A stretch of 64,000 bases of DNA from an uncultured bacterium. Lineage in GTDB: Bacteria; Pseudomonadota; Alphaproteobacteria; Rhodospirillales; Rhodospirillaceae. Below the pieces are notes generated by a model. That model saw nothing but the letters and a program-made list of their open reading frames with translations. It was not told the origin of the DNA and searched no databases. Of the stretch, positions 1-64,000 are shown piece after piece (positions within the stretch are counted from its first letter, which is position 1; every line of letters begins with the position of its first letter). The stretch lies in contig CAISTS010000005.1 in the NCBI GenBank assembly GCA_903888485.1, forward strand, positions 1 through 64,000, given 5' to 3'. Position numbers and translations under genes: made by a program.

Positions 1-777
1 CTGGCCGGCCACCGAGTGGATCATGCTGACCTCGAGCATCTCCGGCATTAGGTAGCAAGCGCACGCGGTGAGTGGTGGCAAAAGGCCCGGCATGCGGCTC
101 GCCAGCATCGACTTGCCCGAGCCGGGCGGGCCGACCATCAGAAGATTGTGCGATCCAGCCGCCGCGATCTCCACCGCGCGCTTGGCTGTCTCCTGGCCTT
201 TGATGTCGGCAAGATCGAGATACGCGCTTCCGGCTTTAGGAGCCGCCGGCTGCGGCGGCGTCAGAACGCTCGTGCCCTTGAAGTGGTTGATCAGCTCCAA
301 GAGCGAGCGCGGCGCGAGGATGTCCGCGCCGCCGGCCCAGGCCGCCTCGCCGCCTTGCGCGCCGGGACACACAAGCCCGCGCCCCGCCGCATTGGCGCCC
401 ACGGCAGCAGGCAACACGCCAGCGACAGCCGCGATACTGCCGTCGAGACCGAGTTCACCCAGCGCACTGTACTGCGCCATCTCTTCCATGGGCACCACCC
501 CCATGGCGACCAAGAGGCCAAGCGCGATGGGCAGATCGAAGTGACTGCCCTCCTTCTGCACGTCGGCCGGCGCAAGATTGACCGTGATGCGGCGGGCCGG
601 CAGCGCAAGGCCGATGGCCTGCAAAGCAGCGCGCACGCGCTCCCGTGACTCACCGACGGCTTTGTCGGGCAAGCCAACGATGGTGAAGGTGGGCAGACCG
701 CTGGTGACGGCGACCTGCACTTCGATCGGCAGAACGTCGATGCCCGAAAAAGCGACGGTATTAATCTGCGCGACCAT
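1..777 (-). CDS. comM: ComM/YifB-family magnesium-chelatase-like AAA+ ATPase (C-terminal part lies beyond the window)
   Basis: The frame is open from an ATG at 777 to the left edge, giving 259 residues of a family usually near 500. The N-terminal ChlI-like domain is recognisable ([20 protein letters not shown], then [20 protein letters not shown]). It is followed by a linker and the AAA+ core with Walker A GPPGSGKS near residue 222. Family members act in natural transformation as hexameric branch-migration helicases; a role here is inferred. It follows gshB by 21 nt on the same strand, in the usual rsmI-yraN-gshB-comM order. An apparent six-residue insertion sits between LLPPLT and [10 protein letters not shown]. 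The Walker B region is outside the window, so integrity cannot be judged. Confidence 0.9.
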
Positions 778-798
778 GCTTTCTCCGAAGCGCGGCGA

Positions 799-1746
799 TT
801 ATTTCCCTGGCAGTCTCGCTTCGATGGCGTCCCACACTAGGGCTTCCAGTTGTGTGCCGTCGAAGCGGTTGATCTCTTGGATACCCGTCGGCGAGGTGAC
901 GTTGATCTCGGTGAGATAGTCGCCGATGACGTCGATGCCGGTGAAGATCAGCCCGCGCTCTTTCAGCGCCGGGCCTATGGTGTCGCAGATTTCTTTTTCG
1001 CGTTTGGTGAGCGTTGTTTTTTCAGGTCGGCCGCCGACGTGCATATTGGAGCGCGCCTCACCGGCGGCGGGCACGCGGTTGATGGCGCCGACCGCCTTGC
1101 CGTCCACGAGGATGATGCGTTTGTCGCCCTGTCTCACCTCGGGCACGTAGCGCTGCACGATCACCGGCTCGCGCCAGGTGGTGGTGAACATTTCCAACAG
1201 TGATCCCAGGTTCGTATCGTCGGGGCGGATGTGGAACACGCCTGCGCCGCCATTGCCGTACAGGGGCTTGACGATGATGTCCTTGTGATCGCGGCGAAAG
1301 GCTCTGATCTCGTCGACATCGGCGGAGATCAGCGTCGGCGGCATCACGCCCTCAAAGTGGGTAACGAACAATTTCTCCGGTGCGTTGCGTACGCTCACCG
1401 GGTCGTTGACCACCAGCGTCTTGGGATGAATGTGCTCAAGCACGTGGGTCGCGGTGATATAGGCCATGTCGAAGGGCGGATCCTGGCGCATCAGCACCAC
1501 GTCCATCTTCGAAAGGTCGAGCTCCTCTTCCGGGCCCAGTTCGTAGTGCTTGCCGATCTCGCGCTTGACCTTGAGCGCGCGCGCGCGCGCGATCACGCGC
1601 CCTTCGCGGAACGACAGCTTGCGTGGACCATAGTGATATAGCGCATAGCCGCGCTTCTGCGCTTCGAGCGCGAGCACAAAAGTAGAGTCGGCATTGATGT
1701 TGACGGACTCGATCGGGTCCATCTGGATAGCGACCTTGAGCGACAT
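799..1746 (-). CDS. gshB: Glutathione synthetase
   Basis: This ATP-grasp ligase joins gamma-glutamylcysteine and glycine to make glutathione in the cytoplasm. From the ATG at 1746 it encodes 315 residues, the normal length. The frame is open upstream to 1845, but that start lacks family similarity, whereas GGGGGAG sits just before the ATG at 1746. Visible motifs are the N-terminal [20 protein letters not shown], the ATP-grasp glycine loop [12 protein letters not shown], and the C-terminal metal/ATP site [12 protein letters not shown]. It lies 10 nt after the SirB1-type gene and 21 nt before comM, so the three are probably co-transcribed. Confidence 0.95.
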
Positions 1747-1756
1747 GTATCTCCCC

Positions 1757-2611
1757 CTAGTGCAGCCGCTCGCGCAGCTCCTGCACCACTTGTCCGATCT
1801 TGCGCCGGTCCGGTCCATCGGGCGCGCGCGCCACAAAAGTTTCAAAGGCCTCGACCGCGTGTTTGAGATGGCCGAGGCGCACGTGCATCACACCCGCCTC
1901 GCGCCATAGCCCGGCGTTGGCGGGATCGAGCATCTGCATGCTGACCAAGGCTTCGAGCGCGCCCGGCACTTCGTTCAGCTCCATGCGGCGGGTCTTGACG
2001 TTGTTCTGCAGGCGGATCAGCACTTCGCGGTTCGACACCGCTTTATAATGCGCGGACTCAAGTTCCGCGCCGGCGTCCTGACGCACGAGCTTCAACAGCT
2101 CGCGCAGGGCCTGCGTCTCCATGAGCCTGCCGCCGTGAAACGGGTCAATAATGACGCGTCGGCCGTCGCGGCTTTCGATGCGGATGAGAAAATGGCCGGG
2201 GAAGTTGAGGCCCGCAGCGGCCCACCCTTGCGCGCGCGCCGCATAGATATAAAGAATGCCCAGCGTCACCGGCAGGCCGCGGCGGCGCTCGATCACGCGC
2301 ATCAGATTGGCGTTCTCCAAATCGTCATAGGTGTCTTCATCGCCGGCATAGCGGAAGTCCTCGGCCATGACCTTGGCGAGCGCGCGCGCCATGTCCTCGG
2401 GCGCTGGATTGTCGGCATCGACGTCCGCGGCCGCCGCTTCATCGTGCACGGCCTCGGCGATGGCTTTCAGATGCTCGCGATAGATTTGCAGGTCCGAGGC
2501 CGGATGATCGAAAGACGCCAGCAGCAGCGCCGCTTCGGCGACGTCGATGGCTTCGTCCGCCTGTTCGGCGATCCGTGTCAAAGCCGCCTTGATGGTCTCG
2601 ACCGATGCCAC
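1757..2611 (-). CDS. SirB1/transglutaminase-core-like protein with C-terminal TPR
   Basis: 284 residues. The central part carries the hallmark of the SirB1 (YchA) family, a transglutaminase-like fold: [20 protein letters not shown] followed by [11 protein letters not shown] and [11 protein letters not shown]. The last 70 residues ([20 protein letters not shown] onwards) look like two TPR-type helical pairs. The biochemical role of the family is not established. In this window it sits between yraN and gshB in one minus-strand run, with 10 nt to gshB. The catalytic cysteine of true transglutaminases is not obvious, so enzymatic activity should not be assumed. Confidence 0.8.
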
Positions 2612-2656
2612 GCTTCGTGCCTCTGTTCTTAACGTATCTTTATGTACGCCATCCGC

Positions 2657-3034
2657 TCAGGGCCGCCAAGCGTCAGTGATTCGGCGCGGCCACAGGCCGC
2701 CGGCCAGCAGCATGACATCAAAGCGCACATTGCAGCCGCCGAGGTCGCTATGGCGTTGCACATAGACGTCGGCGCTGCGGGCAATGCGTGCGCGCTGTTG
2801 GGCTGTGACGGATTCGGCGGCGGCGGCAAGATCGCCCCGCGCTTTCACCTCGATGAAAGCGACAGTCGCGCCGCGCCGCGCGACGATATCGATCTCACCG
2901 AGGCCCGTGCCACGCCCGCCGGCCATACGCCGCGCAAGCACGCGCCAACCGGTGAGACGCAGCGCCGCCACACACAGCGCTTCGGCAAACCGGCCGCGCC
3001 GCTCGGCGGCGAGGCGTGCCGGCGTCGCCGTCAT
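2657..3034 (-). CDS. yraN: YraN/UPF0102 family nuclease-fold protein
   Basis: 125 residues, the usual UPF0102 length. The Holliday-junction-resolvase-like PD-(D/E)XK core is visible as GLGEIDIVARR followed by VAFIEVKAR, with the conserved E, D and ExK positions. Substrate and role are unknown for the family. The start codon overlaps the rsmI stop in an ATGA arrangement (3031-3034), which implies translational coupling. rsmI-yraN pairing is widespread in proteobacteria and supports the call. Confidence 0.88.
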   Translation of the reverse strand: MTATPARLAAERRGRFAEALCVAALRLTGWRVLARRMAGGRGTGLGEIDIVARRGATVAFIEVKARGDLAAAAESVTAQQRARIARSADVYVQRHSDLGGCNVRFDVMLLAGGLWPRRITDAWRP

Positions 3035-3981
3035 GTCTTGGCCATGGCCAGGGCCCGGGCATAGACCAGACGACGCGGCTGGCCCAGCGCCGTCGCGACC
3101 GAAGCGGCGGCGTCGCGCACGCTCATGCTGGCCATGGCGCTTTTGAGCGCGGCATCGATGGCATCGTCGTCGACTTCGGTTTGATTTGCAGCCGCGCCGC
3201 CGACGACAACAACAACCTCGCCTTTGGGTGTGTCTGCTGCGCCATAAGCGGCGGCGAGTTCGGCAAGGCTGCCACGGCGCACTTCTTCATGCAGCTTGGT
3301 GAGCTCGCGGCATACCGACACGGGCCGGTCGCCGAACACGGTGGCCAGATCAGCAAGGCTCTCCGCCAAACGCTGCGGCGATTCATAGAACACCAGGGTC
3401 GCTTGCAGCGCTTTCATCGTGGTCAGCGTCTCGCGCCGCGCCGTGCTTTTGGCGGGCAGAAAACCGGCGAACAGCACCTGATCCGTGGGCAGCGCCGCCA
3501 CCACCAGGGCCGCCAGCAGCGCCGAAGCGCCGGGGATCGGTATCGTGGCAATCCCGGCATCGGCGCAGTCCCGCACCAATTTATAGCCGGGGTCGGAGAT
3601 CAGCGGCGTGCCGGCGTCGCTGACCAGAGCCACCACGGCGCCTGCCGCCAGGCGGTCCATGAGCTGCGGGCGCACCCGGTCGGCATTGTGATCGTGGTAC
3701 GCCAGCATGGGCGTGGCGATGCCATAGCGGCGCAACAAAACCGCCGTCACCCGCGTATCTTCACAAGCGATTATGTCGGCGCCGTTTAATGTGGCGATGG
3801 CGCGCTCGGTCATATCACCGAGGTTGCCGATAGGCGTGGCAACGATGTAAAGGCCAGGCACGAGCAAGCCCTTCGCGGACTTATTTGCGCCCGATTTACT
3901 TGCTACCGGTGCGACGTTAGGTTGACCGCCCGATTTGGACTGCTTCCTGGAGGACGCCGTTGCGTTCCTTGATTTCTGCAC
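3031..3981 (-). CDS. rsmI: 16S rRNA (cytidine(1402)-2'-O)-methyltransferase
   Basis: RsmI methylates the ribose of C1402 in the ribosomal P site using SAM. The SPOUT-like tetrapyrrole-methylase fold is clear from YIVATPIGNLGDMTERA, IIACEDTR and SDAGTPLISDPGYKLV. The start is uncertain. I chose a GTG at 3981 preceded by AGGGA; an ATG at 4080 would add 33 residues lying inside lppC, and TTG/GTG codons at 3867 and 3861 would remove the Lys/Ser-rich leader. With 3981 the gene still overlaps the divergent lppC start by 22 nt, so the two promoters must lie inside each other's coding sequence, or the true start is internal. Confidence 0.9.
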   Translation of the reverse strand: MQKSRNATASSRKQSKSGGQPNVAPVASKSGANKSAKGLLVPGLYIVATPIGNLGDMTERAIATLNGADIIACEDTRVTAVLLRRYGIATPMLAYHDHNADRVRPQLMDRLAAGAVVALVSDAGTPLISDPGYKLVRDCADAGIATIPIPGASALLAALVVAALPTDQVLFAGFLPAKSTARRETLTTMKALQATLVFYESPQRLAESLADLATVFGDRPVSVCRELTKLHEEVRRGSLAELAAAYGAADTPKGEVVVVVGGAAANQTEVDDDAIDAALKSAMASMSVRDAAASVATALGQPRRLVYARALAMAKT

Positions 3982-5399
3982 GCTTGAAATCCCTGGCCCT
4001 GGCCGCTTGCGCCGGGCTGATGCTAGCCGGCTGCGCCTCCCAGCCAGACTTAGCATCCAAGCGGCCGGTTCAACAGGCACAAGCCGCCAAGCCCACCTCC
4101 ACGGCCCCGACTTCTACCCTGCAAGCCGCGCCCGCGGGCCGCGGCGCGGTGCTCGCGCCGGGTCAGCTCATTCCGGGTCTGGCCGGCGGCGCCTCGCCGC
4201 AGATGACCCTACCGCCCCCGGCGGCGGGTCCGCTGGGCCAGCGTCCCTCGCCCGACGCCAGCGGCCTCGTGCGCGTCGGTATGCTCCTGCCTCTCAGCGG
4301 TCCGTCGGCCCCCGTGGGCCAGGCGCTGCTGAACGCCGCGCAAATGGCGCTGTACGACATCGCCGACGAGCGTTTTGTGCTGCAGGCCTATGACAGCCAG
4401 GGCACGCCCGAAGGCGCGATCGAGGCGGCCACGACGGCACTCTCCCACGGCGCGCAGCTCTTGTTGGGGCCGTTATTCTCCGGCGAAGCCAAGGCGGTCG
4501 CGCCGCTCGCGGCCAGCGCGGGCGTCAACGTCATCTCGTTCTCGACCGATCCGACCATCGCCGGCGCCAATGTTTTTGTGCTGGGGTTTCTGGTGCAGGA
4601 ACAGGTCCGTCAGATCGTTGCCTATGCCGAGAGCAAGGGTCTCAAGCGTTTCGCGGTGCTTGCGCCGAACTCGGCCTACGGCCAGTCGGTGGTCGAAGCC
4701 CTCAAGCAATTTGTGCCCGCAAGCGGAGCCGAGCTGGCGGAGGTCGCCTTCTATCAGGCCGATGGCAGCGATCTGAGCGATGTGGTGCGCCGTCTGGCGG
4801 CTTACGACTCCCGCAAGCAATCGCTGGAAGCGCAGCGCGCCGAGCTGGCCGGCAAGGAAGACGAGATTTCGCAACTCGCCTTGAAGCGCCTGGAACGTCT
4901 GGACACCGTCGGTGAAGTGAACTTCGACACAATTCTGCTGCCTGATCAGGGCACGCGCCTCACCCAGGCGGCGACGCTGCTGCCGTTCTTCGATGTCGAT
5001 CCTGGCCGCGTGCAGCTTCTGGGCACGTTGCTGTGGAATGCGCCGGGCCTCGGCCGCGAACCGGTGATGGTGGGCGGTGTCTTCCCCGCCCCCCCGCCCG
5101 AGACCACGCGCCAGTTCTTCCAGCGTTACCGCGATTTCTACGGCCAGGCTGCGCCGGCCATCGCGACGCACGGATATGACGCCGTTGCGCTCGCCGCGGT
5201 GCTCTCGCGCACCAATGAGATTGGCGCCTTTACTGCCGGTGCGATAACGGCATCCACAGGCTTCGCCGGCGTCGATGGCATCTTCCGCTTCCTGCCCACC
5301 GGACTCTCACAGCGCGGATTTGCCATCATGCAAGTGACGCGCGACGGCGCGGCCCAAGTGCAGGCCGCGCCGACAACGTTCGAATCAGTGCAGTTTTAA
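3960..5399 (+). CDS. lppC: LppC/LpoA-like lipoprotein, penicillin-binding-protein activator family
   Basis: 479 residues starting at TTG 3960, with CTGGAGGA a few bases upstream. A lipoprotein signal ends in the lipobox LAGC (residues about 21-24), so the mature protein should be lipidated in the periplasm. After a Pro/Ala-rich linker comes a periplasmic type-1 binding-protein fold, starting at VRVGMLLPLSGPSAPVGQAL and continuing through LLLGPLFSGEAKAVAPLAAS. Gammaproteobacterial LpoA activates PBP1A; alphaproteobacterial homologues are named LppC by similarity only. Divergent from rsmI, as in many proteobacteria. It ends 3 nt before the convergent SYLF gene. Confidence 0.85.
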   Translation: MRSLISARLKSLALAACAGLMLAGCASQPDLASKRPVQQAQAAKPTSTAPTSTLQAAPAGRGAVLAPGQLIPGLAGGASPQMTLPPPAAGPLGQRPSPDASGLVRVGMLLPLSGPSAPVGQALLNAAQMALYDIADERFVLQAYDSQGTPEGAIEAATTALSHGAQLLLGPLFSGEAKAVAPLAASAGVNVISFSTDPTIAGANVFVLGFLVQEQVRQIVAYAESKGLKRFAVLAPNSAYGQSVVEALKQFVPASGAELAEVAFYQADGSDLSDVVRRLAAYDSRKQSLEAQRAELAGKEDEISQLALKRLERLDTVGEVNFDTILLPDQGTRLTQAATLLPFFDVDPGRVQLLGTLLWNAPGLGREPVMVGGVFPAPPPETTRQFFQRYRDFYGQAAPAIATHGYDAVALAAVLSRTNEIGAFTAGAITASTGFAGVDGIFRFLPTGLSQRGFAIMQVTRDGAAQVQAAPTTFESVQF

Positions 5400-5402
5400 A
5401 AT

Positions 5403-6095
5403 CTAATTCGCGCTGGAGAGCACGTCGCGCAGGTGCGCGGCCGTGCGCAACTGGTTGCGCTGGACGATGGCCGCGGGATTGTCGTTCCCTACGCCATAGA
5501 CCGCCGCGTTCCAGTCCTTGCGCGGTTTGATCACCGCGCCTTCCAATGCGCCGCCGGCGAACAGGCCCGAAGCCTTCGAATAGGCGAGGATGTCGTTGCC
5601 GACATTGGTTGTGGTCGCCGCTTCGGCGCCGACACCAATCGTACCAATCGACATGCCGACATTGGCGCCCAGTTTGAATTCGTCATTCAACACCGCCGAC
5701 AGGCCCTTTTCGGTAAGGATCGCGAAAATCACTTCCGACGAATTCATACCGATCTGCAGCCCGATGGAGCCGGCGGTCATGCGGTAGAAGGCGGGATCGC
5801 CGAACGTACCGTCAGGCTGGCGCGTCACGAGAACGCCGTCGCCATAGGCCGCGCCAACGATGAACCCCGCCTTATAGAAGGACGGAATGACCAGTACGGC
5901 TTTGGCGCGCGCGAGGGCGTCGTCCATATCGGGCTTGAGCTGCGTGCGCACGCGCTCCACCGTGATGGCGGCTTCATCGAGCACCTGGCGGGCATCGACG
6001 ACATCATCAGCGCGGGCCGGCGCTGCGAAGGTGAGTGCGGCTGACGCGAGCAGCGCGCTCCTGACGAGGCCGCGTCGCGAAATGATCTGTTTCAT
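5403..6095 (-). CDS. SYLF-domain (Ysc84-like) lipid-binding exported protein
   Basis: 230 residues from the ATG at 6095, with GGAGGA seven bases upstream. The N-terminus has a twin-arginine-like stretch (SRRGLVRSALL) and an Ala-rich hydrophobic core ending PARADD, consistent with export. The SYLF core is recognisable: DALARAKAVLVIPSFYKAGF, YGDGVLVTRQPDG, GSIGLQIGMNSSEVIF and GANVGMSIGTIGVGAEA. Eukaryotic SYLF proteins bind phosphoinositides; the bacterial role is unknown. The 110 nt upstream contain a TATGAT -10-like hexamer but no convincing -35. Confidence 0.85.
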   Translation of the reverse strand: MKQIISRRGLVRSALLASAALTFAAPARADDVVDARQVLDEAAITVERVRTQLKPDMDDALARAKAVLVIPSFYKAGFIVGAAYGDGVLVTRQPDGTFGDPAFYRMTAGSIGLQIGMNSSEVIFAILTEKGLSAVLNDEFKLGANVGMSIGTIGVGAEAATTTNVGNDILAYSKASGLFAGGALEGAVIKPRKDWNAAVYGVGNDNPAAIVQRNQLRTAAHLRDVLSSAN

Positions 6096-6205
6096 CAAAT
6101 CCTCCGTCCGTATGCCGGACTGCGACTCAGGCTGGCCGGGAACTGCGTCTGAAGTAAGGCGATCATAGGGGAATGCGCGCCCGACTGCACGAAAGCGTTA
6201 AGGGA

Positions 6206-7462
6206 TTATCGACCGCGCGAGACGCCGTCGATGTAACGGCCCTGAAACAGGGTGATGCCGAGCTGCTGGCCGACTTTCACGGCGGCATCGGAGTCGCAAC
6301 GCGCGAGAATGGTGCGGCCCTTCTTGCGGTCGCGAATCATCTGCTTCAACTCCTGGCCCTGCGTCGTGCCGACGAAGGCGGCGAGGTCCGGCGTCCAGGC
6401 CAGCTTGGCGTAGGCGACGCCCAGGCGGTTGGTGTCGGCATAAGGGAAAGTATTGAGGCTGAGGCCGTCGATGCAGATGCGATAGCCGCGCTCCATGACG
6501 AAATCGCTCGCGAAAGCAAAACTCGCCGGATCGGCGAAGATGTCCTCGATGCGGATCTCGAGCACGACATCCTGGCTGGACGGCGCGAAGTCGTCGTCGA
6601 AAGCGAGGAACTCTTCGGACAGTACGGTCGAGACATTGACGTTGATCGAGAAGCCGTCGCGCATCAACGAACGGTCCTCACGCCGCGCGATCTGCGCCAT
6701 CACGCGCCGGTCCAGTGTCTGCGTGAAGTGCTGGAACAGCCACGGATTGAAGGTGAGATCGGTGCGCGGCATCAAGGTCTCGCGCAAATCGGAGATCGAG
6801 ACGAATACTTCGGTGAAAACGACCTCCGGCTTGCCGTCCTCGACAAAGGCGCACACCGGTTGGCGGCGCGTGAAGCTCGACAGATCGACACGCGCGAGCG
6901 CTTCTTCGGCACGCCCCAACTCCAGCGGCGCCAGCGGCGTGCCACGCTCCGGGTTGTTGCGCTGGAGTTCGCGTTCGGCGATCAGTTCGGGCAGTGTCTT
7001 GCGCGCGGACTTTTCCGTCGTCGCCGACTGACGCATGGCGAAGGTCAGCAGCTTGTCGTAGTCGCTCGCCATGTCGAACCAGCTCGACAGCCGGTTCTTG
7101 CGCGCATCGCTCTTGGACTTCTGCATCAAGGGATCGCGTTCCCACAGCTTGAGCAGCTTGAGGACGGCGCGTTCCGCGGAATCATTCTCGTGGCGTTCGA
7201 AGACCACCATGAGATCGGAGTTGCGCAGGCGGTACAGCCACGCCGAGCGCGTGCGCGTCAAATCATCGAACACCGTTTCGGCGTTGCGCAGGTTCTGCTT
7301 GTCGCGGTTCTCGGGCGCGAGGCGCGACAGATGCAGGCGGATGACACCCTTCTCGCGCGACGCCGGATCGAGCGATTTTACGTCGTCGAGGAACCGCGCT
7401 TCGTGGCTTTCACCGAGCGGGTTGGCGGTCGATCCTATGGGGGTGCTGCGTTCTTCGGACAT
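6206..7462 (-). CDS. Degenerate EAL-domain-like protein, tandem paralogue 1
   Basis: 418 residues. The C-terminal half (about 220-418) follows the order of EAL phosphodiesterase motifs in altered form: VFTEVFVSISDL in place of the EAL strand, FSINVNVS for the N-x-S strand, VVLEIRIEDIF for the E-x-T-E strand, CIDGLS where catalytic enzymes have DDFG, AKLAWTPDL retaining the lysine, and GITLFQGRYI for the final QG motif. Losing the acidic pair of DDFG argues against c-di-GMP hydrolysis. The N-terminal 200 residues match nothing I recognise except the neighbouring paralogue at 7474-8691, 11 nt upstream on the same strand, so the two are probably co-translated and may pair. Confidence 0.7.
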   Translation of the reverse strand: MSEERSTPIGSTANPLGESHEARFLDDVKSLDPASREKGVIRLHLSRLAPENRDKQNLRNAETVFDDLTRTRSAWLYRLRNSDLMVVFERHENDSAERAVLKLLKLWERDPLMQKSKSDARKNRLSSWFDMASDYDKLLTFAMRQSATTEKSARKTLPELIAERELQRNNPERGTPLAPLELGRAEEALARVDLSSFTRRQPVCAFVEDGKPEVVFTEVFVSISDLRETLMPRTDLTFNPWLFQHFTQTLDRRVMAQIARREDRSLMRDGFSINVNVSTVLSEEFLAFDDDFAPSSQDVVLEIRIEDIFADPASFAFASDFVMERGYRICIDGLSLNTFPYADTNRLGVAYAKLAWTPDLAAFVGTTQGQELKQMIRDRKKGRTILARCDSDAAVKVGQQLGITLFQGRYIDGVSRGR

Positions 7463-7473
7463 GATCTCTCCCC

Positions 7474-8691
7474 TTACATCGTGCGTGCCGGCGCCTGGCC
7501 TGGCATCGGCGGACGCTTACGCGCCTTGTTAAGGGAGTCGAGAAAGTGGCCCTGGAACAGGCTGATGCCTGATTTCAGGCCCCACTGAAGCGCCTTGGGT
7601 GAATCGCAACGCGACAGAATGACCTTATCCGCGCCGATTTCTTGCACCATGTGCGTCGCGGTGCGGTTGCCGGTCGGGTCCATCATTTCGGCCAGCTCCG
7701 GGGCCCACACCAGTTTGGCGTAGTCGGGTTTGAGGCCGGCGACGTCCAGCATCTGCAAGGCCGTGGTGGAAAGGCCGTCGATCAGGATGGCGTGTCCCAT
7801 GGCCGCGAGCACATTGCGCACGTCGAGGTACATGTTGATGTTGGTCAAGAGATCGACCGGCGTGATCTCGACGATGACTTTCTGGCCCTTCTCGATGCGC
7901 TCGAGAAAGGTACCGAAGGTCTGCGTGAGGATCGTCTCGAGATTGAGATTGAGGCTGATGCACGGCGTCCCGCGCGCCTGCGGGGCGCGCACGACGGTCT
8001 CGAGCATGCGCAGGTCCATGGTGCGGCTGAGATCTTGGAACAGCCAGCGGTCGCCGAGGAGATTAAGGTTCGGCGCGGTGGCGCGCTGTAAATCACCGAC
8101 CGACAGGAAAAACTCGTAGAATTCGATCGATGCTTCTTTGCTCAGCGCGTTGACGCGCAAGGCCACCTGATCGCGGATGAACGGCGCAATGTTGACGAAG
8201 GCCAGCTTCTTTTGGACGTCATCCAGCATTTGCGGCGTTAACGCCGGCAAGGACGCTTGCGCCGCGCGCGGAAGACCTTGTTGCGCTTCCTGGCGCAGCA
8301 GTTGCGCCGCATGGATCGCCATGGCGGCGTCGAGCTGCAGGTCGTACCAGGAGACAAACTTGTCGCCGCCCTCGTCTTCGACCGTGATCGGGTCACCTTC
8401 GTAAAGCTTGCGGATGCGGTGCAGGATATTGTTGACGTCGCGCTGGGCGCCGCCGTTGATGATCATCACCAGGTCGTCGTTGGACAGGCTGAAGATCTGT
8501 GCCCGACGGCCGCTTTCCAGGGTGCGGAACATGCGCGTGACGATCTTGATGCGCACCGACGTGCGGTTGGGCGGCATGAGCTGCGACAAACGCAGGTGTA
8601 CGACCTTGCGTCCTTCAGGATTGCGGCGCATCCGGTCGAGCGTGTCGACCAGAAGGGTCTCCTGATAGCCTTTGGCACCTGATTGCTGCAT
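7474..8691 (-). CDS. Degenerate EAL-domain-like protein, tandem paralogue 2
   Basis: 405 residues from the ATG at 8691 (a TTG at 8703 is also possible). It aligns throughout with the downstream paralogue: VVHLRLSQLMPPNR versus VIRLHLSRLAPENR, NDDLVMIIN versus NSDLMVVFE, WLFQDLSRTMDLRMLE versus WLFQHFTQTLDRRVMA, ILIDGLSTTALQ versus ICIDGLSLNTFP, and ISLFQGHFLD versus ITLFQGRYID. As in the partner, the DDFG catalytic motif is replaced. There is no GGDEF domain, no membrane segment and no signal peptide. Probable role: cytoplasmic effector or scaffold, possibly binding a nucleotide without cleaving it. This is inference only. Confidence 0.7.
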   Translation of the reverse strand: MQQSGAKGYQETLLVDTLDRMRRNPEGRKVVHLRLSQLMPPNRTSVRIKIVTRMFRTLESGRRAQIFSLSNDDLVMIINGGAQRDVNNILHRIRKLYEGDPITVEDEGGDKFVSWYDLQLDAAMAIHAAQLLRQEAQQGLPRAAQASLPALTPQMLDDVQKKLAFVNIAPFIRDQVALRVNALSKEASIEFYEFFLSVGDLQRATAPNLNLLGDRWLFQDLSRTMDLRMLETVVRAPQARGTPCISLNLNLETILTQTFGTFLERIEKGQKVIVEITPVDLLTNINMYLDVRNVLAAMGHAILIDGLSTTALQMLDVAGLKPDYAKLVWAPELAEMMDPTGNRTATHMVQEIGADKVILSRCDSPKALQWGLKSGISLFQGHFLDSLNKARKRPPMPGQAPARTM

Positions 8692-8945
8692 GCCCAAATT
8701 CAACTAATACGCGTTTTCCCGCGACCGCCGTTAACCACGGTCTTACCATTTTCACAAAGCCGGGTGTTTCCCAACCTAAACCGCTGCCGGCAATATATTC
8801 GATGGACTGCCATGGTGCACGGTAACCATTTGGAAAAGATTAATAAATATTCTAATTCCTACGGTCCAGGGAAAGACCCAATAAATCGTCGCGGGTGGCT
8901 CGGCGGGGTCCTTTCGGCGCTCAACGCTCAGTGCAGGGGAAAGAT
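8692..8945. other. Intergenic region with divergent promoters (EAL-like pair / UDP-sugar decarboxylase)
   Basis: About 250 nt between divergently read genes, with no supported reading frame. The segment 8825-8865 is clearly AT-richer than its surroundings and probably carries promoter elements. At 8731 there is TTAA-N7-CTTA, one base off the TTAA-N7-TTAA pattern bound by the cell-cycle regulator CtrA; a single near-match is not evidence of binding. A purine-rich GGGGAAAG precedes the TTG start at 8946. Confidence 0.4.
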
Positions 8946-9884
8946 TTGAAACGCATTATCGTGACCGGAGGCGCCGGCTTCATTGGCTCGCATCTGTGCG
9001 CCCGGCTCCTGGCGGACCGCAATGAAATCCTGTGTGTGGATAACTTCTTCACGGGTCGGCGCCAGAATGTCGCCCCGCTGCTCGGCAATACCGGCTTCGA
9101 GCTGATGCGCCATGACGTCACGTTTCCCTTATATGTGGAGACGGACGAAATCTACAACCTGGCTTGCCCGGCCTCGCCGGTGCACTACCAGTTCGACCCC
9201 GTGCAGACCACCAAGACCAGCGTGCACGGCGCGATCAACATGCTCGGCCTGGCCAAGCGCACGCGTGCCAAGATCCTTCAGGCCTCCACCAGCGAAGTCT
9301 ACGGTGACCCGGCTGTCCATCCCCAGGTCGAGAGCTACTGGGGCAACGTCAACCCCATTGGCCCCCGCGCCTGTTACGACGAAGGCAAGCGCTGCGCCGA
9401 AACCCTGTTCTTCGACTACTTCCGCCAGCACCGAACCCGGATTCGCGTGGCGCGCATCTTCAACACCTATGGACCGCGCATGCTGCCCAACGATGGCCGA
9501 GTGGTGTCGAACTTCATCGTCCAGGCGCTGCAAGGCCACGACATCACCGTCTATGGCAAGGGCGACCAGACGCGCTCCTTCTGTTACGTCGATGACCTGG
9601 TCGAAGGCCTGATCCGCCTGATGGAAGCGCCCGATGCCGTCACCGGCCCCGTAAACCTCGGCAACCCCGTGGAAAGCACGATCCTCGAGCTCGCGGAAAA
9701 AGTCATCGCCCTGGCAAAATCGAAGTCGAAAGTCGTCTACAAGCCGCTGCCGCAGGATGACCCCACCCGCCGCCGGCCGGATATCAGCCAGGCCCGTGAA
9801 ACGCTGAAGTGGGAGCCGAAGACTCCGCTCGACGACGGCCTCGCGCGCACCGTGCACTACTTCCGCACGCTCCTCGCCGCATAA
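8946..9884 (+). CDS. NAD-dependent UDP-glucuronate decarboxylase (UXS family)
   Basis: Extended short-chain dehydrogenase that converts UDP-glucuronate to UDP-xylose or a related 4-keto pentose for surface glycans. 312 residues from TTG 8946; the frame is open to 8895 but GGGGAAAGAT and the Rossmann start fit 8946. Rossmann motif is [12 protein letters not shown]. The catalytic segment is STSEVYGDP with [11 protein letters not shown] (Tyr and Lys near residues 144 and 148). Also visible are [11 protein letters not shown] and [15 protein letters not shown]. The [17 protein letters not shown] stretch is typical of UXS rather than GalE. It precedes hldE by 59 nt on the same strand, suggesting a surface-polysaccharide context. 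Confidence 0.85.
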
Positions 9885-9943
9885 GAACGGCGGTCCTGCG
9901 CCGTGCAGTGACGCGACAAGCAGTGACGCGATAAGATGCTCCC

Positions 9944-11431
9944 ATGACCCGCCCGGACACCGACGAAATCTCAGGTTTGGCTGCGCTGCTCGCCGGTTTT
10001 GCCGGACGGCGCGTGCTATGCGTCGGCGACGTCATGATCGACCGCTCGATCTACGGCGAAGTGAAGCGCATCTCGCCCGAGGCGCCGGTGCCGGTCGTGC
10101 GCATCGTGCGCGAAAGCAACGAACTGGGCGGCGCGGGCAACGTTGTGCGCAACCTCGCCGCGCTCGGCGCCCGCTGCGCGTTTGTCACCACCATCGGCGA
10201 TGATCGCGCCGGGCGCGAGATCAGCAATCTCTTGGCGCGCCTGACCGACGTCGAACCCTATGTGCGCGTATCGCGCCAGCGCGAGACTACGGTCAAGACC
10301 AGGTTCTTCAGTATCGATGGGCACCATCTGCTGCGCGCCGACCGCGAGACCGTTGCAACGTTGTCCGAAAGCGACATGGACGATCTCGCGCGCGCCGTTG
10401 CGGCGCAAACCGCCGATGCCGAAGCGGTGATCCTGTCGGATTACGGCAAGGGTATGCTGACGGGCACGCTGGCGGCGGTGACCATCGCGGCCGCGCGCAA
10501 AGCCGGCAAGCCGGTGATCGTCGATCCCAAGGGCACCGATTACAGCCGCTATCGCGGCGCCACCATCATCACACCCAACCGCAGCGAACTTGCGGAAGCA
10601 ACGGGGATGCCCGTCGACGGCGATGCGGCCATCGTCGCCGCCGCGCAAAAGCTGCGCGCGGAGATCGGCGTCGGCGCTGTGCTCGTGACACGCTCGGGCG
10701 AGGGTATGACCCTTGTGTCCGAAAGCGGCGCTCATCACCTGGCCGCCGAAACACGCGAAGTCGCCGACGTCACCGGCGCGGGCGATACAGTGGTTGCCAC
10801 ACTGACGCTGGTCTTGGCCTGCGGGGCCGCGCTGACCTCCGCGGCACAGCTCGCCAACGTCGCCGCCGGCATCGTGGTCGGCCGCCACGGCACCGCCGTC
10901 GCCACGCCGCAAGAGATCGCCGCCACCATGCGCCAAAGCGGCCAGGCATCCGCGGACCAGAAGATCGCGGCACGCCCCGAAGCCATCATGCGTGTCATGG
11001 ACTGGCGCCGTCAGGGGCTCAAAGTCGGCTTCACCAACGGCTGCTTCGATCTCTTGCACCCCGGCCACGTCTCGCTGCTGCGCCAGGCGCGCGGCGCCTG
11101 CGACCGGCTGGTGGTCGGGCTGAATAGCGATGCTTCGGTGAAGCGCCTGAAGGGCGAGACCCGCCCGGTGCAAAACGAAGACGCGCGCGCCGCCGTCATG
11201 GCTTCGCTGGCGCCCGTCGACCTCGTGGTGGTTTTCGGCGAAGATACGCCGCTGGAGTTGATCGAGGCCTTGCGGCCGGACGTGTTGGTCAAAGGCGCCG
11301 ACTACAGCAAGGCGCAAGTTGTTGGGGGCGATCTGGTTGAAAGCTACGGCGGCAAGGTGCTGCTTGCGGAACTGGTGCCGTCGCATTCAACCACGGCGAC
11401 AATCGCGGCCATGAAGACGGCGCGCAAATAA
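9944..11431 (+). CDS. hldE: Bifunctional heptose-7-phosphate kinase / heptose-1-phosphate adenylyltransferase
   Basis: 495 residues, the usual fused length. The N-terminal ribokinase-like domain (about 15-325) phosphorylates D-glycero-beta-D-manno-heptose 7-phosphate; it shows VGDVMIDRSIYGEVKRISPE, ELGGAGNVVRNLAALGA and the catalytic DVTGAGDT near residue 275. The C-terminal nucleotidyltransferase domain (about 350-495) makes ADP-heptose; it shows TNGCFDLLHPGHVSLL with the HxGH motif near 373. The product feeds lipopolysaccharide inner core. It starts 59 nt after the UXS-family gene. No gmhA, gmhB or hldD is visible in the window. Confidence 0.95.
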   Translation: MTRPDTDEISGLAALLAGFAGRRVLCVGDVMIDRSIYGEVKRISPEAPVPVVRIVRESNELGGAGNVVRNLAALGARCAFVTTIGDDRAGREISNLLARLTDVEPYVRVSRQRETTVKTRFFSIDGHHLLRADRETVATLSESDMDDLARAVAAQTADAEAVILSDYGKGMLTGTLAAVTIAAARKAGKPVIVDPKGTDYSRYRGATIITPNRSELAEATGMPVDGDAAIVAAAQKLRAEIGVGAVLVTRSGEGMTLVSESGAHHLAAETREVADVTGAGDTVVATLTLVLACGAALTSAAQLANVAAGIVVGRHGTAVATPQEIAATMRQSGQASADQKIAARPEAIMRVMDWRRQGLKVGFTNGCFDLLHPGHVSLLRQARGACDRLVVGLNSDASVKRLKGETRPVQNEDARAAVMASLAPVDLVVVFGEDTPLELIEALRPDVLVKGADYSKAQVVGGDLVESYGGKVLLAELVPSHSTTATIAAMKTARK

Positions 11432-11448
11432 GCTTGGGGGCGATGGCG

Positions 11449-11829
11449 ATGACGCACGTTCTGCGGCTCTGTCTCGGAGCCTTGTTCCTGCTGGGACTGG
11501 CGGGATGCGAAACCAATCAAGCGCGATTCCCGAACTTTCAGTTCACGGGCCGTATCATGGCGCCCGGTCCGCCGGTGATCCGCCAGCCTGTGCTGCCGGA
11601 GATGCTGGTGGCGTGCCGGGGCCATGTGTTCGTTCCGGCCCTGGGCATGACGTTCGTCGCGCGCGGCAAAGAAGAGCCGGCGAACGGCCAGTTCCTGCGC
11701 GAGGAACGCCTAACGGCGCCGTACCGCGTGATCCCTGCGGGCGCGCGCATCAGCATGGAGCGCAGCGAGACGCGCCTCAACGTCGAGCTCGACGAGCACG
11801 AGCGCATCATCGGCCTCTACTGCGGCTAA
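11449..11829 (+). CDS. Small lipoprotein with I78-type peptidase-inhibitor-like C-terminus
   Basis: 126 residues from the ATG at 11449, chosen because GGGGG lies eight bases upstream. The upstream TTG at 11434 and ATG at 11443 are less well placed. A short signal ends in lipobox LAGC (cysteine near residue 17). The C-terminal pattern YRVIPAGARISMERSETRLN ... VELDEHERIIGLYCG resembles the I78 peptidase-inhibitor family (conserved arginine, acidic D-x-x-x-x-I and final CG), though I cannot confirm membership without a profile search. It follows hldE by 17 nt and could be co-transcribed. Not previously known to me as a characterised gene. Confidence 0.7.
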   Translation: MTHVLRLCLGALFLLGLAGCETNQARFPNFQFTGRIMAPGPPVIRQPVLPEMLVACRGHVFVPALGMTFVARGKEEPANGQFLREERLTAPYRVIPAGARISMERSETRLNVELDEHERIIGLYCG

Positions 11830-11842
11830 GGCTTTTTTCGGT

Positions 11843-11888
11843 AGCATTTTCTATCCGAAAACCGGGAACCACTTTTCCGGAAAATGCT
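11843..11888. repeat. Palindromic REP-like intergenic element
   Basis: A 46-nt imperfect palindrome occupies almost all of the gap between two convergent genes. The outer arms AGCATTTTC (11843-11851) and GAAAATGCT (11880-11888) are perfectly complementary. The interior TCCGAAAA and CTTTTCCGG also pair imperfectly. No T-run follows the stem on either strand, so it is not a classical intrinsic terminator. Sequences of this style (GCATTTTC ... GAAAATGC around CCGG cores) are familiar as dispersed intergenic palindromes in alphaproteobacterial genomes. I found no second copy in the window. Confidence 0.6.
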
Positions 11889-11889
11889 C

Positions 11890-12384
11890 CTAGACTCTCG
11901 GATCGACGATCGACGACAGCCGCTGACCGGCCGACAAAGCAAACCGCAAGGTCAGCGCCTTGCGCCGCGCCGGATGCAGCGCATGGCGCGGGGCCTCGCG
12001 CACCACGGCCGCTGAATGGGCGTCGGCGATGACCACGCCGCAGCTCGCTGGAAGAATCTGCCAGGGGAAGTGCGGCGGTACGGCGAAAGAGAATCCGTCG
12101 CAGTAAGGCACGTACTCCAGCCATTTGGCGTCGCCGCGGAAATCCTCGGGCGTGCTTTTGACTTCGACCATCAAGATGGTGCCATCCGCATTGAGGCCGA
12201 CCACATCGGCGCGCCGGCCGTTGCCCAGCTTGAACTCCGTGAGGCTCGCGAATCCCATGTCGTCGAACCAGCGCGCGACGCCGCGGGTGACGGCGGCGGT
12301 GACCGCGGCCGGCGCGGCGCGCACCTGGGCGGCGCGGCGGGTGCGTGGCGTGACAAACGGCGATCCGGAATTGGATATGTTCAT
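11890..12384 (-). CDS. mmcB: MmcB-family DNA repair protein (PD-(D/E)XK nuclease fold)
   Basis: 164 residues from the ATG at 12384, which has GGGGAACATAAG directly before it. The frame is open back to 12579, but those codons run into the divergent panD start. The nuclease-like core is LTEFKLGNGRRADVVGLN followed by ILMVEVKSTPEDF, giving the E...D...ExK arrangement, and then WLEYVPYCDGFSFAVPPHF, which is typical of the family. In Caulobacter the homologue belongs to the SOS response; here I see no canonical GTTC-N7-GTTC LexA site. Confidence 0.85.
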   Translation of the reverse strand: MNISNSGSPFVTPRTRRAAQVRAAPAAVTAAVTRGVARWFDDMGFASLTEFKLGNGRRADVVGLNADGTILMVEVKSTPEDFRGDAKWLEYVPYCDGFSFAVPPHFPWQILPASCGVVIADAHSAAVVREAPRHALHPARRKALTLRFALSAGQRLSSIVDPRV

Positions 12385-12535
12385 CTTATGTTCCCCAGTT
12401 CCGTCACCATACGGCCGGCGCGCGGCAGCCGCAAGCCTGGCGCAAGGGAGGTATGCAACTGCCTGTCCCGGCTTTATTTTGGCTCTGAAATGAGTATGGT
12501 GCCTGCCGCATTGCACAATTCCAAAGGGGCGGCGC

Positions 12536-13075
12536 GTGGTTAAAGTCATCCGGGCAAAGCTGCACGGCATCCGGGTCACCGGCGCGGACCTGCATTACCA
12601 CGGCTCGATCACCCTCGATCCCGAGCACTGCAGCGCCGCCGGACTTTACCCCATGGAATTCGTGGACATCTGGAACAAGAATTCCGGCGCGCGCCTATCG
12701 ACCTACATCATCTATGGCGCGCCGGGCTCGCGCTGCTGCGTGCTCAAGGGCGCCGCCGCGCGCACCTGCCAGGTGGGCGACGAGCTGATCATCGCCGCCG
12801 CCGACGAAGTGCAGCCGACCGAGCTCTATCGTCTCAAGCCGCGCATCCTCACCTTCACGCCGAAGAACGAGATCGACCAGCAGCTCTATTACGAAGTGTT
12901 TGAAAGCGAAGCGCGCGCCTTCGACTTCCGCATCGTCGACACCAACGCCAGCGCGCCGGCCAGCGTGCATAACTATGCCAACGTCGATGTGCGCGCCATC
13001 AAGGCCGAACTCAAGTCCAAAGGCATGTCCGACGCCGACATCGCCAACTTCGTCGAGAAGTTCCTCGCCCGCTAG
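12536..13075 (+). CDS. panD: Aspartate 1-decarboxylase homologue with C-terminal extension
   Basis: Makes beta-alanine for pantothenate/CoA after self-cleavage at a Gly-Ser bond that creates a pyruvoyl group. It starts at GTG 12536 after AAAGGGGCGGCGC. Conserved positions are present: AKLHGIRVTGADLHYHGS with Lys8, His10, Tyr21 and the Gly23-Ser24 cleavage site, then VDIWNKNSGARLSTYII with Arg53 and Thr56. Two departures stand out. The position equivalent to E. coli Asn72 is lysine (VLKGAAA instead of VNGAAA), and the protein is 179 residues instead of about 126, with about 50 extra C-terminal residues. A GNAT gene follows by 24 nt. Confidence 0.85.
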   Translation: MVKVIRAKLHGIRVTGADLHYHGSITLDPEHCSAAGLYPMEFVDIWNKNSGARLSTYIIYGAPGSRCCVLKGAAARTCQVGDELIIAAADEVQPTELYRLKPRILTFTPKNEIDQQLYYEVFESEARAFDFRIVDTNASAPASVHNYANVDVRAIKAELKSKGMSDADIANFVEKFLAR

Positions 13076-13099
13076 AACCGGGCAGGGTACGATTCGGGG

Positions 13100-13690
13100 A
13101 TGTGCGCGGCTCCCGTCCTCACCTCGCTTGCCCTGCCCATCACCACGCGGCGGCTGATCATCCGCGACTACACGGTCGCCGATGCCCCCGCTGTGTTCAC
13201 CAACGTCAAAGATCCCGCCTATTGGCAATACCAGAGCGCCGAAGCGCCGAGCCCGGCGCAGATAGAAACGCTGCTCACCTGGGCCGTGAACGAACAGGCT
13301 ATCAGTCCGCGTCTCAACTATTTCCTGGCTGCGGCGCGCAAAGATACCGGCGAGATCGTCGGCGAAGGCGTGCTCAGGATTGTCAATCCGGGCGAGCGCC
13401 AAGGCGAGATTGGTTTCGGTGTGGCGCCCAAGTACTGGACGCAAGGTTACGGCGCCGAGATTGCGAGCGCCGTGCTTGACGCCGGTTTTGGGCACTTCCG
13501 GCTGCACCGCATCGCCGCCCAGTGCAGTCCCGACAACAAAGGTTCGATCCGCATCATGCAAAAGCTCGGCATGGCGCGTGAAGGACTCTTGCGTGACATC
13601 CACTATGCGCGCGGTAAATGGTGGAGCACTCTGATCTACGGCATCCTCGACGGCGAGTACGCCAAGATCAAAAGCATCAAGAAGACTTGA
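13100..13690 (+). CDS. GNAT-family N-acetyltransferase (RimJ/RimL-like)
   Basis: 196 residues. Typical of the GNAT_3 group: LPITTRRLIIRDYTVADAPA at the N-terminus, the acetyl-CoA-loop region IGFGVAPKYWTQGYGAEIAS, and NKGSIRIMQKLGMAREGLLR near the C-terminus. The acceptor could be a ribosomal protein, other N-termini or a small molecule; it cannot be told from sequence. It lies 24 nt after panD on the same strand, so co-expression is likely. It ends 15 nt before a convergent aminotransferase gene. Confidence 0.85.
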   Translation: MCAAPVLTSLALPITTRRLIIRDYTVADAPAVFTNVKDPAYWQYQSAEAPSPAQIETLLTWAVNEQAISPRLNYFLAAARKDTGEIVGEGVLRIVNPGERQGEIGFGVAPKYWTQGYGAEIASAVLDAGFGHFRLHRIAAQCSPDNKGSIRIMQKLGMAREGLLRDIHYARGKWWSTLIYGILDGEYAKIKSIKKT

Positions 13691-13705
13691 GTGAGCGCGA
13701 TGTGA

Positions 13706-14878
13706 CTACCTGGCCCACCCCGGCCAACCGAGCCGCGCGAGCGCATCGGCCAGGCGTTTGAGGTCATCTTCATCCACATAGGCCTGTGTCGAGACGCGCA
13801 TCATCAGCTTGTCACCATGCACGAGCGGGCGCGCCTGGATGCGCTCCTGGTCCCAGAGCGCGCGATCAAGAGTAGCGGCGTCTTCCGTCTTGGCGGCACG
13901 GCGTTGCGGCAACAGGAAAGTGCGCATGGCGGCGCACATGCCGCGCTCGGCGACGGGTGTGATACCGAGCGGCGCGAGCATATCCGTGCAAAGGTCGATA
14001 AGCCGGGCCTGGTAGGCGCGCAGCGCGTCTTCGCCCAGCTTCTTGAAAAACGCCAGCGCGGCAGGAGCCGCAAGCCAAGCCGTGTTGTCGCGCGTGCCGG
14101 TATAATCGAAGGCCTGAGGAAAACCGAGGCCGATGAAATGGCTGACGACATTGGGTTGCGTCAGCGCCGCGGCTTCCTTGGAGGCGTACAGAATGGCGCA
14201 GCCTTTCGGCGCGAATAGCCATTTGTGCAGATTGGTGACGTACCAGTCGGGCGCCAGCACCGTGAGATCGAGCGGCACTTGTCCAATACCGTGCGCGCCG
14301 TCGATCAGCACGCGCGTTCCGTTTTTACGAAGCGCGCCGATGATGCGCGGCAGCGGGAGCACCAGCGCGCTGGGCGACGTGATGTGGTCGATGATGGCGA
14401 GCTTCACGCGCGGATTGAGGGCTGCTTCGATGCGTGCGGCAATATCCGCGCTCGTGGCGGGCAGTGCAAAAGTCACCGTCAGTGGTGTGGCGCCCGTTTC
14501 GGCGCAGCGTGCCTCCACCATCAGCCGCATGGCGTTATACGTGTGGTCGGTGAGCAGAATCTGATCGCCCGGCGCGAAGGACAACGAGCGCAGCACCGCC
14601 TGGATGCCGGCTGTGGCATTCTCGACAAAGGCGATATCTTCGCCTTGCGCGCCCACGAAATGCGCGATCTCACTTGCCGCGGCACGCAACGTGGTGGGCC
14701 CTTCGCCAGGCGATATCTCGTTGCCGAAGAACAGGTCGGGCTGCGCTTCCATGCGCGCGCGAATTACGTCCTGTGCTTTGAGCACCTCGCGCGGACAGGC
14801 GCCGAAGGAGCCGTGATTGAGAAAGACGACATCGTCCGCGAGGCCCCACAACGGGCGCAAGGTGCGGCCGAAGGTCAT
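13706..14878 (-). CDS. Class-V aminotransferase (isopenicillin-N-epimerase-like)
   Basis: PLP-dependent fold-type I enzyme of about 390 residues. The start is ATG 14878; a TTG at 14899, immediately after the stop of the upstream gene, is an alternative. Recognisable features are VVFLNHGSFGACPREV near the N-terminus, IAFVENATAGIQAVLRSL, the cofactor aspartate/histidine region RVLIDGAHGIGQVPLDL, and the Schiff-base lysine in YVTNLHKWLFAPKGCAIL. This group includes isopenicillin-N epimerase, cysteine-lyase-like and EgtE-like enzymes; the substrate is not resolved. It is probably co-transcribed with the nitronate monooxygenase-like gene just upstream. Confidence 0.85.
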   Translation of the reverse strand: MTFGRTLRPLWGLADDVVFLNHGSFGACPREVLKAQDVIRARMEAQPDLFFGNEISPGEGPTTLRAAASEIAHFVGAQGEDIAFVENATAGIQAVLRSLSFAPGDQILLTDHTYNAMRLMVEARCAETGATPLTVTFALPATSADIAARIEAALNPRVKLAIIDHITSPSALVLPLPRIIGALRKNGTRVLIDGAHGIGQVPLDLTVLAPDWYVTNLHKWLFAPKGCAILYASKEAAALTQPNVVSHFIGLGFPQAFDYTGTRDNTAWLAAPAALAFFKKLGEDALRAYQARLIDLCTDMLAPLGITPVAERGMCAAMRTFLLPQRRAAKTEDAATLDRALWDQERIQARPLVHGDKLMMRVSTQAYVDEDDLKRLADALARLGWPGWAR

Positions 14879-14899
14879 CGCGAAACTACCAGCCGCCAA

Positions 14900-16297
14900 C
14901 TACCAACCCGTGGTGATGCGCTCGACAAGCTGCTTGACCGAGGGCACGAAGCCGTTCTTGTACCAGGGGTCCTGGGCGAAGCGGTACGCGTTGTGGCCGG
15001 CGAACATCAGCTCGTTGTCGATGCTGCCGTCGTGGGCGATGTTCTGCAGGGTCTTCTGGATGCAGAAGCTGCGCGGATCGGCTTTCCGGCCCGTTGTGCC
15101 TTCCTCGTTCTGCGACCAGTTCGAGAAGGCGCAGGCCGACAGGCAACCCATGCAGGCGATCTGGTCGGCGCGGATGGTCTCGGCTTCGTCGGGCGTGACG
15201 AAGATCAGCGTCGAGTCCGACGTCTTCATGCATTCCGTAAAGCCATGCTCCACCCAGGTCTGGGCGCGGAACTTGTCGGCGGCGGTGACGTAGACGTCCT
15301 TCTTGCGCGGACCGATGCTGAGGGCGGTTTCATGTGCGCCGACCGGGTCTGGCGAGAAGGGGATCTGACGTTCGCTGCGGTTCTCGAGGTTCTCGAGGAA
15401 CTTGTTGTGCACGGCGGACGAGTAGAAGCCCGTCGGGCTGAAGCGCTGAAGATTGACGTCGCCCGGCTGCAAGTCGACGAGCTTGCGCTTCCATGCCTCG
15501 GAGATCGGGCTTTCCTTGGTCAGCAGCGGACGCGTGCCGAACTGGAACGCGACCGGGCCGATCTCGGGATTGTCGAGCCAGTGTTCCCATTCCGACAGCC
15601 ACCACACACCGCCGGCCATGATGATCGGGGTCTGTTGCAGGCCCGCCTCGTTCATCACGGCGCGTAGCGCCGCGACGCGCGGGTACGGATCTTCTGGCTT
15701 GCGCGGGTCTTCGGAGTTGGAGAGGCCATTGTGTCCGCCGGCGAGCCACGGGTCTTCATAGACCACGCCGCCCAAGAACTCGGCGAACTTGTGATAGGCG
15801 CGCTTCCACAACGCGCGGAAGGCACGGCCCGAAGAGATGATCGGGTAGTAGTGAATGCGGTAGTGCGCGGCGATCTCGGCCAGGCGATAGGGCATACCGG
15901 CGCCGCAGGTGACGCCCTGAATGATGCCTTTGCACTTGTCGAGCACGCCCTCGAGCACGCGCTCGGCGCCGCCCATCTCCCAAAGGATGTTGATGTGCAG
16001 GCGCCCGTTGTTGCCGCGCGTCTCGTGCGCGATGCGCGCCTGGGTGATGCCGCCCTCGATGGCGTACTTCACCAATTCTTCGTGGCGATCGTGGCGCGTG
16101 CGCCCGCGATAGATTTGCGGAATGGGACGCCCGGCAAGGTCGTAAGAATCGGCATTGACGCCCGAGAACGTGCCGATACCGCCTGCCGCAGCCCAGGAGC
16201 CCGACGACAAGCCGTTGGAAACGGCGACGCCCTTGCCGCCTTCAACGATGGGCAATACTTCCTGACCGCCAATGAGAATCGGATTCAGCGCTTTCAC
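14900..16297 (-). CDS. Nitronate monooxygenase / 2-nitropropane dioxygenase-like FMN protein with C-terminal cysteine cluster
   Basis: 465 residues, longer than simple NMO enzymes (about 320-360). The TIM-barrel FMN-binding part is visible: IVEGGKGVAVSNGLSSGSWA, IQGVTCGAGMPYRLAEIA, YPIISSGRAFRALWKRAY, and ED.WLAGGHNG carrying the GGHxG histidine motif, then TPIIMAGGVWWLSEWE. The last 100 residues add ACMGCLSACAF (C-x2-C-x3-C) and a further cysteine in SFCIQKT, which could coordinate a metal or Fe-S cluster. The true substrate is unknown; the annotation is by fold. A plausible promoter lies at 16387-16415. Confidence 0.8.
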   Translation of the reverse strand: MKALNPILIGGQEVLPIVEGGKGVAVSNGLSSGSWAAAGGIGTFSGVNADSYDLAGRPIPQIYRGRTRHDRHEELVKYAIEGGITQARIAHETRGNNGRLHINILWEMGGAERVLEGVLDKCKGIIQGVTCGAGMPYRLAEIAAHYRIHYYPIISSGRAFRALWKRAYHKFAEFLGGVVYEDPWLAGGHNGLSNSEDPRKPEDPYPRVAALRAVMNEAGLQQTPIIMAGGVWWLSEWEHWLDNPEIGPVAFQFGTRPLLTKESPISEAWKRKLVDLQPGDVNLQRFSPTGFYSSAVHNKFLENLENRSERQIPFSPDPVGAHETALSIGPRKKDVYVTAADKFRAQTWVEHGFTECMKTSDSTLIFVTPDEAETIRADQIACMGCLSACAFSNWSQNEEGTTGRKADPRSFCIQKTLQNIAHDGSIDNELMFAGHNAYRFAQDPWYKNGFVPSVKQLVERITTGW

Positions 16298-16386
16298 GCG
16301 TGCCTTACCCTGCTTTTTTCTGATGCCATTCCCGCCACTCAGCCCTCAAAGGAGGGCCCTCCACAGGCGGGGCGAATCGCGCCCGC

Positions 16387-16415
16387 AATATAGGGGGCTC
16401 GGCCCCGTGAACCAA
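16387..16415 (-). promoter_or_regulatory. Predicted sigma-70-type promoter for the nitronate monooxygenase-like gene
   Basis: On the minus strand TTGGTT (16415-16410) is followed after exactly 17 nt by TATATT (16392-16387). The predicted start point is about 80 nt before the ATG at 16297. The region between the ugpQ stop and this gene (16298-16454) has no other supported feature. A palindrome GGAGGGCCCTCC lies in the presumed leader around 16352-16363. Confidence 0.45.
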
Positions 16416-16454
16416 GCAACCTTGGGATAATTCCCACAAGTATTTGACAATTAA

Positions 16455-17195
16455 TCATAATTTAGCGGACGCGGCGAGCATTTCGCCGGCAATATCGGTA
16501 AAGATCGCATCGACCCCCCAGCCGAAGAGGATCTCGGCCCGGGCGAGGTCGTTCACCGTGTAGGCCATAACCGCATAGCCGGCGCCGCGCAGCTCCATCA
16601 CTTGTTCGCGGGTGAGGTGTTTCTGGTTGGCGTTGAGGCTGACGACATCGAGCGCCGCGGCGGCCTGACGCCAGTCCTCGGGCAGCCGGTCGAAGAGATG
16701 GGCGCGCGGCCATTGCGGCGCGATGTCCTTGGCCGCGGCCAGGGCCTCACGCGAAAAACTGGAAATCAGCGGTGTCGGATTCGTCCCTGGCCACATATCC
16801 AAGGCGATGGGCAGCGCGACCTGGGCCAGCTCGACTTCACGGCCGCGGTCGGTCTTGAGCTCCATATTGAAGCCAAGACCTAGACTAGCGAACAGCTCGA
16901 GCGCTTCTTCGAGGGTCGGGATCATCTCGCCTTTGAAAGCCGGTGAGAACCAGCTTCCGGCGTCGAGCGCGGTGACCTGCTCGAACGTCGCGTCGGCCAT
17001 GAGGCCTGCGCCATCGCTGGTGCGATCCAGCTCGTCGTCGTGAAAGATAACGACGCGGCTATCGGCGGTGAGCGCCGCGTCGAACTCCACCCACGTCGCG
17101 CCATCGCCAGCAGCTTGGCGGAACGACGCCAGAGTATTCTCTGGCGCCGCCCGCGGGCTGCCGCGATGGGCGATGATGCGTGGGAATTTCGCCAA
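16455..17195 (-). CDS. ugpQ: Glycerophosphodiester phosphodiesterase
   Basis: 246 residues. Hydrolyses deacylated phospholipids to glycerol-3-phosphate and alcohol. The catalytic barrel motif is IIAHRGSPRAAPENTLASF, followed by WVEFDAALTADSRVVIFHDD and LDRTSDGAG, giving the expected His, Glu, Asp and second His. FNMELKTDRGREVELAQ continues the GDPD pattern. There is no signal peptide, so it is cytoplasmic like UgpQ rather than periplasmic GlpQ. It follows pnp by 19 nt on the same strand and is probably read from the same transcript. The sequence after its stop is AT-rich but forms no terminator hairpin. Confidence 0.92.
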   Translation of the reverse strand: MAKFPRIIAHRGSPRAAPENTLASFRQAAGDGATWVEFDAALTADSRVVIFHDDELDRTSDGAGLMADATFEQVTALDAGSWFSPAFKGEMIPTLEEALELFASLGLGFNMELKTDRGREVELAQVALPIALDMWPGTNPTPLISSFSREALAAAKDIAPQWPRAHLFDRLPEDWRQAAAALDVVSLNANQKHLTREQVMELRGAGYAVMAYTVNDLARAEILFGWGVDAIFTDIAGEMLAASAKL

Positions 17196-17214
17196 GTAAA
17201 TCCGCCGCGCCGTC

Positions 17215-19350
17215 TTAGCCGCCGGCGCCTTCGCCGCCGGCCGCCTGCTCGGTCTCCTTGCCGGTGGTCTGGTCGACGCGCTTCATCGACAGCTTCACCT
17301 TGCCGCGGTCGTCGACGCCCAGGCACTTCACATACACCGTGTCGCCTTCCTTCACGACGTCGCTCACTTGCGCGACGCGCTTGGGGGCCAGCTCGGAGAT
17401 GTGCACGAGGCCATCGCGCTTGCCGAGGAAGTTCACGAAGGCGCCGAAGTCCATGATCTTGACGACGGTGCCTTTGTAGATGACGCCCAGTTCCGGTTCG
17501 GCGACGATGTCTTTGATGCGACGGACGGCTTCTTCCATCATGGCCTGATCGGCCGAAGCGACGCGGACGGTGCCGTCGTCCTCGATATCGATCTTGGTGC
17601 CCGTGGATTCCTGCAGCTCGCGAATGATTTTGCCGCCGGTGCCGATGATCTCGCGGATCTTGTCCTTCGGCACGGTCAGCGTGGTGATGCGCGGCGCATG
17701 CTCGGCCACGTGATCGCGCGCGCCGGTCATGGCCTTGGCCATTTCGCCGAGGATGTGCAGACGCCCATCCTTCGCCTGACGCAAGGCGATTTCCATGATC
17801 TCCGGCGTGATGGACGTGATCTTGATGTCCATCTGCAGCGAGGTGACACCGGCTTCAGTGCCCGCCACCTTGAAGTCCATATCGCCCAGGTGATCTTCAT
17901 CGCCCAGGATGTCGGACAGCACGGCAAAATCCTTGCCTTCCTTGATCAGGCCCATGGCGATGCCGGCCACCGGACGTACCAAAGGTACGCCGGCGTCCAT
18001 CAGCGCGAGCGACGAGCCGCAGACCGTCGCCATGGACGACGAGCCGTTGGACTCGGTGATCTCGGAAACCAGACGCAAGGTGTAGGGGAACGCATCCTGA
18101 CCGGGGATCAAGGGATGCAGCGCGCGCCAGGCAAGCTTGCCGTGGCCGATTTCGCGGCGTCCGGGGCTGCCCATGCGGCCGGCTTCACCGACCGAATAGG
18201 GCGGGAAGTTGTAGTGCAGCATGAAGCGCTGGCGATACTCGCCTTCCAGCGCGTCGATGATCTGCTCGTCCTGACCGGTGCCGAGCGTGGTGGTGACCAA
18301 CGCCTGGGTCTCGCCGCGCGTGAACAGCGCCGAGCCGTGGGTGCGCGGCAGAATGCCGACTTCGATCTCGATCTGGCGCACGGTCTTGGTGTCGCGGCCG
18401 TCGATACGCTTGCCGGTCTTCAGGATGTTGCCGCGCACGACGTCGGCTTCCATGTGCTTCAGAATCCCGCCGGCCACCGCCAGTTCCGCGGGGTTGTCGC
18501 CCAGGCTGGCGACGGCTTTCTTCTTCACGTCGCCGACCGCCGTGTAGCGGTCCTGCTTGACCTGGTTCTTGTAAGCTTCTCCCAAGGGGCCGGCGAAAGC
18601 CGCGAGCTTGGCCTTCACGGCGGCCACTTCCGGCGCTTCGGCCGGGATATCGCGCGGTTCTTTGGCGCAGGCTTCGGCCAGAGCGATGATCATGTCGATC
18701 ACCGGCATCATCTGTTCGTGGCCGTATTTGACCGCGCCCAGCATGATCTCTTCCGACAATTCCTTGGCTTCGGATTCGACCATCAGCACGCCTTCGCGCG
18801 TGGCGGCGAGAACGAGGTCGAGGCTGGTCTTGTCGGTTTCATCCATCTTCGGGTTGAGCACGTACTGGCCGTCGACGTAGCCGACGCGCGCAGCACCAAT
18901 GGGACCCAGGAACGGGATACCCGAAATGGTCAGCGCCGCCGAAGCGCCGATCATGGCGACGACGTCGGGATCGTTCTTGAGGTCGTGCGACAGCACGGTG
19001 CAAACGACCTGGGTCTCGTTGCGATAGCCGTCGTGGAACAACGGACGGATCGGACGGTCGATGAGGCGCGACGTGAGAACTTCCTTCTCGGTCGGCCGGC
19101 CTTCGCGCTTGAAGAAGCCGCCGGGGATCTTGCCCGCGGCGAAGGTCTTCTCCTGGTAATTGACGGTCAGCGGGAAAAAGTCGACGCCGGGCTTCGGCGC
19201 TTTGGCGCCGACGGCGGTGCAGAGCACCGTGGTCTCGCCGTACGTGGCCAATACTGCGCCGTCGGCCTGGCGCGCGATCTTGCCGGTTTCGAGGACCAGC
19301 TTGCGGCCGCCCCAGTCGATTTCCTTACGCGTGACTTTGAACATGGACAT
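17215..19350 (-). CDS. pnp: Polyribonucleotide nucleotidyltransferase (PNPase)
   Basis: 711 residues, the full family length. Phosphorolytic 3'-5' exoribonuclease and degradosome partner. Two RNase PH domains are seen: the first with [20 protein letters not shown] and [20 protein letters not shown], the second with [20 protein letters not shown] and FNFPPYS-like [20 protein letters not shown]. Then comes the KH domain near residue 560 ([16 protein letters not shown]) and S1 near 620-690 ([18 protein letters not shown]). GAAGGAAG precedes the ATG. It lies downstream of rpsO as in most proteobacteria, with a long hairpin-containing leader. Confidence 0.97.
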
Positions 19351-19395
19351 TTGAATACTTCCTTCTTACCCCATGGACCGGCACCGGATTGTGCG

Positions 19396-19462
19396 CTCGG
19401 CTCACCGTTTGGATGCCACCCCTTGGTGGCGCATACATACGGTCAGAGGCTAGCGAGCCGAG
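19396..19462 (-). promoter_or_regulatory. Structured pnp mRNA leader: nested three-helix stem-loop
   Basis: Inside the 345-nt rpsO-pnp gap three helices nest. The outer one is 8 bp, CTCGGCTC (19396-19403) with GAGCCGAG (19455-19462). The middle one is 5 bp, ACCGT (19404-19408) with ACGGT (19439-19443). The inner one is 6 bp, GCCACC (19415-19420) with GGTGGC (19425-19430), closing a CCTT loop. It ends about 45 nt before the pnp ATG. E. coli pnp is autoregulated through an RNase III-cleaved leader stem; a similar role here is inference. The remaining 19502-19695 shows no gene. Confidence 0.5.
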
Positions 19463-19473
19463 ATTTCGATCCC

Positions 19474-19501
19474 GCGCGGAATCACGAAAGTGAATCCGCG
19501 C
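19474..19501 (-). promoter_or_regulatory. Hairpin between rpsO and pnp
   Basis: The arms GCGCGGA and TCCGCGC pair perfectly, then after one A-A mismatch TCA and TGA pair, closing a six-base loop (CGAAAG on the plus strand). On the minus strand it lies upstream of the larger pnp leader structure, and it is followed by GGGATCG rather than a T-run. It is therefore more likely an RNA-processing or 3'-protecting hairpin for rpsO than an intrinsic terminator. Confidence 0.45.
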
Positions 19502-19695
19502 ACGTCACTCAAACGAGCCGCACATGCAGCTCCTTCGAAACTCACGCTTGGGCGCGACCTCGCGCCGCCAGCGTGTACAGCGGAAATCAGTTCGCCAAAC
19601 GCCGCCGCTGTATGGGAAATGCCGAAGGCGTCCGCTCGTTCAAAACGAGGGACGCGCGACGGTTTCCAACGACGTCTGGAGCAGTACGCAGCGCC

Positions 19696-19965
19696 TTAAC
19701 GCCGCAGGCCGAGACGGTTAATCAGATTGTCGTAGCGGCCCGTGTCCGTGCTCTTCAAGTAATCGAGCAGACGGCGACGCGTGCCGACCATGACGAGCAG
19801 GCCACGGCGGGAATGGTTGTCCTTGGTGTGGCCCTTGAGGTGCTCGGTGAGATTCTTGATGCGTTCGGAAAGAACCGCCACCTGGACTTCAGGCGAACCG
19901 GTGTCGCCCTGCTTGTTGGCATACTCTTGGATGAGCGCCTGCTTGCGCTCCGCACTAATCGACAT
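19696..19965 (-). CDS. rpsO: 30S ribosomal protein S15
   Basis: 89 residues, exactly the family length, from the ATG at 19965 with AAGGAGT upstream. S15 binds the central domain of 16S rRNA early in 30S assembly. Diagnostic stretches are [60 protein letters not shown] and [20 protein letters not shown]. It follows truB by 17 nt, the standard truB-rpsO-pnp order. Confidence 0.98.
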
Positions 19966-19982
19966 CGGGTACTCCTTTAGGG

Positions 19983-20924
19983 TCAGTGGTTCAAAACACG
20001 GACGGGACGGACCATGCCGTTCCCGACCTCGGCCACCGCAATCAGCTTTTCCCCCCACAAGGCTTGGACGGCAGAGCCGTCGGCCAGTCCGGCCCCAGTG
20101 GGACCCGTGAGAGGGTTTCGCTTTACCACCGGCCAAAGTGCAATGGCTTGGCCAGAGGTCATGCGGCGAGCCTCTTCTTCGGTCAGGGCCAGAGCCGGGA
20201 TGTCGTCCAGGACGGTCTTAACCGGAAGAAGAACCTCAGAATCGGCGGCTTTATCGCCCAAAGCCTCCAGGTTTGCCAGGGAAATCGCGGTTTTTTCGGT
20301 GAAAATGCCGCAACGGGTACGCCTGAGGGCGGTGATGTGCCCCAGCGTGCCCAGGTGGTGGGACAGGTCCCGGACCAGGGCGCGGATATAGGTGCCCTTA
20401 CCGCAATCGACGGCAAAGCGAGCCCGGTCCGAGTCGAGCATCTCCACCAGGGTAAATCTGTGTACGTGCACGGGCCGGGGGGCCAGGACGACCTCTTCCT
20501 TGCGCCGGGCCAAGTCATAGGCGCGCTGGCCGTTCACTTTGATCGCGGAATAGTCGGGGGGGACCTGCGAGATCACGCCGGTGAAGGCGGGCAATGCTGC
20601 ATCGATTGCGGCAGCATCGGGCCGCACGTCCGACGCGCCGGTGACCGCACCTTCGCAGTCATCGGTGTCGCGCCCCTCGCCCCACTTCACTTCGAAGGTA
20701 TAGGTCTTGATGCCGTCCATGGCGTAGTTGACGGTCTTGGTGGCCTCACCCAAGGCGATGGGCAAGACGCCGGTCGCCAGGGGATCGAGCGTGCCGCCGT
20801 GGCCGACCTTGGCTGCATCGAGCGCGCGTTTGACGCGCGCCACGACCGCTGCCGCGGTCAAGCCTGCGGGTTTATCGACGGCGATCCAGCCGGAAATGGG
20901 GCGGCCCTTCTGCTTGCGGGCCAC
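19983..20924 (-). CDS. truB: tRNA pseudouridine(55) synthase
   Basis: 313 residues. Isomerises U55 in the T-loop of tRNAs. Starts at GTG 20924, whose G is shared with the rbfA stop (TAGTG), so the two are translationally coupled. Motifs: [20 protein letters not shown], the catalytic-aspartate loop [36 protein letters not shown] and [20 protein letters not shown]. The C-terminal 70 residues form the PUA-like extension with [11 protein letters not shown]. Confidence 0.96.
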
Positions 20925-21355
20925 TATTCTTCCTCGTCGGAACGACGGGGCAGCGCGTCGGCCGTTTCGTCGCCCCAGATGTCGCGCGCGACTTCCGGTT
21001 TGTGCAACAGGCGCGAGATGTGCTCGGCCTCATCAAAGGTGGTGTCGGCGGCGAATATCAGGTCCGGGATGAACTTGAACGTTACCCGGCTCGCCACTTC
21101 GCGGCGAAGGAACGGCTTCACACGCTTGAGGCCCTCCAGAATTTTGGGCATGTCGCCGCCGCCGAGCGGCACCACATATACCCGCGCATGGCGCAGGTCC
21201 GGGCTGGGACGCACTTCCGTGACGGTCAGACGCACATCGTACAGCGCCGGATCGCGGAAGGCTTCGCGTTCGAAGATGCCGGCCAGCACATGGCGAAGCT
21301 CTTCGCCTATGCGCAATTGCCGCTGGCCCGGCGCTTTAGGCCGCTGTCTCGCCAT
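20924..21355 (-). CDS. rbfA: Ribosome-binding factor A
   Basis: 143 residues with the KH-type fold of RbfA, which helps mature the 16S 5' end and 30S subunits. Visible are RQLRIGEELRHVLAGIFERE, VRPSPDLRHARVYVVPLGG and LRREVASRVTFKFIPDLIFA, followed by the ISRLLHK helix typical of the family. It lies between infB (24 nt upstream) and truB (1-nt overlap), the standard order. Confidence 0.95.
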   Translation of the reverse strand: MARQRPKAPGQRQLRIGEELRHVLAGIFEREAFRDPALYDVRLTVTEVRPSPDLRHARVYVVPLGGGDMPKILEGLKRVKPFLRREVASRVTFKFIPDLIFAADTTFDEAEHISRLLHKPEVARDIWGDETADALPRRSDEEE

Positions 21356-21379
21356 GGGCGTTGCCTTCCTTCGCTGGTC

Positions 21380-23908
<2,529 letters not shown>

Positions 23909-23951
23909 GCTTTCCTAACCGTACCTTCTAAAAACGCTTCAGCGCTCTTCT

Positions 23952-24617
23952 TTACTCTTTGCGCACGCCGGCATAACGGCCGGCATCCTCAAGCAACGTC
24001 ACCGTCAACCGGCCCGGCAGCAACGCAACGTGCACAACGGCATTGCGCCCGAGAGCCGTTCCCAATTCAGCGCCGGTAAAGACATCCACCATCGGCACCT
24101 GCGGTGCGAGTGCCGCAAACTTGCGACGCTCCTGGGACGAACCGTCCGCCGCTTCGAACAAAGCCGCAGTGCGTCCGCCCGAAATCTGAGCGCGTACCTT
24201 CTCTGCTCCGGCGGCCACCAGTCCGGCGCGACGCGCCAAACCAAGATGATTGAGACAGCGGCGTTTCAATTGCTCGGCAACGGTATCGGCCAAGTCCGCC
24301 GCAACAATCACGCTCTTACGTGCGGCCTTGGCGAACATCCGCTTGGACGCCGCTGTTTCTATCATAGCGCGCTCGGCCCTCAACCACAAACCCCGCCCCG
24401 GCAGGCGGGCCTCTACGTCGGGAACCAGTATGTCTCCCGGCCCCACGACAAATCGGATCAGTCGCGCCGTCGGCAGCGACTCGCCCGTGGCGATGCAGCG
24501 CCGGTTGGGCCCAGTCTCTGCCTCGATCTCGGTCTCCGGCGCCTCGGCCGCGTCCGGGCCGGTGTCTTGCGGCTCCATGCTCACGTCCAGCACCACATCC
24601 AAAGCCCGCTCCGCCAC
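23952..24617 (-). CDS. YlxR (RnpM-like) / L7Ae-like RNA-binding fusion protein
   Basis: 221 residues. After an acidic N-terminus, residues about 38-115 are a YlxR (DUF448) domain: RRCIATGESLPTARLIRFVV, then DVEARLPGRGLWLRAERAMI. Residues about 118-215 look like an L7Ae/YbxF-type RNA-binding domain (RRCLNHLGLARRAGLVAAGA and RNAVVHVALLPGRLTVTLL). YlxR of Firmicutes modulates RNase P; in alphaproteobacteria the fusion is common between nusA and infB. The start is GTG 24617; an ATG at 24578 with GGACGTGAGC before it is a reasonable alternative. Confidence 0.85.
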   Translation of the reverse strand: MAERALDVVLDVSMEPQDTGPDAAEAPETEIEAETGPNRRCIATGESLPTARLIRFVVGPGDILVPDVEARLPGRGLWLRAERAMIETAASKRMFAKAARKSVIVAADLADTVAEQLKRRCLNHLGLARRAGLVAAGAEKVRAQISGGRTAALFEAADGSSQERRKFAALAPQVPMVDVFTGAELGTALGRNAVVHVALLPGRLTVTLLEDAGRYAGVRKE

Positions 24618-24634
24618 TAATGCGTGCGCGCCGT

Positions 24635-26182
<1,548 letters not shown>

Positions 26183-26195
26183 CGTCTTTACTCCG

Positions 26196-26708
26196 TTAAG
26201 CGTTATCGTTGTCCGGTTTGCCGCTGCGGCTGGCCGTTGCGGCAATCAGTTCGTCGGTCAGCACCAGTTTGGCGGTGCTGATGTTCTCAAGGGCGACGAC
26301 GTGGTCGACGCCGTCCATGCGTATCGTCACTTTGCCATCGACCAGTCCTTCGAGGCGGCCGCGGAAACGTTTGCGCGTATTCACCGGCACCCGGGTCTCA
26401 AGCTTGATCAAGAAACCGGCGTAGGTCGCAAAATCCTTCGGCCGCGTCAGTGGCCGGTCGATGCCCGCGGAACTCACTTCCAAATCGTAGGTGCCGGGCA
26501 ACGGGTCCTCGACGTCGAAGATCGCCGAGAGCGCGTTGCTGATCTCCTCGCAATCGGCGACCGAGATCTGGCTACCGTCGCGCCGGTCCGCCATCACCTG
26601 CAGCGTGCGCCGGCCGTCGCTGCCAGTAATCGCGATGCGCACCACCTCGAAGCCCATGGCTTCAAGGGTCGGCTCAACGCGGGCTTCAAGATGTGGCAAT
26701 CGTTCCAA
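26196..26708 (-). CDS. rimP: Ribosome maturation factor RimP
   Basis: About 170 residues. Needed for 30S maturation. There is no ATG near the expected N-terminus: the homologous region begins at HLEARVEPTLEAMGFEVVRI, and I chose TTG 26708 (TTG 26699 also possible). The frame is open back to 26843 but would then cross the terminator-like hairpin. Other family stretches are SVADCEEISNALSAIFDVED and YDLEVSSAGIDRPLTRPKDF. First gene of rimP-nusA-ylxR-infB, with its own promoter and attenuator-like leader. Confidence 0.92.
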   Translation of the reverse strand: MERLPHLEARVEPTLEAMGFEVVRIAITGSDGRRTLQVMADRRDGSQISVADCEEISNALSAIFDVEDPLPGTYDLEVSSAGIDRPLTRPKDFATYAGFLIKLETRVPVNTRKRFRGRLEGLVDGKVTIRMDGVDHVVALENISTAKLVLTDELIAATASRSGKPDNDNA

Positions 26709-26728
26709 GCGTCCCGTTCCAAACGTGC

Positions 26729-26771
26729 GGGAAGCGGGCAATAAAAAAAGTGGGCAATCGGCCCACTTCCC
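26729..26771 (-). terminator. Attenuator-like intrinsic terminator in the rimP leader
   Basis: On the minus strand an 8-bp stem, AAGTGGGC and GCCCACTT (26768-26761 and 26755-26748) with a five-base loop, runs directly into seven T residues, a textbook intrinsic terminator. A third element, GCCCGCTTCCC (26739-26729), is complementary to the 11-base sequence GGGAAGTGGGC (26771-26761) apart from one G-U pair. The first arm could therefore form either of two helices. It lies between the predicted promoter and the rimP start, fitting attenuation rather than simple trmB termination. An alphaproteobacterial rimP-leader RNA family has been described, as I recall. Confidence 0.65.
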
Positions 26772-26800
26772 AAGGTATCCTAATGGTGAAGATGGTCGCT

Positions 26801-26829
26801 GATATAATGCGATTTTTGGCGGAATACAA
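26801..26829 (-). promoter_or_regulatory. Predicted sigma-70-type promoter of the rimP-nusA-infB operon
   Basis: Minus strand: TTGTAT (26829-26824), 17-nt spacer, TATATC (26806-26801). The start point would fall near 26794, about 25 nt before the terminator-like hairpin and about 85 nt before the rimP start. It lies just after the trmB stop at 26857. Found by eye; the hexamers each have two mismatches to consensus. Confidence 0.5.
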
Positions 26830-26856
26830 GGTGTTTCCGGCAATGCGCGCCGCGGT

Positions 26857-27561
26857 TCAACCGCCGCGCGGTCGGCGCGAGAAATTCAAAAAAACCGGGG
26901 TGCGGCCCGCGGCAATGGCCTTTTCCTCGTAGCGGGTCGCGGTCGAGTCGGCGGGCCTAAGCCGCCAATCTCCTGGGTTTTGCGCCTCCCAAAGGAAGGC
27001 TGGATGGCGGGGCGCGTGCACCAATGTCCACTCGATATAGGTGGGATGATCGCTGGCGACGCGGAATTCGCCGCCGTCGATCAAGACCTCCGCCAGCCGG
27101 TCCAACATGGATGTGCTGATGAATCGGCGCTTGGCGTGGCGGCTCTTAGGCCACGGGTCCGGAAACAGCAGCGAAACGCGCGCCAGACTGGCCGGCTTCA
27201 GCCGTGGCAACAGGTGGCGCACGTCATTGTCGTAGATGCGCACGTTGCCGAGTTGGCGTTCCGCGACATAGCGCAGCAGCGAGGCGACGCCATTGACGAA
27301 GACCTCGCAGCCCACGAAACCGATCTCGGGGTTGGCCTCGGCCTGGGCGGCCAAATGCTCGCCGCTACCAAAACCGATCTCCAGCCGAACGGCGGATTTT
27401 CCGGGGAATAGTGATTTAAAATCAATATCTTGATCCCCGGGCGCTATGCGCAGCTCGGGAAGCAAGCTGTCCAGAAGCGAGAGCCGTCCCGCCTTGAGCG
27501 GCTTGCCCTTACGACGGCCGTAGAACTGAATCCGTGGCGCGTTTTCAGGTGAAGTGGTCAC
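26857..27561 (-). CDS. trmB: tRNA (guanine(46)-N7)-methyltransferase
   Basis: 234 residues from GTG 27561. SAM-dependent methylation of G46 in the tRNA variable loop. Motifs: AVRLEIGFGSGEHLAAQAEA (SAM loop), NPEIGFVGCEVFVNGVASLL, and the TrmB signature ARVSLLFPDPWPKSRHAKRR, then LIDGGEFRVASDHPTYIEW. The N-terminal IQFYGRRKGKPLKAGRLSLL is typical of alphaproteobacterial members. Downstream of metK by 72 nt on the same strand. Confidence 0.95.
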   Translation of the reverse strand: MTTSPENAPRIQFYGRRKGKPLKAGRLSLLDSLLPELRIAPGDQDIDFKSLFPGKSAVRLEIGFGSGEHLAAQAEANPEIGFVGCEVFVNGVASLLRYVAERQLGNVRIYDNDVRHLLPRLKPASLARVSLLFPDPWPKSRHAKRRFISTSMLDRLAEVLIDGGEFRVASDHPTYIEWTLVHAPRHPAFLWEAQNPGDWRLRPADSTATRYEEKAIAAGRTPVFLNFSRRPRGG

Positions 27562-27633
27562 CGGTTCACCGTCCGAAAATGCGCCAAACCTAAAGACCGA
27601 GCCTGATCGCTCCGCAATCAGGTGGGAAGGAGC

Positions 27634-28806
<1,173 letters not shown>

Positions 28807-28820
28807 GGCGCTCTCCTGAA

Positions 28821-28867
28821 CTTTGGGAAAATCGGGTGCCTAAGGTCCCCCCAAAGGCCCGCCCGAC
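28821..28867 (-). promoter_or_regulatory. Possible H-type pseudoknot in the metK leader
   Basis: Minus strand, 5' to 3': TCGGG (28866-28862), CTTTGGG (28856-28850), CCCGA (28836-28832), TTTT, CCCAAAG (28827-28821), then two bases and the Shine-Dalgarno AGGAG (28817-28813). The first and third segments pair (5 bp plus a G-U), and the second and fourth pair perfectly over 7 bp, interleaved as in an H-type pseudoknot. SAM-II, SAM-V and SAM/SAH riboswitches use such a layout. I cannot match this sequence to their consensus, and GC-rich DNA forms such pairings by chance. Confidence 0.35.
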
Positions 28868-28930
28868 GTAAAGGAAAGCCCCGGTTTTTGCAAGAGTCTG
28901 GGGCGCGGGGCCGACAAACCGCAGGGCGCG

Positions 28931-28966
28931 AATCAAAACGCCGCCGCAAGTGGTCTTGCGGCGGCG
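28931..28966 (-). terminator. Intrinsic terminator after the HTH regulator gene
   Basis: A 12-bp perfect stem, CGCCGCCGCAAG (28939-28950) with CTTGCGGCGGCG (28955-28966) around a four-base loop, is followed on the minus strand by TTTTGATT. It lies 25 nt after the stop of the PraR-like gene and before metK. Transcription of metK should therefore start mostly downstream of it, around 28870-28930, where I see no strong promoter hexamers. Confidence 0.75.
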
Positions 28967-28990
28967 TGTGGGTGTTAAAGCGGCGTGGAC

Positions 28991-29485
28991 CTAATCCTCG
29001 GTCGGCTCTTCCGGCGAAGCCAGTGACTTGGCCAGTTCGTAAATACGGCGCCGCACGTGATAGTCCTTGATGCGGTAGTAAGCGCGCACAAGTTCAAGCG
29101 TCTCGCGCCTGGTCATGGGATCGTTCTCGCGCGGCTCGACGTCCGGGGTTTCGACCGAAAGATTACGCGGACTGGCGCTGGCGGTCGCATCGTCCATTTC
29201 TTTGAAGAAGAAGGACATCGGGCAATCCAAGACGCGGCTGAGATCCCACAGGCGGCTCGCGCCGATCCGGTTGGCGCCGCGCTCGTACTTCTGCACCTGC
29301 TGGAAGGTGAGGCCGATGGCTTCGCCCAGCTTCTCCTGGCTCATGCCGAGCAAGGTCCGGCGCAAGCGCACGCGGCTGCCCACGTGGACATCGACCGGGT
29401 TCGGTTTGCCCGATGGCATACGCCCGCGTGTCGAACGCGCCGTAGCGGTGTCGTCGAGAGCGTCATCTTCCTTCGGTAAACCCAT
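28991..29485 (-). CDS. XRE/Cro-type helix-turn-helix regulator, PraR/PhrR-like
   Basis: 164 residues. The HTH lies at about residues 32-90: HVGSRVRLRRTLLGMSQEKL, GEAIGLTFQQVQKYERGANR, IGASRLWDLSRVLDCPMSFF. The tail carries a conserved basic helix, RRETLELVRAYYRIKDYHVR. In rhizobia the homologue at this position, between lnt (actA) and metK, is PhrR/PraR, a regulator linked to low-pH response and quorum sensing. The same neighbours here support orthology. An ATG at 29419 is an alternative start. Its targets here are unknown. The 170-nt upstream region has a TATAAC hexamer near the gene but no good -35. Confidence 0.85.
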   Translation of the reverse strand: MGLPKEDDALDDTATARSTRGRMPSGKPNPVDVHVGSRVRLRRTLLGMSQEKLGEAIGLTFQQVQKYERGANRIGASRLWDLSRVLDCPMSFFFKEMDDATASASPRNLSVETPDVEPRENDPMTRRETLELVRAYYRIKDYHVRRRIYELAKSLASPEEPTED

Positions 29486-29655
29486 GGCAAACCCTAAATG
29501 TTATAGGCGTACAAAAAACATATGCCTGTCGCGAAATGCCGACAACGACTCTACCGACCGTTGCAAGAAGGGGGCGTCAGCACCACTATTTGACACCAAA
29601 ACCCGCGTGAAATCAAACCAACAGACCCAATTTCTCGAAGGGTTTTAACCCTAGG

Positions 29656-31278
29656 TCATGGCTTGGAACCCACCCGATTTCGGCGCCGATGAATTGTTAA
29701 CGCCAGAGCGCCGGCTACGGTTGCTAGAAACAGGGGGATTACATTTCCCAACAAACCGAAGGGCGTATTGTCGCCGACGGCCTCCGGCAAGCGTGCATCC
29801 AACACACCACGCTCTCCCAATCCCAGCGCGGCGATTGTACGGCCGGTGCCGTCGATCACCGCCGAAATGCCGGTATTGGCTACGCGTACTAGAGATAGTC
29901 CCTCTTCCACTGCGCGCAAGCGGGCGGTCGCATAATGTTGGTAGGGCCCGGTGCTCATGCCGAACCAGGCGTCGTTGGTCAGGTTAAGCAACCAGCGCGG
30001 GCGCTCCGCTCCGCCCGGCGTCACCTCCCCTGAAAAAATGGCCTCGTAGCAAATCAGCGGCGTGAAGGGCGGCAAGCCGGGCGCGTTCAAAGTGGCAAGG
30101 CCAGTGCCAACGCCGTAGTCGCCCACACCACCGGTGATCTTCTCGTAGGGGATCAGCCAGCGCAGCGGCATGTACTCACCGAAGGGCACCAGGTGGGTCT
30201 TGTCGTATGAGGCGGTGATGTTGCCGTCCGGAGGAATCACGAACATCGAATTGTAGATCGCGGTGTATTGCGTCTCATTGCGCAGCGCGCGGTCGGCACC
30301 CGTGATCAGCGCGCCGCCGGGCGGCGCCGCCCTTGCCGCGACAGTGCGGTGACCTTCATTGAGATTGAGGAAGAAGGTTGGCGGCACGGCGGCCTCGCCC
30401 CAGATCACGTGCGTGATATCCGCTGGTCGGTTTTGTGTGCTGAGGTTCACGTAGTCTTGAAGCTGACTCTCCCAAAGACTCGGACGTGCGCGGTCGCGCT
30501 GCGAGATGCCGGCCTGCACGAGACGCAGCTTCACGCCGTCAACGAAAGTTGTTTCGGCGTTCGCAAGCCGCGCCGCTCCCGCGGCGCCGATGACAAGCAG
30601 CGCGAGCAGCGGCAGCGCTGCCGTGATCCAGGCGCGGCGGAAGCGCGGCGCGTGGGCGAGCACCACGGGCATCGCAGCCGCGATCACGGTGATCAGCGAA
30701 AGGCCGTAGGTTCCGATCAGCGTCGAGACTTGAATCATAGGCAGACCGAAGGGCGTCGTCTCCTCGGACCACACGGCGCCCACCGGGTTCCAGGGGAACC
30801 CGGTGAAGATCCAGCTCTTGATCCACTCGATCAGCACCCAAGCGGACGCGAAAATGAGCACACGGCACATGGTGGTCGCGGTGCGGTCGTCGGGCATATC
30901 GTCTTCGCCCGCGGGCGCGATGAGATGCGTGACTCCTGTCACCACGGCGATGAAAACGCCGACGCCGGCGGCGAGCGCCGTCACGGCGGGATAGGCGATG
31001 GCGCCGAACTGCTCTTCATCGACGAAGAAAGCCTCGCTGATCCAATAGAAACTGGTGAGGTAATGCCCAAAACCAAAGGCCCACCCGACGGCCGCCGCGC
31101 TGCGCCAGGTTCTGCAGCCATCGAGCAGCAGCAGCAGCAGGGGGAATGAAACGATGAGGACCGGCACGAAGGAGAAGGGCGCGAAGGCCAGGATCATCGC
31201 CACGCCGGCGAGAAAGGCGATACTCAATCGCTGCCATCCGCGCAGCCGGCTGAGCCAATCTGCAGCGCGCGCCAGCAC
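29656..31278 (-). CDS. lnt: Apolipoprotein N-acyltransferase
   Basis: 540 residues. Inner-membrane enzyme that adds the third acyl chain to lipoproteins such as LppC. The N-terminal 200 residues form about six transmembrane helices (for example SIAFLAGVAMILAFAPFSFV). The periplasmic nitrilase-like domain carries the Glu-Lys-Cys triad: WGEAAVPP (near 293), YDKTHLVPFGEYMPLR (near 361) and LICYEAIF (near 410). One more hydrophobic helix closes the C-terminus. Follows corC by 6 nt in the miaB-phoH-ybeY-corC-lnt run. Confidence 0.96.
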   Translation of the reverse strand: MLARAADWLSRLRGWQRLSIAFLAGVAMILAFAPFSFVPVLIVSFPLLLLLLDGCRTWRSAAAVGWAFGFGHYLTSFYWISEAFFVDEEQFGAIAYPAVTALAAGVGVFIAVVTGVTHLIAPAGEDDMPDDRTATTMCRVLIFASAWVLIEWIKSWIFTGFPWNPVGAVWSEETTPFGLPMIQVSTLIGTYGLSLITVIAAAMPVVLAHAPRFRRAWITAALPLLALLVIGAAGAARLANAETTFVDGVKLRLVQAGISQRDRARPSLWESQLQDYVNLSTQNRPADITHVIWGEAAVPPTFFLNLNEGHRTVAARAAPPGGALITGADRALRNETQYTAIYNSMFVIPPDGNITASYDKTHLVPFGEYMPLRWLIPYEKITGGVGDYGVGTGLATLNAPGLPPFTPLICYEAIFSGEVTPGGAERPRWLLNLTNDAWFGMSTGPYQHYATARLRAVEEGLSLVRVANTGISAVIDGTGRTIAALGLGERGVLDARLPEAVGDNTPFGLLGNVIPLFLATVAGALALTIHRRRNRVGSKP

Positions 31279-31284
31279 GAGCGG

Positions 31285-32217
31285 CTATTTCCCCGTGGGT
31301 GCGGGCAGCGGCAGGCCGCGCAGCCGCAGCGACCGCACGCGCCGCGGATCGCCCTCCAGCACCTCGAACTCGACGCCGGAGGTATGCTTGATGAGCTCGC
31401 CGCGCGCGGGTACGTGGCCGGCAAGGAAAATGACCAAGCCCCCGAGCGTATCGTTATTCTCGCGTTCCTCCTCGGTGAACACGGGACCGAACCGCTTCTC
31501 GAATTCCTCACGCGTCACGCGCGCATCGGCGACGAACGTGCCGTCGCTCTTCTCGACGATGGAAGGAACCTGATCAGTATCGTGCTCGTCGTCGATCTCG
31601 CCGACAATCTGCTCGACCACGTCTTCGATGGTCAGGAGGCCGTCGATGCCGCCGTACTCGTCCACCACCAGCGCCATGTGCGTGCGCTTCAGGCGCATCT
31701 CGAGCAGAAGGTCGAGCACGCGCACTGCGGGCGAGACGAATAGAAGGGTGCGCACGATCTCCGACAAGGACGGCTGGCGCGCGTCGATATCGGCGCTGCG
31801 TTCCGCGACCATCACGGCCACATCCTTGATGTGCACCATGCCGACGACGTCATCGAGATTCTCGCGGAAGACCGGCAGGCGCGAGTGGCGCTCTTTCATC
31901 AGAAGGGCGAGCACTTCGGGCATCGGTGTATCCACCTCGACGGCAACGATGTCCGCGCGCGGCACCATGATGTCGGCCGCCGTCACGGTGCGCATTTTGA
32001 GCACGTTCCCCAGCAGCAGGCGTTCGTTGGGGTCGATGGCCGGTCCGCCGTCGAGCGGACTTTCCTCGTTGCGCTCCTCGATCAGCTCCTCGATCACCTC
32101 GCGCACGGTTTCAGCTTCCGGCGTTTCCGGATTGAACCAGCGGCGAATCGTCTTGAGCAGCCCGGCGCTTTGCTCCTGGGGCGCTTCAACGGTGATCTGG
32201 CGATTGAGCTCACTCAT
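31285..32217 (-). CDS. corC: CorC/HlyC-type CBS-domain protein
   Basis: 310 residues. Two CBS domains (about 70-200) with VPRADIVAVEVDTPMPEVLA, RHSRLPVFRENLDDVVGMVH and YGGIDGLLTIEDVVEQIVGE, then the CorC_HlyC transporter-associated domain (about 215-300: DARVTREEFEKRFG, NDTLGGLVIFLAGHVPARGE). No transmembrane DUF21 part is present, so it is the short cytosolic form, linked to Mg/Co efflux in enterobacteria. The start overlaps the ybeY stop by 4 nt. Confidence 0.92.
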   Translation of the reverse strand: MSELNRQITVEAPQEQSAGLLKTIRRWFNPETPEAETVREVIEELIEERNEESPLDGGPAIDPNERLLLGNVLKMRTVTAADIMVPRADIVAVEVDTPMPEVLALLMKERHSRLPVFRENLDDVVGMVHIKDVAVMVAERSADIDARQPSLSEIVRTLLFVSPAVRVLDLLLEMRLKRTHMALVVDEYGGIDGLLTIEDVVEQIVGEIDDEHDTDQVPSIVEKSDGTFVADARVTREEFEKRFGPVFTEEERENNDTLGGLVIFLAGHVPARGELIKHTSGVEFEVLEGDPRRVRSLRLRGLPLPAPTGK

Positions 32218-32762
32218 CGGCGCGCGCGCTTTCGGCCAGGGCGCGACTTGGCGCGCGCAAGCTGCGGCGCGCTGTAGGGATCGGCGATCCCCAGCCCGGC
32301 CAGTATCCTTTTCTCCAATCGTTCCATAGCGCTAGCATCGGCGCTCATCTCGTGATCATAGCCCAAAAGGTGCAGAACGCCATGCACCACCAGATGCGAA
32401 AGATGCGCCTTTAACGTTTTGGCCTCGGCCTTGGCCTCGCGCGCCGCCACACCATAAGCCAGGGCCACGTCGCCCAAGGGGAGCGGCATGCCGCCGGGCG
32501 GGGCGCCGGAGCCGCCGGTCGGAAAGGACAGCACGTTCGTGGGTTTATCCTTGCCGCGGTAGGTGGCGTTCAGTTTGTGCACCGCGGCATCGCCGGTCAG
32601 CAGAACGCTGACTTCGGCGGCGCGTTTTTGCCTTGCTGCAACAAGCGCCGCCTCGGCGGCGCGCTTGGCGACAGCGCGCGCCCCGGGCAGCGCGCGTGTC
32701 CACGCCGAAGCGGCGACAATGACATCAATGGTGTGTGCACTTTGCGCGGTGCGCGCGGTCAT
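32214..32762 (-). CDS. ybeY: Endoribonuclease YbeY
   Basis: 182 residues. Zinc-dependent endoribonuclease acting in 16S 3'-end maturation and ribosome quality control. The metal motif H-x3-H-x5-H is seen in VVHGVLHLLGYDHE. The conserved RGKDKPTNVLSFP and LGDVALAYGVA precede it. The last 30 residues are a basic tail (ARAKSRPGRKRARR). It overlaps phoH by 4 nt upstream and corC by 4 nt downstream, so translation is coupled through the whole run. Confidence 0.96.
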   Translation of the reverse strand: MTARTAQSAHTIDVIVAASAWTRALPGARAVAKRAAEAALVAARQKRAAEVSVLLTGDAAVHKLNATYRGKDKPTNVLSFPTGGSGAPPGGMPLPLGDVALAYGVAAREAKAEAKTLKAHLSHLVVHGVLHLLGYDHEMSADASAMERLEKRILAGLGIADPYSAPQLARAKSRPGRKRARR

Positions 32763-33724
32763 TCGGTTTGCGACTTCTTGCGTTGCGCATCGCGCTTGTC
32801 GTAGGCGGAGACGATGCGCGTCACCAGATCGTGGCGCACGACATCGCGCGCGGTGAAAGAAACGCGCGCGACGCCTTTGACGCCGTCCAGCGTTTCCAGT
32901 GCGTCTTCCAAGCCGGACTTCACGCCGCGCGGCAAGTCCACCTGGCTGAGATCGCCGGTGACCACCATGCGCGAATGCTCGCCCATGCGTGTCAGCGCCA
33001 TTTTCATCTGCACCGTTGTTGTGTTCTGCGCTTCATCGAGGATGATGAACGCGCTCGACAGCGTGCGGCCCCGCATGAAGGCCAGGGGCGCGACTTCGAT
33101 CTCGCCGGACAGCAGCAGCTTGGCGACATAGTCGCCAGGCAGCATGTCGTAGAGCGCGTCGTAGAGCGGACGCAGATAGGGGTCGACTTTCTCGCGCATG
33201 TCGCCGGGCAAGAAGCCGAGACGCTCGCCGGCTTCAACGGCGGGGCGCGAGAGAATGATGCGGTCGACCGCGCCAGAGAGTTTGAGCGCAACAGCTTTTG
33301 CGACCGCCATGTAGGTTTTGCCGGTGCCGGCCGGGCCGAGCGCGAACACGAGCTCGTAATCCTGCAGGGCCTGCAGGTACGCCGCTTGGCCCGGCGAGCG
33401 CGCCGTGATGTGGCGCTTGCGCGTGCGGATCGAAAGATCGCTGCCTTCGCTGACATTGTCCTGCAGCAGGCGCGCGACGCCGTCCACGTCACCGACCTCG
33501 ACAGGCAAGCCGGACGTCAAACGCTTGTAGAGCTGCTTGAGCGCGGCTTGGGCGCGCGCGGCCTTCTCCGGCGACCCTTCGATGGTCACGGTGTTGCCGC
33601 GGCTGTGCAGCACGACACCCATGCGTTGCTCGAGGCGGTGGAGATTGTCGTTGTGCGGACCGACGAGCTCTTGCACCAGCGCGTTGTCAGAGAATTCGCA
33701 GGTTAAATGCGTGTCGTCGCTCAT
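32759..33724 (-). CDS. phoH: PhoH-like ATPase/helicase
   Basis: 321 residues. After an N-terminal KH-like segment ([20 protein letters not shown]) comes the P-loop domain with Walker [18 protein letters not shown] (near 128) and Walker [12 protein letters not shown], then [20 protein letters not shown]. Role: RNA-linked ATPase, often functionally tied to YbeY. Coupled by 4-nt overlaps with miaB upstream and ybeY downstream. Confidence 0.96.
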
Positions 33725-35076
33725 GCGCTCGCGGCTTTTGTTTCGTTGTCGGCCCAGACAGCGCCCAAACTGTAGGCTTCCACCGACACCACTTTCACCG
33801 GCACGATGCTGCCGATGTGCTTTGGGTCTGCCATGACATGCACCGCCTGCAGATAAGGGCTGCGGCCTACGATCTGGCCCGGATAACGGCCGGGGTTGGT
33901 GAGCAGGATGTCGAAGGTGCTGCCGACGCAGCTGGTATTGAACGCGCGCAGCTGCGCGTCCAGGACCTGCTGCAGGAGGTGAAGGCGTTCGGTCTTCACG
34001 TCGTCGGGCACCTGAGGCTTCAGGAGCGCCGCTGGGGTGCCAGGGCGCGGGCTGTACTTGAACGAGAACGACTGCACGAAACCGACGTCGCCCACCAGCT
34101 CCATGGTCTCGTCGAAGTCCTTGTCGGTCTCGCCGGGATAGCCGGTGATGAAATCCGACGACAGCGCGATGTCGGCGCGCGCGCCGCGCAGCTTGTCCAC
34201 GATGCGGCGGAAATCATCCGCCGTATGGCCGCGGTTCATGGCGGCGAGAATTTTGTCGGAGCCCGATTGCACCGGCAGGTGCAGGAACGGCATGAGCTGC
34301 GGCACTTCGCCGTGAGCGGCGATGAGGTCGTCGTCCATGTCGCGCGGGTGCGAGGTGGTGTAGCGGATGCGCGCGAGGCCATCGACCTCGGCGAGCGCGC
34401 GGATCAAGCGCCCCAGCGTCCACGTGGAGCCGTCGGGGCCTTCGCCGTGGAATGCATTGACGTTCTGACCGAGCAGCGTGATCTCGCGTGCGCCGCCGCC
34501 GACGAGAATGCGCGCCTCGCGCAGAACGTCTGCGGCGGGCCGCGAGTATTCCGCGCCGCGTGTGTAAGGTACGACACAGAACGTGCAGAATTTGTCGCAG
34601 CCTTCCTGCACCGACAGAAAGGCGGTGGGCCCATCGGCGCGCGGCGCCGGCAGGTGATCGAACTTGGGCTCGGCCGGAAAGTCGGTATCCAACACCTGCT
34701 CGCGGGCACGCGTTGCGCGCGCCACCATTTCGGGCAGGCGGTGGTAGGCCTGCGGACCCACAACGATATCCACATGGGGCGCGCGGGCAAGGATCTCGCT
34801 GCCCTCGGCCTGGGCGACACAGCCGGCGACCGCAACGATCATGTTGTCCTTGGCATTCTTCAGCGGGCGGATGCGGCCTAAATCCGAGAACACCTTCTCG
34901 GCGGCTTTCTCGCGGATGTGGCAGGTGTTGAGGATGACCATGTCGGCCTCCTCGGCTGTCTCGGTCGCGGTATAGCCCAGGGGCGCCAACACGTCGGCCA
35001 TGCGCGCCGAATCGTAGACGTTCATCTGGCAGCCGTAGGTCTTGATAAACAGCTTCTTGCGCGTCGGGTTAGCCAT
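33721..35076 (-). CDS. miaB: tRNA-2-methylthio-N6-isopentenyladenosine synthase
   Basis: 451 residues. Radical-SAM methylthiotransferase acting on i6A37 of tRNA. N-terminal UPF0004 domain with its own cluster cysteines: [22 protein letters not shown] and VAGCVAQ. Radical-SAM motif CDKFCTFC (C-x3-C-x2-C) near residue 160. The C-terminal TRAM domain ends near [19 protein letters not shown]. First gene of the overlapping miaB-phoH-ybeY-corC-lnt run. The 112 nt upstream (35077-35188) hold no gene. Confidence 0.97.
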
Positions 35077-35188
35077 CTAAGCGACTGAATATCCTTGATA
35101 TTCTGCAAGCACTAACGCTTGCCGGGGCCGGGAGGTCCCGCCCGGTCCCTGAGGGAGGCCTGTCATACTCCATTTGGGGGCGGCGGGC

Positions 35189-35950
35189 CTAGGCCCAGGC
35201 TTGGGGCCGCCCGGCCAGCAGGCGGGCCATGCCGGTGCGCACCACTTGGTCGCAGTGGGCGGCAAGCGCCTTGCGGCTGCCGAATTCGGCCAGGGTCACC
35301 GGCGGATGGAAGGCGACTTCCACCGTCAGCCGCCCGAGCTTCGAGAGGTACCAAAGGTGCGGGATCATCTCCATGTCGCCGTACCAGGCGACGAACGGCC
35401 GCCAACCCACGCCCAGCGGTAAGCCGTTGAGGCGCGTATAGGCAATGGAGACCGGCTGCACGGCGATGTGGCGCAACTGTCCCTTCTTGTCGGTGATGCG
35501 CCGCTCGGCGACGGTGAACAGCGCGCTCTTGAAGGGCTTCATGCGGTTGCCGTCGCCCGAGGTGGATTCGGGGAACATGATGAGTGTGTCGCCGTCGTCG
35601 AGGCGGTCCTGAATCTGGTCGCGCGCGCTGTCGGTGGCGCTACGGCGCCGGTCGATGAAGACGCTGCGCCCGGCTTTGGCCATGATGCCGAAGATCGGCC
35701 ATTTTGCGATATCGGCCTTGGCGACAAAATCGCCGGCGATGAGCGAGCCCAGCGCGACGATGTCGTAATAGGAGACGTGGTTGGACACCACCAGGTGCGG
35801 ATTCTCGTTGATCTGTTGTCCGCATACCACGACGCGCAAACCGATGATGCCGGCGAGCACGCGGTAGTACCAGCGGCGGAAGGGTGCGGAATTGATGTTG
35901 AGGCCGTTGAGGCTGGCGGACACCAGCGTGGCGATGAGCGACGCGATCAA
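35189..35950 (-). CDS. plsC: 1-acyl-sn-glycerol-3-phosphate acyltransferase-like (PlsC) protein
   Basis: 253 residues from TTG 35950. Transfers acyl groups to lysophospholipid or ornithine-lipid precursors. Block I NHVSYYD (N-H-x4-D) and block III-like FPESTSGDGNRMKPFKSALF are visible; the usual FPEGT reads FPEST here. The start is doubtful: TTG 35950 has no ribosome-binding site, and the frame stays open and coding-like upstream (AFFRLSGF) to the end of the preceding gene without ATG, GTG or TTG, so a rare start is possible. Placement directly after the olsB-like gene suggests it could serve as OlsA. Confidence 0.8.
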   Translation of the reverse strand: MIASLIATLVSASLNGLNINSAPFRRWYYRVLAGIIGLRVVVCGQQINENPHLVVSNHVSYYDIVALGSLIAGDFVAKADIAKWPIFGIMAKAGRSVFIDRRRSATDSARDQIQDRLDDGDTLIMFPESTSGDGNRMKPFKSALFTVAERRITDKKGQLRHIAVQPVSIAYTRLNGLPLGVGWRPFVAWYGDMEMIPHLWYLSKLGRLTVEVAFHPPVTLAEFGSRKALAAHCDQVVRTGMARLLAGRPQAWA

Positions 35951-36024
35951 AAAACCGCTGAGCCGAAAGAAGGCGACGAGCGTCCCGATCGGCGCTGTGG
36001 GCAGTGCGGGTTCGGGAAAAGCCT

Positions 36025-37128
36025 CTAAGACGCGCGTTTGAATGACGCCACTCCGTTGTTGCCGGAATGACGCTCGGCCAGGTCATAGTGGCGCGTATAG
36101 CGGTCCGCGATCAGGTCGGTCCTGACGATGATGCAAACATCGGTGGTGTTGAACTGATGATCGATCACCGCGCCGTCGCCGACGAAGCCGCCGATACGCA
36201 AGTATCCCTTTAAAAGCGGCGGCAGGCTGGCGAACGTGCGCTTCGCGTCGATCGCGTCCTTGGGCACCAGGTTCATGTCCACGAAGCGCTCGGGCAGCGC
36301 ACGTGTGCGAATTCCTTCCGGCGCCAGGTGATAGTGATAAAGGTAAGACAGCTGCACGGCGAGTTTCTCAGGGTCCGTCCCCGGCAAGCTCGCGCAGCCG
36401 AACATGAGATCGATACCGTGAGCGTTGGTGTACTCGGCGATGCCGCGCCACAACAGGTTCAAGGTCGCACGGTCGCGATAGCCGGCGTCGACGCAGGACC
36501 GGCCAAGCTCAAGAACCACGCCGGGAAAATTCTGCAACTTGCTGATGTCGTATTCGGAGGCGGAGTAGAACCCGCCGGCAACACGCGCATGCTCGCGGCG
36601 CATGACGCGGTAGGTGCCGACCACCTGGGTCTCGTAGGGGCGTTGCTGATCGACGACAATCAGATGATCGCAAGCGCCGTCATAGCGGTCGAAGTCGCGC
36701 TGGAAGGCCGCCATCTCGGGCAGGGGATGCGCGCCCATCTCGTTGTAGAACACGCGGTAGCGTAAGGCCTGCGCCGCGTCGAGCTCGTCCGCCGAACTGG
36801 CGAGCCGGATGATTTGATTGCCGGCGACCACCGGCTGAAATCCATTGTGCGTGTCGCGGAGGAACAGGGTGCCGGCGGTGGTCAGGTCGGATGCCACCGA
36901 AGCGCCGGCGTGCAGGTTCGGATTGCTCGTCTGCGGAAAAAGCACAGTCATGTCGAAACCGCGTCCATGGCTATTGCGGGATTGGCTCTTGCGCTGTCCA
37001 AGAAATTGCAAGGTCCGGCGCAGCGTCGACTTCAACGTCGAGGTCGTCTTACGGCTCAGCGATGCTGTCGACTGCAGTGTCGAACGCGTCAGGCCGCGGA
37101 CCGCCAAGGGGATCAAAGGCGCACCCAT
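36025..37128 (-). CDS. olsB: Ornithine-acyl-[ACP] N-acyltransferase-like GNAT protein (OlsB family)
   Basis: 367 residues from ATG 37128 (GGAG five bases upstream); an ATG at 36951 would drop a basic Ser/Thr-rich leader of 59 residues. The OlsB/hemolysin-like GNAT core shows ALRYRVFYNEMGAHP, VGTYRVMRREHARVAGGFYS, VVLELGRSCVDAGYRDRATL and DLMFGCASLPGTDPEKLAVQ. The C-terminal LPPLLKGYLRIGGFVGDGAV is typical. OlsB makes lyso-ornithine lipid, which an OlsA/PlsC enzyme then acylates; that candidate is the next gene. The 109 nt upstream to fur are unassigned. Confidence 0.8.
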   Translation of the reverse strand: MGAPLIPLAVRGLTRSTLQSTASLSRKTTSTLKSTLRRTLQFLGQRKSQSRNSHGRGFDMTVLFPQTSNPNLHAGASVASDLTTAGTLFLRDTHNGFQPVVAGNQIIRLASSADELDAAQALRYRVFYNEMGAHPLPEMAAFQRDFDRYDGACDHLIVVDQQRPYETQVVGTYRVMRREHARVAGGFYSASEYDISKLQNFPGVVLELGRSCVDAGYRDRATLNLLWRGIAEYTNAHGIDLMFGCASLPGTDPEKLAVQLSYLYHYHLAPEGIRTRALPERFVDMNLVPKDAIDAKRTFASLPPLLKGYLRIGGFVGDGAVIDHQFNTTDVCIIVRTDLIADRYTRHYDLAERHSGNNGVASFKRAS

Positions 37129-37237
37129 GCCGCTCCGTTCCTTCCACCACAGTATTGTTGCGTATTTATGACGGCCCGGCTAGGGCTTACGTCCTATCTA
37201 TCGCAAGACTGTATCGGCGAGGACACAATATGTCGTG

Positions 37238-37675
37238 TTATCGTTCTGTTTCTTTTTCTGAGCCGATCGGTACGACAAAGAGTTCCAAGCGGTGCCCGAC
37301 AAGCTTGTAACCGTGCGCCTGAGCAATCTCATGCTGTAGGCGCTCGATGTCGTCGTTACGGAATTCCGTCACCTTGCCCGAGCGCATATCGATGAGGTGA
37401 TCATGATGTGTCGATGGTGTTTCCTCGTAACGCGCGCGCCCGTCGCCGAACTCGTGGCGCTTGACGATGCCGGCATCCTCGAACAGGCGCATGGTGCGAT
37501 AGACCGTGGCGATCGAGATGCGCGAATCCTCCGCCGCCGAACGGCGATGCACTTCCTCGACATCGGGATGGTCATGCGCGTCTGACAGGACGCGCGCGAT
37601 GATCCGGCGCTGGTCGGTCATCTTCATGCCCTTCTCGGCGCAAACCTGCTCAATATGCGAAATCGGTTGGGTCAT
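37238..37675 (-). CDS. fur: Fur/Mur-family metal-responsive transcriptional regulator
   Basis: 145 residues. The winged-helix domain includes KMTDQRRIIARVLSDAHDHP and DSRISIATVYRTMRLFEDAG (recognition helix). The metal-sensing part shows HHDHLIDMRSGKVTEFRNDD and ends in LELFVVPIG. There is no C-x2-C structural zinc site, as is common in alphaproteobacterial Fur/Mur. It could respond to Fe or Mn. Candidate targets in this window are the two palindromes before bfd (58324-58365). Divergent from the TusA-like gene with about 210 nt between them, in which no clear operator is visible. Confidence 0.92.
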   Translation of the reverse strand: MTQPISHIEQVCAEKGMKMTDQRRIIARVLSDAHDHPDVEEVHRRSAAEDSRISIATVYRTMRLFEDAGIVKRHEFGDGRARYEETPSTHHDHLIDMRSGKVTEFRNDDIERLQHEIAQAHGYKLVGHRLELFVVPIGSEKETER

Positions 37676-37889
37676 GTCTTGGGCACCTCTGCGATAGAGC
37701 GGCCGCGGGGCGCTCCGTGTTGATCATAAACTTTCGCCCGCGCGCTTGGGAAGGGAAGCAGGCTGAGGCGATGATATTACTAACAATTGTAGCGCGAAAA
37801 CGCAGCGATGCGACACCTGCTATGTGGGGACCCCGGTGGCAAAAATCGAGTGGCAGCCTCCGCGCGCTTGGTGCACAACACTCACCGTT

Positions 37890-38153
37890 ATGGATCGGCC
37901 CGACTATTACATCGACATCACCGGCGACACCTGCCCGCTGACCTTCGTCAAGACGAAGCTGCTGCTCGAGAAGATGCCGCCTGGTGCGCTCGCGACCGTG
38001 CGCCTCAAGGGCGCGCAACCGCTCGACAACGTGCCGCGGTCGGTGAGAGCCCATGGCCACGATGTCATCTCGCTTGCGCCGGAGGGGGGCAGCGCCGGCG
38101 CTGGGTTGGGCGATCCACGCCTGCCGCATATCCTGGTCGTGAGACGTACTTAG
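37890..38153 (+). CDS. TusA/SirA-like sulfurtransferase protein
   Basis: 87 residues from ATG 37890; a GTG at 37824 would add 22 non-family residues. The TusA signature is YIDITGDTCPLTFVKTKLLL, with the sulfur-carrying cysteine in CP, followed by KGAQPLDNVPRSVRAHGHDV. Related proteins shuttle persulfide sulfur for tRNA thiolation or cofactor synthesis. There is no good ribosome-binding site before 37890. It ends in a 4-nt stop-codon overlap with convergent rimI. Confidence 0.8.
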   Translation: MDRPDYYIDITGDTCPLTFVKTKLLLEKMPPGALATVRLKGAQPLDNVPRSVRAHGHDVISLAPEGGSAGAGLGDPRLPHILVVRRT

Positions 38154-38593
38154 AGCGCGCGCGCCATAAGCACGGCATCGACAGGTCGGTCGCGGCCCTC
38201 GCGATAATAATCCTTACGCCGCCCGTGTTCGGCAAAACCGCAACCTTGGTAAAGCGCGTGTGCGCCGGTGTTGTCGGCCGCCACTTCCAGGAACAAGCGG
38301 ACCGCGCCCGCGTCACGCAAAATGCCGCAGGCTTCGTGCACAAGGCGCGCAGCAAAGCCCCGCCGCCGAAACGCCGGTTCAACAGCGAGGGTCAGGATCT
38401 CGGCCTCGTCTGCCGCGGCGCGCACGAGGATGAACCCCGCCGGCTCCGCGCCTTCGCTCGCAATCCACGCACCGACACCGGGTTGATTCAAGAGCGCGCC
38501 AAATTCCGCGACGCTCCACGGTGCATCGAATCCCGCGGCATGCAATGCGGCAAGTACATCCGCGTGCGCGGACGAGGCGCGCGCGATGGTCAT
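38150..38593 (-). CDS. rimI: Ribosomal-protein-alanine N-acetyltransferase-like RimI
   Basis: 147 residues from ATG 38593, which overlaps the tsaB stop as ATGA; longer in-frame starts run into tsaB. GNAT motifs: ILTLAVEPAFRRRGFAARLV (acetyl-CoA loop), RLFLEVAADNTGAHALYQGC and GFAEHGRRKDYYREGRDRP. The N-terminal APWSVAEFGALLNQPG fits RimI. The tsaB-rimI pairing is conserved; RimI acetylates S18 in E. coli. Confidence 0.92.
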   Translation of the reverse strand: MTIARASSAHADVLAALHAAGFDAPWSVAEFGALLNQPGVGAWIASEGAEPAGFILVRAAADEAEILTLAVEPAFRRRGFAARLVHEACGILRDAGAVRLFLEVAADNTGAHALYQGCGFAEHGRRKDYYREGRDRPVDAVLMARAL

Positions 38594-39267
38594 GGCCGCA
38601 GGCGTCCACCGTGCGCGGGTATGACGGCGTCGGGCGGCCGCACATACACCGGCAGCGGACCGCCGCCGGCGGGCGCGCGTGCGGCGGCTAGCTGGGCGAG
38701 GACGCCCGTATCGGGCAACGCCGGCGCGGTCGAGAGCCGCGCGCGCGGGCCGAGCGCGGCGGCCGCGGTGGTTGCGGCGTCGCCGACCACCACGACGGGC
38801 CCGGTCCCAAGCCATGCCGCCAGCGCATCGGGCGCGATGGCGCACACCTCGGCGGCGGAGCGCAGCGTATGATCGAACAGCTGCACGTAGAGGTCGCCGC
38901 GCTTGGTATCGATGGCGGCCAGCACGCGTGCGCCCGGATCGCTGCGCTCGGCAGCCGGTACCGCCGCAGCTAGCACTTCGGTGCTCATCACGCCGATCAC
39001 GGGCTTACGGGCGGCAAGGCCGAGCCCGCGCGCCGCCGCGAGGCCGACGCGCACGCCCGTGAACGAGCCCGGCCCCACGGTCACTGCGATGCGGTCGAGC
39101 ACAGCATAGGTCACTCCCGCACCAACCATGATGCGCACAATCGCCGGCATCAGGGCTTCGGCTTGGCCTTGGGCCATGACCTCCTGCGCGTGCGCGAGCA
39201 CCGCGCCATCGCGCCAGAGGGCAACGGACACGGCGGCGGCGGTTGTATCGAAGGCGAGAATCAACAT
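38590..39267 (-). CDS. tsaB: tRNA t6A biosynthesis protein TsaB
   Basis: 225 residues. ASKHA-fold partner of TsaD in making N6-threonylcarbamoyl-adenosine at tRNA position 37. Motifs: MLILAFDTTAAAVSVALWRD, DRIAVTVGPGSFTGVRVGLA, AARGLGLAARKPVIGVMSTE and AAIDTKRGDLYVQLFD. tsaD lies in this same window at 45400. Coupled to rimI by an ATGA overlap. Confidence 0.94.
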   Translation of the reverse strand: MLILAFDTTAAAVSVALWRDGAVLAHAQEVMAQGQAEALMPAIVRIMVGAGVTYAVLDRIAVTVGPGSFTGVRVGLAAARGLGLAARKPVIGVMSTEVLAAAVPAAERSDPGARVLAAIDTKRGDLYVQLFDHTLRSAAEVCAIAPDALAAWLGTGPVVVVGDAATTAAAALGPRARLSTAPALPDTGVLAQLAAARAPAGGGPLPVYVRPPDAVIPAHGGRLRP

Positions 39268-39324
39268 GCGGACAGGAGGCAGGATTGTTTTGGACTTCGG
39301 AACGGCTTGGCAGGATATTCGCTT

Positions 39325-39900
39325 ATGACCTCACCACAAGTCCTAGTCGAGATCGCGCCGCCTGCCTATGACGTCGATCTCTTCATCGCCTACGCCACGG
39401 CAGAGAATTTCACCGGCAAGCCGGTCTACGCGCGCCCGGCCTGCTACCTTCATCCCGATGCGGCCGCGTGCCTCACGCATGCCATCGAACTCGCCCGCCC
39501 CCTTGGCCTGCGCTTCAAGGTATTCGACGCCTTCCGTCCTTCCGAAGCACAATGGGTGCTGTGGAGTCATACGCCGGACCCTGAGTTCCTCGCCGATCCG
39601 CGCCGCGGCTCGCCGCACTCCATGGGCGTCGCGGTGGATCTTACGCTCGTGGATGGATCGGGCGCGGAACTCGATATGGGCACCGCCTTCGACGCCTTCA
39701 CACCGCGCTCGCACCACGGCGTGCATGACATTTCGCCCGAAGCCCAGCGCAACCGCGCGCTCCTGCTGGGTCTCATGACGGCGGCGGGCTGGGACTTCTA
39801 CCGCAATGAATGGTGGCACTATCAACTTTTCAAGCCGCGCGACCGCTATCCGGTACTGAGCGACAAGGCGCTCGCGCAATCGATGATGCCATCTGGCTAG
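39325..39900 (+). CDS. ddpX: D-alanyl-D-alanine dipeptidase (VanX/DdpX family)
   Basis: 191 residues from ATG 39325. Zinc peptidase of family M15. Zinc site SPHSMGVAVDLTL (S-x-H-x6-D, near 97-106) and the catalytic NEWWHYQL (E-x2-H, near 161-165) are intact. FDAFRPSEAQWVLWS is also family-typical. There is no signal peptide, so it is cytoplasmic; likely role is recycling D-Ala-D-Ala from peptidoglycan. Divergent from tsaB (57 nt) and tail-overlapping hemY by 4 nt. Confidence 0.92.
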   Translation: MTSPQVLVEIAPPAYDVDLFIAYATAENFTGKPVYARPACYLHPDAAACLTHAIELARPLGLRFKVFDAFRPSEAQWVLWSHTPDPEFLADPRRGSPHSMGVAVDLTLVDGSGAELDMGTAFDAFTPRSHHGVHDISPEAQRNRALLLGLMTAAGWDFYRNEWWHYQLFKPRDRYPVLSDKALAQSMMPSG

Positions 39901-41147
39901 GCTTGCGCCAGAATCTCGGCGGCGGTTTTCGGCTTACGTCCGGCGCGCGCCGGTGCGCGTTGGATCTTCAGTGCAAGATCGAGCCATTCGGCGGCCTTGT
40001 TGGCGTCGCCGCGTTCGCGCCGTTCGACGTCGGCCAGCAAGTGCGCGGCGCGGGCGCGCACATCGGGCGGCGCGTCCGAGCCTGTCAGGCCGGCGAGCCG
40101 GTTACGCGTTTGTCCCCACAACTCGGCCTCCAGCGAAGCTTCCGCCACGGCGAGGCGACTTTCGGGATGATCGGGCGCGGCCTTGGCGAGCGCATCGATG
40201 CGCCGCGCCCAATCGAGCGCCGACTCGCCTGGCACTAACGCGCGATAGGCCGACAGTAACTCCGCGTTGGGTTTAACCGCCCAGGCGCGTTCAACCGCGC
40301 CCGCCGCCTTGCGGCCCTTGCCTTGCGCCGTCATCGCTTTGGCAAAAGCCGCGACAGCCGCGGGGTTGGTGTCGTCGATATCCATGGCCTTCTTCGCGGC
40401 ATTGGCGGCGCTGGACGCATCGCCGTGGCCGAGCATGGCCTGGGCTTGCAGCGTGTAAAGACGCGACCGCAGGCGCTTGAGTTCGGTGGGCGAAAACGCA
40501 TCGCGCGCGAGCTTTTCATCCAGCACCGACAGCGCCTCGTTCCAACGCTCCGCGCTGACTTCCATGTCGAGCACGATCTGCAGCGCCCAGGCCGGCGCAT
40601 CCTTGCGGCCCATGGCGCGCCGGGCATGGCCAAGCGCGCCGACGATATCGCCGTCGCGCATGGCCTTCTCGGCGAGCGAACGCAAGCCGGCGAGTTCGGT
40701 CTCGGGCCGCGCCAGCAGCGCTTCGGCGGCTACTTGCATCTCGCGCGCGTCGCCGGCGAGAACCGCCGCGTCCTTGCGCAGCACCAGCACGGCCGGGTTG
40801 TCGTTCAGCAGCGTGCCGGCTTCTTTGGCGAGCTTGCGCGCGGCCTGGCCTTGGCCGGCCTGCACCGCGGCAAAGCCGTCGCCCAGGCTGACGAGGCCGC
40901 GCTTCAAGCGCCGCTCGCGGCGCGCGAGGGTGAAGGCCTCGACGCGGCCGCTGAGGTAAGACCAGAGCTTCGCGAGCAGCAGAATGACGATCACCGCAAC
41001 GATGATCGCGGCGATCAGGACGCCGACCGAAGTGTCGATCTGCCAGCCGCGCCAGGTCATGCTGACGGTGCCGGGATTGTTGGCGAGCCACACTGCGGCG
41101 GCGACGAGCGCCGCGACGGCGGCGATAAAGAGGATCAGGCGCGTCAT
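39897..41147 (-). CDS. hemY: HemY-family membrane protein with TPR domain
   Basis: 416 residues. Two N-terminal transmembrane helices (LILFIAAVAALVAAAVWLA and GVLIAAIIVAVIVILLLAKL) frame a short loop with SMTWRGWQIDTSVG, the HemY_N signature. The rest is Ala-rich helical repeats of TPR type (QAQAMLGHGDASSAANAAKK, ADVERRERGDANKAAEWLDL). This is the proteobacterial hemD-linked HemY, distinct from Bacillus protoporphyrinogen oxidase of the same name; its molecular role is uncertain. It starts 4 nt after the HemD-Mic60 fusion gene, so it is surely co-transcribed with it. Confidence 0.92.
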   Translation of the reverse strand: MTRLILFIAAVAALVAAAVWLANNPGTVSMTWRGWQIDTSVGVLIAAIIVAVIVILLLAKLWSYLSGRVEAFTLARRERRLKRGLVSLGDGFAAVQAGQGQAARKLAKEAGTLLNDNPAVLVLRKDAAVLAGDAREMQVAAEALLARPETELAGLRSLAEKAMRDGDIVGALGHARRAMGRKDAPAWALQIVLDMEVSAERWNEALSVLDEKLARDAFSPTELKRLRSRLYTLQAQAMLGHGDASSAANAAKKAMDIDDTNPAAVAAFAKAMTAQGKGRKAAGAVERAWAVKPNAELLSAYRALVPGESALDWARRIDALAKAAPDHPESRLAVAEASLEAELWGQTRNRLAGLTGSDAPPDVRARAAHLLADVERRERGDANKAAEWLDLALKIQRAPARAGRKPKTAAEILAQA

Positions 41148-41151
41148 TGAA

Positions 41152-44100
41152 CTAGGGCCCGCTTGCCGATGGCGTGTCTTTCGCCGCGGCGTTGAGTGCG
41201 GCGATGGCTTTGGTCGTCAGCTCAGCGCTGGCGCGCTCGGCGGCCACACGCATGCGGGCGTCCGCGAGCCACGTCGCAGCAGCTGTGGCGGCCCCGCCGC
41301 GCAAGCCCTCCATTTCGCTCACCGCGGCCGCGAGATCGCCTTCGTTCAGACGCTGTTCAGCGCGCGCGAGCACCGCCGAAGTCCCGGTGCCGGCGGCATC
41401 GCCGTCCAGGCGGCGTACCGTAACGATCGACATGGCGCGGTCGAAGATGCGCCGATACCACGCGCTGGTGCCGTCGGGCATGACGCTGGCGCGCATCGCC
41501 GCGGCGGCAGCCGGGCGGAAGCGGCGCTGCAGTTCGGGCAATGCCGGAATGCCGCGGGCGGCGGCGCCGGCGAAAGTGCTGTCGTCGAGCGCGAGGCCCG
41601 ACCGCGCGGAAAGCGCCTTAGCGGTTTCCAGCTCGAGGGCAAAGCCGCGTCCCGTGATGAGCGCCTCGCGCAGCTGCGACAGCGACATCAACAGCGCGAT
41701 GTTCGCGCTCTGCTCGTTCATGGTGCGCCGGGCCGTGGTCTCGACGGCGGTGACGCGGTCGGCCAGCGCCAGCACGCTGTTGGCGTCGGCGCTCTTGCCT
41801 TCAAGCGCGTTCAGACGCTTGCTCAAGTCTTCAAGCCGCGCCGTGTTGCCGATGGCCGCTTCCAGCGTGGCGATACGCGCGGTGACGGCAGCGAGCTGCT
41901 TCGCTTGGCTCGACAGGCTGTCACCTAATGAACTCACCGCGCCTTCATCTTGGGCGATGCCGGCGCGGCTTTCGAGCGCGGTCAGCCGCTGCGTCAGCGC
42001 GGTGAGCGCGTCGCCCTTGATGCCGCCTTGTTCGACCGCATTGAGGCGCGCGTTGAGCGCGCCGATGTCGGCCTGCACACCCGGGACGGATCCGCTGACG
42101 GTGGGAGTGGATGCCGGTGCGGGCGCTGCCGGCGCGGCCTCCTCGGCGATGCGGCTGGTGATCTGCGGCAGGTAGCGCGATGCGGCCACCACGGCGACCG
42201 CGGCGATGAGCACAAGAATGACAAATACGCCGACGGCGCGGCTTCCGCCGCTACGGCGCAATTCCGGTGGCGGCGGTGTCGCGGTCGCACGCTCGGCCGC
42301 CGGGTCGGATTCGGGCGCGGGTGTTTCGTTCTGGCCAAAGTACTTGTGGCGTCCGCCTTGTTGCGCGCGCATGTCGGCGGCGTCTTCGGCCAGCAAGCGC
42401 GCCGCGCGCCCGCCGCTGCGCGCGGTGGCTTTGGATTCGACCGCGCTGTCCGCATGGCTCCCGTCGAGCGGGGTCAGCACGGGCGTTGCCGCGGGCGGGC
42501 TCGCATGGCCTTCCGCCGCCCGGTCTTCCTCGGGTGCATCGCTGCGCGGGGTTGTCTGTCTCAGCTGTTCTGCCACGGACATATCTTCCTTTGCTTGCGG
42601 CGGATCGGGCGGCGGCGGGGCCGCGGGCTCTGGTTCTAGGACCGGCGCAGGCGCGGGCATTGTAGCCGATGCGGGCGCGCTCGCCATGGTGCTGTGCACC
42701 ATCTCGGTAACGGTTTCGGTTTGTATTTCAAAGTTCTGGGCGTCCGTACGTTCCCCCGAACGCTCTAAGGTGACGCCCAGCGGCATGTCCCAAGGCGGGC
42801 CGCCGATGTTTTCCGGTGCCGGCTCCGATGGGGCGCGGGTGCGGCCGACCCAGGAGCGCAGCCGACTGGCCAAACCGGGCCGGGGCGGCGCGTTGGCTTG
42901 GATGCGGGCCCGCTCTTCTTCCTCGGCGCGCCGGCGTGCGGTTTTCTCGGCTTTTTCGGCGGCGGCCTGCTCGGCGCGTTCCTGGGCGCGGCGGGCCTTT
43001 TCGGCTTTAGCCGCTTCGGCGTGCTCGCGCTCGGCGCGCGCGCGCAGGGCGCGTTCCTCGTCCTTACGCTGCTGTTCCGCGCGCTTGGATTCGGCGCGTT
43101 CGCGTTCACGCTGCTCGTTCTGAAGGCGCTCGGCAGCGATGCGTTCAAGTTCTAGACGGTCGAGCTCGGCTTGTTCGGCGTTGCGTTCGGCGACACGCTC
43201 GGCTTCGGCACGCTCGGCTTCGGCGCGCTGTTGTGCGATGCGCTCGCGCTCGGCTTGGACGGCGGCGCGTTGCGCGGCCAGGGCGCGTTCCCGCTCCGTC
43301 CGTTCGGCGGCAAGACGCTCGTGTTCGATGCGATCGGCTTCGGCCTGTACCTGCGCAAGCCGTTCACGCTCGGCCTTTTCGGCTGCGTGCTGTTCGGCGA
43401 GGGCGCGGTCGCGTTCAGCGCGTTCGACGGCCAGGCGCTCCTGTTCGATGCGATCAGCTTCAGCTTGAGCGCGCGCTACTCTTTCGCGTTCGGCCTGTTC
43501 AGCGGCGCGCTGCTCGGCCAGGACGCGCTCTCGTTCCGCGCGGTCCGCGGCCAGCCGTTCCCGCTCGATACGGTCGGCTTCTGCTTTTTGTCGGGCCAAG
43601 CGTTCACGCTCGGCGCTTTCGCGGGCCAGGCGTTCGGCTTCCTGCCGCCGTTGCTCGGCGAACGCCAGAGCCAGCCGCTCCTCTTCCGACTTGGCGAGCG
43701 CGATGCGCTCCTGGGCGAGGCGCAAGTTCTCCGCTTCCTCAGCGGCGAGGCGTTCCGCATCGATGCGGTCGCGCTCCGCTTGCTCGGCCGCAGCTCGCTC
43801 ACGCGCGGCCTTCTCGGCGGCGGCCTTCTCCGCGGCGATGCGGGCGCGCTCGTTGCGTTCCTTCGCTTCGCGTTCCCGTTCGATCCGATCCTTCTCCGCC
43901 CGTTCAGCCAGGAATTTCTCGCGGGCTATGCGATCCGCTTCTATGCGCTCCTTGGCGATCCGATCACGTTCGGCCTGTTCGGCGGCTGCTTTCTCGGCGG
44001 CAATGCGGTCGCGTGCTGCGCGCGCGGCGGCAAACTGCTCCATGGCGGCGCGGTCGGCATCGGCGCGTTCCTTGACGATGCGTTCGCGTTCGGCCTTGTC

Positions 44101-45348
44101 CGCCGCGGCTTGTTCCTTTGCTAGGCGTTCCCGTTCCGCCTGAGCGAAGGCGGCCCGTTCACGCGCCGCCTTATCCTGCGCTGCGCGTTCAATATCTGCC
44201 AGCCGCCGCGCCTCGCGATCCCTGATCGCCTGTTCTTCCGCGCGCCGCTTGCGTTCAGCAGCTTCGCTTTCGGACTTCACGCGCGCGGCCTCGCGGGCAA
44301 TGCGTTCTTGCTCGGCCCGCTCGCGCTCGGCTGCGGTGCGCTCCGCGCGTTCCGCGGCGAGGCGCTCAGCGTCGATGCGTGCCTTCTCCGCCTCTTCGCG
44401 TTGAACGCGTTCAAGCTCCGCCCTTTGACCGGCGAGGCGTTCTTCCTCGGCGCGCCGGCGTTCGGCTTCTTCTTTGGCGCGCGCCGCGCGCTCGGCGGCC
44501 TGGCGTTCAGCCTCCTCACGTTGGGCGCGTTCACGCTCCGTCTTCTCACGGGCGAGGCGTTCTTGTTCGGTGCGCTGACGTTCAGCCTCTTCCTTGATGC
44601 GTGCTTCACGGGCGAGGCGTTCGTCCTCGACTTTGTCGACCAGCTTGCCGTCGAGTGCGCCGAACACCGTGTCCAAATCGGCGGCGGCCGGCACACTGAC
44701 GCCGCCGAGCTTGAGCGCGCGGAGCGGCGCGGCGACCACCGGCGTTGCCGCCACCACGGGAAGCGTCTTGACCAAAGGTTCCAATTCGGAGCGCTGAATC
44801 AGTTGAACGAAGGCGCGCGCCTCGTCCGCCGATAGAAACAGCGCGGCATCGATCGTTTTGTTTTCGAGCCCGCTGCGTAAGAGCGCGGGCACATCATCGG
44901 CGCGTTTAAGGGCGTACAGCGGCAGTGGCCGCACGGCGAAGCCCATGTTGCCAAGCATGGCAGACAGATTGATGGGCGCGGCGGTGCTGCAGGCATAGAT
45001 CAACGCGCCGTTCGCGGGCTTCAGGCTGCGCTCGACCAAGCGCGCGAGGTCCGCGGAGTCGTCCTTGGCTGCGCTGACATTTTTGAAGCCGAGTCGCCGC
45101 AGTTCGGCAGCCGTCACTTCGCTGTCGGCGAACACCGGGAACGTGCGCACGCCGACATTGTCGGCCAAGGCGCGCGCGCCTTCCGCGCTGGTCACCATGA
45201 AGCCTTGCGCGGCGGTCAGATTGATCTTGGGATTGGCCGTACGTTCGGCGATGACCAACGGCGCCGCCAGCACGCTGTGGCCGCGCGCTTGCAGCGCCGC
45301 CACCGAGGCCTTTGCGTCGCCGGCCGATTGTGCAATCAGAACCCGCAT
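41152..45348 (-). CDS. Giant fusion: uroporphyrinogen-III synthase-like domain, charged helical rod, transmembrane segment, mitofilin (Mic60)-like domain
   Basis: 1398 residues in one frame. Residues 1-232 are HemD-like: RVLIAQSAGDAKASVAALQA, MVTSAEGARALADNVG, AALFLSADEARAFVQLI, VPAAADLDTVFGAL. The usual N-terminal TRP is AQS. Residues about 238-817 are almost entirely E, R, K, A, Q: a coiled coil or single charged helix, with 40-residue repeats at 580-699. Residues 818-1036 are a Pro/Ala/Glu-rich linker, and 1037-1059 a single transmembrane helix (GVFVILVLIAAVAVVAAS). Residues 1060-1398 resemble alphaproteobacterial mitofilin (COG4223), with NIALLMSLSQLREALITGRG and ALAELEGL-like VSEMEGLRGGAATAAATWLA. 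In relatives hemD and mic60 are separate genes before hemY. Confidence 0.85.
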   Translation of the reverse strand: MRVLIAQSAGDAKASVAALQARGHSVLAAPLVIAERTANPKINLTAAQGFMVTSAEGARALADNVGVRTFPVFADSEVTAAELRRLGFKNVSAAKDDSADLARLVERSLKPANGALIYACSTAAPINLSAMLGNMGFAVRPLPLYALKRADDVPALLRSGLENKTIDAALFLSADEARAFVQLIQRSELEPLVKTLPVVAATPVVAAPLRALKLGGVSVPAAADLDTVFGALDGKLVDKVEDERLAREARIKEEAERQRTEQERLAREKTERERAQREEAERQAAERAARAKEEAERRRAEEERLAGQRAELERVQREEAEKARIDAERLAAERAERTAAERERAEQERIAREAARVKSESEAAERKRRAEEQAIRDREARRLADIERAAQDKAARERAAFAQAERERLAKEQAAADKAERERIVKERADADRAAMEQFAAARAARDRIAAEKAAAEQAERDRIAKERIEADRIAREKFLAERAEKDRIEREREAKERNERARIAAEKAAAEKAARERAAAEQAERDRIDAERLAAEEAENLRLAQERIALAKSEEERLALAFAEQRRQEAERLARESAERERLARQKAEADRIERERLAADRAERERVLAEQRAAEQAERERVARAQAEADRIEQERLAVERAERDRALAEQHAAEKAERERLAQVQAEADRIEHERLAAERTERERALAAQRAAVQAERERIAQQRAEAERAEAERVAERNAEQAELDRLELERIAAERLQNEQRERERAESKRAEQQRKDEERALRARAEREHAEAAKAEKARRAQERAEQAAAEKAEKTARRRAEEEERARIQANAPPRPGLASRLRSWVGRTRAPSEPAPENIGGPPWDMPLGVTLERSGERTDAQNFEIQTETVTEMVHSTMASAPASATMPAPAPVLEPEPAAPPPPDPPQAKEDMSVAEQLRQTTPRSDAPEEDRAAEGHASPPAATPVLTPLDGSHADSAVESKATARSGGRAARLLAEDAADMRAQQGGRHKYFGQNETPAPESDPAAERATATPPPPELRRSGGSRAVGVFVILVLIAAVAVVAASRYLPQITSRIAEEAAPAAPAPASTPTVSGSVPGVQADIGALNARLNAVEQGGIKGDALTALTQRLTALESRAGIAQDEGAVSSLGDSLSSQAKQLAAVTARIATLEAAIGNTARLEDLSKRLNALEGKSADANSVLALADRVTAVETTARRTMNEQSANIALLMSLSQLREALITGRGFALELETAKALSARSGLALDDSTFAGAAARGIPALPELQRRFRPAAAAAMRASVMPDGTSAWYRRIFDRAMSIVTVRRLDGDAAGTGTSAVLARAEQRLNEGDLAAAVSEMEGLRGGAATAAATWLADARMRVAAERASAELTTKAIAALNAAAKDTPSASGP
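43252..43611 (-). repeat. Three tandem 120-bp repeats encoding 40-residue helical units
   Basis: Within the charged rod, residues 580-619, 620-659 and 660-699 repeat the pattern ERER(L/V)A-x2-QAEADRIE-x-ERLA-x2-RAERERxLAEQxAAxxA. Examples are QKAEADRIERERLA, AQAEADRIEQERLA and VQAEADRIEHERLA. A fourth copy after 43251 is degenerate (QRAEAERAEAERVA). Recent duplication by unequal recombination is the simplest explanation, and repeat number could vary between strains. Confidence 0.85.
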
Positions 45349-45399
45349 GGTTTAAGTGTTGTAGAGGCTGGCTTGTGAAGAGAAAAGGGCTCTAAGCCC

Positions 45400-46458
45400 A
45401 TGATCATCCTGGGAATCGAGACGAGCTGTGACGAAACCGCCGCCGCCGTCATGGATGGCGAGGGCCGCATGCTGTCGCATGCGGTTTTGAGCCAAATCGC
45501 CGAGCATGTGCCCTACGGAGGCATCGTGCCCGAGATCGCCGCACGGGCGCATCTCGCCCATCTCGATCGGCTGGTTGAAAAAGCCATGGCGGATGCGGGC
45601 GTGGACTACGCCGATCTCGATGGTGTCGCGGCCACGGCGGGTCCCGGCCTTATCGGCGGTGTATTGGTCGGTTTGATGACGGGCAAGGCCATCGCCGCGG
45701 TGCACGACATTCCGCTGATTGCGGTCAATCACCTCGAAGGTCATGCGCTGACGCCGCGGTTCACTGATAAGGTCGCCTTTCCCTATCTGCTTCTCCTGGT
45801 CTCGGGCGGACATTGCCAGCTTCTCGCCGTCGAAGGCGTAGGGCGTTATCGCCGTCTCGGCACCACCGTCGACGATGCGGCAGGTGAAGCCTTCGACAAA
45901 GTCGCCAAGATGCTCGGCCTTGGATATCCGGGCGGCCCGGCCATCGAGCGCGCCGCGCGCGAGGGCGATGCCCAGCGCTTTGCGTTTCCGCGCCCGATGA
46001 AGGGCAAGGCCGGCTGCGATTTCTCCTTTTCGGGTTTGAAGACCGCGGTGCGTCTCGCTGCTGAAGCGCTGCCGCCAGGACCGCTCGCGGAGAAGGACGT
46101 GAACGATCTCGCGGCCTCGTTTCAGGCGGCGTTGGTTGATTCCATCGCGGATCGTGTGGCGCGCGCCGCCGAGATGTTCAAGAACATCCATCCGAATGGC
46201 ACAACTCTGGTGGTCTCGGGCGGGGTTGCCGCCAACAGCGCCCTGCGGAGTACACTGGCGAATACGGCGAAGCGCGCGGGACTGACGTTGGTCGCGCCGC
46301 CTGTGGCGCTGTGCACCGACAACGCCGTGATGATTGCGTGGGTCGGTGTCGAGCGTTTGAAGCTCGGACTGACGGACTCGCTTGATGTAAAAGCGCGGCC
46401 CCGTTGGCCGCTCGATCCGACCGCGCCCAAGGCCGGCGGCGCGGGAGTGAAAGCCTAA
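45400..46458 (+). CDS. tsaD: tRNA N6-adenosine threonylcarbamoyltransferase
   Basis: 352 residues. Transfers the threonylcarbamoyl group to A37 of ANN-decoding tRNAs, with TsaB. Motifs: [20 protein letters not shown], the iron-binding histidines in [10 protein letters not shown] (near 111 and 115), [40 protein letters not shown] and [17 protein letters not shown]. Divergent from the HemD-Mic60 fusion with only 51 nt between; in many alphaproteobacteria hemC occupies the facing position. Tail overlaps the epimerase gene by 4 nt. Confidence 0.97.
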
Positions 46459-47465
46459 ACTTTATAAAAGTCGCGGAACCAGGCGACGGTTTCGCGCAGA
46501 CCATCATCCAGGCCGATCGTCGGCTTGTAGCCGACCGCGCGTTCGAGCGCACTGACGTCGCACCAGGTACCTTCGACGTCACCGGCCTGGATCGGCATGA
46601 AGTTGAGTTGCGCTTTTTTGCCGATGTGCTTTTCGAGCGTGGTGATAAAATCCATCAGATCCACCGGTGCGCCGCGCCCGATGTTGTAGACGCGGAAGGG
46701 TGCCACACCGCTGGTGTCCGGTGTCGGCGCGTTCGCATCCCATTCTTCATCGACCGTCGCGATGTGGTCGGTGACGCGCACCACGCCTTCGACGATGTCA
46801 TCGATAAAGGTGAAGTCGCGCTTCATTTGGCCCTGGTTATAGACGTCTATGGGCTCGCCCTTGAAAATCCGCGCGGTGAACTTTTGCGGCGCCATGTCGG
46901 GCCGTCCCCAGGGACCGTAGACCGTGAAGAAGCGCAGGCCTGTCATGGGAATTCTGAAAATGTTCGCATAGGAATGCGCCAGCAGCTCGTTGGCGCGTTT
47001 GGTGGCGGCATAGAGGCTCATCGGATGCGAGGCGCTGTGATGCTCGGCAAAGGGCATCTTTTTATTGGCGCCATAGACTGAGCTGGTCGAAGCGTAAACC
47101 AGGTGCGGGATCTCCAGCGCGCGTGCCGCTTCCAGCACGTTCATGAATCCGGTGAGGTTGGAATCGAGATAAGCCTGCGGATTATCGATGCCGTAACGTA
47201 CGCCCGGCTGGGCGGCCAGGTGCACAATGCGGGTGGGCTTGGTCTTGGCGCAAAGTTCGAGAAGCGCGGTCTTGTCGGCAAGATCGAGCCGGTGCGCCGT
47301 AAAACCGCCGCGGGACTCCAGCCTCGCCCAGCGGGCTTCCTTGAGCGTTACGTCGTAATAAGGAGTGAAGCTGTCGACGCCGTGGACGCGCCGGCCTTCC
47401 CGAAGGACGCGCGCGGCGACGTGCGATCCGACAAACCCGGCGGCTCCCGTCACAAGAATGGTCAT
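46455..47465 (-). CDS. NAD-dependent sugar-nucleotide epimerase (UDP-glucuronate 4-epimerase type)
   Basis: 336 residues from ATG 47465. Extended SDR: Rossmann [39 protein letters not shown] (signature of UDP-glucuronate/UDP-galacturonate epimerases such as LspL/CapI), [17 protein letters not shown], catalytic [11 protein letters not shown] (Tyr, Lys), [20 protein letters not shown] and [16 protein letters not shown]. Product would be UDP-galacturonate for lipopolysaccharide or capsule. Its reversed orientation between tsaD and gpsA suggests insertion into an otherwise conserved gene string. Confidence 0.88.
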
Positions 47466-47561
47466 GGATATTGGTCTAGGCTGATTTTGCTCGGCAGTGC
47501 AACGGTCTTGCCCCGATACTGTTCCGAGGCTATGCCAGTTGGCGTACGAAAGGGAGCGTAG

Positions 47562-48575
47562 ATGCAGCGCGTAGGGATCATCGGCGGCGGCGCCTGGGGC
47601 ACGGCCTTGGCCGTAGTTGCGCGCCGTGCCGGCCGCGATGTGACACTTTGGGCGTTGGAACCCGAGGTCGTTGCGGCCATCAACGCCCAGCACCGCAATC
47701 CCTTGTACCTGCCCGACGTGCCATTGGACCCAGGCATCGCGGCGGTCAGCGACATGACCAAAATCGCGGGCGCCGACATCATTCTCCTCGTTGCCCCCGC
47801 GCAGCACGTGCGCAGCGTCTGCAAAACGCTTGCGCCTCAACTCAAATCCGGCACGCCTATGGTGATCTGCGCCAAGGGCATCGAACGCGGCACCTCGGCG
47901 CTGATGACCGACGTCGTCACTGAAGCTTTGCCTCAGGCGGCAATGATGGTGCTGTCGGGTCCGACCTTCGCCGCCGAAGTCGCGCGCGGGCTGCCCACGG
48001 CCATCACCCTCGGTGCTACCGATCCCATCCAGGCCCGCAAGGTCGCGGAAGCGATTAGTTCGCCGACATTCCGGCCCTACCTCTCGGACGATGTGGTGGG
48101 CGCCGAAGTCGGCGGCGCGGTCAAGAACGTCTTGGCCATCGGCTGCGGCATGGCCGACGGTAAAGGCCTGGGTGCCAACGCCCGGGCGGCTCTGCTCGCG
48201 CGCGGGCTCGCCGAAATCGTGCGTCTGGCTGTGGCACGCGGCGGCCGGCCCGAGACGCTGATGGGGCTGTCCGGCCTCGGCGACCTCGTGCTCACCGCCA
48301 CATCGCTGCAGTCGCGGAACTATTCCCTCGGTGTTGCGTTGGGAAAAGGCCAGACGCTCGACGAGGTCCTGGGCGCGCGCCGTTCCGTCACCGAAGGCGT
48401 CACCACGGCCGAAGCGGTCGTCACCCTCGCGGCAAAACTCAAAGTCGACATGCCCATCTGTGCTGCCATCGATCGCGTGCTTAATCACGGAGCGTCCATC
48501 GACGCTATGCTGAAGGGGTTGCTCGAGCGTCCCCTGCGTGATGAAGTTGACGCACCCACCAAGCGCCCGTCATGA
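47562..48575 (+). CDS. gpsA: Glycerol-3-phosphate dehydrogenase [NAD(P)+]
   Basis: 337 residues; ATG 47562 preceded by AAAGGGAG. Makes sn-glycerol-3-phosphate from DHAP for phospholipids. Rossmann motif VGIIGGGAWGTALAVVA, PMVICAKGIERGTSALMTDV, LSGPTFAAEVARGLPTA, the catalytic lysine in EVGGAVKNVLAIGCGMADG, and ETLMGLSGLGDLVLTATSLQ. Works upstream of PlsC. Followed by the GDP-mannose gene after 10 nt. Confidence 0.96.
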   Translation: MQRVGIIGGGAWGTALAVVARRAGRDVTLWALEPEVVAAINAQHRNPLYLPDVPLDPGIAAVSDMTKIAGADIILLVAPAQHVRSVCKTLAPQLKSGTPMVICAKGIERGTSALMTDVVTEALPQAAMMVLSGPTFAAEVARGLPTAITLGATDPIQARKVAEAISSPTFRPYLSDDVVGAEVGGAVKNVLAIGCGMADGKGLGANARAALLARGLAEIVRLAVARGGRPETLMGLSGLGDLVLTATSLQSRNYSLGVALGKGQTLDEVLGARRSVTEGVTTAEAVVTLAAKLKVDMPICAAIDRVLNHGASIDAMLKGLLERPLRDEVDAPTKRPS

Positions 48576-48585
48576 GGAATATGCC

Positions 48586-50238
48586 GTGAGCAAGCCCGTG
48601 CGCCTTTATCCGGTGATCCTGTCCGGCGGCAGCGGCTCGCGTCTGTGGCCCTTGTCGCGTGAAGAGTTTCCCAAGCAGCTTCAGCCGCTGACCTCGGAAC
48701 GCAGCCTCCTCCAGGAGACCGCGCTGCGTCTTGGCGAGGCGGCGGGAACCACCTACCAGGTTCAGCCGCCGATCATCGTTTGCAACGACGCGCACCGCTT
48801 TGTCGTTGCCGAGCAACTGCGCGCCGTCGGCATCGAGCCCAAGGCCATCATCATCGAGCCGCAGGGACGCAACACTGCGCCGGCCGCCTGCGTTGCGGCC
48901 CTGCTGCTCGAGAAGGAGCCCGATGCGCTAATGCTCGTGATGCCGTCCGATCACCTGGTGCGCAGTCCCGAAGCCTTCCGCGCCGCCGTCGCCGCCGCAG
49001 TGCCGGTGGCGCGGAGCGGCCATCTCGTGACCTTCGGTATCAAGCCCACCGGTCCCGCCACCGCTTACGGCTATATCAAAGAAGGCGCTGCGCTCACCGA
49101 CGCCGCCAACGCCGTGGAAAAATTTGTCGAGAAGCCCGACGCCGTCACGGCCGCCAACTTTCTCAGGAGCGGTGGTTACTACTGGAACGGCGGCATCTTC
49201 CTTTGGCCCGTCGGACTCTACCTCAGTGAGCTGGATGCCAACGAGCCAATGATCGGACCCGGCTGCCGCACGGCCCTGGCCGAAGGCCAGAACGATCTGT
49301 TCTTCTTCCGTCTCGATGCGACCGCCTTCGCCAAGGTGCCGGCGCAATCCATCGACTACGGCGTCATGGAACGCACCGACAAAGCCGCCGTCGTGCCCGT
49401 GGACATGGGCTGGTCCGACGTGGGCTCCTGGAGCGCGCTGCATGAAGAGGCGGAGCACGATGCCGCCGGCAACACCACCCTCGGCGACGTGGTCGCGGTC
49501 GATACGCGCAACACCTACATCCGCACGGAAAAGCAGCTCACCGCCGTCATCGGCATCAAGGATGCCATTATCGTGGTCACGCCCGATGCCGTGCTCGTGG
49601 CCGACAAAGCGCACGATCAGCAGGTCAAACAGGTGGTCGAGCGCCTGAAAGCCGCCGGCCGGAGCGAAGCCACGGCGCAAGCGCGCACCCATCGCCCCTG
49701 GGGCTGGTTCCAGACCATGGACGAAGGGCACCGCTTCAAGGTCAAGCGCCTGTGCGTGAAGCCCGGTGCGAAGCTGTCGCTGCAAAAGCACTGGCACCGC
49801 AGCGAACACTGGGTCGTGGTCACCGGCACGGCCCTGGTCACCTGCGGCGAAAAGGAATTCACGCTGCGCGAGAACGAATCTACGTACATCGCCGCCGGCA
49901 CGGTGCATCGTCTGGCCAATCCCGGCCACGTGGAACTCCACATGGTCGAGGTGCAGTCGGGCGAATACGTCGGCGAGGACGACATCGTGCGCATCGCCGA
50001 CGATTACGGCCGCCAAGGCGACGACAAGCCCGCGCGCGAAAAGCCGCGGGCGAAGCCGGCTAAGAAGAAAGGCGCGCTGAAGAAGTCGACTCGCAAGCGC
50101 GTACGGCGCAAGGCCAACCCGGCCGCGGCGCTGCGCCGCCGCGTGGCGCGTCGTGTGGTGCGCCCACCGACGCAGGTCAAGACCAAGCGCCCGCCCAAGA
50201 AAACACCGCCGAAAGCCCCGCCGCGCAAGCGGCGCTAA
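48586..50238 (+). CDS. manC: Mannose-1-phosphate guanylyltransferase / mannose-6-phosphate isomerase with basic C-terminal tail
   Basis: 550 residues from GTG 48586 (GAGGAAT upstream); an ATG at 48538 would overlap gpsA. Makes GDP-mannose for exopolysaccharide or LPS. Nucleotidyltransferase motif YPVILSGGSGSRLWPLSREE, then PKQLQPLTSERSLLQET, VEKPDAVTAANFLRSGGYYW and ESIDYGVMER-like QSIDYGVMERTDKAAVVPVD. The cupin isomerase domain (about 370-475) has AKLSLQKHWHRSEHW. Homologues end near IADDYGR; here 74 further residues follow, over 40 % Lys/Arg with many Pro, such as KKSTRKRVRRK and PPKKTPPKAPPRKRR. Confidence 0.92.
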   Translation: MSKPVRLYPVILSGGSGSRLWPLSREEFPKQLQPLTSERSLLQETALRLGEAAGTTYQVQPPIIVCNDAHRFVVAEQLRAVGIEPKAIIIEPQGRNTAPAACVAALLLEKEPDALMLVMPSDHLVRSPEAFRAAVAAAVPVARSGHLVTFGIKPTGPATAYGYIKEGAALTDAANAVEKFVEKPDAVTAANFLRSGGYYWNGGIFLWPVGLYLSELDANEPMIGPGCRTALAEGQNDLFFFRLDATAFAKVPAQSIDYGVMERTDKAAVVPVDMGWSDVGSWSALHEEAEHDAAGNTTLGDVVAVDTRNTYIRTEKQLTAVIGIKDAIIVVTPDAVLVADKAHDQQVKQVVERLKAAGRSEATAQARTHRPWGWFQTMDEGHRFKVKRLCVKPGAKLSLQKHWHRSEHWVVVTGTALVTCGEKEFTLRENESTYIAAGTVHRLANPGHVELHMVEVQSGEYVGEDDIVRIADDYGRQGDDKPAREKPRAKPAKKKGALKKSTRKRVRRKANPAAALRRRVARRVVRPPTQVKTKRPPKKTPPKAPPRKRR

Positions 50239-50263
50239 GCTAAAGCCGCGCAAGCGGCGCTAA
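50221..50263 (+). repeat. 18-bp direct duplication spanning the manC stop codon
   Basis: CCGCGCAAGCGGCGCTAA occurs at 50221-50238 (the last codons and stop of manC) and again at 50246-50263 in the same reading sense. Each copy, with its preceding G, contains a five-base-pair stem GCCGC/GCGGC closed by a GCAA tetraloop. There is no T-run, so termination is not implied. Confidence 0.8.
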
Positions 50264-50280
50264 ACCACATTGGGGGACAC

Positions 50281-50565
50281 ATGATTATCGCTCTGATCTG
50301 CACCGACAAACCGGGCGCTTTGGACGTGCGTATGAAAACGCGCCCCGCCCACTTGGCTTACATGGAGGGGTGCGGCGTTAAGTTTCACTACGCCGGACCC
50401 ATGCTCGCCGATGATGGTGAAACCCCGCGCGGCTCGCTCATCGTTGGCGAATTCGAGAGCCTGGAGGCCGCCCGCGCCTTCAACAAAGCCGACCCTTATG
50501 CGCAGGCCGGCCTGTTCGAAAGTGTCGTCCTTTACCCGACCCGCAAGGTGTTCCCCGCTGCATGA
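50281..50565 (+). CDS. YciI-family protein
   Basis: 94 residues; TTGGGGGACAC precedes the ATG. The YciI ferredoxin-like fold has the conserved histidine in RPAHLAYMEG, and then PRGSLIVGEFESLEAARAFN, DPYAQAGLFESVVLYP. YciI proteins are small dimeric enzymes of unclear function, proposed to act on chlorinated or diketone compounds. gpsA followed by yciI is common in alphaproteobacteria; here manC lies in between. The stop overlaps the next start by ATGA. Confidence 0.9.
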   Translation: MIIALICTDKPGALDVRMKTRPAHLAYMEGCGVKFHYAGPMLADDGETPRGSLIVGEFESLEAARAFNKADPYAQAGLFESVVLYPTRKVFPAA

Positions 50566-50897
50566 CACTGGTCTTGTGCACGCTCTCGGATCTCGACGCC
50601 ACCGGCGCGAAGGAGATTGTGCTCGACAAGGACGGCGGCCGGTCTCCGGTCTTCGTGGTGCGTTTTGCGGATCGCGTCGTCGGTTACGTCAATTCGTGCC
50701 CGCACGCGCGCCTGCCGCTGAACTGGCGCGAGGATGCGTTTTTTGACATCAGCAACACGCTTCTCATCTGCACCAGTCACGGAGCCCACTTCGATCCGCT
50801 GACCGGCCATTGTTTGCGCGGACCCTGCAAGGGCCAGAGCCTCACGCCCTATCCAGTCCGCGTCGAAGGCGACAAGATCATCTCGGACGCCGCATGA
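50562..50897 (+). CDS. Small Rieske-type [2Fe-2S] ferredoxin
   Basis: 111 residues. The cluster ligands are CPHARLPLNW (C-x-H near 46-48) and CTSHGAHFDPLTGHCLRGPC (C-x2-H near 70-73), the standard Rieske pattern. The last part, LTPYPVRVEGDKI, is typical of NirD/ferredoxin-type Rieske proteins. No signal peptide or membrane helix. It may be an electron carrier for an oxygenase; the partner is unknown. Coupled by 4-nt overlaps to yciI and to the VOC gene. Confidence 0.9.
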   Translation: MTLVLCTLSDLDATGAKEIVLDKDGGRSPVFVVRFADRVVGYVNSCPHARLPLNWREDAFFDISNTLLICTSHGAHFDPLTGHCLRGPCKGQSLTPYPVRVEGDKIISDAA

Positions 50898-51268
50898 CCT
50901 CCACGCTCACACGCATAATTCCCATTTTGCGCATCTTCTCGGTCGAAAAGGCCAAGGAGTTCTACGTCGAGTTCCTCGGCTTCAAGCTCGACTGGATACA
51001 CAGTTACGATCAGAACTTTCCGGAATATCTGCAAGTTTCGCACGGCACCGTACTCCTGCATCTGTCCGAGCATCACGGCGACAGCGTGCCGGGCGCGGCC
51101 GTGCTGATCGAAATGGAAGGCGTCGACGCACTGCATGCCGCCATGACCGCCAAGCAGTACAAATTCGCCAAGCCGGGAATCGAGGACACGCCTTGGGGCG
51201 CGCGCGTGGTACGCGTCACCGATCCGTTCGGTAACCGGCTGATCTTCAGCGAAGCCAAAAAGGAATGA
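50894..51268 (+). CDS. Glyoxalase/VOC-superfamily protein (bleomycin-resistance-like)
   Basis: 124 residues from ATG 50894, which overlaps the Rieske stop as ATGA. VOC features are [47 protein letters not shown] and the C-terminal [20 protein letters not shown] with the metal-site glutamate. It groups by eye with the glyoxalase superfamily proteins annotated as bleomycin-resistance-like; actual substrate unknown. Last gene of a coupled yciI-Rieske-VOC trio before acsA (46 nt). Confidence 0.88.
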
Positions 51269-51314
51269 CTCGCGGCACGGGCCGTGGCTATCATCCCCAC
51301 AAGGGAGAAGTGCC

Positions 51315-53255
<1,941 letters not shown>

Positions 53256-53282
53256 ACGGTCCCTCTTGAGGCCCAGACATAA

Positions 53283-53392
53283 TTGGGAACGTTCGACGAG
53301 CTTGTCACCGCCAATGAACGCTTCGCGCATTTGGCGCGCGGGCGGTTTGTGGTAGCCACGTCAGGGCGGCTCAATAGTCCAAGTGGGATTTG
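53283..53392 (+). pseudogene. Possible beta-carbonic-anhydrase remnant
   Basis: In the 137-nt gap between acsA and the convergent TPR gene, the plus-strand frame from TTG 53283 reads GTFDELVTANERFAHLARG and then RFVVATSGRLNSP. The first part resembles the N-terminus of beta-carbonic anhydrases (FDxLLxANxRFA), and the second vaguely recalls their VTCMDSRLNP zinc motif, with the cysteine lost and the linker missing. The frame then runs into the opposite gene. If real, it is a decayed fragment; chance similarity is quite possible. Confidence 0.2.
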
Positions 53393-54778
53393 TCAGCCCG
53401 CGCCGTGCGCGGCCAGCATCAGTTTGACGTGGTCGCGCTGGTTTTCCATCAGGCGCACGTTGCTCTCGAGGTTGAGCTCTGAAAAGACTGTGCCGGCCTG
53501 TTCAAAGGCGGCCACGGATTGGCGCAGGCATTCGATGTTGCGCGCGGCCACGCCCTTTTCCTTGAGCGCCGCGCCGATATTGGCCAGGGCAGTGGCCCAC
53601 ACCATGGGCGCGGTCGCGCGGCTGCGCGCTTCGGCGATCTTCAGGAACACCGCCACGGCCTTGTCGAACAGCGAGTGTTGTTCGGTCAAACGACCCATGG
53701 TGATGAGCAGGCTGCCGAGTGAATTTTGAATGTCGGCCCAGCGCTCGGGCGATTCCGTGATGGTCCAGATGCCGGTCGCGGCAGAGAAGGCGTCGGCGGC
53801 TTCTTTCAGGTGCGTCGGTTCGCCGGTTGCTTGCGCGAGGTGGTGCAGCGCAAGGCCGAGGCGCGTCTTCAGCGCGGCGTAGTCGTCGGCGAAGACTTCC
53901 TTGCGCACCATGGTGAGCGCCGCCCGATAGTATTCGATGGTCTTATCGGCAAACTGGGGTCCATCGCCATGGGCGCCGATCAGCGACAAGGCGTCGGCGA
54001 TATGCGTGCCGATCATGGCGCGCTCGTGGGTTGGGAAAGCGTCATCGCCGAGGATGAGCGCGCCCTGATAAACCGAAACCGCGCGTTTCAGGAGTTTTGC
54101 ATCGCCCGTGCGCGCGCCTTCGAGCAGGAGGAGGCCGGCATAGGTGGCTTGCGCCGTCGCGCACTCTGCCACGGTGCCGACGGAATCGCCTTCGGCGAAA
54201 CGTGTCGCGGCGCGTAAGACCGGCCGGAACAGCGCTGCGCGGGCACGGATGCCGTCGGCGGACTCGACATTCACGGCGGCCAGGGCAGCGCCGAAAGCAA
54301 GATCGCCGGTGGCGTCGTCGAACAGGGCCGGCACTTCCAGGCGCTCGAGCGCCGAGAACGATGCGCTGTGCGGATGCAAAGGCGTGGCGTGTCCGAGGAA
54401 CCGCAGGCGCCACGAGGTGCCGTGCGGCGAGGCGATGCTTTCGCCCCAGACCAAGAGATCGGCGTTCTCGCGCTTCAGCCAGCGGCGGCCGAGATCGACG
54501 GCCATGGAGACGAACAGCGGTTGATTGTAATCGGCGCCCGGCGCGGTCAGCGGCCGGTCGGCCATGATGAGGCGCACGCCCGTGCGGCCCGAGAGGCGGT
54601 CGTGAATGTGGCGCGCCGCCAGACCCTGCATGTCGCCCGCGAGCGGGCTGATGAGGATGCGCAGGGGCTCGATGCCGTAGAGGGTGTCTTCCGGCGAATC
54701 GCCCCCAACAGGCGCGTCGTCCGGCGCGAACTCTGCGCTGCGCCCGCGGAAGAGGTCCAGGATCGGACGGAAAACCAT
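53393..54778 (-). CDS. TPR-containing protein of unknown function
   Basis: 461 residues from ATG 54778. The N-terminal third contains an alpha/beta-looking segment (LRILISPLAGDMQGLAARHI, LIMADRPL, LLVWGESIASPHGTSWRLRF) that I cannot assign; it is loosely like the N-terminal domains of proteins that measure or bind a ligand. The remaining 300 residues are TPR-like helical pairs (RAVSVYQGALILGDDAFPTH, YYRAALTMVRKEVFADDYAA, ADIQNSLGSLLITMGRLTEQ, TALANIGAALKEKG). No signal peptide or transmembrane segment. Convergent with acsA and upstream of no obvious partner. Confidence 0.75.
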   Translation of the reverse strand: MVFRPILDLFRGRSAEFAPDDAPVGGDSPEDTLYGIEPLRILISPLAGDMQGLAARHIHDRLSGRTGVRLIMADRPLTAPGADYNQPLFVSMAVDLGRRWLKRENADLLVWGESIASPHGTSWRLRFLGHATPLHPHSASFSALERLEVPALFDDATGDLAFGAALAAVNVESADGIRARAALFRPVLRAATRFAEGDSVGTVAECATAQATYAGLLLLEGARTGDAKLLKRAVSVYQGALILGDDAFPTHERAMIGTHIADALSLIGAHGDGPQFADKTIEYYRAALTMVRKEVFADDYAALKTRLGLALHHLAQATGEPTHLKEAADAFSAATGIWTITESPERWADIQNSLGSLLITMGRLTEQHSLFDKAVAVFLKIAEARSRATAPMVWATALANIGAALKEKGVAARNIECLRQSVAAFEQAGTVFSELNLESNVRLMENQRDHVKLMLAAHGAG

Positions 54779-54900
54779 AACGCGGCAGCCCCAAAGAAAC
54801 TTTGTATCCGGATCATAAGCCGCGGGTTGCGGCCCAGCCGGAATCAAGTGCTTAGAGGACTGCGCTTAAAAATTCTTGAAGGACTCGGTCTTTGCACGCG

Positions 54901-55089
54901 TTAGAAGTCCGAGCAGCGGCCTTTGCGTTCCCAGTCCCCAAACCGCGTGGGCTCCGGCCCCTTGGGCCCCCCGACTTCTGTAACCGGCGGGGATGGGGCG
55001 GTTCGGCGCGGCGCGTCACCCGTCGCCGGCGGTTTGAGCGCGGCGGCTTCCGCCGAGAGCGCCAGCGGCGCGGGTGATTTTTCCGTCAT
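54901..55089 (-). CDS. DUF1674/SDHAF4-like small protein
   Basis: 62 residues. The C-terminal half matches the DUF1674 signature: GGPKGPEPTRFGDWERKGRC followed by SDF at the end. Mitochondrial SDHAF4 and yeast Sdh8 carry the same tail and help assemble the flavinated SdhA subunit of succinate dehydrogenase, so a chaperone role is plausible. The N-terminal half is Pro/Ala-rich and probably disordered. It is divergent from htpX, a common neighbourhood (DUF1674, htpX, rsmB) in alphaproteobacteria. No sdh gene is in the window. Confidence 0.88.
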   Translation of the reverse strand: MTEKSPAPLALSAEAAALKPPATGDAPRRTAPSPPVTEVGGPKGPEPTRFGDWERKGRCSDF

Positions 55090-55171
55090 AGCTGCAGGTT
55101 ACACCTCTTGAGATCACCGGCCAAAACCATATCTAACCAGCACAAGTTGTGACAATGGAGTCCCCTCACAT

Positions 55172-56137
55172 ATGAGCACGATGCGGGCAGCGATGCTGCT
55201 CTCGGCCATGACGGCGCTGTTCCTGGGTGTCGGTTATCTGATCGGCGCCGAGCAGGGTATGGTCATCGCGTTTTTCGCGGCCCTGGCCATGAATGCGTTC
55301 GCCTACTGGAACTCGGACAAGATGGTGCTGGCCATGTACGGCGCCAAGCCCGTCGACCGGGCCAGCGCGCCGCAGTTCTACGCGCTCATCGAGAGGTTGG
55401 CCGCGCGGGCGCAATTGCCGATGCCCAAGGTCTACATCATGGACAACCCGCAGCCCAACGCCTTTGCGACAGGTCGCAATCCCGAACACGCCGCGGTCGC
55501 CGCGACCACGGGGCTTTTGCGCATGCTGAACGAGCGTGAGCTGGCCGGAGTCATGGCGCACGAGCTCGCCCATGTGAAGAACCGCGACACCCTTATCATG
55601 ACGATCACCGCCACGCTGGCAGGCGCCATCGGCATGCTCGCCAACTTTGCCATGTTCATGGGCCGCGGTAATAACCGCGGACCTATGGGTGCGCTCGGCG
55701 GCGTTGTCGTGATGATTCTTGCGCCGCTCGCCGCCATGGTGGTGCAGATGGCCATCAGCCGCACGCGTGAATACGGCGCCGACCAAACGGGCGCGGCCAT
55801 CAGCGGCGATCCGGAAGCGCTAGCGTCCGCCTTGGCCAAGATCGAGCAAGGCGCGCGCGGCGTGCCCAACGAGGATGCCGAAGCCAATCCGGCGACGGCG
55901 CATATGTTCATCATCAATCCGCTCAGTGGCCGCGGCGCCGATAGCCTTTTCTCGACCCATCCGTCCACGGCCAACCGCATCGCAAAGTTGCGCGCGATGA
56001 TGGGTGGGGTCATGGGCGGAGTGCAGGCACACGCGCACTCCCATGCCGCGGACGAAGGTCCCTGGGGACCCGCGACGGAAATCAAACCGTCGCGGCCCTC
56101 TGGCCCAAAGCCACGCGCTCGCGGGCCTTGGGGCTAA
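55172..56137 (+). CDS. htpX: Membrane metalloprotease HtpX
   Basis: 321 residues. Inner-membrane M48 zinc protease for quality control of membrane proteins. Two N-terminal helices ([33 protein letters not shown]), zinc motif [13 protein letters not shown] near 129-133, two further helices ([40 protein letters not shown]), then [13 protein letters not shown] providing the third ligand and [12 protein letters not shown]. The tail is His- and Pro-rich ([14 protein letters not shown]). Stop overlaps the convergent methyltransferase stop by 4 nt. Confidence 0.95.
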
Positions 56138-56874
56138 CGCTCCAGATTTTTGGTGCCGGTCGCGAAGCCGCGGCACTCCGAGACATCCTTGGGCGTCTCG
56201 GTCAGCTTCCAGCCCTGCACATTCTTGAACCCGGCGCAGCGCACCATGTTGCCGAGCGCGCGTAGCGTCGGCGCCCACCAGTTGGTGGCGTTCTCGCCGA
56301 GTTGGGCGTCAGGATAGAACTCCATCACCATCTCCGCGCCGTGGCCCTGCCCCAATCCGCCGCGATAGGGACTGTAATCGTCGGCGATGGCCGTCTCGAT
56401 GTGAATACTGCCCCGGCAGACCGCTGACAACGCATCGAGGGCGAGCAGCGGATGGCGCAAGTGGTAGAGTGTGCCAAAGAAAAACACGACATCAAAAGTC
56501 CCGAAACGCTCGGGCGTAACGTTGTAGACGCTGACCTCCACGCGCTGCACACGATCGGCGCCATAGCCGAAGGCCGCGCGACAGAGATCGAATGTTTCCC
56601 ATTTGGGACGCGGCACCTGGAGAAGCGCGCCGAGATCGTCGGAGAAATCGTCGATGGCAAGAACTTCCCGCGCGCCGCGCTTCAGCGCTTCGAAGGTCCA
56701 GTAGCCATCCCATGCGCCAACATCCAGCACGCGCATGCCGGCGAAGTCTTTCGGGATACGGTAATGCGCGGGAACTTTGGGGGCCCAGCCTGGTGTGACA
56801 ACCCCGCCCGGCAGTTCGATACGGTGATACCAGTAAGGAATCGCGGCCACCTGGGCCCGCAGATCGGCGTTCAT
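56134..56874 (-). CDS. Class-I SAM methyltransferase, CmoB-like (DUF1698)
   Basis: 246 residues. N-terminal [17 protein letters not shown] and [20 protein letters not shown] (SAM motif I) resemble the catalytic half of CmoB (tRNA U34 carboxymethyltransferase), as do [20 protein letters not shown] and [20 protein letters not shown]. It lacks the N-terminal extension of E. coli CmoB (323 residues), so the true substrate may differ. Convergent with htpX; divergent from rsmB with a 96-nt gap. Confidence 0.8.
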
Positions 56875-56970
56875 GAGAAGCCTCTTCGTGACGGGCGCAC
56901 ACTAGTGGAAGGCCACGGGCCTTCCAACCGAGGAATTGACTTTGCAGGGGCGCTGGCGGCATTTGACGCC

Positions 56971-58293
56971 ATGAGCCAGACCCCACCACCACAAACTTCG
57001 CCGCTTTCCGACATTGATTCGCGCCGCGCCGCGCTCGCGATTGTCGATGGCGTTTTTTCACGGCGTAAATCGGTCGATGAGCAATTCGAAGCGGCTACCA
57101 GGGGGTTGGAGGCGCGCGACCGCGCGTTTGTGCGCCTCGTGGTGGCGACGACGCTTCGGCGTCTCGGGCAGATCGATCTTGTACTCGGCAACTTTGTCGA
57201 GCGCCGTCCGCCCGATGCGGTGACGAACGTGCTGCGCCTTGGCGCCGCTCAGCTTCTATTCATCGCCGTGCCGCCTCACGCCGCAGTTGCCACGGCCGTG
57301 GCCCTGGTCAAGGAGCAGCACGCGCGCCACGCTGGATTGGTCAACGCCGTACTGCGGCGCGTCTCCGAAAAGGGCCCAGCCCTCATCGCGGTGCAGGATG
57401 CGGCCGCCATAAACACGCCGCTTTGGCTGTGGAAGTCGTGGATCGCGGCCTATGGCGAACCAGCCGCGCGCTCCACGGGCGAAGCGCATCTGGGCGAGGC
57501 GCTCCTCGACGTCACCGTGAAGGATCCGGGCGCGCGCGAGACCTGGGCCAAACGGTTGGACGCCCAGATTCTGCCAACGGGCAGCCTGCGGCGCACAGCC
57601 GGTGGGCGCGTTCAAGAGCTGCCGGGTTTCGACGAGGGCGCATGGTGGGTGCAGGACGCGGCAGCAGCGCTGCCGGCAAAAATCCTCCTGCGCGCACTAG
57701 GAGACGCCGCAAGCAAGGATGTCATTGATCTATGCGCCGCGCCGGGCGGCAAGACGGCGCAGCTCGCCGCCGCAGGGTGCAAAGTCACCGCCGTCGACGT
57801 CTCCGCGGCGCGCCTTTCGCTGCTGCATGCGAATCTCAAGCGCCTCGCGTTGGAGGCCTCGGTCGTTGAAGCCGATGCCACCACGTGGCAGCCGAAGGCG
57901 CTCGCCGACGCCGTCTTGCTCGATGCGCCCTGTTCGGCGACCGGCACCATCCGGCGCCATCCGGATCTGCCTTATCTCAAGCGGGCCGAGGACATCGCGG
58001 GCTTGGTCGCGCTGCAGGGCCGTATGCTTGCTGCCGCGGCACGCATGCTGAAGCCGGGCGGTGTGCTGGTCTACAGCGTATGTTCGCTCCAGCCCGAGGA
58101 GCGCCGGCCGGTGGTCGAGGCCGCGCTGGCCGCGGACCCGTCCCTCGCGCGCGTCAAGATCGCGCCCGTGGCCGTCGGCGGAGAATCCCAATTCATCGAC
58201 CACAAGGGCGACCTGCGTACCCTACCCAGCCAATGGCCGGAGCTCGCCGGCCTCGATGGATTCTATGCCGCCCTGCTGCAGCGCAATATTTAG
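56971..58293 (+). CDS. rsmB: 16S rRNA (cytosine(967)-C(5))-methyltransferase
   Basis: 440 residues from ATG 56971; the frame is open far upstream but that part lies opposite the CmoB-like gene. N-terminal NusB-like domain (RRAALAIVDGVFSRRKSVDE, AAQLLFIAVPPHAAVATAVA). The catalytic domain has DLCAAPGGKTAQLA (SAM), DAPCSATGTIRRHPD (near 318) and VYSVCSLQPEERRPVVE with the nucleophilic cysteine near 371. Ends 30 nt before a low-GC stretch leading to bfd. Confidence 0.95.
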   Translation: MSQTPPPQTSPLSDIDSRRAALAIVDGVFSRRKSVDEQFEAATRGLEARDRAFVRLVVATTLRRLGQIDLVLGNFVERRPPDAVTNVLRLGAAQLLFIAVPPHAAVATAVALVKEQHARHAGLVNAVLRRVSEKGPALIAVQDAAAINTPLWLWKSWIAAYGEPAARSTGEAHLGEALLDVTVKDPGARETWAKRLDAQILPTGSLRRTAGGRVQELPGFDEGAWWVQDAAAALPAKILLRALGDAASKDVIDLCAAPGGKTAQLAAAGCKVTAVDVSAARLSLLHANLKRLALEASVVEADATTWQPKALADAVLLDAPCSATGTIRRHPDLPYLKRAEDIAGLVALQGRMLAAAARMLKPGGVLVYSVCSLQPEERRPVVEAALAADPSLARVKIAPVAVGGESQFIDHKGDLRTLPSQWPELAGLDGFYAALLQRNI

Positions 58294-58322
58294 TTAAAAT
58301 ATTTCAATGCGTTAGAGTGCTC

Positions 58323-58365
58323 TTGCAAATCATTCGCAGATGACTATCATTGCGAATTATTCGCA
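58323..58365 (+). promoter_or_regulatory. bfd promoter overlapped by two Fur-box-like palindromes
   Basis: TGCAAATCATTCGCA (58324-58338) and TGCGAATTATTCGCA (58351-58365) are 7-1-7 inverted repeats of the Fur/Mur type; the second is a perfect palindrome around its central base. Their centres lie 27 nt apart. A sigma-70 promoter fits between: TTGCAA (58323-58328), 16-nt spacer, TATCAT (58345-58350), so the first box covers the -35 and the second the start point. The layout predicts repression by metal-bound Fur. bfd starts at 58410. No other feature is seen in 58294-58409. Confidence 0.65.
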
Positions 58366-58409
58366 TCTCCACTGGGAACGAGATGCGGCCAGGGAGCGGC
58401 TTAGAGTCC

Positions 58410-58598
58410 ATGTACGTCTGCATCTGTAACGCACTGACCGATTCCGAAATCAGCGAAGCTTCCAAGCGCGGCGCGCGCACCGTGCGCGAGGCGTATGCGG
58501 CCCTTGGCGTTGAGATCAATTGCGGTCAGTGCCAGTGCATGGCGCAGGACATCATCAATCAGGCGGAACCCGCCTACGCCCTGCAGGCGGCCGAGTAG
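58410..58598 (+). CDS. bfd: Bacterioferritin-associated ferredoxin
   Basis: 62 residues from ATG 58410. The [2Fe-2S] ligands are CICN (C-x-C near the N-terminus) and CGQCQC (C-x2-C), with ASKRGARTVREAYAALGVEI between, the standard Bfd layout. Bfd reduces the bacterioferritin core to release iron, so it should be made under iron starvation, which fits the Fur-like boxes upstream. The gene faces bfr with only 2 nt between the two stop codons. Confidence 0.92.
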   Translation: MYVCICNALTDSEISEASKRGARTVREAYAALGVEINCGQCQCMAQDIINQAEPAYALQAAE

Positions 58599-58600
58599 CG

Positions 58601-59080
58601 TTACTCTTCGGCCGGCTTCGTCTGAAGCTGCACGTAATTCTGCAAGCCCATACGCCCAATCAAATCGATCTGCGTTTCGAGGAAGTCGATGTGCTCTTCC
58701 TCTGACTCGAGGATGTCCTCGAACAGCTCGCGCGTGATGTAATCGCCGACCTTTTCGCAATGCGCGATGCCTTCCTTCAGCACCGGCACGGCATCCATCT
58801 CCAGCTTGAGATCGCATCTCAGCAGTTCTTCGACGCCCTCGCCGATCATCAGCTTACCAAGGTCCTGCAGATTCGGCAGGCCGTCCAAACACAGCACGCG
58901 CTCGATTAGGTTGTCGGCATGCTTCATCTCGTCGATGGATTCTTTGTACTCGTAGGCGGCCAGACGCGAGAGGCCCCATTGGCGCAGCATGCGCGAGTGC
59001 AGGAAATATTGATTGATGGCGGTCAGCTCGTTCTTGAGGACTTGGTTCAAGAACTTGATGACCTGTTTATCGCCCTTCAT
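58601..59080 (-). CDS. bfr: Bacterioferritin
   Basis: 159 residues from ATG 59080 (GAGGGT six bases upstream; GTG 59086 is less likely). 24-mer iron-storage protein. Ferroxidase and haem positions are present: [20 protein letters not shown] (Glu18, Tyr25), [19 protein letters not shown] (Glu51, haem-ligand Met52, His54), [20 protein letters not shown] (Glu94 region) and [17 protein letters not shown] (Glu127, His130). The 140-nt upstream region contains a half Fur-like site at 59195-59201 and a TTGACC hexamer without a well-spaced -10. Confidence 0.96.
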
Positions 59081-59220
59081 GTGCACCCTCGCGTGACTTT
59101 GTGTTCGTGCGGATGGTGATACTTCGCGCGCATTGGGTCAAATATTTTGTAAGAAAAGCACAGAAAAATCAGCATGTTGCCGCGAGGCGTTTGCATTCGC
59201 ATGTCACGCGTGCGGGACTC

Positions 59221-60378
59221 TTAGCGTTCAGCGCGCGGCGCTATGGCGTTCTCGATCACGGCCAGCCATTTCTCGGCGACGTTGGTCCAACTGTAATAAT
59301 TCTCGATGCGCTCGCGGCCCGCGCGGCCCATGGCCTCCCAGCGCGTGGGATCGATGATGAGTTGGGTCAAGGCATCGGCAAGGCCTTCGCTGTCGTCCAC
59401 CTTCACGAGAAGGCCAGTCTTGCCGTGGCGCACCGCTTCGCCGGCACCCGGAACGCGCGTGGCGATCACCGGCAAGCCCGAGGCCATGGCTTCCAGCAGC
59501 GCCGCCGGCATGCCTTCCTCGCGCGAGGGCAGTACAAAAATATCGGCGCTCCGATAGATCGCGGGCAATGCGTTCCACCCCTGCCAGCCGCGAATGGCGA
59601 CGCGGTCGATCAGCGCAAAGCGCCCGGCGAGCGCGGCCACCACCGTCCAGTCCGGGCCGTCGCCGATCAACTCAAGCCGCCACTTGAGGGCGGAGCTGAG
59701 CTTGGCGAGCGCGGGCAAAAGCACGTCGAGGCCTTTGTGGCTATCGAGCCGGCCGACGTACAAGAGCTTCACGTCCTCGTGCGGGCTGTAATCGTCTTTG
59801 GGCGTGATGCCGTCGACATCGGCGCCCGCCGGGATCACCGTCACAGTGCGGCCGGCATCGAAGTGCCGCGCCTGCTCGGCGAGATTCTCCGAGTTGGCGA
59901 TCACGGCCACGGACCTGCGCCACAGACGCTTGATCGTCCGATCACGCAGCCGCGTGCGCCACGTCGGTTTCTTCGGCTGGCGCGGGACGTCCCCGCTCTG
60001 CAGAGCAATAGCGAAGGGCACGCCGCAGCTCCGCTTCAGCCACCATCCGACCGCACCGTCTGGCAAGGAAAAGAATGTCAGCGCCGCTTCAATGCGGTGC
60101 TCGAGGGCGAGCCGCGGGCCCGCGCGCATGGCCGCCAGCGCAAAGCGCACGGCCTCGTTTTGGCCAAGGTGGCGCATATCCGCGCGCTCGGGGCCGACGC
60201 GATGGATGAACACCCCGTCGCTTTCCTCGGTGCGCGGCTGTCCGCGCGCCGCCGTCGTGAGGACATAGGGTTTGTGACCCAACTTCGCCAAGCCGCGGGC
60301 GATGTGGCGCGCGGCGTTGCCGCCGCTGCCGCCGACCGGCGCGTACTCGTGACTGATCAGCAAAATCCGGCGCGACAT
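59221..60378 (-). CDS. Group-1/GT4-family glycosyltransferase
   Basis: 385 residues. GT-B fold: N-terminal ILLISHEYAPVGGSGGNAAR, donor-domain KLLYVGRLDSHKGLDVLLPA and the retaining-enzyme E-x7-E motif in REEGMPAALLEAMASGLPV, followed by GAGEAVRHGKTGLLVKVDD. Acts in the cytoplasm on a lipid-linked or LPS acceptor; donor sugar unknown. It stands alone, upstream of bfr by 134 nt and divergent from a methyltransferase gene, so it is not obviously part of a polysaccharide cluster. Confidence 0.88.
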   Translation of the reverse strand: MSRRILLISHEYAPVGGSGGNAARHIARGLAKLGHKPYVLTTAARGQPRTEESDGVFIHRVGPERADMRHLGQNEAVRFALAAMRAGPRLALEHRIEAALTFFSLPDGAVGWWLKRSCGVPFAIALQSGDVPRQPKKPTWRTRLRDRTIKRLWRRSVAVIANSENLAEQARHFDAGRTVTVIPAGADVDGITPKDDYSPHEDVKLLYVGRLDSHKGLDVLLPALAKLSSALKWRLELIGDGPDWTVVAALAGRFALIDRVAIRGWQGWNALPAIYRSADIFVLPSREEGMPAALLEAMASGLPVIATRVPGAGEAVRHGKTGLLVKVDDSEGLADALTQLIIDPTRWEAMGRAGRERIENYYSWTNVAEKWLAVIENAIAPRAER

Positions 60379-60449
60379 CTGAAGAGTAGCCCCACAGCCT
60401 CGAACAGCGGATACTCTGGCCTAAACCATTGAGGAATCCTTACGCCGCC

Positions 60450-61208
60450 ATGAGTAAGACCCACGAAGCCAACGTCACGACCCAGTTCGGACCACGCGCC
60501 GCTGCCTATGTCGCGAGCGCTGTGCATGCCTCCGGCGAGGATCTTACGCAAATCGCGGCTCTGGCCCAAGCGCGCCCCCCGGCCAAGGCACTCGATCTGG
60601 GGTGTGGCGGCGGTCATGTCAGCTTCAGTGTGGCGCCTTATGCTGGCGAAGTGATCGCTTTTGACCTCTCACACGACATGCTCACGGCCGTGGAGAACGA
60701 AGCCGCCGGACGTGGCCTTAGCAATATCAAGACCCATCAAGGCAGTGTCGAACGCCTTCCCTTCGCCGATGGCACGTTTGATTTTGTCGCCAGCCGCTAC
60801 AGCGCGCACCACTGGCACAACATCGCCGCCGGACTGAAAGAGGCGCGGCGCGTCCTCAAACCCGGCGGCGTCGCGGTGTTCGCCGACTCGGTCTCGCCGG
60901 GCGAATATCTTCTGGACACCCACCTGCAGGCCATCGAACTCCTGCGCGATTCCTCTCACGTGCGCGACTACGCCGTTGCCGAATGGGAGGCTCTGCTCGC
61001 TGCCGCGGGGTTCAAGCCTGGCAAACCAACCGTACGGCGCGTGCGTCTCGAATTTGCTTCGTGGGTTGCGCGCATGGCGACGCCCGAGACCAACGTGCGC
61101 GCCATCCGCGCGTTACAAAGCAGCATGCCGCGCCACGCCGCCGAGCACTTCGCCGTGGAAGCCGACGGCTCCTTCACCATCGACGCCATGACGCTTGAAG
61201 CGTCATAA
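60450..61208 (+). CDS. Class-I SAM-dependent methyltransferase (UbiE/Methyltransf_11 type)
   Basis: 252 residues from ATG 60450. SAM motif I AKALDLGCGGGHVSFSVAPY, acidic DLSHDMLTAVENEAAG, motif IV FDFVASRYSAHHWHNIAAGL and RRVLKPGGVAVFADSVSP. The C-terminal AEWEALLAAAGFKPGKPTVR resembles small-molecule methyltransferases. Substrate unknown. It precedes the ABC transporter genes by 31 nt on the same strand and may be in their operon. Confidence 0.88.
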   Translation: MSKTHEANVTTQFGPRAAAYVASAVHASGEDLTQIAALAQARPPAKALDLGCGGGHVSFSVAPYAGEVIAFDLSHDMLTAVENEAAGRGLSNIKTHQGSVERLPFADGTFDFVASRYSAHHWHNIAAGLKEARRVLKPGGVAVFADSVSPGEYLLDTHLQAIELLRDSSHVRDYAVAEWEALLAAAGFKPGKPTVRRVRLEFASWVARMATPETNVRAIRALQSSMPRHAAEHFAVEADGSFTIDAMTLEAS

Positions 61209-61239
61209 TAGCGGTGAATGTAACAACGGATTTGCTCCC

Positions 61240-62805
61240 ATGCTGATCAAACGTGTCTCGCTGATTTTGGCTGCTGCGTTGTTTGTCACGCCGGCTTACG
61301 CGGAAAATGTGTTGCGCTGGGCCAGTCAGGGCGACGCCATGACGATGGACTCCCACGCGCAGAACGAAGGTCAGACCCGCACCTTCGCGCAGCAGGTCGA
61401 GGACGCGCTCATTAATCGGAAGCCCGACTTGTCCAAAGTGCCGGGCCTGGCGGTGTCGTGGAAGCAAACCGATCCCAGGACCTGGGAGTTCAAATTGCGC
61501 GCCGGCGTGAAATTCCATGACGGCCGGGCCTTCACCGCCGATGACGTGGTGTTCTCCTTCAAGCGCGCGCTGATGCCGACGTCGGACCTCAAGGACCTGA
61601 TTGCTTCAGTCGCCGATGTCGTCGCCGTCGATCCCTTGACCGTGCGTATCCTCACCAAAGCGCCCGATCCGATCCTTCTCGATGAGATCACCAACATCTT
61701 CATCATGTCGCGCGGTTGGGCCGAAGAGCACAAGGTCACCGCGCCCCAGAATTACAATGCCGGCGAGGAGACCTACGCCGTGCGCCACAAGAACGGCACG
61801 GGTCCTTTCAAGCTCGAACTGCGCGAGCCCGACGTGCGTACGGTGATGGTGAAGAATCCCGATTGGTGGGGAATGAAGGACGAACCGCACAATATCGACC
61901 GCATCATTTACACGCCGATCCGCAATCCGGCGACGCGCGTCGCGGCGTTGCTATCGGGCGAGCTCGACTTCCTGCTTGATCCGCCGCTGCAGGATCTTGC
62001 GCGGATTGAGTCCTCGGGCATGTTCCAAATTCAGCGCGCGGTTTCGCCCTGGACGATCTTTCTCGGCATGAACAGCGGCCGCAAGGAACTCACATCGTCG
62101 AGTGTGAAGGGCAAGAACCCCTTCGCCGACATCCGTGTGCGCCGCGCCATGAATATGGCCGTCGACGTGAACGCCATCACCCAGCGCATCATGCGCGGCC
62201 TCGCGCAGCCCGCGGGCAATCTCGTACCGCCCGGTGTGCATGGCTATGACAAGGCCATCGACGCGCGTCCCGCCGCCGATGCCGAGGGCGCGAAGAAATT
62301 GCTGGCCGAAGCGGGTTATCCGAACGGTTTCGACGTGCGCCTCGATTGTCCCAACGACCGCTATCTCAATGACGAACCCATCTGTCAGGCCATCGTCGGC
62401 ATGCTCGCGCGCATTGGCGTGAAGGTGACGCTCGACCTCAAGCCGCGTACGCTGCATTTCCCCAAGGTGCAGACCAAGCAGACCGACTTCTATATGTACG
62501 GCTGGGGCACCGACACCACCGACGCCCACAATCATCTCTATTTCCTCGCCGCGCCCGCGTCGGTTTCCAACGCCACCGAATACGCCGATGCGGAGTTGTT
62601 CAAGCTGATCATTGCCATGGCTGTCGAGATCGACACCACCAAGCGCGATGCCATGATCAAAGAGGCCTCCCAGCGTCTGCGCGACGCCTACAGCTATGTG
62701 CCGCTCTATCATCCGGAAATCGCCTGGGCGACGAAGAAGGGCGTGAACATTCCCATCACGCTCGACAATCTGCCGCACTTCGCATACGCGCGGTTTGCCA
62801 AGTAG
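61240..62805 (+). CDS. ABC transporter substrate-binding protein, peptide/nickel family 5
   Basis: 521 residues from ATG 61240. A cleavable signal peptide (LILAAALFVTPAYA) precedes the mature protein starting near ENVLRWASQGDA. SBP_bac_5 features: GLAVSWKQTDPRTWEFKLRA, GVKFHDGRAFTADDVVFSFK, NGTGPFKLELREPDVRTVMV, DIRVRRAMNMAVDVNAITQR and AKKLLAEAGYPNGFDVRLD. Periplasmic receptor for oligopeptides or similar ligands. Followed by two permease genes; ATPase genes would be expected beyond the right edge. Confidence 0.93.
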   Translation: MLIKRVSLILAAALFVTPAYAENVLRWASQGDAMTMDSHAQNEGQTRTFAQQVEDALINRKPDLSKVPGLAVSWKQTDPRTWEFKLRAGVKFHDGRAFTADDVVFSFKRALMPTSDLKDLIASVADVVAVDPLTVRILTKAPDPILLDEITNIFIMSRGWAEEHKVTAPQNYNAGEETYAVRHKNGTGPFKLELREPDVRTVMVKNPDWWGMKDEPHNIDRIIYTPIRNPATRVAALLSGELDFLLDPPLQDLARIESSGMFQIQRAVSPWTIFLGMNSGRKELTSSSVKGKNPFADIRVRRAMNMAVDVNAITQRIMRGLAQPAGNLVPPGVHGYDKAIDARPAADAEGAKKLLAEAGYPNGFDVRLDCPNDRYLNDEPICQAIVGMLARIGVKVTLDLKPRTLHFPKVQTKQTDFYMYGWGTDTTDAHNHLYFLAAPASVSNATEYADAELFKLIIAMAVEIDTTKRDAMIKEASQRLRDAYSYVPLYHPEIAWATKKGVNIPITLDNLPHFAYARFAK

Positions 62806-62838
62806 TCTTTGGGCTAGGCCCCGGCTTACACTGGGCCC

Positions 62839-63810
62839 ATGGTCCACCGTCTCCTCCGCCGATTGATCCAAGCTGCAGCCGTCATGCTGCTGGCGGCGCT
62901 GGTCTCATTTATGCTGTTCAACTACGTCGGCGATCCGGTCAGCAACATGCTGGGCCAGGAGGCCAGCCGCGAAAGCCGCGAGGAGCTGCGCGAACGCCTC
63001 GGCCTTAACGATCCCTTTCTTGTGCAGTTCACGCGTTTTGCAGGCAACGCCGTGCAAGGCGACTTCGGCATCTCCTACCGCCTGCAGCGCCCCGTCGCCG
63101 ACTTGATCGCCGAACGTTTGCCGGCGACCGTCGAGCTGGTGCTCGCGTCCGCGCTGTTTGCCGTCGTGCTCGGCGTCGGCTTGGGCATCTTTACCGCTAT
63201 CCGCCGTGAAAGTTGGATCAGCCGCGTCATCCTCGCGGTCTCGCTCATCGGGGTCTCGCTGCCGACCTTCGTCATTGGTATCGGCTTGATCTACATCTTC
63301 GCTGTCATCCTCGGCTGGCTACCGTCGTTTGGGCGCGGCGATGTGGTCGACCTAGGCTTCTGGACGACCGGGCTGCTCACAGCATCAGGGCTCAAGGCGC
63401 TCATCCTTCCGGCGGTGACACTCGGACTATTTCAGATGACATTCATCCTGCGCCTGGTACGGGCCGAGATGCTCGAAGTACTGGGCGCGGACTTCATCCG
63501 CACGGCGCGCGCCATGGGTCTGTCCGAGACCACCATCAACACCAAATACGCGCTGCGCAACGCCGGACTGCCGGTGATTACCATCATCGGCCTCAAGCTC
63601 GGCGAGCTCATTGCCTTCTCCATCGTCACCGAAACTGTCTTTCAATGGCCGGGCATGGGCCTCTTGTTTATTCAGGCGGTGTCCTTCGCCGACATCCCCA
63701 TCATGGCGGCCTACCTCTTCATGGTGGCTTTTGTCTTTGTCGCGATCAATCTCGCGGTCGATCTTCTCTACGCCGCGCTCGATCCGCGTCTTCGGGGCCG
63801 CGCCGCATGA
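62839..63810 (+). CDS. ABC transporter permease, DppB type
   Basis: 323 residues with about six transmembrane helices (for example AAVMLLAALVSFMLFNYVG and ILAVSLIGVSLPTFVIGIGL). The first periplasmic loop contains ESREELRERLGLNDPFLVQF, typical of DppB/OppB. The cytoplasmic EAA loop is MLEVLGADFIRTARAMGLSE, which contacts the ATPase. The stop overlaps the next permease start as ATGA. Confidence 0.94.
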   Translation: MVHRLLRRLIQAAAVMLLAALVSFMLFNYVGDPVSNMLGQEASRESREELRERLGLNDPFLVQFTRFAGNAVQGDFGISYRLQRPVADLIAERLPATVELVLASALFAVVLGVGLGIFTAIRRESWISRVILAVSLIGVSLPTFVIGIGLIYIFAVILGWLPSFGRGDVVDLGFWTTGLLTASGLKALILPAVTLGLFQMTFILRLVRAEMLEVLGADFIRTARAMGLSETTINTKYALRNAGLPVITIIGLKLGELIAFSIVTETVFQWPGMGLLFIQAVSFADIPIMAAYLFMVAFVFVAINLAVDLLYAALDPRLRGRAA

Positions 63811-64000
63811 GCGATATTCCGATCACTGCGCCCGGCACGCTTTGGCCGCGCTTCCGGCGCTCCAAGATCGCCATGGTCTCCACGGCCGTGCTGATGCTCA
63901 TGATTCTGAGCGCGCTCCTCGCGCCGCTCCTGGCGACGCAGAACCCCTTCGATCCCAGCGCGCTTGAGCTCATCAATAGTTTGATCCCACCCACGTGGAT
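63807..64000 (+). CDS. ABC transporter permease, DppC type (partial, runs off the right edge)
   Basis: The first 64 codons are inside the window. After a short cytoplasmic leader (LWPRFRRSKIAMVSTAVLML) comes the first transmembrane helix (MLMILSALLAPLLATQNPFD), then periplasmic PSALELINSLIPPTW, the DppC/OppC pattern. Starts with a 4-nt overlap to the DppB-type gene. Together with the binding protein it forms a peptide-type importer. Confidence 0.88.
   Translation, partial: MSDIPITAPGTLWPRFRRSKIAMVSTAVLMLMILSALLAPLLATQNPFDPSALELINSLIPPTW

Follow-up and report, generated by a model that had tools for sequence, protein, structure and literature searches.

A single gene in the window, a stretch of 64,000 nucleotides from an uncultured bacterium of the Rhodospirillaceae, joins a domain with the fold of uroporphyrinogen III synthase (HemD) to the C-terminal domain of Mic60 (mitofilin). 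The fusion gene and both of its end domains are real, and such fusions are widespread in the family and in the class. In the clade of the window organism the fused HemD domain is under purifying selection and, judging from the residues it has exchanged and from its genome context, has probably lost catalysis.

The fusion gene and its parts

The minus strand from 41152 to 45348 is one open frame with an ATG start (ORF list and translation). The earlier note had described the same uninterrupted 1398 codons without giving the strand. The gene, its parts and its neighbors are as follows:

41152..45348, minus strand: hemD-like/mic60 fusion gene, 1398 codons plus stop
44644..45348, minus strand: HemD_B domain, residues 1-235, uroporphyrinogen III synthase fold (Pfam, fold search, alignment)
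42889..44631, minus strand: charged rod, residues about 240-820, pentad E/R/K/A repeat, probably single-alpha-helix-like
42241..42888, minus strand: Pro/Ala/Ser-rich linker, residues about 821-1036 (sequence), presumably on the cytoplasmic side
42172..42240, minus strand: single transmembrane helix, residues 1037-1059 (hydropathy; a helix in the model, at low confidence)
41206..41742, minus strand: mitofilin (Mic60) C-terminal domain, Pfam stretch 1203-1381
39897..41147, minus strand: hemY (HemY_N plus TPR protein), 4 nt downstream of the fusion gene
45400..46458, plus strand: tsaD, divergent, head to head with the fusion gene

The HEM4 profile (PF02602) matches residues 16-226 of the fusion protein (E 1.6e-20, 73.7 bits against a curated cut-off of 27.5), and the Mitofilin profile (PF09731) matches residues 1203-1381 (E 1.1e-15, 58 bits against 27.4), covering profile positions 434-613 of 614. 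The HemD-like N-terminus and mitofilin-like C-terminus proposed in the earlier note are thus both recognized above their cut-offs. The remainder of its layout, with a charged rod of ~580 residues, a linker, a single transmembrane helix and hemY 4 nt after the gene, agrees with the composition, the hydropathy (a single strongly hydrophobic stretch of 19 residues beginning near 1038, mean 3.12) and the ORF coordinates.

Four types of HemD are distinguished here. Type A carries the canonical motifs; type B, which is without several of them, comprises the window genus and genera g5, g11, g19, g20, g21 and g22; type C is a standalone HemD; and type D is a third HEM4 type (125 bits). A direct sequence search of the HemD_B domain against the PDB gave chance matches only and was uninformative, so a type A HemD profile and a fold search were needed. 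The profile-profile match of B to type A has a probability of 100 and an E value of 1.6e-41. A model of residues 1-300, made with six relatives (pLDDT 78, pTM 0.50), consists of an alpha/beta HemD followed by one helix (225-299); its 12 best Foldseek matches in the PDB are all uroporphyrinogen III synthases (3re1, E 3.1e-14; TMt up to 0.74). In the model of residues 1020-1398, helices follow the transmembrane segment, mostly with pLDDT <50 before about residue 1200, and the chain is helical beyond. With this model, largely of low confidence before ~1200, the PDB fold search returned no solved relative of the mitofilin part at E <= 0.001.

The usual alphaproteobacterial operon, as given in an excerpt of PMC7641849, is hemC-hemD-IMMP(mitofilin)-hemY and lies divergent to tsaD. 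The gene order at the fusion locus matches such Mic60 loci (HemD part, hemY, divergent tsaD), minus hemC, which is absent there; the neighbor in the window genome is tsaD. The hemY product matches HemY_N (E 4.2e-15) and, by its domains, is a TPR protein with HemY_N and no enzyme. Beyond tsaD, between it and gpsA (45400-48575), an epimerase-like gene (named by eye; 46455 to about 47498) runs in the opposite direction; this arrangement differs from the tsaD-gpsA order given in that excerpt. A mannose-1-phosphate guanylyltransferase-like ORF, also named by eye, lies at 48538-50238 on the plus strand and has a Lys/Arg/Pro-rich basic C-terminal tail of ~70 residues. Mic60 is a crista-organizing subunit traced to alphaproteobacteria (excerpt of PMC12631773), and in other alphaproteobacteria it is reported to bend membranes or to be needed for intracytoplasmic membranes (excerpt of PMC12136173). 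The parts of the literature consulted gave no explanation for the position of Mic60 among heme genes. No paper describing a hemD-mic60 fusion was found in the literature searched, and the main bacterial Mic60 papers might describe one.

The earlier note had asked whether an assembly join or a frame break could underlie the gene. HemD and Mic60 lie in one uninterrupted frame, 1180-1457 aa from stop to stop, in 13 of the 19 genomes of the genus (own included). This recurrence rules out an assembly join. Contig ends cut the fusion in three others (G049, G052, G058), and frame breaks do occur in the last three: G044 and G051 (rod) and G059 (HemD). Six further records, five full-frame and one broken (L038), match six of the counted genomes in length and score and are therefore not extra evidence. 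Over all 37 type B loci, 23 are intact, 8 are cut at contig ends and 6 are broken (G044, G051, G007, G059, G006, G008), the break falling in HemD_B in G006, G008 and G059. In G006 several frames share the broken HemD_B part, and Mic60 is encoded in a separate frame of 550 aa; thus, the domain can be lost. A simple tandem-repeat artefact was also considered and rejected; TRF gives three imperfect arrays in the gene, the longest of 375 bases.

Distribution of the fusion and of the charged rod

HEM4 matches were found in 67 of 73 family genomes: 27 of type A, 37 of type B, two untyped (G011, G017) and one with a C-type gene only (G067). All 27 type A genomes have one HEM4 match each; HemD and Mic60 share one frame in 21 of them and occupy separate frames in six (G013, G019, G020, G021, G024, G030). 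The class sample consisted of 153 genomes with completeness >= 90%, of which 126 have HEM4. The loci inspected there were all 30 with a HEM4 frame >= 480 aa and 10 with shorter frames; 24 are fused, 11 have the domains apart and 5 are undecided. At least 24 of the 153 genomes, in 20 other families, therefore have HemD and Mic60 in one frame. Mitofilin was called in the surveyed genomes with a model built in this analysis. When run against Pfam, seven family fusions matched both HEM4 and Mitofilin (7/7), and ten of the 24 class fusions matched HEM4 in 10 and Mitofilin in 8 (not L135, L137). The search for the same domain order in related genomes, suggested in the earlier note, was thus positive at the level of genus, family and class. 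The fusion may be old and later split, or may have had several independent origins.

In two of the class frames, L137:3152-5653 and L135:3096-5492, the region separating HemD from Mic60 gives a weak Cro/YdaS-like match that stays under the curated cut-offs. The three HEM4 matches of genome G095 have identical scores, and two of these lie in nearby, inverted frames of 1040 aa (L121, G095:C1:1-8000); this is perhaps an assembly artefact.

The rod of the window protein is 52% charged and rich in Ala, Glu and Arg, and 513 of its residues (308-820) are free of Pro and Gly. Its charges recur every 5 residues. At the i,i+4 spacing opposite charges are enriched (z +8.8) and like charges depleted (z -9.9), and the LIVMF residues give no heptad signal (z 0.3 at 7). 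This is the signature of a single alpha-helix (SAH) and not of a coiled coil, against which the missing heptad signal speaks. On this pattern the rod is probably SAH-like. A self-identity of 44% at a lag of 40 residues suggests growth by repeat duplication. According to the excerpt of PMC5347031, SAH domains typically have 40 to about 200 residues and a persistence length of about 15 nm. With the latter value, and supposing a monomeric helix, a rod contour of 77-87 nm would give an RMS reach of about 43-47 nm; the reach of up to about 85 nm in the earlier note is too high as a typical distance. If it is a true single alpha-helix, the rod is ~3x the usual upper SAH length.

Among the proteins measured, the rod is confined to type B. 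All 45 type A fused proteins measured have linkers of 9-242 aa without a rod. A helix-like charged stretch of 353-671 aa is present in the linker of 18 of 25 type B proteins and absent in seven, five from g11 and g22 with linkers of 43-225 aa and two (G009, G010) with Pro-rich linkers of 550-654 aa. The rod, absent from all of the A proteins measured and some of the B ones, is therefore a trait of part of B and not of the fusion itself. Second copies of identical sequences were dropped from this measurement and from the typing (L002, L033, L035-L040, L022, L005, L006, L014, L017, L021, L011).

Residues, selection and genome context of the fused HemD

Residues were compared over 28 columns that are >=95% conserved in 62 type A HemDs, using 33 B and 31 C rows; a second copy of the own genome's C gene was left out, as were five diverged A rows (L004, L147, L150, L159, L160). 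In the typing and alignment step this C gene was counted twice, and HemD pieces under about 200 residues were omitted. Five conserved residues are kept in C and nearly or wholly lost in B: the R of TRP (31/31 in C versus 3/33 in B), V (30/31 versus 0/33), G (30/31 versus 3/33), D (30/31 versus 0/33) and a second R (27/31 versus 0/33). A Tyr is kept in both (31/33 in B, 31/31 in C). In the window protein the type A residues are replaced by Q7 (R), D75-S76 (V-G), N127 (D) and D175 (R), and Tyr145 is kept. Over all 28 columns B keeps 58% and C 63%; the gap is small because B retains positions lost in C. Mean identity to type A HemD amounts to 31% in B and 24% in C, and B has near-invariant residues of its own, among them F50, C120, N134, M135, R149 and E176.

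Type D is also without R, V, D and R (0/5), so the loss of these residues alone proves no inactivity. By a reading of the alignment, the R and V-G of type A are shared by three aligned Pseudomonas/Shewanella structures, and the D and second R are not. The active-site residues of HemD show low conservation between the P. aeruginosa and human enzymes in the excerpt of PMC3539698, and literature searches for substrate-contacting HemD residues yielded no usable source. The type D members are L001:1441-2253, L026, L027, L032 and L120; the one in L001 adjoins a cobyric-acid-synthase-like ORF (named by eye), and that of the own genome lies ~17 kb from hemC and hemE.

The two trees made are quick and unrooted, with long branches flagged. 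In the HemD tree B forms one group (support 99, starred) and C forms one group apart from A+B (87). In the HemY+TsaD tree, which included nine of the 27 genomes typed as A, these nine rows lie on one side of a branch with support 99 (starred), and the B rows lie on the other together with three untyped rows (G006, G008, G059) that carry broken B domains. The change would have run from A to B, since A is spread over many families. HemD_C may have come by gene transfer or from an old duplication.

In the 12 closest pairs of genomes the omega of HemD_B is 0.05-0.21. It is lower than the value of the mitofilin part in 10 of these 12 and lower than that of hemY in 5 of the 10 pairs with a computable hemY. 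Pairs among G007, G009 and G010 give 0.11-0.16 at dS 1.3-2.1, G010's own values being 0.11-0.14. The exception is G042-G043, with an omega of 0.51. In 347 of the 351 pairs, which are non-independent, formed from 27 genomes carrying both domains, similarity is higher for HemD_B than for HemD_C (means 0.53 versus 0.41).

The own genome has three HEM4 matches, on contigs C5 (the fusion), C45 (type C, between cysH and hemB) and C23 (type D); its one hemC is on C23 next to hemE, and its one mitofilin match is in the fusion. Of the 37 B genomes, 31 have a standalone HemD_C, in every case next to hemB. It was undetected in G044 (76% complete), G049 (89%), G009 (88%), G041 (97%), and G006 and G010 (98-99%). 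In G009, hemC and hemB lie near contig starts, and HemD_C may therefore be in a gap; G041 has another HEM4 gene (L004) beside hemC. The gene hemC adjoins the fusion in each of the nine fully read A loci of the family and in none of the 37 B loci, where tsaD is the neighbor. Neither G006 nor G010 has a match to hemB, hemC or hemE; for ferrochelatase there is no match in G006 and one weak match, below the cut-off, in G010. The fused HemD_B of G010 is intact.

Ten genomes of g5, g11 and g22 (G006-G010, G018, G065, G068-G070) had no hemE (PF01208) match, a gap in the usual heme route. Several of them have hemB, hemC and HemD_C, and G008, G009 and G068 have ferrochelatase. Photosynthetic membranes were considered as a context and set aside on the lack of a Photo_RC match in the 19 genus genomes; among 14 controls only Synechococcus matched, so that sensitivity for purple-type centers is not established.

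A proposed pseudo-enzyme on Mic60, and comparison with known systems

The best explanation, which is favored with some reserve, is a bitopic inner-membrane Mic60 whose cytoplasmic N-terminus would end in a HemD-fold pseudo-enzyme, together with a history and a tether role as outlined here. Starting from the operon hemC-hemD-mic60-hemY, hemD would have fused to mic60, becoming the sole HemD of the genome in many relatives. In the window clade uroporphyrinogen III synthesis would then have passed to the standalone HemD_C beside hemB, hemC would have left the old locus, and the fused HemD would have lost a set of conserved residues while being kept by selection for another task. The linker would have grown later, in most lineages, into the charged SAH-like rod of 350-670 residues. 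The periplasmic mitofilin part is expected to cluster where the inner membrane curves or forms contacts, and the rod would hold the pseudo-HemD tens of nm (RMS about 45 nm) out in the cytoplasm; there the domain may bind a putative partner, either a protein or a tetrapyrrole as a signal. Held far out and binding a partner, the protein is proposed to be a long-reach tether or spacer; the chances of such an adaptor or tether role are about even. The broader picture, an enzyme welded to Mic60 that turned, after takeover by another HemD, into a non-catalytic adaptor on an unusually long SAH and so into a new part of the bacterial Mic60 system, could equally be right or wrong.

Catalysis would not have been lost if HemD_B were still an active uroporphyrinogen III synthase that ties tetrapyrrole synthesis to Mic60 sites. 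Its fold and the retained Tyr145 are in keeping with activity, as are the single HEM4 match of all 27 type A family genomes (fused in 21), the poor conservation of HemD active-site residues between P. aeruginosa and man in the excerpt of PMC3539698, and the lack of the same residues in type D. An active enzyme is nevertheless unlikely: R, V-G, D and R are lost in B and kept in C, hemC is at none of the 37 B loci while a second HemD lies by hemB in 31, and the domain persists in G010, in which no hemB, hemC or hemE was found. The fold could also serve a tetrapyrrole sensor that would bind hydroxymethylbilane, uroporphyrinogen or heme without turnover and signal to a putative target, Mic60 or HemY. 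The constraint on the sequence and the near-invariant residues of B, which include C120 and R149, would suit a sensor, but the lost residues are those conserved in type A enzymes, and G010 makes no uroporphyrinogen by the usual route as far as found; a sensor seems a rather improbable account.

A HemD part that survives as a mere remnant of the old fusion, passively kept for being in frame, would agree with the broken domains of G006, G008 and G059 and with the omega of 0.51 in G042-G043. This reading is hard to reconcile with an omega that is low in the 12 closest pairs and, in 10 of these, lower than for the mitofilin part, with the greater likeness of HemD_B than of HemD_C in the 347 of 351 (non-independent) pairs and with the B-specific near-invariant residues, and it is very improbable.

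The link between tetrapyrrole synthesis and membrane shape drawn in the earlier note is unsupported in the window organism, given the lost residues, a hemC that is no longer adjacent, the standalone HemD by hemB and the domain kept in G010. It does fit the type A relatives, whose single HEM4 match is the fused HemD, and is a good hypothesis for them. These fusions make it testable whether uroporphyrinogen III is synthesized at Mic60 sites, and the B clade offers a natural experiment in which the chemistry of the enzyme is set apart from its role as a Mic60 domain. If the pseudo-enzyme explanation is true, pseudo-HemD and rod would recruit or space something at a distance of tens of nm from the inner membrane.

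The window protein resembles other alphaproteobacterial Mic60 proteins in its C-terminal mitofilin domain, the one transmembrane segment before it, hemY downstream and tsaD divergent upstream, and differs from the usual ones in the N-terminal HemD domain, the giant rod and the missing hemC at the locus. By profile and fold HemD_B is like uroporphyrinogen III synthase (PF02602; PDB 3re1, 4es6); unlike that enzyme, it has R, V-G, D and R replaced, is joined to a membrane protein and has other HEM4 proteins beside it in the genome. Type A hemD-mic60 fusions, counted here in 21 family and 24 class genomes, share the domain order, with hemY next in the loci read far enough, but have canonical residues, the sole HEM4 match in family genomes, a rod-free linker of 9-242 aa and an adjacent hemC (9/9). 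The rod itself is like SAH (ER/K) domains in being E/R/K-rich, with opposite charges at i,i+4 and no heptad; those described in the excerpt of PMC5347031 have 40 to about 200 residues, whereas the window rod has about 580 and sits in a bacterial membrane protein.
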